A stretch of 64,000 bases of DNA, taken from Trichosporon coremiiforme. Taxonomy: Eukaryota; Basidiomycota; Tremellomycetes; Trichosporonales; Trichosporonaceae. Positions within the stretch are counted from its first letter, which is position 1. Every line of letters starts with the position of its first letter. Both the position numbers and the translations under genes were made by a program. Shown piece after piece: positions 1-64,000 of the stretch. Under the pieces are notes generated by a model. That model was not told the origin of the DNA, did not search any database, and was given only the letters and a program-made list of their open reading frames with translations. Location: contig BCJJ01000005.1 in assembly GCA_039545355.1 (NCBI GenBank), positions 1,487,008-1,551,007 of the forward strand, written 5' to 3'.

Positions 1-1929
1 CGTCTCGGGGTACAGGCAGTAGATGATGGGGATCGAGATGAAGTTGGCGATACCGAAGAGGTAGTACGTCTTCTCTCCGATCTTCTCGAAGCAGACGGGG
101 AGGAGCAGCGACAGCCAGCCGTTGCCGATCGACCAACCAAAGACGCCCATGGCGTTACCCTGCGCGCGCACGGCGAGGGGGAAGATCTCGGCGGGATACA
201 GCCACGGCACGGTCAGCCACGTCGCACCGAAGACGGACGTGAAGATGAAGATCATGCTCGCGGCGCCGATGCCGTACGAGCCGGCCCTGGCCTTGTCGCC
301 GCGCGCGTCGGCATCGATACCCAAGCGGGTGAGCGCACCGCACAGGAACATCGGGATACCCTGCATGACCGCGCCCCAGTAGAGCGTCCACCGACGGCCA
401 ATGACGTCCAACGTGAAGACGCAGATAAGCGTCGCGAACATGTAGAAGATGTTGTTGAGACCCGAGATCCACTGAGCCTTTTCGCTGTCGAAGCCCGCCA
501 GGCGGAAGATCGTAGGGGCTGAAAGTCAGCATATGTTCTGTGCGGGCGTCTGCCACTTTGCCGGCCTTGTCCGGTAGGTGGCATAGGAGGGGGGCAAGTT
601 TGGTGGCGTCGATCGTGACGACCGCGATCGCCGGGTAGTGGCACGCCTGCACTTTTCCCAAACATTCACGGCCCTCGCAACTCAGCTTGACGCCGATCAC
701 TTACCGTAGATAGTTACACCCGCGATTCCGACCTGTCAGAGTCAGCTGGAGCTTTCAAAGACCTATGGATCGCAAGTCACTCACCCACTCCTGCAGAATC
801 TGCAGCAGAATGACCAGGAAGGAGCGGCGGCCGAGGTGGAGGTCGCCGGAACCAATGCCCGTGAAGACAGCCCAGTATGATGTCGGAATGTGAGCCTCGT
901 CACGGATGACAGCCTGAATCTCCTCGTACTCCATCTTGGCTTCGACGAGCCCCTCGCCTGTGCTGCCACGCAGGCGGCCAAGCACGTACTGCGCCTCGTC
1001 GTTGCGTCCGACCTTTGCAAGCCAACGAGGCGATTCAGGGAAGAACCAGACGGAAGCGAGCAAAACGATCAGAGGGATGATCTGGAAGGCGATCGGGAAG
1101 CGCCAGCGGAAGGGGCTGCGTCCCCCGTCGATGTACGACAGACCGTACTCCATCCAGTACGCCACAACCACACCTATATCGTCAGCGAAACACTATCCAT
1201 GGTGGGCGCCTCTTGGGAGTAACCTCATCCACGTCTTCGTCCATGACTCTGTCCAAACCGCTCCTTTCGCTATCAAACTTCCAGAGGAGCTAGCCCTAAT
1301 GCTTGCGAGTCGTTTGCAGACATCTAGGACCACTTACCGAAGATATTAAGGGTGAACTCGATACTAATAAACATTCCTCTGCTCTTGTGATCAGCCGTCT
1401 CTGTAGAGTAGACCGGAACGATTGCGTTGAGGATTCCTGTGCCCCAGCCGTTGATAAGGCGAGCGCAAATCATCCAGTTATGATTCATGGCGGAACATTG
1501 GAGAGAGGCACCAATAATCGCCACAAAAGCGCCAAATGCGATTCCTCGGATACGGCCGGCTTTGTCTGCAAGCCAGCCGCCTGCAAGACAGCCTACGAGC
1601 GTGCCGAGGTAGTAGACGGACACAATGCCTCCCTGGAGCAGCGAGTCGGTGACGACGGGGGTTGGTTTGCCGTCTTTCATCTCGGTGTAGCCGAATCCCA
1701 TCCGTTTGATGTAATCCTCGGCGTTGTTGACGCCTCCCATCATACCCCTGGGATTGTCAGCCTTGCGCCCTCTGAAATTGGGAGGATTGCGGGCTTACTG
1801 GTCATAACCGAAGAAGAAGATGGACAGGGAGGCGATGGCATTGATGGCGACGAGCAGCTTGCCCTTCTGGAGCTTGGTGACGATGTTGTGCCGCGATATG
1901 CCCGGAGGCTTCTCTGTGAAGTACGACAT
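1..1929 (-). CDS. MFS sugar transporter, 3' end cut by the window edge
   Basis: Plasma-membrane sugar porter of the major facilitator superfamily; the substrate cannot be told. Five exons were joined: 1929-1799, 1747-1338, 1173-785, 732-705 and 518-1 (492 codons visible, no stop). Spliced, it reads FFGYDQGMMGGVN at the end of the first membrane segment, then a GGWLADKAGR loop after TM2, and PESPRWL in the central loop, all sugar-porter signatures. The start at 1929 gives a short hydrophilic leader (MSYFTEKPPG) before TM1. Exon 4 is only 28 nt, and GTAAGT/GTGAGT donors support each join. The missing piece is the last few membrane segments and C-terminal tail. STL1-, HXT- or lactose-permease-like relatives all fit. 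Confidence 0.9.
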
Positions 1930-4492
1930 GGTGCTGGGTTGGACCTAGAGTGCGGGGAAGAGATCTGCGCGACCCGAACTTTTGCTGTTTATAAAGCGGA
2001 TGGGAGCCCGCGGCTCTCGGCGTAGCGTAGCGCGGGTGAGTCCGCACGGCCTCGCCCGCTTGCCCGCGAAGTCGGCGAGCCAAGCCCAAGTTTAGCAGCC
2101 CGGGACCAGGAATGGCCAGGAATGGAGTGCGCTGGGAAGGGCCGAAGCCCCAGAGGAGGGCTCTGGAACCGCGCGCACGACGTCATACGACCTATACGAC
2201 GAACATCCGGATAGGCTGTTGCACGCTTGTTAGGGGCTCGAAACAGCAGCATGCGGTGAACTGGAGGCCCCGTGCTGCCCCCCTCATGCAGGCGGCGGGG
2301 GCGGGGAGCTCGCAGAGCCCCTCCCTTTAGCTTAGCCCAGGTCCGGAGGTCCCCATCGATCGTTGGGGAGAGGGTAAACAAGCAGAGGTTCGCCCGACAT
2401 CTGAGAGTTCGAAACAAGCGCCCTGGCTCCGGTCCGGACCTGGCGCAGGGTGGCTGCATTCCGTCCTCTGCGCCTGCAGTGTCGTGCTGCACCCCTGCCT
2501 GCAACGGCATCACGTTTGCGCGGACGACCCCTGAGCACATGCCGATACCGGCGCCGCTTCGGAGTCAACAACACTGCTGGCTGACTGTACCTCAAAAGGG
2601 CGGTACGGTAAAACACGGTCCGGCCAACATCCGGTGGCCCATTCATCGAATCAGCACGAGCGTCGCTCGGTGCTGCCCACCTTTCGACCCTAGCGAATTG
2701 TGCTTCTGCCCTGTGCACGGGACCTGCACGCCAGCGCGTGGTGCGCGTGGGAGACGAAAAGAGACAGCGGAATGCCAGGCTACGGAACTCTGGCCGATCT
2801 CGTGCGCCACCCTCCACCCCGCGCAAGGCGACCACTTCACGAACGCCTAGTCAACATTGCACCATCTCTGGGTCACCTGAGCAGTCTACGCCCCAGAGCA
2901 GCTCCACAGTTGCTCCGCCAAGATTCGCCCAGTCATTGAGGCGCTATTGCAAACGGTGTGGCCCGAGGTCGGTCCGTCACGGCTAGCTGGATACGGCCGT
3001 AACGGACGACAGCAAGTCAAGATTTTTGCTCTCAGGTTTGCATTCCACGCTCAGCGCTGGTTAGCCTCCTTGTCTCCCCATGCTGCCTTCTCGACGCATA
3101 CGATCGCGCTTAGTGAAAGCACTTTGTGGAAGTTGACCACTGACTGACGTGATCTTGGCCAGTGTCGCTGACAATATTTAGAATACCTGCAATTACCATC
3201 GCGATCAGATCTGGGACTCAACCCTGCCACCCTGCGGCATTCAGCGCAGGGCGCCGAAGCGAACCCGGGCCGTATCTCCGCTCCTGATGTTAGTCTCGGA
3301 ACTCCAGACCGTCAACTGTGTCCGAGAATACCCCGTGACAGGATCGCCAAGAAGAGAAGCTGGTCCGGGCTGATCGAGAAGTCTGCGGTCTGTCGGATGC
3401 GGCGTGGGGCGTCTTTGCGCCGCATCCTGAGAGTGTCTGCCCGTCCATTGCTGCGAAGCGGCTGATCTGCTCGAAAGGCGATTCAGTCGTTGAGAATCCT
3501 TTGAAGCGGCGCCCTGCGCTTCAAACATGAACCGCGTTCGGACAAGTCGCCCCGGCTTCGATACGCCCGAGTTCGGGGTTCGGCAAGCCGAGTGGAGGTG
3601 GACGCCCTCGCTGACATCCGTTTCCAGGCAGATGTGACACCGCGACAGGCGCTCCAGGGATCGCCAAGGACCCGATACCAGTCGTCGGAACAGCGCACAG
3701 ACGAGGGCTCCAACGAGGATACACGGAACTCAGCATCAATCGTTGAATCTCCCAGGGCCGAAGGGAGCGGAAGCGGTTCTTCGTCTGTGATTGTCATTCA
3801 CGTAGACCAGAACATTGCGCGAGCCGATGTCTTCGCCACTTCGGCGTCGAAACCAACCACCTCGTGGCGGCCGCGGTGCGCCTACCGATCGAGCTCTCGG
3901 CGACCCAGAGTGGCGACACTCATGGTTTCACCATGCGCAGCCCCAGCAGACCGCATTCTTCCCCTCTTCACCGTGCTATGCGACTGTCTCGGACGTCGGT
4001 CTTCGCCCAAGCACGCTTCATGCGCCGAGCGTGGCAAGCAGACATTGCCGCGGAGCCTGCGTTGTCACTCTCGTTGGGCTAACGGCCAGGCTGGTCGAGA
4101 CGCGAACGAGGCGCTGGACGAGGCGCTGGGCGGGGCCGTCAGGGGGCTGAACGCTGTTCTAGCCGACGATAGTCTCAGCGAGGACCTGACCTGAAGGCGC
4201 GCAGTGAAGGTCTTGTACAAGGTACAACTGCCGCTGCAAATGGCCGTCGGATACACTGTCAAGCTCTGCAGGCTCAAGGAGCGATACGGCAGCCGCATCG
4301 AGGATGAGGACGAGAGCAGGGAGGCGCTCGCCACTTTGATTTCTCCATGCGCACCAGCCCCAAGGTTTATTCCACCATGCGCACCGGAGTATAAGGACAT
4401 GCCACTATGCATTCCGTTGCACATTCATTACGCTCGTCGCCACCATGCCAGCATGCACTGTATGTATCTCTATACTCCTTTACCCCAACACG
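1930..4492. other. Intergenic, 2.6 kb, no convincing gene
   Basis: This is upstream of the sugar transporter and downstream of the SEC2-like gene, both on the minus strand. Open frames here are short, overlap on both strands and match no family I recognise; the longest is a 200-codon plus frame at 3592-4194. Part presumably acts as the transporter promoter. I see no repeat, tRNA or transposon relic. Confidence 0.5.
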
Positions 4493-7400
4493 CTACAGAT
4501 CATCGACGACACCAACTCTAGCGCGCCACATATCCTCCTTCAACCTGATGACCTGCTTCCAAGTACGCACCTCCCACTCCTCACCGACCAGGAACGTCTT
4601 CTCCCTCGGCCCTTCATCCTTTGCTCCCTCCTGACCACCCGATGAGGTCGGGTTGCTAGCGTGCCGCACGTTGACGCGGGGCGGGAGGGCGGGGGCTGTG
4701 GTGGAATTGGAGCGAGACAGAGACGTCGACGCGCGGGGGGAAGTAGAGGGGGACAGGGCGGCGGACGCGCGGCGCTCCTGCGAGGCGAAGGCGGCACTGC
4801 GGGGAGAGCGGGGGGAGGTGGCTGCCTCAGCGGCGGCGGTGGCTGTCGCCCCCGGGTGCGCGGAGGTGACGGCAAAGTGTCGTGGCGGAGGGAGAGGGAG
4901 CTTGGGCGTGGTCGGAGTCAGGGGGTCGGCGGGGGCGGACGTGGATTCCTTCTTGGACTCCTCCTCGGGTCTCTCGCTCTCGCTCTCCTTGACAGCCCTG
5001 TCCTCCTTCGCGGTCTCCTCAGGCTCAGCTTCGGTGGCAGGGGTGTCGGCTGAGGCGGGAACAGCGGTCTCGGCAGCGGGAGCGGCGGCGTCAGCAGGAG
5101 GAGCGTCGGCGGGAGGGGCAGGCTCAGCCGGCGTCCCCGGCTCAGTCGGGGACACGGACGGCGGCGTAGCACTGCCAGGTCCAGAGGGCGGTCCCGGCGC
5201 AGTCGGCGTACCCGGGAAATGACCCGCTGTGGGCGTACTCGCGTTACTGCCCGCGACTCGGCGCTCGCTGCGTTTCGGCAGGGGAGGGGGTGGCGCGGCG
5301 CGTTTCCTCTCTGGCCTGGGCGGCGCGTTGCCCTCTGCACCCTCCGCCTTAGCCTCACCCTCAGTCTCAGTCTCGGTCTCCGGCTCAGGTTTGCTCTCGG
5401 CGTCGACGTCGAGCTTGGTCTCAGATGTGGCCTCGGCGGCGGCGTCGGCGGGCTCAGAGGGCGAGTTCGTCTCGGTCGCCTCGGCGGACCCAGACTCAGC
5501 TTTCGGCTCCGCCTCACCTTCCAAGCTCACCTTGGCAAGCGCGTCGGCGACCTCGGCTGCGTCAGCCGGAGAGGAAACCGATGCGGGCTCCTTAGGCTCG
5601 TTCGGGGGCGTCGTGAAGGAGTACTCGCTGTCGGTGGTTGCGAGGGACGGTGACCTCGGCCTGCCCTCGCCCCCAGACTCAGCGGCCATGGCCGCCTCGC
5701 CCTTCACCTCAGACTCTGGCTGGCTCTCCGACTCATCTTTAACCTCCTCCTCGCCCTTCGTCTCCAGCGCCGACTCCGCCTCCGGCTCAGCCTTTACAGG
5801 AGTTCCCGGCTCGGCCACCGCCTCACGCGCCGTCTTGCCCTCATAAATCGCCCTCGTCGACTCCGTGTCTGTCGGCGTCGCGACCGCCGAGTTGGCCGTC
5901 CGCATCATCCCCGCTTCCGAGTCGTCCTCCTTACGAACTTCACTCGATACGCTTGGCGTCTGCGGGCGGCTGCTCCAGCCCATCTTGAATCCGCCTATTC
6001 CCCAGCCACTCTTCTTCTCCGTCGTTGGGGGCGTGTTGGCCAGTTTCGCGGGGGTCGGCTGGCTGACACTGCGGCCTGTCCGGGGATGCTCGCCTAGGAG
6101 ATCGCCAGCCGTGACCGTGATCGTCTGCTGCACCGGCGAGAGCGGGCGGAGGAAGGAGGTGGGGGGAGCAGGGTCGTCCGAGCCGTCCTCGCCTGCCCAG
6201 ACGGGCGCGATAATGCCCGTCCGCACGAAGTGCCACAGCGCACACGCAGACCGCAGGCGCTCAAGACACCACCCGTTCTTGCACAGGGGATAGGACTTGA
6301 CATCCGCTTCGGTCGTGCGGAAGGCGTACACCTGCGCGCTTGTTGGGGAGTGCGCCGAGCCAGTAGCGCTACTGCCGAAGAAGGGTTTCAGGCTGAAACG
6401 GGAGGTCGGCTGCGCGCTGCGGCTGAACACGCCCGTGCCACACATCGCACAGTTGATGGAGTCCAACGGGCCAAAGGACGCCGCCGGCACCGGCTCGATA
6501 AGTAACTCGCCGGCGATGATGGCGGATCCGACATTCCGGCGCGAGAGCCACGAGAGTTCCGGCGCCGCGTCGAGGCGGAGGGTCGGCTCGTGGTCCTCTG
6601 CGATTGCGCGCGCGAGGAACGGCTGCGCCAGCAGGTTCGGTACCAGGGGCGCGGGGTAGAGTTCCCGAGCGCGCTGAGTGCGCGGACGCAGCGCACGCAG
6701 GTGCGACAGCAGAGAGAGGAACTCGGCGTACGGCGGGTGGCTGCTGAGGTATCGTCGCGGGAGAGGTTGGTGTACCGGTCCCGCGCCCGCTGACGCCTTT
6801 CCCTCCAGAGACTGCAGGTGCGCCTGCATATCCTTAATCGCAGCCTCGGCGGCGGCGAGGTTCTCGACCGTGACGCGCTCGCGCTCCTCGGCCTGGGCGC
6901 GGGCCATGCGCTCAGAGGCAACCATCGTGTTCGCCTGTTGTCAGCTACGAAGGATCATGTCAGCTCACCTGATCGAACAGCGACGCCGTCAGCTGGTCCA
7001 CCTCGCTCTCGACCTGCTGTCTCCTCTCCTCTTCCGTACCTCTCCTCTTCTCCTCCTCGACAAGTCCTGCCGCGAGACGCTGCATCTCGTCCCTAATTTG
7101 GCTGCGCTCAACAAGCAAGCCCGTGTTCATGCTCTCCTCCCACTGCGCCTTGGCCTTCTCGAGTTCGTCGATCTGGCGCAGCTGCTGATCTTTCTCGGAC
7201 TGCAGGCCGAAGATCGTATCTTCCAGATCGGCGTGCTTTGAGATACTATCGACGAGCTTGGAGTTGAGCAGCGTTGCTTGGTCGGATAACAGCTCGAGCT
7301 GCTGCCGCAGCGACGAGATGAGGGACGACGTCGGCGAGTCGGGGGGATGATCGAGAGAGGGCGTCCAGGGCCGCTTCTGCAGCGAGGCGCGGGAGGACGC

Positions 7401-8173
7401 GCGAGAACGCGAGACGGCATGAGACGCGACGGATGCGGCGGACACCTGTGGTCTGTTAGCAAAGCAGACATTGAAACAGTGTAGCCTGAGCAGGAGCTCG
7501 AGCTCGGCAACGTTGTGCACGTTCCTCGCCCCGGCACGAGCATCGGTGCGAGCAGCACGAGCGCGGGCTGCGGCGTGTTGACGTGGTGAGGTGGGGAGGC
7601 GTTGGAGCGGTCGTTGGAAAGGAGGCGAAGAGCAAAGCCGGAGGAGCGTCGTACACCCCGCAGCTGTTGACAAGCCCGCTGCTGATGGGCGGCGCAGATC
7701 TCATCCCTTCGGCGACCCCGGCTGCCCACCCCCTCTCACACCAAGCCGCACATTGAACTTACCTCAATAGAACTTCTGGGAGGAGCATGCACATCGTCCA
7801 ACTGGAGTGCCGTCGGCTTCCTCTTCTCCTTCCTCTCAGCGACGGGCGAGCCGAGCTCGACCTGCTTCACTTGCTTCGCGGCCGCCTCATCTCCGTTCGT
7901 AGTCGGGAGGGCAGTCGCAGCCTTCGGAGGCGTCGATGAAGCAGCAGGGGCGAGAGAGGTGGGGTTGGCATCGGTGGCATCGACGAACTCGTCCGGCGTT
8001 CCGGGCTTGACTGGTGAAGACGGAGCATCAGCGGTCGGCGCGGCAGGTTCAAGCTCGGTCTTGGCGTCGATAGAGGCGGGCGTGTCCGAGTCGGCTGCGG
8101 TGGGCTTGGCGTCCTCGACGGCAGCGACAGTAGCCGCCTCAGCAGCCGGGGCGTCGGGCTTGTCGTCTGACAT
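4493..8173 (-). CDS. SEC2: SEC2/Rabin8-like Rab guanine nucleotide exchange factor
   Basis: Predicted exchange factor for a Sec4/Rab8-type GTPase in polarised exocytosis. Exons 8173-7763, 7445-6969 and 6934-4493 give 1109 residues. Residues 1-137 are an acidic, Ala/Pro-rich leader. A coiled coil runs from about residue 170 to 340 and contains the Sec2-family signature LFDQANTMVASERMARAQAE, reconstituted exactly across the second splice junction. A Cys-containing segment (CAMCGTGV, about residue 450) follows, resembling the C-terminal part of Rabin8/GRAB proteins. The last 550 residues are low-complexity Glu/Ala/Pro/Ser and probably disordered. Intron 1 is 317 nt, long for this locus, so a missed small exon is possible. 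The family call is firm; the GTPase partner is inferred. Confidence 0.82.
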
Positions 8174-8733
8174 GATGACGACTGACGACTGATGAGTGAG
8201 TTGTGACGTGTGACGTGTGACGTGTTGAGATGGACGATTGCTCGGACTTGACCAAGCCATGGCGCCAGGCGGCCAGACGTGAGACGTGAGACGCGTTCGC
8301 GCCCAGACAAATCCCGGGGATGGTCCGGTGGAGGTCGACCGTCATGCCATAGTTCCAGCCCCCATTCATTAGACCTTCCTGGATCCTGGAGCGCATCGCA
8401 CCACGCACCACACTCGCCCAGTCACAGCCCTGCCTTGACCAGTGCCTCGCGACACTGCGCACACTGGAACGCTGCAACAAGCTCGGTCTCCGTTTCACAC
8501 TGCCAACACTGCAACACTGCAACACTGCACATGGCACCACACCCTCCCGCACAAGGTCCGCGTGCTCCCGGTCCAGTGCTACCCCAGAGCGTACAGATAC
8601 CCTTGAAATATGCATTAACTTCTATTTACACGAGCGCATCGTCTTCCGATTTACTGCCATGTAGTTTCAAACTGTACAAAAATACCTCTTGATGGTTGAC
8701 TCTATTCTATAATTGATCATGTGATTTTTGACT
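8174..8733. other. Intergenic between ATP-citrate lyase and SEC2
   Basis: This 560-bp stretch holds the 3' flank of ATP-citrate lyase and the promoter of the SEC2-like gene, both on the minus strand. It contains short direct repeats such as GTGACGTGTGACGTGT (8209-8224) and ACACTGCAAC copies near 8507-8526. No gene seen. Confidence 0.5.
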
Positions 8734-11700
8734 TTACTCGGGCTGGATCACAGTGCGAGTGGGCTCCTGCAGCGAGATGAAAATGTCGTCGGCGGGAGCA
8801 CGGTACAGGGGCTGCTTGAGCTGCTTCTGGTCAAGGTAGTGACCGATGAAGCCCATGCTGCGGCCGAGGACGAAGAGACCGTTGAGCACACCGTTGCGGA
8901 GGTACTCGCCGGCCTCCTCGTCGGTGAACGCGCCAGACGAGTAGAGCAGGTCGCAGAACGAGGCGGCAATGGCACCGTCAACGTTCAGGATAAGCGTGTT
9001 CGACTTCTGAGTCGTGACGTCCTCGACGCCGAGGGCAAAGTCGAGCGTGCGGTGCGACGGGAAGTGCTTGCGCACGTAGTCGACGACGAGAACGACACGG
9101 AGGTCGGGGTTGGTCTTGGACTTGATCTTGTGGCCGATACCGGGGATGAGCTTGTTGGCCTTGCGCATCTGGTCGACAAACTCGCGGGGGGTGAGACCCG
9201 ACGAAACACCACGAGAGAACTCCTGAGCGGCACCGTCGAGGGCACCACCGAAGCGCTCACCGATGGTCAGGAGACCGGCGACGAGCGACGAGATCAGGTC
9301 CTTGCCGGCACGGGCAGTGATGATGGTGTTCATGGCACCGGAGACGGCGGGTCCGTGGTCGGCAGTGAGCTGGAGGACCATCTCGATGAACTTGCACGCG
9401 TAGGCGGGCAGGCGACGCTTGAACCAGAGAAGCGAGATGACACCACCGATACCGATCTCCTCCTTGAAGACGTCCGAGATGCGCATACCGGCGTACATGA
9501 GCTCCTGACCACGCTCGTCCGAAATGGTCGAGATGAACGCGGCGGGCTTACGGATGAGGCCGAGCTTGGACGCCCACTGGTAGTCCATGGGGATGTTGGG
9601 AGGCTCGACCTCGGCCTTGGGCTTGATCGTGCCGTTCTCAACGAGCTTGTCATAGACAGTCTTGAGCACCTCGGGGAGGTCCTCGAAGGTGTCGGGGACG
9701 ATGAAGCCGGCGGCGCGCATGGCGCGGTTCTTGGCGTCGGCAGTCTCGGCGTCCGAGTTGGCCATGGAGCCGGCGTGACCGAACTGGACCTCGGACGTGA
9801 ACATCTTGGCGCAGGTGCCGATGGCCCAGGCGACGATGGGCTTGGTGATCGTGCCCTCCTTGACGGCCTCGATGACGCGGTACTCCTCGGTTCCACCGAC
9901 CTCTCCGAGCAGCAGGATAAGCTTGCAGTCGGGGTCGGCCTCGTAGCGGAGGATGTGGTCGATGAACGAGGTGCCAGGGTAGCGGTCACCACCGATGGCG
10001 ATACCCTCGTAGACACCGTTGGTGGTCTGCGAGAGAATGTTGTTGAGCTCGTTCGACATACCACCAGACTTGGAGACGTAGCCAACCGAGCCAGGGCGGT
10101 AGAGCTTGCAGGACAGGAGGTTGTCCATCATACCACCAGTGTTTCCGATACGGAAGCAGCCGGGCTTGATGCCACCGACGGTGGCGGGACCGATGATGAT
10201 GACACCCTTGTTCTGGGCCATGTGGAGGATCTCACGGGCGTGGCGCTCGGGAACACCCTCGGCGATGATGCCGATGGCCTTGATCTGGGGGATCTCGAGG
10301 ATCTCCTGGGTCGACTGGTAGACCGAGCGCGAGGAGGCAAAGTTAACAACGACGTCGACGTCGGGGTGCTTCTTGACGGCCTCGGCGACAGTGGTGTAGA
10401 CGGGGAGAAGAGTCTCCTTGGTACCCCAGTAGAACTTCTGGATGTGGTGACCACCGAAGGGGTAAATCATGGCAGCGACGGAAGGAGTCTTGCGGCCACA
10501 CGAGAAGTCAAAGTCGAGCATGCCCTGGATGGCACGGGGCTGGAGACCGAAGACGAGCGAGCGAGTGTTCTCGTCGAAGGGGCGGTACCAGGGGCGCGAG
10601 GGGCGCTCGACGGTGTCGAAGTGGACGATCTGGTCGCCGGGCTGCTCACGGCCACCGTCGGGCTTGATGGTGCCGACGGGGACGCGGTCGGGGCCCTTCT
10701 CGGTGGCGCCGTTCTTCTTGCCGTTGGCAGTGACAGCCTCGACGGCGGCAGCGATAGACTGCTGGGAGGCGGTGCGGGTAAGGTCACCCTCGGCCTTGTT
10801 CAGGCCAAGAGCCATGGGGACGATGGCGGTGATGGCAGCCTCGGGGCCGTAGACCTTGATGGGGACACCGAGCGACTCGCCGCAGAGGCGCATGGCCTTG
10901 AGACCCTCCTGGTAGTTGGGGCCGGCACGACGGACCCAGATGCGGACGTTGTGGCGGATGAGGCCCTCCTTGTGCTGCTTCAGGGCGCGAATGATACCCT
11001 TGAAGGTGGCAGCGACGTCGGAGAAGTTGGCGGCACCACCACCAATGATGAGGACCTTGCCGTTCGCGAGGGGCTCGCCGCGGGTCATGAGGTCGAGGAT
11101 GGTCTTGGCGTACTCGTAGGTCTGACCCTCGGTGGGGGCACCAGAGTACTCGCCGTAGTTGGCGAGCTCGTGGGCAAAGCCAGCAGCAGCGATGGCGTCA
11201 GAGTAGACGACCGAAGCACCACCACCAGCGACCATGGTCCAGACGGAGCCGTTCTGGTTCAGGACGGTGAGCTTGAGCGAGGCACCGGTGGAAGCGTCGA
11301 GCTTCTGGATGTAGGCCTCCTCGGGGGTCAGGTCACGACCGAAGGGAGCGGGCCAGACCATGGGGGGACCGCGGTCGGCCTTGACGGGGGCGCCGGCGAC
11401 AGCCTTGCCGGACGAGGTGTCGCGGGCAATGGCCCACTTGGGACCGCAAATGAAGTCGGCGGTCTGGTCGAGCTTGGCGGCCATGTCAAGGTAGTGGATC
11501 TCGGCAGGCTTGCCGTCGACGGGGTCGAGACAGATGAGGGGGTTGATCTCGAGGTAGGCGAAGTGGAGGTCGACGTAGACGCCGTACAGGCGGATGATGA
11601 AGTCGGCGAGGACGTCCTTCTTGTTCTCGGGAACGTTGGGGAGGAGGGTCTCGATGAGGACCTCGCGGGAGGGGAACTGACCGAGGACAGGGAGGAAGAG

Positions 11701-12493
11701 CTTGAGCGCCTTGGCGTCGACGTCTCCGACGTCAACACCACCCTCGTGGGTGAAGTAGATCCAGTCACCGTCACGAACCGAGTTGATGCAGACGTAGTAC
11801 TCAGTGTTGGAGGGGTGGGGGAGGAAGGGCTCCATGATAAACGTCTTGAGGGTGCCAGTGGTGGACTCGACCTTGACGGGCTTGCCAGCGCGCTCCTCGA
11901 TCCAGGCGGCGGTCTCGTCGGCGCCCTTGTTGAGCGAGAGGAGGCCGGCCTTTCCACGGCGCTTGATCAGCTGGTCGGGCTTGCCGACGAGCTTCTCAGT
12001 GAAGACCCAGTCGGGCAGGCCGCCGCCAGGCTTGATGGTGGGCTGAACCGAGCCAGTCTCATCGTCGTACTCGACCTGGGCGACGCGGACAGGGACCGCA
12101 GTCGACTTAGTGATGGTCGGGATGGGGGTAGGGGAGCGCTCGAGCCAGTAGCTGACCAGCTGCTTGGCGTCGAACTCGCGGATGGCTGCGGTGTCAGCTG
12201 GGCTGTCTTTCAGGCGACCACGCCGAGCGCGGAGAAGAGATAATGGTTATCTTCGGCGGAATGCAAAGAGGTATTGATCCGAGGGCGGCGACATCAAGGT
12301 GTAGCCGATGATAACTCGGCAGTAACCTCGACCTCGGGACGGCGCCGTGACGATCACTATGACGTCGCGGTCGTCATGAATGCCACTCGCGATGCATGTG
12401 CTGCGAGTGATGCGAGAGTGATGCAACGAGTGGTGCGACATGCAGGGCCGATTGGTTGGGGCGAGGAAGCTCGCACTCACCCTTGGTGGACAT
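8734..12493 (-). CDS. ACL1: ATP-citrate lyase, single-chain form
   Basis: Cytosolic enzyme that converts citrate, CoA and ATP to acetyl-CoA and oxaloacetate, the main acetyl-CoA source for fatty acid synthesis in oleaginous yeasts. The first coding exon is only 13 nt (12493-12481, MSTK plus one base), followed by a 295-nt intron and one exon 12185-8734; total 1154 residues. The N-terminal half is the ATP-grasp/citrate-binding part; the centre has FGHAGSMANS with the phosphorylated His near residue 808; the C-terminal half is citrate-synthase-like, with TADHGPAVSGA and LGRSMGFIGHYLDQK. Fusion of both halves in one chain is the animal/basidiomycete arrangement. The frame is complete with no damage. 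A long open frame on the opposite strand is a codon-bias shadow. Confidence 0.97.
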
Positions 12494-12520
12494 TGTGATT
12501 CGTTAAAATTAGGGGTTGGT

Positions 12521-12753
12521 CTAAGTAAGGGGGCTGGCAGTCAGCTTTGCATGTTCGTAACAGCAGTGTGCATAGATGAAGTGGTGGTGCTGCAGCATGA
12601 AGCACAGCCATTGCTTGTTGATATTGTTGTTGTTGCAGCGATGCAGCGTGCAGGATAGATAACACTCGATCAAAGGGGCAGAATGGATTACCCGGAAATC
12701 CGGTGCAACTCTTCTCAGGTTTGCCCGAGAATTATAGCAGGGTGAGTACTCAC
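12521..12753 (-). other. Possible intron in the ATP-citrate lyase 5' UTR
   Basis: A perfect GTGAGT donor (12753-12748) and a CTGAC branch site followed by TTAG (acceptor ending 12521) lie between the TATA box and the start codon. If used, the leader would carry a 233-nt intron in addition to the 295-nt intron after the fourth codon. Inferred from splice signals only. Confidence 0.35.
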
Positions 12754-12915
12754 GATAAGATCGGGCCGGGTGCGGAGGAGGAGGAGAAGACGAGAGAGGG
12801 TGAGGGGGAGGGTCCTCTGGGAGGAGGGAGAGAGCGTGGGGGGACTAATACACTAAAGCTACAGAAGAGCTGAGGAAAAGAAAAAAGAAGAGGGTGCGAG
12901 AAACGAGCTGGGGTC

Positions 12916-12921
12916 TTTATA
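12916..12921 (-). promoter_or_regulatory. TATA box of ATP-citrate lyase
   Basis: TATAAA on the minus strand, followed by a pyrimidine-rich stretch that would form the transcription start region and leader. It lies about 425 nt upstream of the ATG, consistent with a long leader or a 5' UTR intron. Confidence 0.55.
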
Positions 12922-12929
12922 CAGCGTGT

Positions 12930-15064
12930 GCACTGTATACTGGCTGGGTGCTGGCTGGGTGGTGAACGCGCGAGCGAGCTGGCCGCGACACGACAATCGA
13001 ACTTGGGAGCTGAGAGCCTATCGTCCCACGTCTCCTTGGGGCAGATACCAGAACTAGGGAAGGGGCGAGGCCCGCTGAACCCGGTGGGTATGCACTGGCT
13101 GACTGGCGGGCTGGCCGTGCGGCGTTGGGCGGCGGGCGAGCTGGTAGACTGCCAGGTTTGGGTGGTCCGGCTGCGGTTCGTGCCCCAAGAATGCCGGTCG
13201 TCGCGTTGTCTCTCCCCACATACGCGCTCTCATTCCCCACCACGGAACTGCTCCATCCGGTCCTAATCACTGATTAGCGATCATTACCAAATTGGAGCCT
13301 CCACCGGCCTCCACTTTCCTCCACTCTATTAACATCCGATTAGTTTCTTTTGCAAAACAGGACAATCGTCTCCCGACATGCTGTTCCTGATAATTCGCAT
13401 GCGGCAATGGCCACGCACACGATCCCCTTTGATCCCCTGGTGACCCTGGGTCTGGGAATTTTCGAATCACCCCCCGCCCAGAGATTGGATGATAGGGCCA
13501 AACCTCTGATGGGCAAGAGCAGGACCGGAGATGCCGTCGAATCGCGAGCCAGTTTTTGCCCACTCGTACCCAGCATCGCCTCGCCAGTCCCACTTATCGC
13601 ATCGTCCTGCGGCTATGAGGAGTACATGGAGGGGATTCGGTGGCAAAACACTCGATATTCGGGACTCGGCGCGAGCATGCAGCGACCTGTAGCAGCGACG
13701 TGAACGTTGGATTGAGCAGCCAGCGTGGATCAAACGATAGTGTGCAGGGGACGGGCTTAGCGCGATCAGTGATGGAACGACCAGGCGGCAACCTGAGCCC
13801 GCATCCAATTGTCAGCGGCTGCCATTGCCGCCTCCACCGGCGTACCGGCGGTCCCGCGGCTACCATCGTCAGTCTGGCGTCAGTTCGCCAGCTTCGTCAA
13901 TCTCTGCATAAGAAAAGGTACGCCTTGATTCTCATGCATCGAAAGTCTATTCGCCCCCGAGCACTTGCTTGACTCGGTACATTTCATTGCGCAGTACGGA
14001 ATACTCAGCATGACGTACGGACTCACCTCGGGCCGGAAAGTGTGCCGAAGTCTTGTACCGATGTCTTTGCCCGCCACCATCACTGGCGATACGATATCTA
14101 GCCGAGCTTCAGTGCTCTCTGGGTACCGGTACGGCCGCGGATGGGCATGTGATCGTCACTGACTCCGTGGCGGCCCCCACCATCTGCTCATGCATGTATG
14201 CACGATATGCATGAGGTGCACTCATGAATGTCAAGGCCGCTTCGGACATCCCATCTCGGGATTCCGTTCCGTTGCTTTGCAGCGCGGCGACGCCGAACCT
14301 GTCTCCCATCTGACTTCGGACCCTAACGATTCCACCAAAAGGTCAGATCCTCTCCTCGGAAAGGTCAGATTTCTCACCTTCAGATTTCAGATTATTGCAC
14401 CGCACAGCGCTCAGGTATGCGAGATAACTTTGATGGGGGCCAGAGTTCTTGGGGTTCAGGACACCTACAGCCAGAGCCTGATCGTCCTGAAGCGTAGCCT
14501 GAAGCGTAGCCTGAAGATTCCAGGAATATGTCCTTGCGTGGCTGGCGTGGTTGGGCGCGTAGCGCATCCATTCAGACGCGAACGACGCGCGCGACGCGGG
14601 GTATGTCGCCAGAATGTCGCCAGTCGTCTCACCGGCTTCACCTAGCCTGGCATCTGGGCCCCTGGCACCTGGCGCCATCGAGCCATCGCTAGCATTGTTG
14701 CATTATGGCGCTCTTCCCCGCCTTCCAGCATTCAGAAGAGGATCTAGAGGGGTCCACGAATACCGGGAACGTCTGGAAAACATCGGTGCCTACGAGTAGT
14801 AGATTTTGGGGAGATCATCAGGGAGTATGGCCGGACCCTCGCTCCCGATCGGCGGCAGTGTCCGCCCTTATCTGACCTTCCCACCCTTGACCTGCCCCAC
14901 TCGCACCTCGTCTTATAGCTGTCATTCGAAAATACATAAACCGCTGGCTATTATTACACCTGGCCCCTTCTGCACCGACATACATGCAATGATGATGCAA
15001 TGTCCTCATCTCCTTCTCATTGAATGACTACAGTAACGACCGCTGTCTAATGCAACGCTCAACC
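12930..15064. other. Intergenic, 2.1 kb, upstream of ATP-citrate lyase
   Basis: No convincing gene on either strand; all open frames are short and unlike neighbouring coding DNA. It contains a small 12-bp direct repeat (CCTGAAGCGTAG, two copies plus a partial, about 14489-14516). The length leaves room for a complex promoter for ATP-citrate lyase. Confidence 0.5.
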
Positions 15065-16608
15065 TCAGTCAAAACACAGCATCGCCTTCGTGCCTTCCTC
15101 GCTCTTCCCCTCCATCGCGAACATGTCTGGTCCCAACGCTGCGAGCAGCTCGGGGACGCATCTCCGTCCCGCGGGCGTGAGGAACTCGCCGAACTGCCCA
15201 AACGGCAGCGCGAACAGCTTCCCCCGTTGCTTCACGGCGACCATGGCACCGTTCAGGACTGACTTTGGGATACTGTCCGGGTCGAGGAAGCCAGGCGGGG
15301 GCAGGGAAGGCCAGTCGGCCTCGTCGTCGTCGTCCTCTTCCTCGTCGTGTCCGGCCGCGCCAGCGGAAGACGTGGGTAGTGGCTTTGCGGCAGCTTTCCA
15401 CTCCGCGACGAGCGCATCATCCATACCCTCGATCTCCGTGAAGGGCGTATAACCCTGATGCGACGCGAGATATACGGACAGTTTTGGCGTCAGAGCATGC
15501 CAATGTTGTGTGCCCGGGTCCAAGAGGAAGCTCGGCGCGTACTCGCCCTTGTACGCCATCTTCTGGCAGTTCGCGATCCAGTATCCTGCTGTCAGCTTAT
15601 ACCGGATGCATTATAGCTCCACTCACCCATGTACAGCCATCGCATGCCCGGTGCACCCGCAGAGGCCATGCGGCGCACGAGACCCAGCTCGTACAGCGCG
15701 GACAGCTTGCCGAGCGCGGCCCACGCCCAATCTGGGTCCCAGATGAAGTACACGCTCGACACGCAGTGAGGCAGGACGTCGATGACGCTGATACCGACGA
15801 GGTTCCCGTCGACGCGGTACAGCAGGTGGTAGCTGCCGTACGTCTTCGGCAGACCCTCGCTGTCGCCAGTGTACTTTATGCGCTCATCCTGGCGTCAGCT
15901 AGTCAGTCGTTGCAGGAGAGCTTACACCAAGGGGGCTGTCGCAGAGGAAGTTCTCGAATCCCCGGCGCGTCGCCTTGTGCGGCGGGTCGTGGTGCACCGC
16001 CATCTGGTATCGGCGGTAGAGCTCGAAAGTCTCCGTCGTCGCCTTGGCGGGGCGGAACTCGAGCTCAAACTTGTGCTTCCCCTTGTCACGAACGGAAGCC
16101 TGCAGCTCCGTGTCCAGGTCGAACGGCTCCGCTTTCCCCTTCCCCTTGCCCTTCTTCCCTGCTTGCGGCTTGTCGGTCATTGGGTCGTCGGCCGCCTCTT
16201 CGCCTGGCTTCAGTCCCGTCTCGAGATATCGGTTCCACCGGTTCAGTGCTGAGCGCTGGTGCCGGTTCGGCTTGAAGGCGGACGTGTCGAGCCGGATCGT
16301 GTACTGCGGACAGCAGGTGCGAGCCATGTCAGGACTGCGAGTCAGCTTAACGCTCTGCTGATTGTAGCTCACTGGTAGGTAAAAGAGCCAGAGCGGCGCC
16401 ATCCCCGGTCCATCATCCTTTCATAGTTCTCAGGGGACATCTGCTTCCCGATCACTGCTGTCAGCTAAACCCAGGTCTCTCGACAGCTGCATCACTCACT
16501 GCCATACGAGAGGCTCGTTTCACCCTTGCTGCGCTGGCCGGCGGGAGAGCAGTATCCGCATGTTGACTTGTAGTACGCATACGGAGTCAACAGCGTCAAG
16601 TTCGGCAT
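15065..16608 (-). CDS. ATE1: Arginyl-tRNA--protein transferase
   Basis: Transfers arginine from Arg-tRNA to proteins with N-terminal Asp, Glu or oxidised Cys, marking them for the Arg/N-degron pathway. Exons 16608-16500, 16454-16373, 16334-15926, 15888-15627 and 15585-15065 give 460 residues. The N-terminal ATE domain has the Cys set C17-x2-C20 (STCGYCSP) and C71-C72 (RTCCPQYTIRL), the conserved region reported to bind a metal or Fe-S cluster. MMDRGWRRSGSFTYH and the C-terminal-domain segments YGSYHLLYRVDG and GYWIANCQKMAYKG match the family. The acidic insert before the C-terminus is probably disordered. It diverges from the TPR gene across 473 bp. Confidence 0.93.
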
Positions 16609-17081
16609 CTCGTTTCGATATGAAGCGTTGCCAACCACGAGGAGGGAAGCAAGATGACGGGCGGTTGACGCGACGCGAGATCAGCGTCTCATCGAGCTCA
16701 GAAGGTGGAGGTCGTGCCTGAAAGCTAGATTACGCAAGGTCGGTGAAGATCTGCTTCCGCTGGCGGCCGTTTGCTGAGAGGGATACTCCCTCCACTCTCG
16801 AGCAATGTAGCATACCTCGTGCATGCAAACCGAGCCGTACTATCAGCATAAGGCATGGAACAGCGAGCGTGCTGTTTGTTGCGATGAGAAACGTCGTTGG
16901 CATGATGAAATGCAGAAGAGACAGCCCGAAGCTCACCGGTCCTCGAAGCGCCTCGTGGCGTCTTCCAGAAGTGTCCATGACGTCGGTCGCAGACAACAAA
17001 AGTTAGTACAAAGGCTGAGACCAGCGTATCGTCTTGAATCCTCCTCTTTCACCACCTTATCACACACCAACACCACACAAA
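16609..17081. other. Divergent promoter region, ATE1 and TPR gene
   Basis: A 473-bp spacer between two divergently transcribed genes. I see no clear TATA box on either side and no gene. Confidence 0.45.
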
Positions 17082-18899
17082 ATGTCCGCTCAGCCATCAG
17101 CGCCCGTGAAGCGACCATCCGAGGATGACCACGGCAGCGGCAAGAAGCAGAAGGAGCCAACTTACGAGACGTACGACGAGTGCTTCGACGGCGGCGTCGA
17201 AATGGAGGAGAAGGGAGAGCGTTACAAGGACGGCGAGAAGGTGAGCTACTCAAGCGTTGACCACTAGCTGACAATTCAGTCGCTGAGGTTCTACGAGAAG
17301 GCGGCCGCGCTGTACCAGAAGGCGCTCGAGAAGAAGCAGACCTACGACGCGGCATACAACCTTGCCCGTGTGCAGTTCCGCCTCGCGACCGAGTTCCTCC
17401 TCCCGCCGTCCGTGCTCGACGTGTACGCCTCGTCGATCGGACTGTTCAAGCAGGCGATGGAGCTCACGACCGACCCGCTGCTCAAGTCCGACGCGGCTTT
17501 CAATCTCGCACAGGTGCTCTCCTCCTGGGCCGACTTCATGGAGGAGTATGTCGGCGACGTCGGCGAGAACGCGAAGGAGCTGCGCGACGGTGCTGTCACG
17601 CTCCTGACGCCCGTCGTCAACACGCAGATGACATGGGTCGAGGGCCAGCGTCGCGAGGACGAGGAGAAGGCCAAGGCTGATGAGGGCAAGACGGAGGAGC
17701 AAAAGCAGGCTGAGGAGAAGGAGAAGACCGACGAGATGCAGGTCGACGATGGCGAGGAGGTTTACGAGGAGCACAAGCCGACGCCGGACTCGGTCGTCGA
17801 CTCCCTCCTCATGATCGCCGAGATTGGCACGCGGCTGTGGGAGACGGCCGAGCCGCTCCAGCCCCCGACCGACCAGAACCAGGAGGCCGTCCGCGGCATG
17901 GTCGAGACTGCGCGCCAGTACGCCTCGCCGGAGCGCCAGCCCGAGGTCGACCTCGCCGACTTCAAGGTTCTCCTCGCCTACGACGGCGTCATGTGGGACC
18001 TTATGAAGGACACGGCCACGCCCAACTCGGGCATCGAGAAGAGCATGGACGCCGCTATCAGTGCGCTCACGAAGCTGCTGAACTCGCTCGACGCCCAGCC
18101 TGGCCAGGACAGCTCGACGCGCGCCGACATCCTCACGACCCTCGCCGAGACCGAAATGGCCGCCGGTGAGCGTACCCTCTTCTTCATGAAGAAGTTCCCG
18201 GACCAGGCCGCCACTCTCGCGTCCAAGGCATGGTCTTACTTCGCCGCTGCGACGCAGCACCTGACTGCCGCGACCGGCCTGCCGCCGACGCCGCAGACGC
18301 CGAAGGAGTTCCGCCCGAACCTGTACATCGAGCTCGCCAAGGGCTCGCTGAACCGCGCCCGTCTTGCGCCCGCCTACGACGCCGCCAAGAACAACGCGCA
18401 ACAGCTCCTGAACAACTGCTCAGCGTACTGTGCCAAGGCGGCTGACACGCTTGGCTGGAACTTCCCCAAGCTCCCGACGAAGGACAGCGAGACGACGGCG
18501 ACCAAGCTCGAGCCCCCGCACGCTTCCGGTTGGGACATGGAGCTGCTCGCGCGCACGCTCGTGTTCCTCGAGCTGCGCATCTGCTATTTTGTCCGTGCTG
18601 GCAAGATCATCCCCGACGACGCCGCCAAGGCAAAGTACGAGGCGGCGGCCAAGGCCATCGTCGCGAGCGTGACCGGCGTGCCCTCCGGCCCCCGCCGCAT
18701 CATGCCGAAGGATCTGCAGCGCTTCGTCGAGGACGTGGAGGAGGCCGAGGGCGGCCTCGAGCCCGAGGAGGACGAGTGGTGGCGCGAGGTTGGCCAAGGT
18801 CTCCGCAATGGCCTCTCGGAGGAGGAGGCGCCGTGCACGCGTCCCCTGGGGCAGAGCCTGTTCGACGGCGTCGGCGAGGAGCAGCCCGCCGCCCAGTAG
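17082..18899 (+). CDS. TPR-type helical-repeat protein, function unassigned
   Basis: Exons 17082-17240 and 17280-18899 give 592 residues; the intron is 39 nt. After a short Lys/Glu-rich head (PVKRPSEDDHGSGKKQK, possibly a nuclear signal) the protein is helical with tetratricopeptide-like repeats: FYEKAAALYQKALEKKQTYDAAYNLA (about 57-82), a SDAAFNLAQVLSSWADFMEEY unit, and similar pairs toward the C-terminus. An acidic linker (about 180-215) splits the two helical parts. The overall plan of an acidic, TPR-rich protein resembles the Ett1/Nro1 family (translation termination, Ofd1 control), but I cannot confirm this. Codon use is typical of a well-expressed gene. It converges on the next gene, 111 bp away. 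Confidence 0.75.
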
Positions 18900-19010
18900 A
18901 GTAAGAAGTAAAGCATAAACACAACCAACCAGCAATCATGTATCTATGTGGCATCTTGAATCCCGTTGCACTGACTACTGTATGACACACTGACTTTGGC
19001 TATGCTACAT

Positions 19011-19743
19011 CTAAACGAGTGACTCTTCGTCTTCCTTGTTCTCTTTCTCTTTCTCTTTCGTCTCGTCCTTGTCCTCTTCGTACCGGCTGCCCCTTGAACG
19101 GCGGCGAGCCCGGCGCTGCTCCTTCTCCCTCTCCTTGATTTCGCGCGCGACAAGCTTCTCCCTCGCCTTCGTGGCACGCAGGATCTCCTTCTCCCGCTCG
19201 CGCTCCTCCTTCGCTTCCTGTTTCTCCCGCTCGCGCTCCAGCTTGTGCTTGGAATGCAGCTCGCGGAGCTCCGCTTTGCGCCTAGCCTCAGCTTCAGCTT
19301 CGCGGGTACGGCGCAGCTTCTCCGCCTCCTTCAGCGAGAGCGCCTGCATCGCTGGCGAGAGGGGTGGGGACAGCGGGGGGAGTGCTGGCGAGGTCGAAGG
19401 CTCAGGGGTGGTGGAGAGTTTGTCGCCTGGAGGCGTGATCGACTCGCGAGCTGGAGTCAGCAGCCAAACGATGCGCGGGCTCACCAGTGACACACGCCTC
19501 GGATTGGTCGTCGGCCACAGAGTGCTTCGGGTCCGACCCGAAGACGTCTGCGCCAAAGTCGTACTGGCTCCCCTCGGGCAGAGTGGCAGCGTACGGCCGC
19601 GGCGTCGCCTTCGCCGATGAGCTGGGCTTGTTGGGACCGAAGATGTCGGCGCCGAACTCGAACTGGCTCCCGCCGAGGGTGCTCTCGGCGTCGCGGGGCG
19701 CGGGCCAGTCGCTTCCGACAGAGGGGGCTGAGTGGATCCGCAT
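19011..19743 (-). CDS. Small charged coiled-coil protein with a duplicated FGAD motif
   Basis: Not recognised. Exons 19743-19485 and 19450-19011 give 232 residues; the 34-nt intron ends in CTGACTCCAG. The N-terminal third has two near-identical short motifs, GSQFEFGADIFG and GSQYDFGADVFG, about 30 residues apart, which look like repeated peptide ligands. The C-terminal half (about 115-225) is almost purely Arg/Lys/Glu with few hydrophobics, forming a long single helix or coiled coil and then an acidic tail. An extra 5' exon is possible because the frame stays open to an acceptor-like TTCAG just upstream. A CTATATAC element on the minus strand at 19912-19919 fits as promoter. Confidence 0.65.
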
Positions 19744-19911
19744 AGTGTTGAGTCGCTCTTCGGCGCCTGAAGTTAGGCGTGGTTCTGGTTAAGGTAGCAG
19801 GAGAAGGCCGGGGCAATTGGTAAGAGAGCGATGTGTAGTGTGGTCCCAGAGAGCACGTAGACAGTTAGAGGTGACAGATGCAGAGGTCGAGAAGCAGCAT
19901 GCATGATCGCG

Positions 19912-19919
19912 TATATAGA
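19912..19919 (-). promoter_or_regulatory. TATA-like element of the FGAD-motif gene
   Basis: CTATATAC on the minus strand, about 170 nt upstream of the predicted start at 19743. It is the only TATA-like sequence in this spacer. Confidence 0.4.
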
Positions 19920-20339
19920 CACCTGCTCAGACCCACCTCGCGTTCACGCCGGCGCAAGCGTTGGACGGGCGCTGGACGGGCGCTGGTTCTCGCGTCTCCC
20001 CACAGACGTCTGGACGCCCACGGACCGCCCAAATCGGGCGAGGCACCCCACCCGGTATCCGGGACGGTCAAATGTTATGACTCCGCAGGCGTCAGAACAG
20101 CCGTCCCGTTCATCTGGATAAGGGGTGTGCAGTATTCCTCTCTTTTCATCTCTGTCACGTTCGCCTTGTGCACTGCATAGCCTCATCGACGGTTGTTCTC
20201 GAGAGATGGTGAGCGGGTCGTAGGTTACGTAAGGCGTGTTATCTTATCTCATCAGCGTCTTCCATGAGTGACCCAGGCGACGCGACCGTAGACTCTGGGT
20301 CGGCAACGCACTGAATCGGGATACCACGGTAGACGTGGT

Positions 20340-20680
20340 AGGAGCGCCCGTGGGAAACATCGAAACTAGCAAAGCCTTCCTCTGGCCCCGAAACCAGTCG
20401 AGGTCTGGGCGGTCAAAACCTCCTGGTGCGTGTGTGGGCGGACGTGTGCACCGGCCGTCGCACTTCTCTCGCGTACGCGCGTGTATCTGGTGTGTGTGTA
20501 GACCGGGGTGAGCAGCAACCGTGGGAGACATGGAAACTGGCAAAGCCGTCCTCCAACCTCGCGGCCTGTTGTGACCCAGCCCAGTGCCGCAGCGCCGCGG
20601 TGTGTGTGGGCAGGCACACTGTCCCAATTTCGCACTCTCCCTTGTGTGGACTTCGCAATTGTCGCGCCACGCATTCACGC
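20340..20680. repeat. Diverged tandem duplication, unit about 171 bp
   Basis: Two head-to-tail copies. The segment from 20349 (CGTGGGAAACATCGAAACTA) recurs from 20520 (CGTGGGAGACATGGAAACTG) with about 30 of 35 bases identical, and the following GT-rich part and a TCGCACT box repeat as well. It lies in the 1.5-kb spacer 19744-21252, which otherwise holds no gene I can support. Confidence 0.6.
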
Positions 20681-21020
20681 CGTGAATGAAAGAGCAGATT
20701 CGTATGAGACAGTGAGACAGTGACCAGAAGGAGACATCACCCGCTGTGATAGCTCTGAGCCGAATGCAGCGGAGGCGGAATGACTAGTATGCGGAGGCAT
20801 TCCGCATCCGCATCCGCGACCCGCAAACCGCACCCCGCACCTCTGCGCACATCTGCGAATCCAAAGTTCTTCGATCGTCGTCGTCACTCATGAGAGCGGG
20901 CTAAGACTGCGGGGCACCTTTGGGCCCGAGGAATGGTGGAAAAAGCACCAGTAACTCCCACATGATGACAACCTCGGCTTCGATCTTCACGTGAGCCGAC
21001 TTTGAACTTCAGTCCGACCC

Positions 21021-21096
21021 CGGCAGTTAGTACTGCCCACTGCATGTGATCCTCGTAACGGCAGTTAGTACGACCCACTGCATGTGATTCTCGTAA
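21021..21096. repeat. 38-bp tandem repeat, two copies
   Basis: 21021-21058 and 21059-21096 share CGGCAGTTAGTAC at the start and CCCACTGCATGTGAT plus TCGTAA at the end, differing at only three positions. They sit about 160 bp beyond the stop of the acyl-CoA synthetase gene. Confidence 0.8.
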
Positions 21097-21252
21097 AAAC
21101 CTAGATTCATAAACATTTTACAACTTCGTGCAAGCAAGGATGTTCTTCTGACCTTCTGCTGCTGCTTCCTAAGATGTCTAATTTTGATGTGACTGCGGGC
21201 CATCGTCCTTCCTGTAGCCTCGCAGGCTCGCTCCACTCGGCTGCTCGGCCGC

Positions 21253-23358
21253 TTAGAGCTTGGCACGCGCCTCGATACCCTTGTGGGAGTCACCCTTGAG
21301 GTCAAAGTAGTCCTTGATCTTGACGCGGGCGACGTCAACGGCGCCTGCGTCCTCGACCGTAGAGGGCACGTCGACGGGGGCGTCGAAGCGGCCCTCGACG
21401 GCGTGGTCGAGCAGATCGCGGAGCACGCGGCGCAGCGTCTTGCCCGAGCGCGTCTTGGGGATCATGCCTGTGCCCTGGATGATTCCGCCAAGCGTCGCAA
21501 TCGTGCCGACCTGCTTGCGCACGAGCTGCTGGATCTCGTCGTAGATCTGCTTGTCGGGGACGACATCCTTGGGGTGGTCTGGCACCGAGAGCGTGACGAA
21601 CGCGAAGGGGAGCTGGCCCTTGAGCGCGTCGGGGATCGAGACGACGCAGCCCTCAGCGACGAGCGGGTGAGAGGTGATCGCCTGCTCGATCGCGGCGGAG
21701 GAGAGACGGTGCGCAGACACGTTGAGCACGTCGTCGTTACGGCTCATCACGTGGATGTACCCGTCCTGGTCGACCATGCCTGCGTCGCCCGTGTCAAGCC
21801 ACTTGCCGTTGAAGCGCTCGAGGTAGCCGCGGTAGAAGCGCTCCTCGTCGTCCCAGAGGGTACGGAACGAGGTGGGGGGAAGGGGCAGGCCGAGCACGAT
21901 GTTGCCCATCGTGCCGGCAGGGACGGGGTTGCCGTCGTCGTCGACAATCTTCAGGTTGTAGCCGGGCATTACCTTGCCAGCGGATCCAGGCTTGATAGGA
22001 GGGATATCGGCCTGACGGCGGGTGGTGGTGCGGTTGAGGCCCGCGTGGGGGACGAGCGCGCGAGAGGTGATGGGCGAGCCAGTCTCAGTCGACCACCAGT
22101 TGTCAATGACCTGAGCTCCCGGAGCGCCGTAACGGTCGAGCAGCTCCTGGTATGCCGTGATGATGGTCGGCTCGGAGCGCTCGCCGGCGAGGAAGAGACC
22201 GTGCAGCGAACGAAGACCGCCGCGCTGGCCAATGTCCTTCATGAGCGAGTAGTCGGGGTCCTCGCGCTTCATCGCACGCAGAGCGGTGGGGGCGCAGTAC
22301 AGCGTGTTGACCTTGTACTCGTTGACGATGCGCCAGAACGCGCCGGCGTCGGGGGTGCCGATCGGCTTGCCCTCGTACACGACGGTCGAGGCACCAGTGA
22401 GAAGAGGAGCGGACATGATGAACGCGTGGCCGAGGACCCATCCGATGTCGGACGCGGCAAAGATGACGCTGCCGGGGCCGTGGATGTTGAACACCATGGA
22501 AACCGAGAGGTGAAGACCGACGGCGTGGCCGCCGCTGTCGCGGACGACACCTTTCGGCGCACCGGTCGTGCCGGAGGTGTGCGAGATGTACACGGGCTGA
22601 GTCGAGGGGACGGGGACACACTCGGGGCGGTTACCCTCCTTGGCGGCCTGGTGGGCGATCTGCTGCCAGGAGCGCTCGCCGATGGCCGTGTTGATCTCCC
22701 ACTTGGGGCCAACCTCGCGCTGCCAGACAATGACGCGCGAGGGCTTGTGGTGCGCGAGCTTGATCGCGTTCGTGACAAAGTTCTGGTACGGGATGGGAGG
22801 CTTGTTGCCGTCGACGCCGCACGAGCCCGTCAGGATCGCGACGGGCCTGACGGCGTCGATGCGCTGGGCGAGGGCGGGGGCTCCGAAACCACCGAAGACG
22901 ATGCAGTGGATCGCACCGAGACGGTTGATGGCCAGCAGCGACGTGAGCGCAGCGGGGATCATGGGAAGGTACACGAGGACGACGTCGCCCTTCTTGACGC
23001 CCTCCTTCTCGAGCGCGCCCGCGAGCGTCGACACCTCCTCGAGCAGGTCGCGGTACGTCACTGTCCGCTTGACGCCGGTGACGGGCGAGTCGTAGTAGAT
23101 GGCGGGGATGTCGCCGTTGCCCGCGAGGACATGGCGGTCGACCATGTTGTACGTCGTCGAGATCTCTCCGTCGGGGAACCACTCCCACGTCAGGTGCTTG
23201 TTGCCCGACGGGAGCACCTTCTCGCGCGTGACGACGGCCTTGGTCGGCTTCTTGTGCCAGTACAGCTGGTCGGCTTGGTGCAGCCAGAAGGCCTCGGGGT
23301 CCTCGAGGGACCGGCGGTGGACCTCGTCTTGGAGAACGGGGAGGGGCTGGTAGGACAT
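21253..23358 (-). CDS. Short-chain acyl-CoA synthetase, ACSS3/propionyl type
   Basis: ATP-dependent ligation of acetate, propionate or similar acids to CoA. Single exon, 701 residues from the ATG at 23358. The AMP-forming signature YISHTSGTTGAPKG followed by VVRDSGGHAVGL (about 255-280) is of the ACSS3/PrpE type and not the Acs1/2 type. WWSTETGSPI and the C-terminal PKTRSGKTLRR (catalytic Lys near 637) are intact. The protein ends AKL, a canonical type-1 peroxisomal signal. The frame continues upstream to 23439 and would add a 27-residue Arg/Ser-rich leader, but a TATA box (23417-23425) lies inside that extension, so the shorter start is preferred. Substrate preference is uncertain. Confidence 0.92.
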   Translation of the reverse strand: MSYQPLPVLQDEVHRRSLEDPEAFWLHQADQLYWHKKPTKAVVTREKVLPSGNKHLTWEWFPDGEISTTYNMVDRHVLAGNGDIPAIYYDSPVTGVKRTVTYRDLLEEVSTLAGALEKEGVKKGDVVLVYLPMIPAALTSLLAINRLGAIHCIVFGGFGAPALAQRIDAVRPVAILTGSCGVDGNKPPIPYQNFVTNAIKLAHHKPSRVIVWQREVGPKWEINTAIGERSWQQIAHQAAKEGNRPECVPVPSTQPVYISHTSGTTGAPKGVVRDSGGHAVGLHLSVSMVFNIHGPGSVIFAASDIGWVLGHAFIMSAPLLTGASTVVYEGKPIGTPDAGAFWRIVNEYKVNTLYCAPTALRAMKREDPDYSLMKDIGQRGGLRSLHGLFLAGERSEPTIITAYQELLDRYGAPGAQVIDNWWSTETGSPITSRALVPHAGLNRTTTRRQADIPPIKPGSAGKVMPGYNLKIVDDDGNPVPAGTMGNIVLGLPLPPTSFRTLWDDEERFYRGYLERFNGKWLDTGDAGMVDQDGYIHVMSRNDDVLNVSAHRLSSAAIEQAITSHPLVAEGCVVSIPDALKGQLPFAFVTLSVPDHPKDVVPDKQIYDEIQQLVRKQVGTIATLGGIIQGTGMIPKTRSGKTLRRVLRDLLDHAVEGRFDAPVDVPSTVEDAGAVDVARVKIKDYFDLKGDSHKGIEARAKL

Positions 23359-23416
23359 GGTAGACGAGGAGCGGGAGAGGATGGTGGGGAGCCGCCCTCG
23401 GTGTGACACGAGCACA

Positions 23417-23425
23417 TTTATATAT
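23417..23425 (-). promoter_or_regulatory. TATA box of the acyl-CoA synthetase gene
   Basis: ATATATAAA on the minus strand, about 60 nt upstream of the ATG at 23358. Its position inside the longer open frame decides the start choice for this gene. Confidence 0.6.
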
Positions 23426-23439
23426 CGCCTGACTGACAT

Positions 23440-25139
23440 TGCTTGTGGGTTCTGTAGTCTCGGGCGCGGAGACGAGGTTAAGGGTGCCGGGGCGAGGCGA
23501 CGAGGCGACGGGGATCAGCCGCAGCGGTTGCTCTTCGCGCTAGCGTAAGGTCATTTGGAGTCCTGGGTGAATGTGCTGATGTTACGCCCAGTCCCAATCC
23601 GGGGGTGGTGGCCGAGTGTCTCTCTCTCGACTAAACCTCGTCTATACACAGAGTGACACAGCGCACTGACGGTGTCTACCCCGCGAAGCGTCTGGGCACC
23701 AACCCCCTGTGGTTCCCTTTCCCCGCAATCGGCCCCTTTGCACCCCACGGCCCCATGGCCCCGCTCCCCGTTTCCCCCGCTGTACGCCCAGGACGCCCAA
23801 ACCAAGTTGGTAGGGTATCGTCGCACCGGGTCGCATCGGCTAATCATGAGTGCTCACCCATGCTGTTGCCGAGCTGCCGACTGGGGTCTCCAGCACTCGA
23901 TATTGCGATGGGCGGGTGACGGTGGGCGTAGAGCGGGCGTAACGTCGGACATCGGCGACCAAGGGCCCAGAGGGGTATGCCAGCCAAGGGCAGCTCTAAG
24001 GGCGACCCCGGATGGGACCCCTGACCTCGAGCTCGACACCGACCTGATGTCTCCTCACTAGCTGCTCAGGCTGCATGCCATGCTTGCCGACGTGCCGACC
24101 CCCCCGACGCGGACATGGCAGCGCCCGTCAGCGTCAGCACTCGTCGCTTGCTCCTGCCAAACGGAGACCCCTCCTTTGACCGCTGTATGCTGTACCCAGC
24201 GACCCAAACGCTCATGCAATCAGGTACCATTCACGCCTGCCTTGCCCCAGACTCTCCAGCAGTAACCTAACACAGGCACTCTGCTGTTGCAACACAGGCA
24301 CTCTGCTGTTGCAACACAGGCACTCTGCTGTTGCAACACAGGCATTCTGCTGTTGCTGTTCCTCACGCCCGCCAAGACTCTCTCTATCCCCCACCTTCCC
24401 CGCCGCACATCGGCACACCACAACACGCGTCCACGTGCACCTGCCCAGCCCTTAGTCTGTCGGTCCAGAGGATCTAGAGAGCACCAGAAACACCATCATC
24501 GGCTTACCCGCACTCAACTCGTGTCTTGCCACTTCCGGCCCGGCCGGCCAATTAGTGTCTTCCCCTAGCCCCTGATATTCGATAATCCCACCTCGCTAGG
24601 CATCGCTGGACCTCGCGACTGCTCGCTATACCCACCCCTACCTCCTATCTCGCGCTTTCGCCTCGCTAAGTCCCATTCTCCCGAGCTCGTCCCCTTCTCC
24701 ACCCTCCAGGTTCATACGGTTGATAGGGTAACGCCGCCGCCAGTGCCCCTGCGCGTGCCAGCATGCCATCACAGCTGCTCGCCAGGTCAGAGCCAGAGCG
24801 TCTAAACGACCTCGATTGCCGCGACGCAGCCCCTGGCGCCGCCCGATCAGTGCGTCATCTCATCACCGCCTGTCCACCTCGCTCGCTCGCGTTGCCGCTG
24901 CAGCTGGGGGCCGAGCGCCGAGCGTGGAGGAGTTTACTAGCGATTGGCGTTTTTGCTCCATGCATGCTTGCTCGCTGCTGAATTGACAAAGTTGCAAGGC
25001 GCGGACTGCACGAACGTGCGGCGCCGGCGATTGGCTCAGACATCTTGGTGCATACAGCTCGCGTGCTCGCGTGCACGCGGCATGGCGGACATCGCCGGGT
25101 TGTTGATCAGCCATGCCGAAACCTTGTACGGTAGAGACG
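23440..25139. other. Intergenic, 1.7 kb
   Basis: Promoter side of the acyl-CoA synthetase gene and 3' flank of the flavin-reductase gene. Apart from the 22-bp tandem repeat it holds only short random open frames. Confidence 0.5.
24269..24356. repeat. 22-bp minisatellite, four copies
   Basis: Four contiguous units of AACACAGGCACTCTGCTGTTGC; the first three are identical and the fourth has one C-to-T change. The unit is not a multiple of three and lies in non-coding DNA. Confidence 0.95.
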
Positions 25140-27183
25140 TTAGAGATTCGACTTGTTCTTGTCGCCCTTTGTCAGCAGCGCTTGGACGTCGGGCCGTTCC
25201 TGCTCCGTCTTCCAGGCGGCTCTTGGGATCTCGCACTCCCTGTGTCGAGTCAGCATCACGACCGGTTAGCACGTCAGGAGGGTCAAGCCTGGTGTGGGGG
25301 AGAGGCATGGGCCGGCGGTGGACCGGACGGAGATGACGACGGTGCACTGCTTCAGGTGTTCTCTCCGGTGGATCCGGGCGAGTCTGCTGCAGTGAAGGCG
25401 GAGTAAAGGAGAGAAAGAAGTGGCGGTCATGGATTGTCCAACGACGGATAGGAGGAATAAGACGTACTGGATAGACCTTCCGTATCTGCGCAAGTGTCAG
25501 CGGGATTCGTGCGTTTACTGCCAGCTTCGCCGGTAGTTGGCCCCGGTGCAACCGATACCCGTGGACACAGATCGCCACGGTGAAATAAGACACTCACGAA
25601 ACTCCACCCAGGCGCGACACGGGCCTGAGCTTCTCGGTCAGCACCTTGTAGGCGCCACTGGGCTGCTCCGGGTCGAGGACGGATTCCTTCTGCGGGATTT
25701 GTCAGTAATCGGAGTGTCGCTTTGGGCCGTGGTGCGCTGGTGCGCTGCCCGCAGGCAATCTCGCCAGGAGAATTGGCAGATCGCCCTTTACCGTAGCGCT
25801 GGGACCTTCCAGCTAGAGTGGAGGCACTATGATCGAGTAGCCACCGTAGATCTCGGGTTTGGCCGTTTCAGCCGGCCCTACTGGGTCTCGAACGTGAGAC
25901 ACCGGCGTTGATCAGGCCGGCCGCCACCGAGCCATATAAGCAGGGGGTAGTCTTCCATTCGGGGCGATTCTGTCCCCTCTGATGCGCTTCGAGTCACTCA
26001 CAATATGGGCCTTGCGGATGCGGCCAAAGATGACAGTCTGCGTGACGACGCCCTGATCGTTCTTGATCGTCTCGGCGCGATCAAGCTCGCACTCGAGGCT
26101 GACGCCTGCCTCCGCGACGTGGGGCACAGACACAGTCTCGGACTTGCGCTTCGTGAGGCCAGTGAGGGTCCATTCGCTGACGTCCGGGGGCGCGTCAACG
26201 GCGGCATAGTTGGCAGCCTCAAGCCACGCCTCAGAGATAATGCTGACGCAGAACTCGCGCGTGTCCTTGATGTTCTGCGCTGAGTCTTTCAGCCCGCTCT
26301 CGGTGCTGGGCGAGTTGCTGATGGACACGATGATCGTCGGCGGGTCGTGCGCCGCCAGCATGAAGTAGCTAAACGGGGCGAGGTTCTCCGTCCCCGAGGC
26401 GGAGCGCGAGGACACGAACGCAATCGGACGAGGGGTCACGGCCGAGATCAGGAACTGAGGTTAGCTCGGAGAAAAGGCTAGTGCAACCCACCTTGTACCG
26501 GCCCATGCCGGAGAGCTCATCCAGGTCAAGCGTCTTCACGGGCGCATCGGACTTGAACGCGGAGTACGCGGGCTGTATGTTAGGTTATATACCGCAGCCC
26601 CGAAAGATAGCTTCATGTCAATCGATGAGGACAGCGGTGGGAATATCCCTGGACACTAAGGAAGGCGGTCAACTCCGACGGTGCCGAGGACGGCCACCGG
26701 GAGACACCCCCCGCCTTATGAGCTAGCTCTTCGTAGCTCAAAGCATCTGCAGGAGGAGGAGCTCCTCGTATTCGGGGAGAAGGCCATTGAGCGAGGAGGG
26801 AATACGAGAGGAAGACTCACATCATCAGTCAATCCACTGCCAAGCTTGAACCCCGGGTCCGGGCTCTGGGTGATCTCATACAGCCTAGCGGCATCCCAAG
26901 GCTTGCGGGTCTTGTTCAGTTCTGCCCTCCGTCAGCTCAATTATCTGCTCCGCTCACCTTCGATAGGCGTGTGTCGCGTCATTCTTCGTTTCTCGTACTT
27001 CGAGGCTGTGGTGTGGAAGTAGCGAGCGGGGAAGGCAGAGAAGGCAGACGAGTGGGCGTCGCGAGCTGGGTCGGCCACGAGTCTGCAAGAGGACGGCTTA
27101 AGTAGGCGGCCGTAAAGCTGGGCCGAAGGCAAAGGTGTGGAGAGGGATGAGGCAGTATTAATCAGACAGCGAGCTTGGCGCAT
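25140..27183 (-). CDS. Flavin-reductase-domain protein, probably mitochondrial
   Basis: FMN-binding split-barrel protein of the flavin reductase-like family; the physiological reaction is unknown. Seven exons: 27183-26958, 26921-26821, 26572-26492, 26454-26002, 25689-25598, 25485-25468 and 25239-25140, giving 356 residues with all junctions in frame. Residues 1-65 are Arg/Ser-rich and contain RYFHTTAS, typical of a mitochondrial presequence. The core has AVTPRPIAFVSSRSASG, NLAPFSYF and the C-terminal KLRPVSRLGGVSYGRSIQ. Exon 6 is only 18 nt yet supplies YGRSIQ at the conserved C-terminal spot. Introns are either very short (36-37 nt) or long (112-312 nt). An internal Met (MTRHTPIE) could start a cytosolic form. 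Confidence 0.85.
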
Positions 27184-27624
27184 CCGTTTGTTTTGTCAGC
27201 ACGGACTGTCGCTGGAAATAGTTGACGTTGAGAAGGAGGTGGAGGTGCGTCGAAATGTCAGATCGACGGCCGATTGCGTCATGGTGACTGCTTTCCTCGG
27301 TCGGTGATTTTTCGGAATATTCGCCGCCGCAACTGGATGGATGCATAACTGATCGACTGATAACGAGCCTTGCGCGGCTCCGAAGTCGAACGGAGAAAGT
27401 TGTAAGCAACAGCAGGGACAAGAGCAGCAAAGTATGGCATAGCGAACCACTGTGCAGGATACTGAGTTGGTACAAGCTACGGTCTCTCTCCTAGTCTTCT
27501 TCCCTTCATGGCCATCTCTCTCTTCCCTCCTCTCCCGCTCTCCCGCCTCCTCTCGTTCCATGCAAAACCAACTCTTGTCCAATGGCCCAAAAAATCAGTA
27601 AAAAGGCCCCTGCGCTGCGACAGC
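27184..27624. other. Spacer between flavin-reductase gene and DCP1
   Basis: Contains the promoter of the flavin-reductase gene and the 3' flank of DCP1. No gene seen. Confidence 0.45.
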
Positions 27625-29413
27625 CTACATCGGTCGCCCAGTACGGGCACAGTAAGCACGCCACACGTCGTCGACGAACCGGTCCTCGCGCAGCAGCGCG
27701 TTGATCATGTCCTTCATCTGGTCCCGGCTGTTGGGTCCAGAGGGTGGCGGAGGGAGTGTGTCAGCGAGAGCGTCGCGTGCGACGACAGGCGGGGGAATAC
27801 TGCCAGGGCCAAAGAAGCCGTTCGGGCCGTTGGGTCCAGGTCCAGGTCCAGCGGGCCCGGCGCCGTTTATGGGTGGCCCTGGGGGGCAGCCGCTAGGACC
27901 TGGAGGCGGGGGAGGGGAGGTGAACTGAGGCTGGGAGGGAGCTGATGGCGGCGCCTGCTGCCGGGGAGCAGGGGGTTGAGGACTCGGCTGGCCAGACGGC
28001 TGTCCCAGAATGCCGCGCAGGAGGTCGTCGACCGTCTGTCCCGGCGCAAAATTGGCGCTTTGGGCTGACGGGGGCGGCGTGTTCCGCGCCTGCTGGGGCT
28101 GCTGGGGCTGCTGCTGGGGAGGCGTCCGTGTTGGCGTCTGATGAGTCGGCGTGTGGTGATGCATCGCCGAGACTGTCGGCATAGGGCTCGCGGGCTGCGG
28201 GGACGGCCCTCCCGAGCTGCCAGCCGGTACCGTTGTCAGGCCCGCGAACAGTCGCGATAATCCGTCCTCCTGCTGCGGCTTGTAGGGAGCGACGGCGTGG
28301 TTCGGGGGGTGGAAGGGAGCGACGGCGGTCGCGGCAGGTCGTGGGTCAGAGCTTGAGGGAGCGGGGGCAGAGGTGGAGGGAGCAGAGCCAGGAGGCGGCT
28401 TCACGGGCTCGCCGCAGATCCGAACGATTGTGTCTCGGAACCTCTGCACGTCGTTCGAGTCCGTGAACCAAATGCCGTACCGGATTTCTGGCAGTCAGCT
28501 TATTCCCAGTCGCCGAACACAGCTGGATACCGGTGCCAGCGGAGGCACAGTGCACGAGCGAGCATGCCTAATACCTGCGTGTTGCTCGCCTGCGCCACCG
28601 ACGGCGCCGCCTTCGGGGACACTCACTCTCTCCCCTCCGTGCAACCTGCAGCATGCTCGCGTCAATCACCGTCGCCTTCATCTCGCCGGGAACGAGCGGA
28701 ATCGTGACGTTCTTCACCGCCTGGCGGTTCAGCATGAAGAGCGCATACTCGGGGGCTTTTGTTCTGTCGTTAGCTCCTACTTCCACCAGTGAGCTTGCCG
28801 GCCGCCGCGAGATAAGGCCCCTGTCGGTACATTGACCGCAACGCGCAAACAAATCAACAGGTTGCGTCACTGCGCGCACGGCTAACGCGGTGAACACCGT
28901 CGCGGAGGACCGAGCACATGACCTGACCTGTCCCCGACAGGTCACGGGGTTTCGGCGGCGCTGTCCGCGGAGCGCGTTGCGGAGCGCCGACGCACTGCGT
29001 GCTTCTCTGTTTTGCCTCCACGCTACTTGTGTCGACAATCCAGGGCGCAGGGCGCTTTCGTTTTGAACCGGCGGTGCCGCAACGACAAGCGCCCCGGCTC
29101 TCGCCAGAGTTTTGCCGCCCCCGACACGGCAGCTTACGGTGGCGCTGACGCGCCGTACTCACCTCCTAATGACGAAGAGGGAGCCCTCCTGCTTCTGCTT
29201 CTCCCACTTTCCGTCTCCCCAGTGGTAGATGACGGCGTAGGCTGTCGTGTCGAGGATCTCTGCGAGGGCGGGGTCGTTGCGCTGGACGGTCTTGAGGTTT
29301 GCCTGGTTGCGGACTGCGGCGAGCTCCTCCTTCGACTTTGTGTCGGACTGGCCGGCATGGCGAGGGGAGGCCGGTAGCCGGGCAGGGCTGTTGGGCTGGG
29401 GTGGGCGGGGCAT
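27625..29413 (-). CDS. DCP1: mRNA-decapping enzyme subunit 1
   Basis: Activator of the Dcp2 decapping enzyme in cytoplasmic 5'-3' mRNA decay. Exons 29413-29163, 28763-28627 and 28487-27625 give 416 residues. The EVH1-like domain (about 25-155) shows NLKTVQRNDPALAEILDTTA, YHWGDGKWEKQKQEGSLFV, then PEYALFMLNR and GIWFTDSNDVQRF, in family order. The middle is Pro/Gln-rich and disordered. A C-terminal helix (RDQMKDMINALLREDRFVDDVW) resembles the Dcp1 trimerisation segment. The acceptor of exon 2 was set at 28764 because only this one restores the frame into PEYALF. Intron 1 is 399 nt. Confidence 0.9.
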
Positions 29414-29764
29414 GCGCGCGGTGCGGTGCGGTGCGGGGTGGGTTGGGTTGGGTGGATGGTGGGTGTGGTGTGGTGAACGAGGAGCGGAGAGTGAAGGCAG
29501 GCAGATGCGGTTGTGCGTGGCCAGCGAGTGGAGGGTGGAGGCTGTGACAAGTGAGAGAGGAGTACGGACCCTGATTTCCTATCACTCTGTATCCAGTGGA
29601 TCGTCATTGTATCAAGCCCGTAATCCGACCAATTGCTGACCCCGTAGTCTCCGAACCAGCCCACATGTCTGACCGAGACTGACCGGCTATGGCTACGGCT
29701 AAGGCTATGGCCTTAAGCTGCTGTCTTCCTCCATCTCGTCTGCATCTCTCACAACACACTACAC
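29414..29764. other. Divergent promoter, DCP1 and CoA diphosphatase
   Basis: A 351-bp spacer containing a G/T-rich repeat (GGTGCGGTGCGGTGCGGGG, about 29420-29438). No TATA box is obvious. Confidence 0.45.
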
Positions 29765-31086
29765 ATGCTCTGCAGCCCGCTAGTACGCGGCCTGAGAGCG
29801 GCCCCGGTCGCCCCCTTGAGGGCGATGAGCACGACGGCCAAGAGCCGCCTCCTCAGGAAGTCGTCCAAACCCCGTCCCCTCCCGGCGACCTTCAGCCGCG
29901 CCGACCTCGACTACATCCGCGAGCGCCTGCTCCCCCCGCCGCCCGAGTTTGATGGCCTTCCTCCTCACACGAAGGGAAGTCCGGAGCGCCCACCCCGCGA
30001 GTCGGCCGTCATCCTGCCCCTCTGTAACGTCGCCGGACAGGCGACGCTCATCATGCAGGTGCGCGCGGCGGCATTGAGGGTGCACGCTAGTGAAGCCGGG
30101 TGGGTACAGTCGGGGCGCCGGAGCGAAACGACGGTGTGAAGCCAGCCGAGCATGATCGCTTGGACTACTGGATGAGCATCAGCGAGCGAAGCTACCCTCG
30201 GTCCAGACCTGGCGAGGCAGTGGTCTGGAAGTCTAGACGCTACGTCCCAGAACTGGCCAGGCGGAGGTTCTTCGTGCAGCTTTCGAAGCGGTTTGAGCTG
30301 ACAGACAGATTCCCAGGAGGCAAGGTCGAGCTCGGAGTGAGTGTCTTCCTTCCCGCCGATCATCCCTACAGATGCCCGTGGCGATCCCAGAAGTCCGAGT
30401 GTTGATCAGAGATCGCCCCACTCTAACATGCTGTTCAGAAGTTATCGGAGCTAACGACAGGATAAGGACCTCGTTGATACGGCGCTCAGAGAAAGTAGCG
30501 AGGAGCTCGCGATTGTCCCGGGCAACGTCGAGATTCTGGGCGCGCTGCCGACCGAGTACTCGCTTGGCAACAAGGCGAGGGTCTGGCCCATTGTGGTGAG
30601 TAGAATCGGCGGGCGGAGCGGAGAGGGGCTGCCTCCGTACCGCTCCTAGTGTCTGGACAGACCAGCCCGACCGTGGGACAGCCGAGTGCATCGTTGTGGA
30701 AAGCTGACCCGCAGGGCTTCATCCATCCTCACGACGCCCTCGCCTGCGCGACCGACGACGCCTTAGGTCCGGCAGACGCGCCTCTCGAGTCCATCTCCCT
30801 CTCCTCCCTCCGTCCTGATCCGGGAGAGGTCGCGGCCCTCCTCCCCCTCCCTCTCTCCGCCGTCGACGATCCCACACGAAAAGTTGCGCACTACTTCCGT
30901 TCCGACTCGTCGCGGCCTTATTGGAAGATTCGCGTTGGTGATTTGCTCCACCCCCCGCCCGAGGAGGATGACGAGCACATGAAGAATTTGGAGGTGTGGG
31001 GACTTAGTGGTTGGTTCTTGAGCAAGTTTGCTATCCGTATGGGGTGGAGCGACGCGCCGCCTAAGGCTGAGGCGGAGGGGGACTAG
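29765..31086 (+). CDS. PCD1: Nudix hydrolase, CoA diphosphatase type (PCD1/NUDT7-like)
   Basis: Likely cleaves CoA or acyl-CoA to 3',5'-ADP and phosphopantetheine, setting organellar CoA levels. Exons 29765-30099, 30309-30336, 30461-30595 and 30715-31086 give 289 residues. The second exon is 28 nt and encodes the FPGGKVELG core. Joined, the Nudix region reads FPGGKVELGDKDLVDTALRE followed by SSEEL (metal-binding E132, E135, E136 around R131); the usual final Gly is Ala138. WGLSGWFLSKFAIRMGW near the C-terminus is typical of the CoA-specific branch. The leader (MLCSPLVRGLRAAPVAPLRA) may be mitochondrial, with Met21 a possible second start. No peroxisomal tail signal is present. Confidence 0.85.
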
Positions 31087-31408
31087 GCCGGATGACGGAA
31101 GTGGACGGCCGTGGCTTGCTTGAGCCTGGACGGATGCTGCGGACATGGGGAACGAGGGTCAATGACGAAGCGTGGAGAGCGAGGTTGTATGGCAAGCGAA
31201 GGGGAGGAGAAGGTTGTATCTGAGTGGGAAGAGGGAAAGTGTACCGCAAGAATCTAGACACTGAAGATTCCGAAGAACATCTAACAATACTATACTCATG
31301 CATCTTGCCAGGACTCTACAGCCAGCTTAGTGGCTACACTTCAACTCTAACTAATGCTTAATGCTAACTGCAACTATGATCTATCATTTGATGGGCGATG
31401 AGGCGAGG
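31087..31408. other. Convergent spacer
   Basis: This 322-bp stretch separates two convergent genes and probably holds both 3' UTRs. Nothing else seen. Confidence 0.45.
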
Positions 31409-32573
31409 TCAGAGCAGCATCGGTCCAGCCTCGAGAGACTGACACCCGCCATCGACTTCCAACATCGTCCTGCGCAGGAGGAACAGTCCGAGCTCCCTTT
31501 CAGCCCAGAAACATTTGTTGGCCGCATCGAGGGATGCGCGGCGGGTATTCTCGACATCGCGCTGGAGTCGCTCTCTGTCGAGCGCACTGGCCTCGGCGCT
31601 GGCCGCGGCGCTCCTCTCTCCTGCAAGTTCATGGCGAGTGGAGGGGCCGTAGGTGTACAGCGTCACTGCAGCGTTCTGCAAGCCGTGAGCCGCTCGCGAC
31701 ACCGGAGCCGCCTGCCCGATGTGCATGTGCGCGTCCTCCGCCATGCTCCTCGTACGCGCGTAGGCATGAGCGATGCGCTGGCCGGAACGGTACGCCAGCT
31801 CCCACGCCGCACTCTGCGACTGCACGCGAGGGGTGGGATGGGCGCGCTTCCACGCGTCCCGCTCAGCGCGCTCCGCGACACGCTGGGCCGCCCGAGCGGC
31901 AAGAACACGGTCTTCGAGGATGCGGCGGCGTATCGTGTCCTGGCTTTCCTCGTCAGAGTCGTCGGAGCCGTCAGGTTGGCGCTGCCGCATCGGCTGGGTG
32001 CTGAGGGTTGAGAGGACCGAGAGAAACGACGAGGGCGCATCGGGTCGGAAGCGAGGGCGAGCGCGGGGCCGTATGAGGACGGGATGGGGGAGGTTTGGGA
32101 GGAACGGAGAGAGGGGCGGTAAGCTGCTAGGTCGCGAGCGATGATGGTGCTCCGGGGACACGAAGCTGCCCAAGTCGCTTTCACCCTCTCTCTCACCACT
32201 CGCCTCCTCTTCGTCATCTTCCGACTCATCGATGTAGGTGAACTCAACGTACCGGCCATCACCTTCATAGGCCTCAGAGACAGCATCGGATGACTCGGCT
32301 TCGGAGACGGAGTCAGAGCCAGAGGCGGCATTCATATGGTCGAGGACCGTGAGATTCTCGATGTTCAGCATGGAGCCGGAGGCGTCGGTGGGACCAGAGT
32401 TGACGGTAGGGGAGTCGGATGATGGATTCCAGCGGCCAACGTTCGGCGCGTCAGAGAGCGAGGCGAGAGAGATAGGAGAGCGCAGACTAGGGTCAGCTAA
32501 GTAGAGACAAGGGTTGGACAACATACGGGACGCTAGGCCGGGTTCGGGATGAAGAGTCGAGGGGCCGAGACAT
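31409..32573 (-). CDS. Uncharacterised acidic/coiled-coil protein
   Basis: Not recognised. Exon 32573-32527 (47 nt) joins over a 40-nt intron (GTATGT donor, CTGACCCTAG acceptor) to 32486-31409, giving 374 residues. The spliced start MSRPLDSSSRTRPSVPLRSP is preferred over a longer unspliced frame. Residues 15-170 are Ser/Asp/Glu-rich with many acidic clusters; a helical, Arg/Ala-rich segment (about 235-350) includes RILEDRVLAARAAQRVAERA and looks coiled-coil. No membrane segment or known motif. Confidence 0.65.
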
Positions 32574-33363
32574 GGTGTCTCAAATGTACAGTAGATGACA
32601 ATGATGTTGAAGGATGATAGCTCAGACAGGCTACGGGTGAACAAAGGAAGCAGGATGTGTTAGAGGTGAAATGCTTAGAGATGAGGGGATGGGAGACCGA
32701 GGAGGAGAGAAGCTTGCAGGGGTCGCAAGATTATATCTACGGTAGCTGGATCAACTTTCTGAGAGTGGACCACTTAGTTCGCGCTAGTGAAAGTCGGCGG
32801 CGACTCCGACGATTGATACCGTTGACTCGGGAGGTAGTGGCTGTGGTAGCTCCAAGCACCAGGGTCGCGTGTCAGTGGGCTCCTCAGTAGTGGACTGGAG
32901 TGCGCAGGCGCGTACTTGGTGCTCTTGAAGAATACAGCATGGCTAATGGGTAGCTCGTGGGTGGGTGTCGAAGCAGATCCGCCGCCAGCCCCGGGGCAGC
33001 ATCGGACTTCACATTTTCGTCTGGGTTTCCGAGTACTATTCATGGGCAGAAGAGGTAGCAGTCTGGAACCGCATTGTGCAATGCATAGGGACTGCCTCGA
33101 AAGTCGCCAGAGACTGTGGTGTCGTCGTCTCTTGAACTTCGTGACACCCTGCGTATCGGTGAACTTCTTATCACTACCGCCACTGACATGACGATGACCC
33201 AAGAAGTATGACGTCGGTGCCTTGTTTCAGCCGATATCAGTCAGCAAACAGACGGCTCCAACTGATGAACCTCTGCTTGTCCATCAGCTCACATCCTCTC
33301 ACCTCACTCTCTCATCGGACTTCTCCACCTACGTATCAAACGCAGCAGCAGAAAGAAACGGAC
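32574..33363. other. Divergent promoter region, 0.8 kb
   Basis: Lies between the minus-strand acidic protein and the plus-strand GFA-domain gene. No gene or strong motif seen. Confidence 0.45.
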
Positions 33364-34485
33364 ATGCCACACTCAACCCGTACGACGCACACGCACACAT
33401 CCGGCTCATCGCACTCTGGATCCTCTCACCATCTCCTGGTCAAGTGCAACTGTGGCCTGATCACGCTCCGATTCCGGCCGCACGGCGGCACAGCTATCTG
33501 TCGTGAGTCCGATCTTGCTGTCGAGCACATGTCCCCAATTGTAGAGTCGGGGTCGGAGACAGCTCTCGCTAGATCGCAGGTCTCTCACGGCGTCAAACGT
33601 CGATCATTGCGGGGCTGAATTGTCCCACTCGCCATCAATCCATCAATCGCCTCACACTCCAGGCCGTTGCCAAGCTCAGGGCGAGGGCGATGATGCAAAG
33701 ACTGACATGCAGACTGCACCGACTGCCGCAAGTTCACGGGATCCGTGTAAGTGGGACTGAGTGCAGTCATTGACTGGGGGAGAACAAGAGCCAAGAGCTG
33801 ACGTTCAGGTCCTCTGAATTCGTGCGCGCTTATGACTTGACTGTCTCGGGCGAAGTGAGGAAGTGGGCGACGAGTTCTGACGCTGGACGCGAGGTGGAGC
33901 GTTTCTTCTGTCCCATCTGTGGATCGTGAGTGTCTTCCTCCTCTCGTATCACAAGCGATTGTAAACTCGCTCCGCCAAAGACAATAACGCACCGCGCGAC
34001 CTGTCGCGCACATCCAACTGAGAGCCTTGGCACCGTCACCGATCACGATCGCGATTGCTCGCTACACTACAATGTGGGCCACGCTGTGTCCCGCAACAGA
34101 GATCGGTGGGCGCCGCTGACCCCATGGTGGGGGAGTCGGCAACTTGCAGCCCGGATATCTCGTTTCTGGTCGCTTCCGAGTCTTCCCCCGCGGCGTCCTG
34201 CGGCCCACATGAGCGCCGACGGCCATCTGCGATGCGGATCTGCCCGTGCCGCTGACGTTTCCGCCGCTCAGCGCCGATCACGCCTTCTATTGCCCACAAC
34301 CTGCGGTCTGAGTTGACCCCAGATCACTCTACGACACATACCACACCACGGCCCAGGGCGAGGACTTCGTGCACGCCGGTCTCCTACAGCCTGGCACTGT
34401 CCCGCCGCCAGAGAGCGAGGTGTATGCCAAGAACAGGGAGTCGTGGTTGCAGAAGTATGCGAGAGAGTCGGCTGGTAACGAGTAA
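33364..34485 (+). CDS. GFA-family (glutathione-dependent formaldehyde-activating type) zinc protein
   Basis: Small Zn-binding Mss4-like-fold protein of the GFA/CENP-V family; many fungal members have no proven reaction. Exons 33364-33502, 33713-33746, 33809-33925 and 34323-34485 give 150 residues. Zinc ligands are recovered by splicing: KCNCGL (C27, C29), ICHCTDC (spanning the exon 1/2 junction) and FFCPICGS. The C-terminal EVYAKNRESWL matches the family. Exon 2 is 34 nt, whereas intron 3 is 397 nt. The His/Ser/Thr-rich start (MPHSTRTTHTHTSGSSHSGS) is probably disordered. Neighbours give no functional clue. Confidence 0.85.
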
Positions 34486-34682
34486 CTAAAGGGAAGACAC
34501 AGTTTATACACATGGATTGGCTGAATTTCTGCATATACTTCTTCACTTCAGATGACCTAGTAATAACCATAAGGAGGAGACTATGGTATACGTTTACTAC
34601 TGATGGTGACATTTTAGTTATGTCTTTACAAGTGCACACGGGCTAGCCGCTGCGCCGCTTCGCGGCTTGCGAGCTCGCGCGC

Positions 34683-36134
34683 TTAGAGCTTGTGGCCGCG
34701 GCCACCGAGGGCGGCCTCAGCCTTGCGGACGCGCGCCTCGCGGTCCTGGAGGTATGCGAGACGCTCCTTGATCTCGACCTTGCCCTGCTGCTGGAGGTGG
34801 ACCTCGTCGGGGCCGTCAGCATAGCGGAGCGTGCGGACGCCGGCGTACATCTTGGCGAGCGGCTTGTCCTGCGAGATACCCTCGGCGCCGTGGACCTGCA
34901 TCGCGCGGTCGATGACCTGCAGCGCGACGGTGGGCACGGTGAACTTGGCGAGACCAATCTCCTTGAGCGCGCCCTTAGCCTTGCGCTGGTCGACGGCCTT
35001 GGCGGCCGCAAGGGTCAGGAGACGAGCCTGGTCAATGTCGGCACGCGAACGGGCAATGTCGGCGAGAATCGTGCCGTGCTCGCGAAGCTCCTTGCCGAAG
35101 GTCTTGCGGGCGGGGTTGCAGACGCGGAGGAGGAGGAGGTCGAGGGCACGGGTAGCGACACCGATCGTGCGCATGCAGTGGTGGAGACGGCCGGGGCCGA
35201 GACGGGCCTGGAGAATCTCGAAGCCACGGCCAATCATGGACTCACCACCGCAGGTCTCAGAGGGGTCGAGGATGACGTCGTTGTAGATAACCTCCATGTG
35301 GCCCTCGGGGGCGTCGTCGTAGCCGAAGACCTGCATCGGGCGGACGATCTCGACACCAGGGGTCTTGGGGTCGACGAGGAAAATGGTGTGGCGCTTGTAC
35401 TTGTCCGGGTTCTTGGGGTCGGTGACCGCAACGACGACGTGGACGGAGCAGCGGGGGTCGCCGGCGCCCGAGATCCACCACTTGTGTCCCTTGAGGACGA
35501 GCTTGCCGTCGGCGCGCTTCGTGACGGTCGTGTTGCGGAGGTTAGAGGCGTCAGACGACGCAATGCCGTACTCGGTCATGGCGAAGGCGGAGCGGATCTC
35601 ACCGTTGACGAGACGCTTCAGGTACTTGTCCTTCTGGGCGTCCGTGCCGAAACGAGCGATAACCTCCATGTTGCCGGTGTCGGGGGCGGAGCAGTTCATG
35701 GCCTCAGGGCACAGGTGCGAGTGGCCCGAGATCTCGGCAAGAACAGCATACTCGAGGTTCGTCAGGCCCTTGCCGGAGCCCTGGGCGAGGTGCTGGAACT
35801 CGCCTCCGGAGAGCCAGAGGTTCCAGAGGCCAACCTTCTTGGCCTTCTCCTTGAGGGCCTCGAGGACGGGAGGGATCGACTTCCAGCGCTTCGCGGGGTC
35901 GGGCGAGAGCTGCTGGTGGAAGATGGGCTCGGCGGGCATGACATCGTCCTGAACGTTAGCGGCGTCGCTAGCGTATTGCTCACCTCGAGGAAGCTGATGA
36001 GGGTCTTGATGGTGTCCTTGCCCTGCTGGGAGAAATGAGGCTCAAGCTGGGGTCAGTTACGAACAGGCGATTGAACGCACGAGGGCCCAAGCCGAGGGGG
36101 CGATGTACTGGAAAAGCCTGGGGTCGACGGACAT
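34683..36134 (-). CDS. Acyl-CoA dehydrogenase, ACAD10/11 type
   Basis: FAD enzyme predicted to oxidise acyl-CoA to 2-enoyl-CoA, or, like mammalian ACAD10/11, to act in 4-hydroxy-acid catabolism. Exons 36134-36081, 36046-35984 and 35948-34683 give 460 residues. FAMTEYGIASSDASN and KWWISGAGDPRC are the FAD/substrate-binding signatures; GRGFEILQARLGPGRLHHCM and VHGAEGISQDKPLAKMYAG are characteristic of the ACAD11 branch, and ADGPDEVH precedes the tail. There is no fused kinase domain. No N-terminal presequence; the C-terminus GRGHKL is at best a weak peroxisomal signal. Confidence 0.92.
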
Positions 36135-38929
36135 GGTGCGTAAGGAGTGGTTCGGGTGGGGAGGTGTGGGGTATGAAAAACGGCGCGAAGCGTTTGTAGT
36201 GTTATAGTAGTATCTCGATGGCGTGGTGGAAAGTGGGCAGCGCTTGGTCGCAGAGAGTCGGCGTCCCTGCGGGTGGGAGGGGTGGTGGTAGCCGGGCCGG
36301 GTGGATGAAACCTTCCTTGAACCGTCATCTACGGTGGAGGATTGGCGTGCCTACGCGGCGGAGCAAGCCGAGCTCACCGCACCGGCGGGCGACCGCGACC
36401 GGGAACAAAACCACACCAACCGGTTCCAAGAAAGCCGCAACAGGCGCAAAAGGTGCCTCCGCCGCACCGTCCCCTTTGTCAACTTTCTCAACTTGCTGAC
36501 AACATACAATGGCACGTTCACCAAAGGCATACAGGGTGATGGACAGGGCCTGCGGGCACGTCTGGAGGATGAGTGCGTGCCCCCGAGCTGGTTCGGCTTC
36601 CTCATACGCGTTCGCACGGTCTGGGCGTTGTCATCCTGGCCCGCACCAGTCCGGTCCCCCACAAACCGCACCTTCGGACATCCCCGGTATCGTTAGCCAC
36701 CTTCTCCATCTCGTCAACGGCCCCCGCCGCCTCCACGCCCTGTATCACATGACTTGTTCGATTCGACACGGCATTTTTGTGACACGCTAGACTCACGCTA
36801 AAACCACACGATGTTGCACGTGACTACCGTTCACGTGATCGGAGGATCTCTGCAGCGGGCTTGGCGTGGATCGGCCAGTGGGCCAGGTCAGATTTGCCTC
36901 CGCCCCAACAATCTGGCAATCCCTCACCACATCTGTGGCCCCGTGGACAGCGCAGTGGACCAAGATAGGAGCTGGCAGGAGCTTTGGATAGGCGAATCCC
37001 GGACGTGACAATGACAATGGGCACAGACGACACGGATGCGTTGCGTTTTGTATGGGTGATGGGTGACACGCTGGCAGAGTGATGGATCTATGGAGGCGGA
37101 GCAGACCGGGCGTGAGGGCAACAGAGGCTGGTTGCCTCGCTGGCAGCTCTGGATCGCGTTTCAAGGGGGCTGAATGGTGACTCGCGGAACACCAGATGGG
37201 GAAAGCGATCTGTGCAAGCGCGCTAACGAGCCGTAACAGGTCGCATGGCAATTTGAAAGCATCACACTCGACGAGTGGTCTTTTCCGGTTATGCCCAGCG
37301 ATGCAGACGAGTTATCTTATCAGGACCGGTCCCCGCTCATGCAGCCGGACAAAAGTTGGGACATGCGGTGGGTTGACGGCAATGCATTAAGCGCGGCAGT
37401 TGCAGCGGCACTGGAGAACGGAGGGGTGTTGAGGGACGCCACGTGATAATCCGCACTAGGCTCGGGTGCAGTTCGGGATTCGAGGCGCACAACAGATCCG
37501 CCCCACAAAATCTGAAAGCCGAGGCGTGGCCTGTTTACCTCCCGAAAGCCACAAGCCATCAGATCTCTTGCATCGGTCTTCGCCGCTGGGCTGTCGGGAC
37601 ACAACGCTCGATGCTTGGAGCAAGGGCAGACACGAGGCACCCATGACGCGCCTGATATCGCTGTGGAGCAGTTATGGTTCAGTGATGGGAGCGGCCAGGA
37701 GCGCAATTCGCCGTGCGCACATGGCACGTGCCGAGCCCCGCCTAACAGCCGACATAGACTACGATCGACAAGCGAGTCGTGCCAACCCCCGCATGCCGCA
37801 AGCCGCACCTGTGCTAAATTCCGTGACGCTGATGGCGGACTTACCAGCGGAGCTGAGTGCCTGTGATGATGAGGTCCGAGTCCGAGCGGGCAGCGGCGAT
37901 GGGTGCGCAGTGGACGTGTGGGAGCGGTGTGCGCGTGCAGATTTTCTCGCAACGATTAGATAATCCTCGCCAGTACCGGCGGTGGCTTGGGAGGCACATG
38001 AATTGCATGGCGAGCGCAGGTTGTGCGTCGGGGGGTCACAGCGGGTCACGAGTGTAGCGTGCCCGTAGGGCTGGTGTCAGAGCGTTCCAGTGTCATCCGT
38101 GGCGAGGCCATGCGCAGCCAAGACGCGAAGCGAGTTGCGTGACGTCGATCAGCTAAGAGAGGACGTCGCCCTGTCGCCATATCGACGACGCGTCGTCGCG
38201 ATCGCGGAGCCTCATTGGCACGCTGGCATGAACCCACGGCGCATCCCAGGTGTCTCCACTGGGCACTGGCTGTCAGCGAGGCCGTACATGGGAGGCGCGG
38301 TGGGAGCGCGACACGGAGTGCGACGGAGATGGCACCGGCCAGTCAGATTGCGTCAGATTGCAGCGCTCACGAGTCGCTCCCCAATCGGGCCAAGTGACGT
38401 CCATCCTTGATCCTAGGCGAGGAGCGCAGCCAAGCCCCTCCCACCCAGGACGCTGCCAGGAACCGCGAAAAAGCGAAATCCTAATCGGAGAAAGGCTACA
38501 ATTAGCGAAGGCCACGTGGTGAATTAATGTTGCAGGCGCAGTTGTAACGGAGTGATTAGGATATACTTTACCCGCATTAAGCCGAAGGGTCCAGTGCCGC
38601 TGTAGGAATTCTGGTGGTCTTCCCCAAAAGTTGGTACATGGGCTGGTGGGCCTGGCGTGGGTAGCTCTACCACCATGATACATAAAAGCAGCTGCTCCGC
38701 TACCATCTCCCAATCTTATCTTCACTCACTCTCGCTATCACGACATTCCCTACAGGCAAGATCCTCTCCCTTTGACTAGGAGCAGAACGACAACCTGCCT
38801 TGAACGCGACTGAGCCGCGACCTACTTCGCACCCCATCACCTTGGTTACCGCCACATCTCTCTTCCTCATCGCAACCTCGCCACCTTTCATCCTCTCAAC
38901 CTTTCCGCGCGTCTAGCTTCGATTGCAAC
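36135..38929. other. Intergenic, 2.8 kb, upstream of OLE1
   Basis: The largest gene-free stretch in the window. Only short, unconserved open frames occur. It must contain the divergent promoters of the acyl-CoA dehydrogenase (left) and OLE1 (right); a long upstream region fits the multi-signal control known for fungal OLE1 genes. Confidence 0.5.
38680..38688 (+). promoter_or_regulatory. TATA-like box of OLE1
   Basis: ACATAAAAG, about 245 nt before the ATG, followed by a pyrimidine-rich leader. The leader to 38929 has no long upstream frame. Confidence 0.5.
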
Positions 38930-40681
38930 ATGTCCGCTGTCGCCGCCGACAAGAAGGCGCCCGTCGCCGCTGCTGAGATGGAGCTCAACCCCGAGCTTGA
39001 GACCTTTGTCGTTCCCGACAACTACGTGCAGCGTACTGTCGAGAACATGAAGTGGCTCCCGCCCGTCACCGCCAAGAACCTGTTCCAGAACATCCAGTGG
39101 ATTTCATTCCTGGCTCTGACCATCCCCCCGGCGCTTGCCATCTACGGTCTCTTCACGACTCCCTGGCAGCTCAAGACCGCTATCTGGGCGTGAGTATTTC
39201 ACACACTGCGCAGCCGGGTTGTGGCACCCCACGAAATTCGCGCCATCTTGCCGTCGGCAAGTGGCGGCGTTTGAGTGGCACAACCGATCTGATCCCCTAC
39301 TGACGAAACGGATGCTAACCTTCACAGTGTCGTCTATTACTTTATCACTGGCCTCGGTATCACCGCCGGCTACCACCGTCTCTGGGCCCACCGTGCTTAC
39401 AACGCCTCTCTCCCGCTCCAGTACTTCCTCGCCTGCGCGGGAGCTGGTTCCGTCCAGGGCTCGATCCGCTGGTGGTCTCGCGGCCACCGCGCCCACCACC
39501 GCTACACCGACACCAAGCTTGACCCCTACTCGGCTAATGAGGGCTTCTGGTGGGCCCACATCGGCTGGATGCTGATCAAGCCCCGTGGCAAGATCGGTGT
39601 CGCCGACATCTCGGACCTGACCAAGAACCCCGTCGTCCGCTGGCAGCACAAGAACTACCTCTCGCTCATGCTCTTCTTCGGTCTCGGCTTCCCGACTCTT
39701 GTCGCTGGCCTCGGCTGGGGTGACTGGTGGGGAGGTCTCTTCTTCGCTGCCGCCGCTCGTCTCGTCTTCGTCCACCACTCGACCTTCTGCGTCAACTCGC
39801 TTGCCCACTGGCTCGGTGAGACCCCCTTCGACAACAAGCACACCCCCAAGGACCACTTCATCACCGCGCTCTGCACCGTCGGCGAGGGCTACCACAACTT
39901 CCACCACCAGTTCCCNATGGACTTCCGCAACGCNATCAAGTGGTACCAGTACGACCCNACCAAGTGGTTCATCTGGACNNCNTCCAAGCTTGGCCTTGCT
40001 TCGCACCTGAAGACCTTCCCCGACAACGAGATCAAGAAGGGTCAGTACACNATGAAGCTCCAGCTTCTCGAGGAGCAGTCCAAGGAGATCAAGTGGCCCA
40101 AGCACTCGAACGACCTTCCCGTCATCTCGTGGGAGGACTTCCAGGCCGAGTCCAAGGACCGCTCGCTCGTNGCCATNCACGGTTTCATCCACGACGTCTC
40201 GAGCTTCATTGAGGACCACCCNGGTGGNGCCCACCTCGTCAAGCGCTCNATNGGCACTGACGCNACCACTGCCTTCTTCGGTGGTGTCTACGACCACTCN
40301 AACGCTGCCCACAACCTNCTCGCCATGATGCGNGTNGGTGTCCTCGAGGGNGGNATGGAGGTCGAGCACCTCAAGCTCCAGCGTGTTGCCTCATCCGACT
40401 CGCTCGCTTCCGACGGCGCCTCGTCCGCCTCATCCGTCTCGGTCCAGTCCATCATGTCCGAGGTCGAGACCCTCGACAAGCGCCACCCCACCTGGCAGCC
40501 CGCTGCCCAGGTCGCGAACCCGTACACGCTCCACGTGCCCCCCTCGGAGAAGATCCAGGTCACGAAGGGCACTGCCGAGCTCCGCCCTGGTCTCCTGCAG
40601 CGCCTGTCGACGCGCTCCAACGTCGCCTCGCCTTCTCTGACTCGTGCCGCCTCCTTCGAGTCCCAGGGTATCCCTGCCTAA
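38930..40681 (+). CDS. OLE1: Delta-9 acyl-CoA desaturase with C-terminal cytochrome b5 domain
   Basis: ER enzyme that introduces the first double bond into palmitoyl/stearoyl-CoA. Exons 38930-39189 and 39328-40681 give 537 residues. The three iron-binding His boxes are HRLWAH (103-108), HRAHH (140-144) and HNFHH (276-280). The cytochrome b5 domain spans about 355-425 with HPGG (384) and the distal His in DHSNAAH (410/415). A Ser-rich tail follows. Codon use is strongly biased to C-ending codons, as for a highly expressed gene. Twenty N calls fall in 39916-40354; 19 are at third codon positions, so the protein is readable throughout except one residue (NCN at 39980-39982). Confidence 0.97.
39916..40354 (+). 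other. Cluster of ambiguous bases confined to codon third positions
   Basis: N at 39916, 39934, 39958, 39979, 39980, 39982, 40051, 40171, 40177, 40222, 40228, 40249, 40252, 40264, 40300, 40318, 40333, 40336, 40351 and 40354. All but 39980 are third positions of Pro, Ala, Thr, Val, Gly, Ser, Leu, Arg or Ile codons. These are the only N bases in the window. Confidence 0.98.
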
Positions 40682-41587
40682 GTACTTTTTCTGTTCTTAA
40701 GCAAGAAAACACCAAAAACAAAGTTCTCTTCTCTTGTTTTAGATTTCTCCTTGGGCTTTCTCGACGATTCACAATATAACGACACCGTAACTTCAGACGG
40801 AAACTACAATCAAAAGGCGTCTGCAACTTCCCCTTCCCCCTCCCCGTCAACTACATGTCTCCTAGCATTTCCCCCACATCCACCAACATCTCAGCATTCC
40901 TCCCGGCCATTGGCGCGGCAGCACATAAAATCCAATAGATAGCGTATCCCCTTTCTTTTTGTATCAACTGTCCTTTATGCAGGTGTGAATACGAAACTGT
41001 CACTTGTGCATGCAATCACCCCTCTAGTGTATAAAAAATCGCTGCGAGCGCTATCTAACTACCTTTGCTTCGAGAGGTTACCACAGCCAAGCTCTGTCTA
41101 AGCGCGACGTACTGACCTCCCGACTTCTTCCCTGATTGGAAGAGTTGCGACATCGATGCGCACTTGGCGTCATCGTGGAACGTGCAGGGATCGAAGACAC
41201 AGTGCTCCATCCTAGGTCCCAGATACGGTCTACTCCGTGCTGCTGACGCTCTTCCTCGGTGTCCCCTGGTGACGACCGACGGCGCCGCTCCCTGCTCATG
41301 CAAAAGGGGCGAGGCTGCCAGTGCCACGCGATGAGCGGGTGCAGAACATCAGCGGAGAGGAGACGGTTCTCCGCGATTCGACCTCCACTCCACACCCCTG
41401 GTGGATTTGCCACCGTGCAGCTTACAACGTGTGCGTGCTGAGTACATCAGTCTACTGACGTAAGGCGACCAGGCCAGGCTGACGGATGAACCGAGACCTC
41501 AACGCTCGATCACGATCGCAACTTGACCCACTCATCCATCACACACTCTTATCTCGCCAGACTCACCTCCACCCCCCACTGGCAACT
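40682..41587. other. Intergenic, 0.9 kb
   Basis: 3' flank of OLE1 and promoter of the HECT ligase gene. No gene seen. Confidence 0.5.
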
Positions 41588-44500
41588 ATGTGGAACCCCG
41601 ACGCGGGCAAGCACGGCTCCGTCGACCTGTCCACGGCGTCGGCGTCCTCCTCCTCGGGCGTCCTCGCCACTGTCCGGGCCAAGCGACTGGCGCGCGAGCA
41701 GGAGCGCCGACAGGAGCTAGCCGCACTCGCGATCCAGAGGGTATGGCGCGGCCGCTCCAGCGCACGCAATGCGCGCGCCCAACTCCTCACGCATCTCCAG
41801 GATAAACCCATCGGAATAGAGGACACGGGAAAGGTGCTCGTGCTCCTTGGCGGGGACGGAGATCGGGACGGGTTTGGCGCTATTGCGACCAAGTGGTCTA
41901 CCAGCGCTCTGGAGAAAGACTGTAAGCTCATTCGAGGCTGCGACGAAGCTGACAGACAGCATCAGGGCAGCCTGCCTTTGTTGCCCAGCTCAGTGATGAT
42001 GAGTTCGCCTATCGATTCGCGCTGCTGTTGAGGCGACTGCTGGGCTTCATCGCGAAGCAGCCAAGGTACGTCCGGTCCACACGGGCTATCCGCAGCTATG
42101 GGATAGGGTGACTTAGTTGACATCAGAACTGTACTCTCTGCGCAATTGCTCGGCAAGCTCGTCGATCTTATTGCTCCATCGGCATACGCCTCTCTCGATG
42201 CCGAGCGGCGGCGGGCCTTCGTGACAACTCTGGGCGGCGACTGGGTGCGCACCGGCGTCGGTGCACTGCACGAGTTCATAGCTGCCGGCCAGCGCCTGCC
42301 GAAGAAGAAACACCCACTGTCGACCCCCATGGTGTCCGTCATCATGGCTCCGATCGCCATCGTGCCGCCAGCCCTGGTCTCGCCATTAGTCGCCTCGCTG
42401 CTGCAGGACCTGATGACGCTGCCGTCGCTGCCGTTCTCGCTCCCTCTACCGGCGCTCACGACGCTGTCGCGCAGCTTGCCGCTGTTCCAGGTCCTCCTCC
42501 CCGCCGCAGCGGCCGGTCCCTCCCTTCTCGATGCCGGAGGACTCAGCACCGAGCTGGGCAAGACGCACTTCCTCTCTAACCTTGCGACTTTCGGAATCAC
42601 GGGGGGGATGCTGCAACGGCAAGGCGCGCAGGGGATGCGAGACTGGATCGCAGTCGTCGGCACGATGTTCTCGACGCTCGGCGAGGGATGGGGGCGCTGG
42701 GTCGCGATGAGCGGGAGCGAGGTCGAGCCCATGGTCGTCGACGACAGCGACAGTGACGAAGAGGACGAGAACGGCAAGCGGGTAGCGCGCAAGCCAGTCC
42801 GTGAACCGTTACCGTCCAACGTCGCCGCGCGGCTGTACTCCTTCGCCTCGCCGGCACACCTCGGTACGCTCGTCGCCGCCGCCATGCAGGGCGACAGCAA
42901 GACGCTGGTGGACTTTTCGTTCTTCGTACTCGGACTCCTGAATGCCTTCCGCGGCTCGGCGAGGTGGGAGGCGACGCTCGACGCGGTGATGGAGGGCAAA
43001 CGGGGTGCACGCATGACGAAGCTCCTTTGGCGCGAGGGCGTGCGCGGCAAGTGGGGCAGCGGACGGAAGGACTGGGAGACGTTCTCGAGCAGTGAGTCGA
43101 GCTCATATGGAGTGCACGTTACACTGACATCAGACCCGAACCGCGCCATGTTGATGCTGCTCTCGCACATCTACTGCCACTACCTGCTCTTAACACCTGA
43201 TGACGAGTTCTTCTCGAACGACACGAACGCACTCACGCTCGACGAGGTGCTCGACCTTAGCACGATCTGGCGCGACCTCGCATACTGGGGGTTCATGGAG
43301 GGTGTGTCCTCTGCCGACAGCCCGAGCCGCGGCCCCGGAACGGAGGAGGTGCGATCCCTGTTCACGCGGGGCGTCACCCGCGTAGCTGAGAGGAAGTGAG
43401 TTGTCAGGACTGCGGCCTGAACTGACATCCAGTGCGCGGAGAAAGTTTGCCCCACACAACTTCTGGGTCATGCGCGAGCTGAACTCTGACATCAACTCCT
43501 TCGTGAACGCGGTGCGATACGAGGAGGCGTCATTGCAGGGCGCGTCTGCTCCTCGCGCGCTGCGGCAACGCGAGCTGGCATACATCGCCCCGCGCCTCGG
43601 CCTTCTGAACAATCTGCCCATGGCAGTGCCGTTCGAGACGCGCGTCGACGTGTTCCGGCAGTTCGTGCGAGCGGATCAGATGCGCACGCGCGGCGACTAC
43701 CCCTTCCACTCCGGCCGTGTGCAGGCTCAGATCCGCCGGACCTCAGTCGCGCACGACGGGTTCAGGCAGCTGAACCGCCCCGGCGCGCTGCGGGGGATGG
43801 TGCAGATCCAGTTCGTGAACGAGCACGGCCTGCCCGAGGCGGGAATCGATGGCGGAGGGTTGTTCAAGGAGTTCCTGACTTGCCTTGTTAAGGAGGCCTT
43901 CGACGTCGAGCGCGGGCTCTGGCTCGCCAACGACGAGAACGAGCTCTACCCCAACCCGCACGCTTATGCGACCGAGCCCCACCAGTTGGAGTGGTACACT
44001 TTCGTGAGTCGTCAGCTCAGTTGGGATTGGCGGATAGCTGACAGCAGCTCGGGCGCGTCATCGGCAAGGCGCTGTACGAGGATATTCTCGTCGACGTGAC
44101 GTTCGCGGGCTTCTTCCGTAAGCTGTCTCTTCGTCTTCAAGCTAACGTCCAGTGGCGAAGTGGCTCGGCCGCCAGTCTTACCTGGACGACCTCTCCTCTC
44201 TCGACGCAGAGCTGTACCGGGGTCTGATCAGCGTGAAGAACTATCCCAAGCCGGAAGAGCTCAGTCTCTCATTCACAGTGACCGAGGACGATTTCGGCGT
44301 GGCACGCAGTGTCGACCTAGTCCCGAACGGTTCGGAAATCCCCGTCACGGCAGAAAACAGGGCAGAGTACATCCAGCTCATGTGCCAGTACAAGCTGGGT
44401 CGTCAGTTTGCCGCCCAGAGCCGCGCGTTCTTCAGTGGTCTTGCCGAGATCATTGATCCGAGATGGTTGCGGATGTTCGACCAAGCTGAGCTCGCGCAGC

Positions 44501-44862
44501 TCCTCGGCGGTGAGCACGCCGACATCGACCTGGCCGATTTGAAGCGGCACACGCACTTCAGCGGTTTTGCGCCCGACAGCGCGACGCCGACGGCGTTCTG
44601 GCGCGTGCTCGAGTCCCTGTCGCAGGAACAGAGAGGCAAGCTCGTCAAGTTTGTGACATCGTGTGCGCGTCCCCCGCTGCTCGGGTTCAAGTATCTGAAT
44701 CCCGAGTTTGCGGTCCGGAACGCGGGCAGTGACGTCCAAAGGCTGCCGACGGCAAGTTCGTGCGCCAATCTGTTGAAGTTGCCCGATTACAAGGACGAGA
44801 GACTGCTCCGGGAGAAGCTCCTCCAGGCCATCGAGAGCGGCGCCGGCTTTGATATGAGTTGA
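41588..44862 (+). CDS. HUL5: HECT E3 ubiquitin ligase, HUL5/UBE3C type
   Basis: Proteasome-associated ligase that extends ubiquitin chains in family members. Seven exons: 41588-41921, 41960-42065, 42127-43091, 43134-43395, 43433-44003, 44048-44117 and 44153-44862; 1005 residues. An IQ motif (AALAIQRVWRGRSSARNARA, about residues 45-64) is at the N-terminus as in UBE3C. The HECT domain fills the last 370 residues: GIDGGGLFKEFL, FFLAKWLGRQSYLDDL, and LPTASSCANLLKLP with the catalytic Cys at 973. The start at MWNPDAGK fits family N-termini better than the in-frame Met at 41486. Introns are 36-61 nt. Confidence 0.94.
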
Positions 44863-45023
44863 GCGAGAGTGCAGTAGTAGACCATGTAGACATCTGTTTC
44901 ATAGCCCCCGTTCGTGTATGCATTAGCCCCTAGCCGTGTGTGTTCACGTCGTCAAGAGTGGTTTTTATTGTTCCATCGTAATTCGTACAACCTACAAGGC
45001 CCATTGGACTAATATACAAGACT

Positions 45024-46647
45024 CTACTGACTGTCGTCCTTCCGCTGAACTTGGACCGCCTGCGCCAGCTCCGACACGTGGTTCACCTGTGCTGCCTCGA
45101 ACTCGTCTTCCGCTTCAGGCTCCGTGATTCTGCACACGGCCGGCAGGGCGAACAGGAGTGCACCGGCAATGACGCCCCAGTTTGCCGCGAACTGCTTCAT
45201 CGGCGCGACGTGGCTCGCGGTGAGTCTGAACGCGACCGCGCCGCCAACGCACTGCAAGCTCTTATACACTCCAACAAACCTGGCTGCGTCCCGGGGCTGG
45301 TCGCACATGGCCCCGAGGAGCCAGTACGCCAACGCCTGCCAGGCGGCGTCGAGGGCGCCGTACGTTGTGTAAAGAATACAGGGGCCGACGAAGGTGCGCG
45401 CGTCGGCGAAGTCGATGAAGCGCAACTTCTGGCGCCGGTGCGCCTCAGCCTCGAACCAGCGCTGATACGCCAGGCCGCCGCCCATCGCCACGTTGCCCAG
45501 GACAAAGACGGCGCACCAGCCGAGCAGGGCGCGGCCGCGCCGCGAGAGCGGCGGGAGGTCGAGCAGCAGGCCGATCAGGACCCCGCCAAGCATCTGCGCG
45601 CCCCAGTAGAGCGCCGAGTTGAGGGATCGCGAACGCAGTGTGAAGCTGCTGCCATTCATAACGTTTTGCTGGTACGAGTAGAAGAAGTTTGCGCCAAAGC
45701 ACAAGGGCAGGAGGAAGAGGAGCCGCGGCTCGTGCCGCAGCTTGGCGATTTGGGAGAGCTCGCGCCGCGCCGTCGAGGCGAAGACGGCGTACCACTTTCG
45801 CAGGCGCGAGGCCGTCGTCGGGGGAGACAGGGAGGAGAGGGAAGAAGGGTGGGAATTGTGTGAAGCTGGCAGAGGCGCGGCGCGGCTGCCGTCCGTTCGG
45901 ATTACGAGGTGAGGTGGAAGAAGGAAGGCGGACAAACACCACCCGAACACCATTATCACCATGAAGGCGATGTACGTCCCGTCGCTGACTGTGCCGGCGT
46001 GGTGGCGGTTGTAGCTGGATGTCAGCTTGTGGTCGCCGCAGCCATCCGAGCTCGGCTCCCTATCCTACTCACTTCAGTCCCAAGCTGATCAAACTTCCGA
46101 TCGCCCCACCCAGGTTGAACACGACCCAGAAACCAGCGATGCTCCGCCCCTTCTGTCCAGGCAACGGGTAGCTTAGCATGACAGCGCCCTGCGTGACCCA
46201 GAGGAGCGTCGCGCCGAGTCCAAGCACGGCTCCAGAGACAATCACGAACGCGCCATCCTTGGCCCATCCGTGCGAGTACGCGAGCAAGCTGGCCGTGTAG
46301 AGCGGATACGTCCAAGCGCCAAGGGCCATGCACCGGTTCCCGAGGAGGTCATACATGGGCTGACCGACGAGGAGCCCCGTGGCCGCGCCGACAGAAAGCA
46401 AAGCGACGCTGCTGTTCGCGCCGACGGTCGGGTCGAGCTGGCCGCTGCCGCCGAGCCCCTGGATCGCATTGTACATGCCGGGCAGGCAGAAGCAGCAGAA
46501 GGAGACGAGCCACAGCTGGGTCCACGCCCTGTTGCGGTAGGGCACGTCCGCATTAGAGGACGGCGCGCGCACGCTCGTCACGCTGGGCACGCCCGGCACG
46601 ACGGAGCGCACCTCGTCCTCTTGCAGGGAATGCTTGCTCAGGGACAT
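45024..46647 (-). CDS. UNC93-like MFS membrane protein
   Basis: Multi-pass membrane protein of the UNC93/DUF895 branch of the major facilitator superfamily. Exons 46647-46073 and 46014-45024 give 521 residues with about 11-12 hydrophobic segments. Typical features are GMYNAIQGLGGSGQLDP after TM1, ATLLWVTQGAVMLSYP, and the sequence around the splice site (GFWVVFNLGGAIGSLISLGL). The start shares an 841-bp divergent spacer with the amino-sugar kinase at 47489, so the two are probably co-regulated. I infer that it imports an amino sugar or muropeptide; whether it is related to fungal GlcNAc permeases (Ngt1) needs a comparison. Both tails are hydrophilic. Confidence 0.85.
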
Positions 46648-47488
46648 GGCGCCCGCCCGGAGGGGCCAGAAGGGCGAGAGGAAGGCTAGAATGCTGTCAC
46701 TGCTGTCACCGGGTCAGGGATGTCGTCGGTCTTCGTGTTGTGGAGATGAGTACGTGCGGTCGTCGTCGGGAGGGCGAGGACATGGCCGCTAGCGGGATGT
46801 TGCGGGGCCGAGGACTGCCAGGATTTGCGGCCAACTGGTGATCGTCGGGGCGTTCGCGAGGCGCTCTGGAGCCAGTAGCAAGCGTTCACGGCGTGTGGAG
46901 TGGCGTCGGCGGTAAGAAGAGGAAAGGCGTCGTGTGAGCGTCGAAACGAGGACAATGGGGATGTTCCGTCGGAACTGCCAGCCGATTCCCCGCCTTCGTT
47001 TAGTCTGTTTCGGCGTCTGCGTGTATGCGCCTCGTCGTCGGGGGCGTTGTTCGTGGCGTTGACGCACGAGTTTTGGCGTGGTATGCTCGTTGACGAGACG
47101 ATGCGACGAGTTCAAGGAGGGGTAGGGACGTGTGCAGTTGCGGGCCGAAGGGCGAAGCACTGAATGGGCGAAAACTGCCGTGTGCCCTTCCTCACTCCCG
47201 TCGATCACTTGACCTGGCCACATCCTCGTACGGTGCACCCGGAGTCCCCGCGGGCCCAAATCTGCATTCTCTGTGCAGCGTGCAGTACAGTGCAGTGCAG
47301 TGCAGTGCAATGCAGTGCCATGCCGTGCTGCTCACCGCATACGACACGATCGCAACGACCTCATCATCGGCTGCCGTCGGTAGCGCTCGCTAGCTGGCAG
47401 GGCATGTTGCCGCCGGTGGACCGGTGATTTTCCCGGCGCTCGGGCCGGACCCCAACTTGACATTGGACCTAGCACGTGGAGCTAGCTC
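46648..47488. promoter_or_regulatory. Divergent promoter of transporter and amino-sugar kinase
   Basis: No gene. It contains a (GTGCA)n-like microsatellite at 47276-47328 and, close to the kinase start, a CGG-N4-CCG inverted repeat (47414-47423) with further CGG/CCG triplets (47434-47449), the kind of site bound by Zn2Cys6 regulators. Confidence 0.45.
47276..47328. repeat. GTGCA-type microsatellite
   Basis: About nine imperfect GTGCA/GTACA/GTGCC units in tandem, within the divergent promoter of the transporter and kinase genes. Confidence 0.75.
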
Positions 47489-48563
47489 ATGCCGGCGTAC
47501 CTCTGCATCGACGGGGGCGGGACAAAGACGAGGGCGTGGATCGCGGTGCGCGATGAGGGGGGGACGCGGCTTGCGCACGGCGTCGCGGGGTCGGGGAATT
47601 TGTGAGTTGAGCCGCGAGCGTAACGAGCAACGGGGCATGGCTGACGTAAGGACGTTCGGCGTCGATGTCGTCCTGGCAGCGACGAGGGCGGCTGTGTCGG
47701 CGGCCGTGGCGGGTCTGGACGGGGTCGAGGGTGCCGAGTCGCCCTCGTTCGAAGCAGTCTGGGCGGGCTTCGCGGGCTGCGGCCGCATATCGGACCGCGA
47801 GCTGCTGTATCCCCACCTCGCGCCTTTGTTTCCCGGTGCGTCGCTCAGACTCACAGGCGACGGCGATCTGCTGTGCGCTCCGATCGAGGGGCTCGGCGCG
47901 TCGCTCATCTGCGGAACTGGAGCGCTGGCGCAACTCTGGTCCATCCCCCCTCACCCTTCGGAGCCAGTGAGGCTCCTCAGGTCTGGCGGATGGGGACCCG
48001 TCCTCGACGACCGGGGCAGCGCGTGGTCGCTTGGCAAGGCGGCCGTGTGCTCTGTGCTGTTCTACGCTGCGAACGAGTTACCGCTGTTAGGCTGGCAGGA
48101 GGCGCTGCTTGCTCGTCTTGGGACAGACGCGGAGGGCCTGATCCGTACGACGTGCGCGCTGGACAGGACACTGTCGCACGCCGACGCCGACTCGAAGCGC
48201 AAGACGACGATCGCGGGGCTCGGCGACCTGGTCGTCACTGCCGCAGAGGACGGAGATCAAGAGGCGAAGAGCATTCTGCGGCGGATAGCGGGGGAGGTGT
48301 GCGAGATTCTCGAGCCGGTACGAGCGAAACTGGACGAGATGGCGAGCGTCGAGCGAGGTGGAGAGAAGGTCCAGAACGGCGAGGGAAGTGAGGAGGAGGA
48401 GGGAGCAACACTAGTCGTCGCAGGCAGCCTGGGACTGAACGCGATGTTCTGGTCGTTTGTCGAGGAGCAGTTCAAAGCCCGTGCATGGACGTGGTCGCGC
48501 ATCGCCGTCGCGGACCCCGCGCGGGCGGGGTTGGAGCACCTGCTCCGAAACGCTAGCGCGTAG
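47489..48563 (+). CDS. BadF/NAGK-family amino-sugar kinase (GlcNAc/MurNAc kinase candidate)
   Basis: ATP-dependent 6-phosphorylation of GlcNAc and possibly MurNAc. Exons 47489-47601 and 47651-48563 give 341 residues, the usual NAGK length. The phosphate-1 loop CIDGGGTKTRAW is at residues 6-17, and the adenosine/phosphate-2 region reads LICGTGALAQLW followed by GWGPVLDDRGSAWSLGK, as in N-acetylglucosamine kinases. The join gives GSGNLTFGVDVVLAAT, where related kinases have a substrate-binding GPSN. Known relatives differ in specificity: bacterial MurK accepts both MurNAc and GlcNAc, and human NAGK also phosphorylates muramyl dipeptide. Placement next to MurQ and AnmK argues for a role in muramic/GlcNAc salvage. 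Confidence 0.85.
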
Positions 48564-49614
48564 TGTCGTCGCTGCAGACGAGCGCCTAGGCAACCTCCTT
48601 AACCGCTCCAGGCTGACTGGACAAGTTCAGCAGTTGTAGCAGCGTACGTATGATTATGCATCAATCTCAGACTCTCATGTGCCCATGTGCCCGCGTGTCC
48701 ATGTGCTCTCAAAGGAGGCTAGGAGAAGGGAGACTAGCGAGTTAAAGGCTGGCGTAGGGGCAGCAAACTGATGAAACAGTGACATCCTGGGCATATCCGA
48801 CAGCGCGCGACATGTGGGGTGCGTTGCTCCAGGAACTATCTTGCCCTCTGCTCGCTGAGCACCCCGAGAGCATGAGAAGGCCCGAGAGGGTTGTGAGTGG
48901 GGAGGGGAAGCAAGGGGGGCAAGAGAGGACGGGGCAAAGAGATTCCCGAGGTGGTCAAGGGGGACCAAGTGCTCGCTCCAATCACCGGTGGTGCGAAATG
49001 CAACTCATGATTGCTGGGACCGTCTGCTCCTTGGGGGCTGGGGCCGCGTAGCTGCGTAGCTGCGTATTGGTGGTGCCAGGCTGCGCTAGAGAGATAGTCT
49101 CATCATGTTGTAAAGGACGTTAGGGGGTTACCACGCTGCACAGAGGACTCAGTATAGTGTGGCGCAAAGCACCAAGGCCCAGAAACTCAAAGTAAGGCTG
49201 GGTCTAAACTGGACGTCTTGGGGGTAACTCGCCGAGGGCGCCGAGACCGAGTTGTATGAGCCACACGCAACTCGGCTGCCCTATTGCGAGTCCTGCCCCG
49301 GTTCAGGTCCCGACGTGCACCACGCGCTGCACCAAACTCTGCGTCTGGCCCTCCCTCCCTCCCTCACCGAGAGTTTGGGACGTCGCCATCCAGTGCCGCG
49401 CCGTAGCCAGAGTCAAAGCGGTAAGTCGCCGGCATGTCCGGTCCGCTGCGTTCCGTCGTCCCCATGTCGGAACTCATCACGACGGCGTTGGCCGACACCC
49501 ACGCTCGTTCGCTCGCGTAAGAAAGAGAAACGGTCTACGTCTATCATGCATGGGTATGCTAGGGGTTACACTAAGTCGTACAAGCAAAAGTCCTTTGTGT
49601 ATGCGGTACGTAGG
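48564..49614. other. Convergent spacer, 1.05 kb
   Basis: Lies between the 3' ends of the kinase and MurQ genes. Only short chance frames seen. Confidence 0.45.
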
Positions 49615-50747
49615 CTAGAGATTCGCGAGATCCTCCTCGAGCGCGTGCTTCAGAATGCCCCCCGAGGCCCTCAGTCTCCTCTCTGCCTCCTCCCTTCCGC
49701 ATCGCCAGCGCGCAGCCACCATGGCGGCCTTGACGCTTCCACTCTCGTCAATCAACCTGTCGACCGCCTCGTCATTGCTGAGATCCACACCGAGACGTCC
49801 TCTTTTTGAGTACGGCTCGAGCACGGTGCGGACAATATGTCTCGCGCGGGCGACGAGCTTGGCGTTACTCCGCCTCACGTCGACCATGAGGTTTCCGTGG
49901 GTCTTGCCACATCGCAGCTGGACGCCCGTGGAAAGCATGTTCAGGATCATCTTCGTCGCCGTGCCTGCCTTCATGCGGGTCGAGCCCGTGATGACCTCGG
50001 CGCCGACTGGGCATTCGACAGACAGCTCGGCGACCTCAGCGAGCCGGCTCGGACTGACGCACGCGACAGAGGCGGTGAGACAGCCCTGCGCGCGCGCCGC
50101 CTCAAGCGCACCAAGGACATACGGTGTCCTGCCCGACGCGGCCAGGCCGATCACGGTGTCCCGAGCAGGGTCGAGCATGAGGTCTGCAATGTCAGTCGCT
50201 CCAAGGTCGGGGGAGTCCTCAGCCCCCTCGACGGAGTACTGGATCGCACGGGGGCCGCCGGCGATGAGGCCGAGCCACTGGCCGTACGGGGCGGAGAATG
50301 TCGGCGGACTGGGGTCAGCATGCGTTCTGACTGATGTGACGGTGTGAGCACACTCACATTTCGCTCGCGTCGAGTATACCCAGACGCCCACTCGTCCCGG
50401 CGCCGACATAGACGACGCGCCCGCCGCGCGCCACACGAGGGTGTACTGCGTCGACCAGAGCTGCAACGGCGGGAATGCACCGCTGCACGGCGAGCGCGAC
50501 AGTCATGTCCTGAGCGTTGATCATCTCTGCAAGGATCAGCACATCACACCTCCAGACTGAGCTTTCTCCTTCTACGCAGATGCAGAAGACAAGTCTCGTG
50601 CCCGCTGCGCGGACACTCGACGAGCGACTCACCCATCATCTCCACCGTCGACACGACGTCAATGTCGGCCGTCCCCTCATTCCTCGCCTCGGTCTGGAGA
50701 CCCGCGATGCGGTCAATGTCGGACGCCGGCGCCATGGGTATTGTCAT
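49615..50747 (-). CDS. murQ: N-acetylmuramic acid 6-phosphate etherase
   Basis: Cleaves the lactyl ether of MurNAc-6-P to give GlcNAc-6-P and D-lactate. Exons 50747-50633, 50526-50358 and 50308-49615 give 325 residues (298 in E. coli). A single SIS domain carries VVYVGAGTSGRLGILDASE, LIAGGPRAIQYSVEGAED, VIGLAASGRTPYV and GAEVITGSTRMKAGTATKM. Glu94 (DASE) and Glu125 (EGAED) align with E. coli Glu83 and Glu114, the residues implicated in catalysis, with identical spacing. The C-terminal helical bundle (SNDEAVDRLIDESGSVKAAM) is also present. Animal GCKR is a double-SIS relative twice this size, so this is a true etherase type. The first codons upstream of the ATG are TTG, so no longer start is supported. 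Two introns show it is a resident nuclear gene. Confidence 0.93.
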
Positions 50748-51997
50748 GGGTGTGTTGTTGCGAGGTTTCTTCTGCGATGAGTCGCCCAAGGTGATGAAAC
50801 TCGGGGCAGGTGTGCCGCCGTAGTTGCGTGCGAGGTAGAGAAAGTCGCCGGTGGGTCGCTCGGTCGGTCAGACTGGGTTGTCGCTTGTGGGGCCTAGTTG
50901 AGTTGTGAGGTGGGGCTGTCGGAGTCGAGAGAGGTGAGACGGTGGCGATTCTGATTGCAAGTAGAGTCGAGAGACAGTGTGACAGTGACACAGTGAGAGA
51001 GGGGGGAAACAGTCATGTCGGAAGGAGCGAGGAGGGTAAGATAATTATCGAACCCCGTCGTCCCCAGGGCCCAGCAACAGCAACAGCAACGGCAACGGCA
51101 ATGGCAGACAGCGCTAACCACCGCCAGTCACCGGAGATAGAATACCGGCTGGGTTGTCCCCATGTGTCGCCGTACCTTGCGAGTCCTCCGTGCCTTGGCC
51201 AGACTCGACGTTCAGTCAGCGTGCGCGGCGCAATGCGCCAGTGCGCCAGTGCGCTGCGAGCATGCGTGAGCAGAGCGGGGAGGGCAGGCGAGTCCGAGGT
51301 AGCCCGGAGAGAGGGGAAGAGAAGGGGACGGGTCGAAGGGGGGGAGAGGGAGGGAGAGGGGTAGAGGGAAAGGGGGACCCTAGGGACCCGCTCTTGCGCT
51401 CCAAACTTAGGTCGGAGGGGGCTTTGCTGCCGAGTTCGGCTTATTCCCCGACACCTGGCGAACCTTCCTGAACCAAGTCAGCCAGACGCCTGCAACGCCT
51501 GCAACACGCAAAAGGTATGCAGGGAGCCGTTCGCCGCGAATGCCGAGCGCTGCAGCGGTTGGCTGGACTGCAGAGTCTTGTGCCATGCATGCACAAAACT
51601 GACGACGTTTGGACGAAAACGCCCACAGTCAAGTCGCCGCCGAGGCCGCGCTGTTGCCGCCGGCATTGCCGAGTTCAACTCAAAAATTGCCCATGGCACA
51701 TGCTCATTCCGGGATCGACGTGGATGACACAGCACAAACCTGGGCATTTCTGCCGATGCTAGCTCTGCCTGGCGTGCCTTGACGTCTTGGCATCTTGACG
51801 CCTCGACGTCTTCATGGCACGTAATCGCAGCCCGCGATAGTTCGACAGCCGTGTCCGCGACACTCGTCCGATACTGCAGCCTCGGCTCTCGTAACCTCCA
51901 AGTCGTCACCGGCCTCACCGGCCTCACCAGCCCTCACCCCGATCACCTCTCCGACGTCCGGATTCTGTACAAAATGCATGTTCTGCTCTCTAAGAGC
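50748..51997. promoter_or_regulatory. MurQ promoter region and 3' flank of the regulator
   Basis: No gene. Close to the MurQ start lie repeated CGG/CCG triplets (about 50809-50865), including CGG-N10-CCG. A purine-rich stretch (GGGGGGAGAGGGAGGGAGAG, about 51339-51358) occurs further out. Confidence 0.4.
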
Positions 51998-54621
51998 CTA
52001 CTGCTGCTGCCTCACGCTCCCCCAATGGTCCAAGTCCCGCGGCGGCGGGCCCGGCTGCCACACCTCCTGGTGCATCACCGTCGGCATGGGCACGCCCCCG
52101 TCCAGACCCAGGACACCGCTGATGTCGGCCCAGAAACTGTCCGAGCCAGTGTACGCCATGCTCATGTCTATATCTGTGAACACGGGCAGAGGCGGGGGAG
52201 GGGGCGCGCCTGCGTCTGCGGCACTGCGTTCTAACCGTTCACTGAGCCGTTGCAGGAGCTTGGAGCCAGAGGTCTGGAACATTGGAGACAGGTGCACGAA
52301 TTGCTCATGGCACGTATGAACTAGGGGGTCTGTTGTTAGCTAAATCTCCGGGTGCCGCGGTGGCGGCGAGCTGGGTGTGCAGGAGACTCCACTCGGTACT
52401 CGACGCTGCTATCGGTCCGTCTCACACCGACACGGACATGAATAGCGCGGCGGCTGACGGTACCTGGCTCTTGGAGCTCGGCCCAAGGCACCATAGACCA
52501 TGAGTCGCTCGCGCGCTCGGAATTCCGGAATCCGAGCGGGCCAGCATCGTGGAAGTGTTATTTGGAATAGCTTGGTCCACACCACACTTGGCCAGGCCAA
52601 AACGAGTAGCGGGTGAAATGGGTAGAGGATGAATGGAGGGGAGAATTGAAAACTCACCTTCCGGCGGCAGCGAAATTGCTGCAATCAGCGCCGTGTGCAG
52701 GAACAGTTTCGGCCAGAGATGCAGGCTCCCTGCCCACTTGCCCGCGGCCAGGTTGAGCAAGTCGCTCGCGCTCTCGTGCAAGCGGTGCATATCCGGCTGC
52801 GCGCACTGGTTCAGATACCCGTCGACCACAACAAGTGCGACATGGTAGTACAGGCTGATCAGGTCCAGGAGGAATTCGCGCCGGTGGCCGACGGGGAGTT
52901 TGGCGTTCTCCGCGTCTGTGGGTCAGCTAGCTCGGCTTCACGCAAGCGCAGCATTGAAAAAGTGGCTAGGGCTAGGGGGTGGACTCACGCTGAATCTCGT
53001 ACAGCCACTTGGGCGCCCAGCGCTCCAGGTCGTGGCGGCAGTTGCGCAGGACGGCGACCTCGGCGTATGTCAGCGGGCTGGGGCCCGCCTTGCCCGTCAG
53101 CGCCGTCATGACGATACTCCTGGCCGTGGTCAGGCTGCGGTTGACAATGCCGAGGGCGTCGAAGAGCTCGTTCAGCGCGTGCAGCAGGAGATGACTCGTC
53201 CTCCTGGCAGGCACGCCGCGCGGCGGGCGGTCGGGCATGATCGGAATCGACAAATGGAGTATACCATGGGACACCGAGGTCATCTCGAGGAAGTCCCACA
53301 CCCGCCTGTCGCGCTGGTTACTCTGGTTGGGGGTGGCGGTCTCGACGAAACCGCCATAGATGAGACCGGCGGTGATCTCGTCCGCCTTCCAGAAGAAAGA
53401 CCTCGCGATGCCGAGTCCAACGACGTCGTCCCATGTCTTCGGGACTGTGATGTACAGCAGCCGGATGAGGGAGCGCTTGAAGAGCTCCTCCCACCTGTCT
53501 GCGGGCGTGGACAGGCGGTCGCTGAATCGCTTCGCTGCGGCCGTGACGACGGCAGAGAAGAGGAGCGGCGACGGCGTCGGCTGCTCCGTCGAGGCTGTGA
53601 AGCCGAAGAAAATGGCGAGCGAGTCGTAGAACCTGAATAGGAGTCAGCGGGTGAAGATAAGAAGTAAGCTCACGACTCCCAGAGAATCGTCGCGTCGTCG
53701 ATGGACACGTCGAGCGGATCGGGGCGCTGCAATTCGTTGAGCGCGGGCTGGAGGATCTCCCGGAGCCCATGCAGGTGACTCGGGAGGACGAAGCGAGACG
53801 CCGACTCGCGCCTGTGGTGACTGTGATCGTGGATGGGACTGCTTGAGCGATGCCTCTTGCGAACGTGAGGATCATCGTGATAGTCCCTCGCCTCCCTCGC
53901 GTCGCGGCGTTCGCGTTCGCGTTCACGCTCGCGCTCGCGCTCGCGCTCGTGCTTGATCTCATTGAAGCGAGGCGGCACCCCGCCCTCAACCTTGACCTGC
54001 CGCTGCAGCTCTGCGTTGGCTGCGCGCACCGCAGCAATCTCCTGTTGCAGGTTCTGCAGCCGCATCTCGACGCTCTGCTGCCAGCGCAGGTCGTCAACGA
54101 GGATGGCGGCGTTCGCGCGCGGACGCACGACGCACTCGACTCCGTCGTCGCGACATCTGGCGTCAGCGACAACAAGCTCTAGCTGGGGACTCGGGCTGCG
54201 ACCCTCGGGCGAAGCGAGACAGAGGAAGAGGACTCGCACGACCGCTCGACTCTCCGTAATCGGGATCGCCCACGGGGCTGCGGGGTACGGCGAGCGACGG
54301 GGCGAGCGGGGCATTCACACTCGCCATGAATGTGACTCACCTGGTGCAGGGCTTGTCTGGGCCTCCGTCGCACTTGTCTGTCAGTAGATGGCACGCACGC
54401 ACAAGACGTACCTTTAGTTTCTGCCTGCGGCAGTGGAGGCAGGCGCTGGTGCGTTTAGGTTTGGGCTGGCCTGGGTTGCCTGGGTGGGCTGGGTGCGCCA
54501 CATCAGACGGTGGACCTGATGGGCCAGGGGGAGCAGATGGAGCAGAGGGGGCAGAAGGAGCGGAGGGGGCAGAAGGACCACTGGTCGAAGCCGAGGGGGC
54601 CGAGTGATCGGATCTAGGCAT
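51998..54621 (-). CDS. Zn2Cys6 fungal transcription factor within the muramate cluster
   Basis: Nuclear DNA-binding regulator. Exons 54621-54412, 54372-54341, 54156-53674, 53632-52989, 52915-52658 and 52320-51998 give 649 residues. The binuclear cluster is assembled across two introns: C61-x2-C64-x6-C71-x7-C79-x2-C82-x6-C89. A coiled coil (about 100-135) and an Arg-Glu alternating run (about 142-156) follow. The middle region (240-540) has the helical pattern of the fungal transcription factor domain, with FYDSLAIFFGFTAS and FFWKADEITAGLIYGGFVE. The N-terminus is a Pro-Ser-Ala repeat. Sitting between MurQ and AnmK on the same strand, it is the obvious pathway-specific regulator; that role is inferred. 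Confidence 0.88.
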
Positions 54622-55045
54622 TGAGAGGATGGAACAGTGGATGAGATAATGGATCTCTTGGGCTCGAATCGTCGGCCAAAACAGCGAGAAGGCCTACCTA
54701 GTCGAGTCCTAGTCCTGGCTGCGTAGTGCTGCGGGGTCACCGGGGGGGTTAGTGGGGGTAGCGGGGGTAGCTGGGGTTGCGAGGGTTGCTCAGGTGAAAG
54801 ATCACCGCCGAGCGAGTCACGTGCGCCATCTTACCTCCTCCCTCTGCTCCCCAGCCCCGCCCCAACCACAGCACAGCACAGCACGACCACTGCTAACCAC
54901 CGTCGGATGCTATGTTTAGCCCAACCCTAAAAGTGTGCGTCGGCCAAACTCTCCGAAAGGCGGCCCGCGACCCCACCGCCTCGCACATAACATGCATGCC
55001 ATTGCCATCGTGGCCATCGTGGTCGCGCGACTACCAAGTGCTGTG
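54622..55045. other. Spacer upstream of the regulator
   Basis: This 424-bp stretch holds the regulator promoter and AnmK 3' flank. It contains a G/T-rich run (GGGGTTAGTGGGGGTAGCGG, about 54747-54766). No gene seen. Confidence 0.45.
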
Positions 55046-56418
55046 CTACTCGAGCACGACCCGTCCGAGCACATCCGTGTCATCTTTGAGAGCACGTCTC
55101 ATCAGAGATGCAAAGTTGTCTCCCGGTGTCACCTTGCCCAGCACGACCTCGGGACCAGCCTCGAGAGCGGAGACACGCGCCCGCCGCCCGCCCACGCACA
55201 GGTACCCGAGCAACGCGAACAGGACAGCCTCCTTGGCCTCGGCCGGAAGCTTATGCTGCGTCGCTTCGTCCAGTCTTCTCACCCGCGCACCCGGGAACGC
55301 ATCACTCAGCGACGCCATCAGCACCGCGTTGCGCGCTCCCCCACCGCACACTAGCAGGTCTGCTATCGGCCCGTGACTCTGCTCGACGTGGGATTGCAGT
55401 GACCGTGTGATGGACAACGCCGTCAGGCGAGTGACGGTTGCGACGACCGCGTCATCGTCATCCGATAACCCACGAGCACGGAGGTCGGAGACCATCTGCC
55501 GCCCCATCGTCTCGGAGAACAGCTCCCTTCCCGTCGTCTTCGGCGGTTTCCTGGACAGGTACTCGCACTTGCTCAGCCAGTCCTCGACGTACTCTTCGTC
55601 AATCCGGTCCGCCCCAGCCAGTGCCCGCCGTCCGCCCGTGTCACACTGCTCACGGCCCTCAGTCAGAGTGCGAACCGCACAGTCAATGAGCACGTTCCCC
55701 GGCCCCGTGTCGTACGCGAACCACCCGTCAGTGGCCGGAACAACAGACGCATTAGCCATCCCGCCCATGTTCTGGCACACGACGAGTCTGTCACTCCGTA
55801 ACAGGGCCGACTCGAGGACGCCGCTTAATGGCGCACCTTGCCTTCCCACGGCGAGCTCGGCGACGCGAAAGTCACTGGCAACGGTGCTGTCGTTCGTCAG
55901 CATGTATGTTCCTTACTGACTGAATCTGACTGGACTCAACTCACACCCCGGTTCTTTGTGCGATGACAGCGCTCTCACCCATCTGCAACGTCGCTGCTCT
56001 CCTCTGCCCGTTGGCGTATCCACCGCTTCCGCACGAGACGGGATGATGCCATAACGTCTGCCCGTGGCTCGCGATCAGGTCCACGTCCTCGGTCTTCACG
56101 CCTGACTCGAGCACTGCAGACGCAAACACCTCGCCAAGCTCAAAGTTCAGGTCGCATACTTCCTCCAAGCTTGTCGCTGCATCTTTCCGACAGAGAGCCA
56201 GAATCCGGGACCGAAGAGCAGGCGGCACGGGATGCTCGCTGTAGTGCTGCAGCGACAGCGAGACGTCGGATGCGTTCAGCGCCGAGATACGCACGAGGGC
56301 GACGTCCACGCCTGGAGTCGAGTCAGCCAGGATGGGTGGGGTGTCAATAAAGTGGAAGGGCGAACGCACCATCAACAGACGTGCCGCAGTTCAAGCCGAG
56401 CACGTTGAGCGTCGCCAT
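55046..56418 (-). CDS. anmK: Anhydro-N-acetylmuramic acid kinase
   Basis: Opens the 1,6-anhydro ring of anhMurNAc and phosphorylates O6 to give MurNAc-6-P, the MurQ substrate. Exons 56418-56370, 56311-55945 and 55886-55046 give 418 residues (about 370 in bacteria). Family motifs occur in order: LNCGTSVDGVDVALV (9-23, ATP-binding loop), LIASHGQTLWHHP, VASDFRVAELAVGRQGAPL, QNMGGMANASV, AYDTGPGNVLID with the catalytic-base Asp at 198, TTGRELF, and VCGGGARN. The bacterial MSGTSLDG is NCGTSVDG here. The longer C-terminal part has an Asp-rich insert (SDDDDAVVA). The small 49-nt first exon was found from the conserved N-terminus. Divergent from the transporter at 57375. Confidence 0.93.
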
Positions 56419-57374
56419 GGGTTTGAGGCTGACACGGATGGGACAATGCCAAGACTTGCAAGCGGGCTAGCAATCAAGGAGGCCCTGCCCTCAGCCTCAG
56501 CGGCCAGTTCGCCGATGACCCGCAGGTGGCAGCACCGTAGCCTTGGTCGAGGTAAAGCCTTATCTGGGCCCATTGCACACGGCGTCCATACAATACAATC
56601 GCAAAGCAACGCAATAGGTCAGCAGTGTGTCGACTCGAGGATCGGCGAAATCAGCCGTTCCGAGACGAGTGCCGATCTTCCAGGCACATCGTCGTATGCC
56701 TCAAGGAACGTGGGGACTATTCCAGCATTCCAGTCTTGTGCACACTGCGTTCTTGCCACGGTGCACGTCGCCCTGTGTCCACCCAGAGCCAGAGCGCCGG
56801 CGGGGAGCGCCGCGCCGAGATCCGTCCATTCTCCAAGGGCGCCGAGCTTCCTCCGTTGTTGATTGGCACTCGGGGCAGGGTCCTCTATCTCGAACCCAGC
56901 ATTAAGATCTGCATAGCTCAGTTGGCAAACGAGAGTCCAGAGTGCACAGAGTGCACAGAGTGACAGACATTGCACGGCCTGCACGGCATGCACGGGTCAG
57001 TCGACGGTCTCGCCCGCGTCATGTCAGGGTCTCGATGCCAAGCCAGAGCCCACAGTCGAGACAATATCCATAAAATCTTGGTCCTTACGGTGCGTGCCGT
57101 GTGCGCCTGTGCGCCGTGTACGGCAGTGTGCCATGGACATGCCGAGGGTCCGAGTCCTCGATCACCTCCACTGCTGGTACCCGCGCGATATCCGTATCCG
57201 TATCGACGCTTATGCACGCCCACTTGCTTCTTACTCTGACTCGCAGAAACCGAACAAGCATGCCGTCGCTACCCCTGCCGAGGTTCCCGCGGCTATCTTA
57301 GATTGCCTGTCGCAACATGCATTCCCCGACACACTCTGCTCTCGACAGTGAACAGTGACAAGGGCTGAAGGAGG
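56419..57374. promoter_or_regulatory. Divergent promoter of AnmK and the Dal5-type transporter
   Basis: No gene I can support. It contains two adjacent 9-bp-period repeats: AGTGCACAG units (56941-56960) and three GCACGG units (56972-56977, 56981-56986, 56990-56995), so that CGG triplets recur every 9 bp as CGG-N6-CGG-N6-CGG. Such direct CGG repeats are plausible Zn2Cys6 binding sites. Confidence 0.45.
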
Positions 57375-59196
57375 ATGGGCCGACCAAGCGCAGTCCGGAC
57401 GCTGCTCTGGGGCGAGCGGCCTCAGTGTCGAGCAGAAAGGAAGCTGCTGTTCAAGCTGGACCTCGTCATTCTCGTGAGTACGACGAGATACCGGCGAGCT
57501 GTACCGAATACGACTACGACTCTCTCGCAACCTCGCTGCGCTCGGTTGCTCGCTCGCTCACGCCTAGACCTACTCGTGCATCTCGTTCTGGGTCAACTAC
57601 CTCGACCGCGGCGCGCTCAGCAACGCCTACGTGACGGGCATGAAGGAGGACCTGCGCCTGCACGGGCACCAGTTCAATGTCATCAACACGTGCCTGACTG
57701 TGGGATGTGAGTGGGCTCGAGTCCTGGCCGCCTGTCCCTGTTCGCCTCCTGGCCAGTATCGCCAGTATCTGTCAACTGCTAGCTTTGGACCCAAGTGGAG
57801 GGGAGGAGCAGGAGCAGAAGAAGAAGGAAAAGCAGCAGCGCTGACAGCAGACATCATTGGCCAAGTACCCCACGCGCTCGCGATCCAGGCCGTCCCGCCG
57901 CGTGTCTGGTTTCCGTCCATGGTCATCCTGTGGGGTCTGCTGACGATGATGACAGCAGCAGCGCGGACGTTTGCGCATCTCTGCGTCATACGCTTCTTCA
58001 TGGGTCTAGTCGAGGCGAGCACGTACTCTGGCACGCAATACGTGATCGGCGCCTGGTATCGTCCCGAGGAGATGGGGAAACGCACGGGGCTCTTTGCAGC
58101 CAGCGGGATGGCGGGCACCATGTTCTCTGGCGCGCTTATGGCAGCGATCAACTGCACGCTGGACGGCCGAAGAGGTCTGCCTGGGTGGAAGTGGCTCTGG
58201 ATCATTCTCGGATGCATGACTGTCCCTGTTGGGCTGGTGGGGTATGCCGTGTTTCCGGATCTGCCGGGGACGACGAGAGCGTTCTGGTTGACTGAGAGTG
58301 AGAGGAGGCTCGCGGTGGAGAGACTGCCGAAGCCGCCGGAGAGGAGCGAGGGGCATCGACTGGGGATGGATCTCGCTAGGCGTGTTCTGCTTAGACCAGA
58401 GTTGTGAGTTCACTCCTGTACCCACTCCCCGGCAGACTGGAAGGCATGGCTGACGACCAGTCACACCCTGTCCCTCTTCTGGGTCATCGGCGGCGCGCTC
58501 GAAGCCTTCAGCACGCAGTCCTGCATGCTTTTGTGGATGAAGGCCGTGGGCCGCTTCACTCGAGAGCAGAACAACACGTATCCCCTCGGCGTGATGGCCG
58601 TCGGCATTGTCGCGACACTGCTGACCTCGGTCGGCATAGACGCCAGCGGGAAGCACATGGTCTGGGGCTTTGCGGCGTGCGCGCTCCAGATCGCAGCTTG
58701 CGGGATGTTGATCGCGCCGGGGTTAAAGGACGGGGGCGTGTTTGCGGCGTATTGTACGTGGACATGAGATAGCAGGCAGAGCTAATGAAAGACCTCGCCG
58801 GAACCGCATACATGATCCAACCCGTCTGCTTCACATGGGCGAACAAGATTCTCCTCCGCACGGGAGACGAAGCAGCGAGAGCCGTGACGCTGTACGCGAT
58901 GAATGGCGCGAGTTCGGTCCTGTGAGTATCCCTCCGACGTGTGCACGTGCATTGTCAATCTCAGCTTTACGTTCTGGGGCATCATTCTGTACCCCGTCCC
59001 CGACGCTGACAACTTGTTTCGCAAGGGCACGATAGCCATGTTCGTCGTCAGCGGTCTGCTCGCTGTTTGGATCGTAGTCGTGTGGTACCTCGAGGAATGG
59101 GTGCTGAGACGGGTCCCGCCGCCCTCGAAGGAGGAGCCGGTCGTTGAGATTGAGGCCACGGGGAAGGAATCCGACCCATCGATTGTCAAGGTATAG
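57375..59196 (+). CDS. MFS transporter, Dal5/Liz1 anion:cation symporter type
   Basis: Plasma-membrane proton symporter of the allantoate/pantothenate permease family. Exons 57375-57473, 57568-57706, 57851-58403, 58461-58753, 58792-58921 and 58965-59196 give 481 residues and about 12 membrane segments. Diagnostic pieces are RKLLFKLDLVIL before TM1, WVNYLDRGALSNAYV at TM1-2, FFMGLVEASTYSGTQYVIG and WYRPEEMGKRTGLFAASGM. The acceptor at 58460 (CTGACGACCAG) was chosen because it alone keeps the frame. Members move organic anions such as allantoate, pantothenate and nicotinate; MurNAc and lactate are also carboxylates, so import of MurNAc-type acids is a reasonable inference from the divergent pairing with AnmK. 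Confidence 0.87.
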
Positions 59197-59595
59197 AGCC
59201 ATCAGTGCATAGAGTCAATCATCCACGTTTATCTTCAGTTATCAGGCATCAGTCATCAGTCATCAGAAAGTTCGGTAGAACCATTTCACATAGAACTCAC
59301 GCTGTACATTAGAGTCCGGGGCATGCATGTTGACACACACCTGTACTTGCTTCTGAGCATAGGCCGTATCGGTCGTCAGTGTGGTTGAGTGAGTCATGCA
59401 CGAGTCGTCGTCAGCGGGCAATCACCCGCGCATGCGCTGAGCAAGCCAGATCTCACTGATGACAATCGGCGAATACCCGAGCATACGACCGAATGTAGCC
59501 GGTGTCTTCCCGCCGGGTACAAAACCCCGACCTCGCCCTCCTCCAGTGACGACATTCCACTTGACCCCCAGACTTGCTCCCACCACTCGCACACC
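59197..59595. other. Spacer before the nitronate monooxygenase gene
   Basis: This 399-bp stretch contains short ATCAGTCATCAGTCATCAG repeats (about 59249-59267). The nitronate monooxygenase frame extends back to 59389, but conservation begins at the later Met. Confidence 0.45.
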
Positions 59596-60648
59596 ATGAG
59601 CTCCGCCTTCATCAAGCAGCTCGGCCTCAAGTACCCCCTGATCCAGGCGCCCATGGCGGGTGTCACGACGCCCGCGCTCGCGGCTGCCGTCTCGAACGCT
59701 GGTGCTCTCGGATCCCTCGGTCTTGGCGCATCCAACCCCGCCGCGGCCCGCAAGGCGATCCAGGAGACGCGCTCGCTCACGAGCAAGCCTTTCAACGTCA
59801 ACTTTTTCGTGCACGTCGACCCCCAGCCCAATCCCGCCCAGGACTCAAAGTGGATCGCGGCGCTCGAGCCCGAACTCACTCGGCTCGGCGGCACCCCGCC
59901 CAAGGACCTGAAGACGATCTACGCCTCCTTCGCGACCGATAGCGACATGCTCGCCGTCGTGCTCGAGGAGAAGCCGCCCATCGTCAGCTTCCACTTCGGC
60001 CTTCCACCGAGCGCCACTATCAAGAAGCTGAAGGAGAAGGGGATCGTGCTCCTAGCGTCCGCGACGAGCGTGGACGAGGCACAGGCGATTGAGCAAGCGG
60101 GATGCGACGCCATCGTCGCACAGGGCTGGGAGGCGGGAGGACACCGCGGCATCTTCGACCCGACCGGTGCCGACGAGCGCCTCTCTACGCTCGACCTGCT
60201 CGCCAAGCTCAAATCTGCCGTCAAGCTCCCCCTCATCGCGGCCGGCGGGATCATGAACGGCGCCGAGGCGAAGACGGCGCTGGACGCCGGAGCCGCCGCC
60301 GTGCAGATGGGCACGGCGTTCGTGCCCTGCCCCGAATCCAGTGCCGATGCGGACTACAAGGCGCTCCTCCTCTCGGCGCCGCAGACGCACATGGTCGATG
60401 TCATCTCGGGCCGCCCTGCGCGCTCCCTCGAGAACAACTGGACCGCGCTCCAGGGCAAGCATGACGGCAGCGTTGCGGATTACCCCAACGCGTACGACCT
60501 CGGCAAGCAGGTTGTTGCTGCCGCGAAGAAGAAGGGAGAGAAGGGGTGGGGCGTCTGCTGGTCAGGCATGGGACACAAGAAGTCGAGGGAGATGCCGGCT
60601 GCCGAGCTCGTTCAGACGATTGCGGAGGAGGCGGGATGGGCGCAGTGA
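59596..60648 (+). CDS. Nitronate monooxygenase (2-nitropropane dioxygenase family)
   Basis: FMN-dependent oxidation of alkyl nitronates, a detoxification role in fungi. Single exon, 350 residues. The TIM-barrel starts at YPLIQAPMAGVTTPALAAAVSNAG; AQGWEAGGHRG carries the active-site His of the family, and LIAAGGIMNGAEAKTALDAGAAAVQMGTAF is the FMN phosphate site. Start chosen at MSSAFIKQLG because the upstream 69 codons lack family similarity. It lies just outside the muramate cluster and has no known link to it. Confidence 0.92.
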   Translation: MSSAFIKQLGLKYPLIQAPMAGVTTPALAAAVSNAGALGSLGLGASNPAAARKAIQETRSLTSKPFNVNFFVHVDPQPNPAQDSKWIAALEPELTRLGGTPPKDLKTIYASFATDSDMLAVVLEEKPPIVSFHFGLPPSATIKKLKEKGIVLLASATSVDEAQAIEQAGCDAIVAQGWEAGGHRGIFDPTGADERLSTLDLLAKLKSAVKLPLIAAGGIMNGAEAKTALDAGAAAVQMGTAFVPCPESSADADYKALLLSAPQTHMVDVISGRPARSLENNWTALQGKHDGSVADYPNAYDLGKQVVAAAKKKGEKGWGVCWSGMGHKKSREMPAAELVQTIAEEAGWAQ

Positions 60649-61550
60649 GCGTCCGGCCCAGTGCTCCCTCACTGATGTGGAGGTGAAAGCTCACTTCCTG
60701 GGCTCAATGGCTCCGGCAGCGTTAGGAGCGCGCCGACGCTCTTGCAATGCCTGCTGACCATCAGGCCCTCTTGGGTGGAGGCGGTCACGATAAGGAGTGG
60801 AACGCACGACATCGGGCGACATGTACCTACATAGATCAATGCATTACAGCTGTTCCGCTGATTCATTTGCAGCATAGGAGTTGAAGGAGGATGTGCCAGG
60901 GGCACCGACGGACTGCGCAGGCTTACGGAGTGTATGGGGGTGGTGCGTCTGCGAGCACCTCCAGTCCATCATCATGTGGCTGCTCCGTGTGATGCGGAAT
61001 GAACTCCCAGACTACCTTTTCCTGGTATCCCTTGCAGACTAGCGTCTCCTTCGCAAGAACGGCGATCTCCTATCCTGGCGGAGGTTCTGGACTTCCTTGG
61101 AGCTCTCAGAAGCGTTCGCTATCTTGGCAGCGCGGAACGTAGTCGTCGAGGTTTCCAACGGTGGTTGGTGTGGTGCTGGTGCCTATTGTACTTGGTCAGG
61201 ACGCATGTCCCTTTACAGAATGTCGCATCGCTCCGGGTGCGAGTAGGCTTTAGGAGCAGAATATGCAATAGAGGACGGCAGAACCAGGACTGACAGCCGA
61301 GTGAGAGCGTCCCGACTATGGACAGGGACGATGGATGGGAATCGAAATGCCCCACTCGCGTCACTCAGCGTTCTCCGGTGCGATTGTGGGCCGCTAAGCT
61401 AATGCGTCTATCTCACTGTGCCTCGGCTGACTGCCCGCTGCTGGCTATTGAATTCTGCCACATGGAGAACCTTTGGCCAGCACACGATGCCACACAAGTC
61501 CGACATGCTACATCAATTCATCAGGCTAGGGTACAACTAACAATACAACA
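60649..61550. other. Convergent spacer, 0.9 kb
   Basis: Lies between the 3' ends of the nitronate monooxygenase and the next minus-strand gene. Nothing recognised. Confidence 0.45.
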
Positions 61551-62903
61551 CTACTCGCTGCAGGCACTGTCGTAAGAGTTCCTCGGAGAGCCCCAGCTCG
61601 AACTAGCCCTGGAGCTCGCGCGCGAGCTCGACTCAGCGCTCGAACACCCGGAACAACTTCCGCCGGCGTCATCGTAGCTGGGCGGAGCATAGGGCGGGGG
61701 TGGGGGCTCAAACCTGCCTGGGGTAGAGTACGCCGCTCCGCGCATCTTGGGCAGGGCCTCGAGGGAGAGTTCGGGATCGACGCCCTTGAACTCGAGCATG
61801 TCCCACATCAACCCCTCAATGTCCGTGTACGCGTCCTCGACCTCTGGGATGCGCTCGGCTTCCTTCATGTTGACGACCTTGGCGGCACGGAAGGCGTAGT
61901 CATCCAGCTGTCCGCCGGGTGCACGGTGCGTCAGCGAGCAGCCCGGGAATCGGACTCCGCGACTGCTCGTGTCGAGCCCCGTGCGCGGCCAGCGCGAGGG
62001 GAGTCGCCCCGCATTCTCTATCTCGGACAGCGCCTCGAGGTAGTCGCCGAACAGATACGTGCCCCAGAAGAGGCGGTACTGGGTGCTCTGCCAGGTGGCG
62101 CGGAGGCGCTTGATCGTATCGCCGAAGCGCTCCTCGAACTCGGCCTCGCGGCCAACCGGCGGAGACGTCGGGACATGGTACAGCACGTCCATGCCGAAGG
62201 ACCAGAAGCGGTGCCACTCCTGCACGAGCCGGCCGAAGGCCGCGCACAGCTCTGAGCGTGTGCAGTGCTGCTGCCGAATCGTCCAGATAGGCGACGTAGG
62301 AGTCGACGTTGGTGTGGCTGACGTACCGGGGGCGGGCGAACTGGCCTCAGCCACAGGGGTCGACGCCGGGGGTGTCGGGGGTGTTGACGTTGAGGGTGCC
62401 GCGACTGTGCTCGATTCGACGTATCCGGCGTCCTCGTACACGAATGATGTCAGATACACAGGTTCTCGGGGGCGGAACGCGTTCAGCAGACGCCGCGCCG
62501 CACCCTGGGACGTGCTGGGCGCGGAGAGGTAGTATGCGACCGTGTCTGGGTGCGACGCCGTGCGCGCCGTGCCGCCGGCAGGGTCCGCACGCGAGTCGGA
62601 GGCACGAGCGGCGTGGGTGGTATCGGCGGTGGAAGCGGAACGTGAGTGGCAAAAGGAAGAAGTGGAGGCCGCCGCGGTGGGGGCCGAAGTGGGGGCGGAG
62701 GTCGAGTCGGAGCGAGAGTCGGAGTGCAGCGCTAAGCTGAGCGAGTGGTGTTGTCGGCGTATCACGTGCGCGCTCTCGATCCCAGAGTCAAACGGTGACG
62801 GCTTCAGCACAAAGTCGGCGGGATAATGCCAGTGCGGGTACGCGTCGAGATATTTGACTTTTGGTCGGGGGCGGGGTGCTGGTCCGGCAGCGAGGGCGTT
62901 CAT
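61551..62903 (-). CDS. Uncharacterised protein with Ser/Thr/Ala-rich insert
   Basis: Not recognised. Single exon, 450 residues from MNALAAGPAPRPRPKVKYLD. Three ordered-looking pieces are seen: an aromatic N-terminal patch (KYLDAYPHWHYPADFVLKPSPFD, about 16-38), a segment around VAYYLSAPSTSQGAARRLLNAFRP (about 123-147), and a Trp-rich helical core (about 210-300: FGRLVQEWHRFWSFGMDVLY, then ATWQSTQYRLFWGTYLFGDY). These are separated by low-complexity Ser/Ala/Thr/Pro stretches, and the tail is Pro/Tyr- then Ser-rich. No signal peptide or membrane segment. An intact long frame and codon use support a real gene. Confidence 0.7.
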   Translation of the reverse strand: MNALAAGPAPRPRPKVKYLDAYPHWHYPADFVLKPSPFDSGIESAHVIRRQHHSLSLALHSDSRSDSTSAPTSAPTAAASTSSFCHSRSASTADTTHAARASDSRADPAGGTARTASHPDTVAYYLSAPSTSQGAARRLLNAFRPREPVYLTSFVYEDAGYVESSTVAAPSTSTPPTPPASTPVAEASSPAPGTSATPTSTPTSPIWTIRQQHCTRSELCAAFGRLVQEWHRFWSFGMDVLYHVPTSPPVGREAEFEERFGDTIKRLRATWQSTQYRLFWGTYLFGDYLEALSEIENAGRLPSRWPRTGLDTSSRGVRFPGCSLTHRAPGGQLDDYAFRAAKVVNMKEAERIPEVEDAYTDIEGLMWDMLEFKGVDPELSLEALPKMRGAAYSTPGRFEPPPPPYAPPSYDDAGGSCSGCSSAESSSRASSRASSSWGSPRNSYDSACSE

Positions 62904-64000
62904 TGTTGTTGTTTGTTGTTCGCGACTTGGCTTCGGCTCTGCAGCTAGTCGTCGTGGTCGAGTCGTGTGTGTCGCCTGTGAGAGGTATGGTTATGTCTAG
63001 CACTGTGGTGCTGGCAAGTTCTTGTTCTTCAGAGACGGGCGTCACCTGCACCGGAGCTCTTATGTATCCTACGCTGCGGCTCGTAGATTCCCCGTTTGAT
63101 GCGGTGCTCCCCTGGCAACCTGAGCTGCGGCGCCGCGCACACGCGTTGCTCCTCCCTGCTCCTCTCCCCTCTCATTCCTGACGAAACGAACACATGAGAT
63201 ACCCACAAACCACACGTTTCGATCTGACGTTTATCGGTCCCCCAAGTCCGCGACAATAGCGCTTAGTCAGATTACCATAACCCTTGATTTGTTTTGGCCT
63301 AGTGCTTAGTCACGGACCCTGCCGCCGCATACCCTTTGCACTCCTCCGTATGATTCTCCGTAGCCTGGCGTCGCGTTCGACTCACTCGGCAGATCTTGAT
63401 CATCGCATACGTCGAATCGCCGCACTTTAGCTCAGTCAGCAACGAGCCTGGCCAAAGCGCCAAGCAGGAGGGTCTGCATGTAAGCCCACCGCGGCCCGAG
63501 TCCAGAGCGAGAGCCTGTGCGAACGCCGCAGGCCGATCAGCCGACACTGAGCGAGGGGAAGGACTCTGCGACGCTGCGCCGCTGGGCCTTGCGTTGGCGC
63601 CTCCCCGTTTCGTGCCAACATGTAACGCTGGCGCGATCACAGATTGCCCGTGCTCCATGCTCTGCCGTAGCGGTTCCTGCGGGGACCACTTGGTGGATCG
63701 GTGGCGACCAGCATCGTGTTTTTCGAGTTTTCACTACAGATACCCTAGACGCCTCCAAGGATCCCAGGGTGTCGTAACGATGGACCCGCTGGCGCCAGGT
63801 GCCTTATCCGACGAGTGCTGCGGGAATCCGAAGCCAGCGCTAGGATAGCTAGGATAGCCTCTCTGCGACGCTGCGAAGGACGCAGTCGGAGCTGCGGCCC
63901 CTGCAACGTCTCGTGATCGGCGTGAGGAACCAAGTGGGCAGGAAGAAGGTGTCACGAGTTGTTATGTTGGAGCCGGCCGGTCAGGCCGATCAAAAGCCCG
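62904..64000. other. Right-end region, no gene recognised
   Basis: Promoter side of the preceding gene and about 1 kb beyond. Short frames only; a sequence resembling a tRNA A box (TTAGCTCAGTCAGC, 63428-63441) has no matching B box. A gene may continue beyond the edge. Confidence 0.4.

Follow-up and report, generated by a model that had tools for sequence, protein, structure and literature searches.

A six-gene cluster for putative muramic-acid sugar catabolism, present in two collinear copies in Trichosporon coremiiforme

Muramic acid is a sugar not known outside bacterial cell walls, and in soil it is used to trace what bacteria leave behind. The protists Entodinium, Naegleria and Bodo take up prey. 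In the bacteria-eating Entodinium, MurQ was described together with transcripts for a GlcNAc kinase and an anhydro-GlcNAc kinase (PMC6925433), and MurQ is present in Naegleria gruberi and Bodo saltans (PMC7052976); the authors of both papers take protist MurQ as digestion of bacterial walls. Another report names AnmK and a homologue of glucokinase regulatory protein for Naegleria (PMC9928731). The fungal GlcNAc cluster comprises HXK3/NAG5, DAC1, DAM1, NAG3, RON1 and NGT1 (PMC4950302), and NGT1 is placed in TC 2.A.1.58 in a second source (PMC2636803). MurQ in protists is already published; a fungal report of such genes was not found in the open-licence literature.

We analysed a window of 64,000 nucleotides, the whole stretch of T. 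coremiiforme DNA under study. Positions 45024–59196 contain six intact, intron-bearing genes (Table 1) with GT-AG introns and zero internal stops in the spliced gene models. These models and the family scores bore out the sequence-only reading, which had claimed six adjacent genes, with conserved catalytic motifs and in-frame introns in the enzymes.

Table 1. Genes and divergent intergenic regions of the cluster. Positions refer to the window; intergenic coordinates follow from the gene models.
Feature	Position	Strand	Details
Gene A, UNC93-type MFS transporter	45024..46647	-	521 aa; exons 46647-46073 and 46014-45024; PF05978; second copy on C26
Gene B, BadF/NAGK-type sugar kinase	47489..48563	+	341 aa; exons 47489-47601 and 47651-48563
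Gene C, MurQ, MurNAc-6-phosphate etherase by family	49615..50747	-	325 aa; three exons; TIGR00274
Gene D, Zn2Cys6 transcription factor	52658..54621	-	five exons; partial model without final exon; PF00172; second copy on C26
Gene E, AnmK-family kinase	55046..56418	-	418 aa; three exons; Asp198 in DTGPGN; fungal clade II
Gene F, second MFS transporter	57375..59196	+	481 aa; six exons; PF07690; divergent from gene E; second copy on C26
Intergenic region common to A and B	46648..47488	.	divergent
Intergenic region common to E and F	56419..57374	.	divergent

All six genes occurred again in collinear order on contig C26, with 74–84% DNA identity over segments longer than 1 kb. Comparison of the two copies (NG86) yielded dN 0.046 and dS 0.719 for MurQ, dN 0.115 and dS 0.586 for the gene B kinase, and dN 0.143 and dS 0.915 for gene E; in each of these enzymes dN/dS is far below 1. 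GC3 ranged from 0.74 to 0.84 across the six cluster genes, compared with 0.77 to 0.86 in four neighbouring frames. Because of the collinear second copy, the low dN/dS and a GC3 like that of its neighbours, the cluster is more than chance or contamination; contamination was also rejected on account of the introns.

Gene C scored 326.6 bits against the MurQ equivalog TIGR00274 of NCBIfam (cut-off 302), covering residues 17–319 of 325. Its Glu94 in DASE and Glu125 in VEGAED belong to motifs that are likewise found in two solved MurQ chains, and they correspond to Glu83 and Glu114, the presumed catalytic residues of the E. coli enzyme. Pfam names the N-terminal domain GKRP_SIS_N and some sources call fungal homologues glucokinase regulator, which would suit a GKRP-like, sugar-phosphate-binding protein with control over the adjacent kinase, not an etherase. 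GKRP, however, is a long two-SIS protein with a C-terminal lid, and the solved GKRP chains listed measure 619–638 aa as against 325 aa for gene C, which exceeded the cut-off of one of three GKRP models (GKRP_SIS_N). A solved MurQ matched residues 13–255 with an E value of 4.6e-75, far better than GKRP (2.7e-19). With the etherase equivalog cut-off exceeded and both presumed catalytic glutamates retained, a regulatory role is highly improbable, and assignment to GKRP was rejected on the Pfam/NCBIfam scores and the solved-chain comparison.

A MurQ tree of 66 rows, which included 40 of the 120 listed matches and 23 of the 27 prokaryotic loci with MurQ, placed homologues from several fungal genera in one clade. 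The enzymes thus also occur outside this fungus. The 66 rows did not single out a donor of MurQ.

Gene E matched PF03702 with 252.6 bits (cut-off 24), and Asp198 of its DTGPGN motif, presumably the catalytic residue, was invariant across the 20 rows of alignment A1. The initial AnmK label was right about the family, but the identity needed correcting, since the nearest solved relative, overlooked before, is levoglucosan kinase (E 2.7e-80; solved AnmK, E 2.2e-34). Gene E remained below the cut-offs of all 14 NCBIfam AnmK models listed (best 344.5 bits versus 387) and is therefore not classed as a proven AnmK orthologue. The solved levoglucosan kinase chains (4zxz, 4yh5 and 5tkr) presumably originate from Lipomyces. 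On this similarity, gene E might be a levoglucosan kinase paired with its divergent neighbour, transporter F, for 1,6-anhydroglucose, adjoining by chance a separate amino-sugar module of MurQ, kinase and UNC93 protein. The motif GRQGAPL is common to gene E and levoglucosan kinase and appeared in none of 80 prokaryotic AnmK-family frames; moreover, an AnmK-family protein of the fungus R. toruloides has levoglucosan kinase activity (PMC9476349).

In a quick tree, however, the fungal PF03702 proteins formed two clades with an SH-aLRT of 99 each. Levoglucosan kinase belongs to one of them, whereas gene E did not group with the solved levoglucosan kinases and fell into the sister clade II together with the MurQ-adjacent AnmKs of Fusarium. 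This tree comprised 62 rows, 57 of them taken from 120 listed matches; P0042, P0044 and P0150 entered the trees with their relevant part only. The second motif that gene E has in common with levoglucosan kinase, AKE[A/G], was also present in 22 of the 27 prokaryotic AnmKs with MurQ nearby (including loci L065, L041, L060 and L029) and in P0044, a fusion of AnmK with MurQ. Fifteen alignment columns differ between the two fungal AnmK clades, but these differences do not reveal the substrate. Genome-wide, PF03702 matches were restricted to the two copies of the cluster locus. That gene E is a levoglucosan kinase placed by chance beside an amino-sugar module is, on balance, unlikely.

The association of MurQ with clade II AnmK extends to some other fungi. 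Locus tags of AnmK and MurQ are adjacent in F. nematophilum (ACJ41O_013621/013622) and F. lateritium (ACHAPJ_006655/006654), and F. decemcellulare has both within one gene model. Among the matches listed (the best 120 of 7999 and the best 120 of 4647), the two shared a contig, or were on contigs equal in length, in five of six assessable species, namely these three, Naematelia and Dactylonectria; in Cephalotrichum gorgonifer the listed matches were on contigs of different length. In prokaryotes, flanks of up to 6 kb around 80 AnmK-family loci contained MurQ in 27 cases, a BadF-type kinase in 17 and both in 11, while 37 loci had none of four marker genes. An Anaerolineaceae MAG encodes GH3, AnmK, MurQ and a kinase consecutively.

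Gene B exhibited 34% identity over 260 aa to a MurQ-adjacent kinase of an Anaerolineaceae MAG. It stayed just under the cut-off of BcrAD_BadFG (30.7 bits; cut-off 31.5) and under that of NagK_SO3507 (E 3.7e-11, 43 bits; cut-off 370), and its best solved relative is a MurNAc/GlcNAc kinase (E 3.9e-6). In a kinase tree of 25 rows (14 of 17 loci after a length filter, all six listed matches) the fungal clade was on a branch of length 2.83 and the backbone lacked resolution, marking gene B as divergent. Structure prediction of the relative P0241 without an alignment gave a pLDDT of 39 and was set aside. We regard gene B as a candidate MurNAc and/or GlcNAc kinase.

Of the two transporters, gene A scored 26 bits against UNC-93 (PF05978; cut-off 22.9) and 28.9 bits, under the cut-off, against MFS_1, while gene F reached 103.3 bits against MFS_1 (PF07690; cut-off 33.4). 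UNC93 proteins, the type of gene A, presumably belong to TC 2.A.1.58 like NGT1, and gene A is a candidate amino-sugar importer. Gene D matched Zn_clus (PF00172) with 35.5 bits (cut-off 21). Among 39 half-site spacings of Zn2Cys6 type in the promoters, CCGN9CGG ranked first at 2.4 times the shuffled expectation, having been chosen from many; zero 8–10-mers were common to all six promoters and likewise zero in shuffles, a comparison without power. The description of the cluster as apparently regulated is based solely on the presence of a regulator gene; no common promoter motif was established.

Downstream enzymes are encoded elsewhere in the genome. C28 and C16 each carry a NagA-type and a NagB-type match at a distance of about 2 kb, the pieces lying under curated cut-offs when scored exon by exon. 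The strongest Glucosamine_iso pair (C11 and C28:412 kb) was rejected as NagB, being of the 6-phosphogluconolactonase type as judged on the C11 member. The family containing D-lactate dehydrogenase also has members elsewhere in the genome. Ordinary uptake and catabolism of GlcNAc (chitin), with muramic-specific activities minor, would fit GlcNAc kinases being within the family of gene B, NGT1 being a known fungal GlcNAc importer and the existence of fungal GlcNAc clusters. Yet the published GlcNAc route, as far as the available text of both sources goes, has no MurQ or AnmK step (PMC2636803, PMC4950302), the NagA-/NagB-type genes are on C28 and C16, and another BadF-type kinase is encoded at C21/C7. 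This function is quite improbable.

Genome searches for GH25 lysozyme, NamZ and Amidase_2 returned no match; bacterivory is thus not supported and scavenging fits better. The core of the earlier proposal, a catabolic cluster for MurNAc and anhydro-MurNAc, is supported by the MurQ equivalog, the conserved second copy, the MurQ-AnmK adjacency in fungi, the prokaryotic loci and the NagA-/NagB-type genes. With a probability of roughly 0.7, judged from sequence comparison, the six genes form a catabolic cluster whose products would bring in muramic-acid sugars of bacterial origin and break them down to GlcNAc-6-phosphate and D-lactate. Uptake of MurNAc, anhydro-MurNAc or small muropeptide sugars may fall to the two transporters, the UNC93-type protein and the second MFS protein. 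Judging from families and neighbours, the BadF-type kinase would phosphorylate free MurNAc to MurNAc-6-P, and the AnmK-family kinase would open and phosphorylate anhydro-MurNAc to the same product. MurQ, given its strong family match, would cleave the lactyl ether to yield GlcNAc-6-P and D-lactate. The NagA- and NagB-type enzymes may then lead GlcNAc-6-P to fructose-6-P, a D-lactate dehydrogenase could oxidise the lactate, and the Zn2Cys6 protein is, by its position, the likely local regulator.

The chances are about even for a wider proposition: that a complete muramic-acid route occurs widely, though patchily, across Dikarya and includes a true anhydro-MurNAc kinase of fungi (clade II AnmK), with ancient bacterial enzymes, refitted with importers of eukaryotic type and a dedicated regulator, allowing walled fungi to subsist on peptidoglycan sugars that other organisms release, fungal levoglucosan kinase being the sister enzyme. 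Turning muramic acid into fuel by the predicted cluster would open a novel route by which fungi use bacterial remains as food, and fungi with genes specifically for consuming this sugar would represent a sink for bacterial cell walls that has gone unrecognised. With the cluster, fungal life on peptidoglycan sugars becomes a directly testable question, and a possible natural substrate is suggested for some AnmK-family proteins of fungi, members of a family currently investigated for the use of levoglucosan.

Among known systems, bacterial MurNAc catabolic sets (MurQ, BadF/MurK-type kinase, AnmK, and NagZ or NamZ; for instance L065, L041, L060 and L029) unite the three enzyme families of the fungal cluster at a single locus. 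In contrast to them, the fungal cluster has introns, two MFS transporters and a Zn2Cys6 regulator and no GH3/NamZ gene; L065 has a solute-binding protein. Levoglucosan kinase is likewise a PF03702 protein, the nearest in sequence among solved structures and a carrier of GRQGAPL, but falls outside the clade with MurQ-adjacent AnmKs. The fungal GlcNAc cluster also unites clustered amino-sugar catabolism, a regulator and an MFS importer (PMC4950302), but with other enzymes and an Ndt80-like instead of a Zn2Cys6 regulator; the muramic cluster would supply GlcNAc-6-P to that fungal route. Bacteria-eating protists have in common with T. coremiiforme a eukaryotic MurQ, whereas here a fungus carries it clustered with transporter and regulator genes, so that the eukaryotes with MurQ gain a lineage that swallows no prey.

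Gene modelling bore out the claim of the sequence-only reading that six adjacent genes form a cluster in this region: all frames were open and introns were of the GT-AG type, the 3′ end of the Zn2Cys6 regulator gene being the sole unsettled part. The window is of fungal origin: its genes contain introns, and among the matches listed the named proteins closest to MurQ belong to Cutaneotrichosporon (66% identity). We consider muramic-acid salvage the best reading of the cluster, with a probability of about 0.72. Among the papers listed, our search of the openly licensed literature showed no report of fungal muramic-acid catabolism; precedents for such enzymes in protists appear in PMC6925433, PMC7052976 and PMC9928731.

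Features of the cluster and related loci
Feature	Position	Strand	Remark
Six-gene cluster	window 45024-59196		
HECT ubiquitin ligase domain (PF00632)	window 44152-44862	+	ends just ahead of the cluster; likely its left boundary
Nitronate monooxygenase gene (PF03060)	window 59596-60648	+	directly after gene F (MFS transporter); extra member possible but unsupported
Cytochrome-b5/fatty-acid-desaturase frame	window 39569-40681		contains stretches read as X (unreadable bases)
Further BadF-type kinase	C21:113988-114350 and C7:167134-167493 (contigs of the same genome)		shares 30-31% identity with a portion of gene B (cluster kinase); candidate ordinary GlcNAc kinase

In the profile search MurQ scored above the TIGR00274 equivalog cut-off, and it matched solved MurQ (E 4.6e-75) far better than the glucokinase regulator GKRP (E 2.7e-19). 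Its Glu94 and Glu125 align with the two glutamates which we take to be catalytic. A 66-row quick tree placed fungal MurQ proteins in one clade (19 rows, four of them unnamed or metagenomic; SH-aLRT 100) comprising Cutaneotrichosporon, Naematelia, Kockovaella, Fusarium, Sporothrix, Clonostachys, Dactylonectria, Cephalotrichum, Aspergillus and Moniliophthora. The A. nidulans model (P0042) continues, as judged by eye, into a BadF-type start.

The main rival explanation is that the AnmK-family gene encodes a levoglucosan kinase. Among solved relatives, levoglucosan kinases ranked first (E 2.7e-80) and AnmK next (E 2.2e-34), such activity is described for an R. toruloides family member (PMC9476349), and the motif GRQGAPL is common to the window protein and levoglucosan kinase and occurs in none of 80 prokaryotic frames among the matches listed. 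Fungal PF03702 proteins divided into two clades in a 62-row quick tree. Levoglucosan kinase fell into clade I (11 rows, SH-aLRT 99) and the window protein into clade II (24 rows at SH-aLRT 99; 25 at 93 with Saitoella included); Coniochaeta sp. 2T2.1 has one protein of each. Alignment columns separating the clades gave no substrate information. In F. nematophilum and F. lateritium the locus tags of clade II AnmK and MurQ follow directly on one another; the two genes lie on contigs of equal length in Naematelia and Dactylonectria and of differing length in Cephalotrichum gorgonifer. In F. decemcellulare both reside within one gene model (P0150); as another MurQ (P0043) is a separate model, this join may be an annotation effect.

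A scan for AnmK-family genes yielded at least 80 prokaryotic loci (32-43% identity; one titled archaeal MAG). Among the matches listed, MurQ occurred within flanks of up to 6 kb at 27 of 80 loci, and at 14 of the 43 whose flanks were complete. Of the 80, 17 had a BadF-type kinase, 19 had NamZ and 18 had NagZ-type GH3 in these flanks; 11 had both MurQ and the kinase, and 37 had none of the four. The AKE[A/G] motif was present in 22 of 27 AnmKs with MurQ nearby and 37 of 53 others. An Anaerolineaceae MAG (L065) encodes successively a solute-binding protein, GH3, AnmK, MurQ and BadF kinase, and Paenibacillus vini (L041) has MurQ, AnmK, NamZ and BadF kinase within one stretch. In a metagenomic protein (P0044) part of AnmK is fused to MurQ, and frames of 616 and 614 aa from Hydrogenedentes MAGs (L048, L057) contain both a BadF-type kinase and MurQ.

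Elsewhere in the genome (42.04 Mb, 134 contigs), one additional close match was found for each of AnmK, MurQ and the kinase, all on contig C26; MurQ and the kinase also had weak matches at other places. All six cluster proteins matched the C26 region, which aligns collinearly at 74-84% DNA identity (segments above 1 kb). NG86 estimates between the copies were dN 0.046 and dS 0.719 for MurQ, 0.115 and 0.586 for the kinase, and 0.143 and 0.915 for AnmK; purifying selection thus acts on all three. Trichosporonales hybrids of similar genome size are known (PMC7026411; T. coremiiforme 42.35 Mb), hybrids being described in PMC12820176 as well, so the two copies probably represent hybrid sub-genomes.

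NagA- and NagB-type matches, single exons below curated cut-offs, lie about 2 kb apart on contig C28, the pair that was typed, and again on C16. The genome also contains ten matches to FAD-linked oxidases, a family including D-lactate dehydrogenases, as well as GH3 and GH20. Of three wall-hydrolase families searched, GH25, NamZ and Amidase_2, none gave a match; the fungus therefore probably imports sugars released by other organisms.

LDDRGS, found also in the prokaryotic-looking protein P0246, is part of a motif, GGWGPxLDDRGS or a near variant, in gene B (residues 150-161) and its relatives P0241-P0245, whereas solved MurK and NAGK have GGWGxxxGDEGS at this position.
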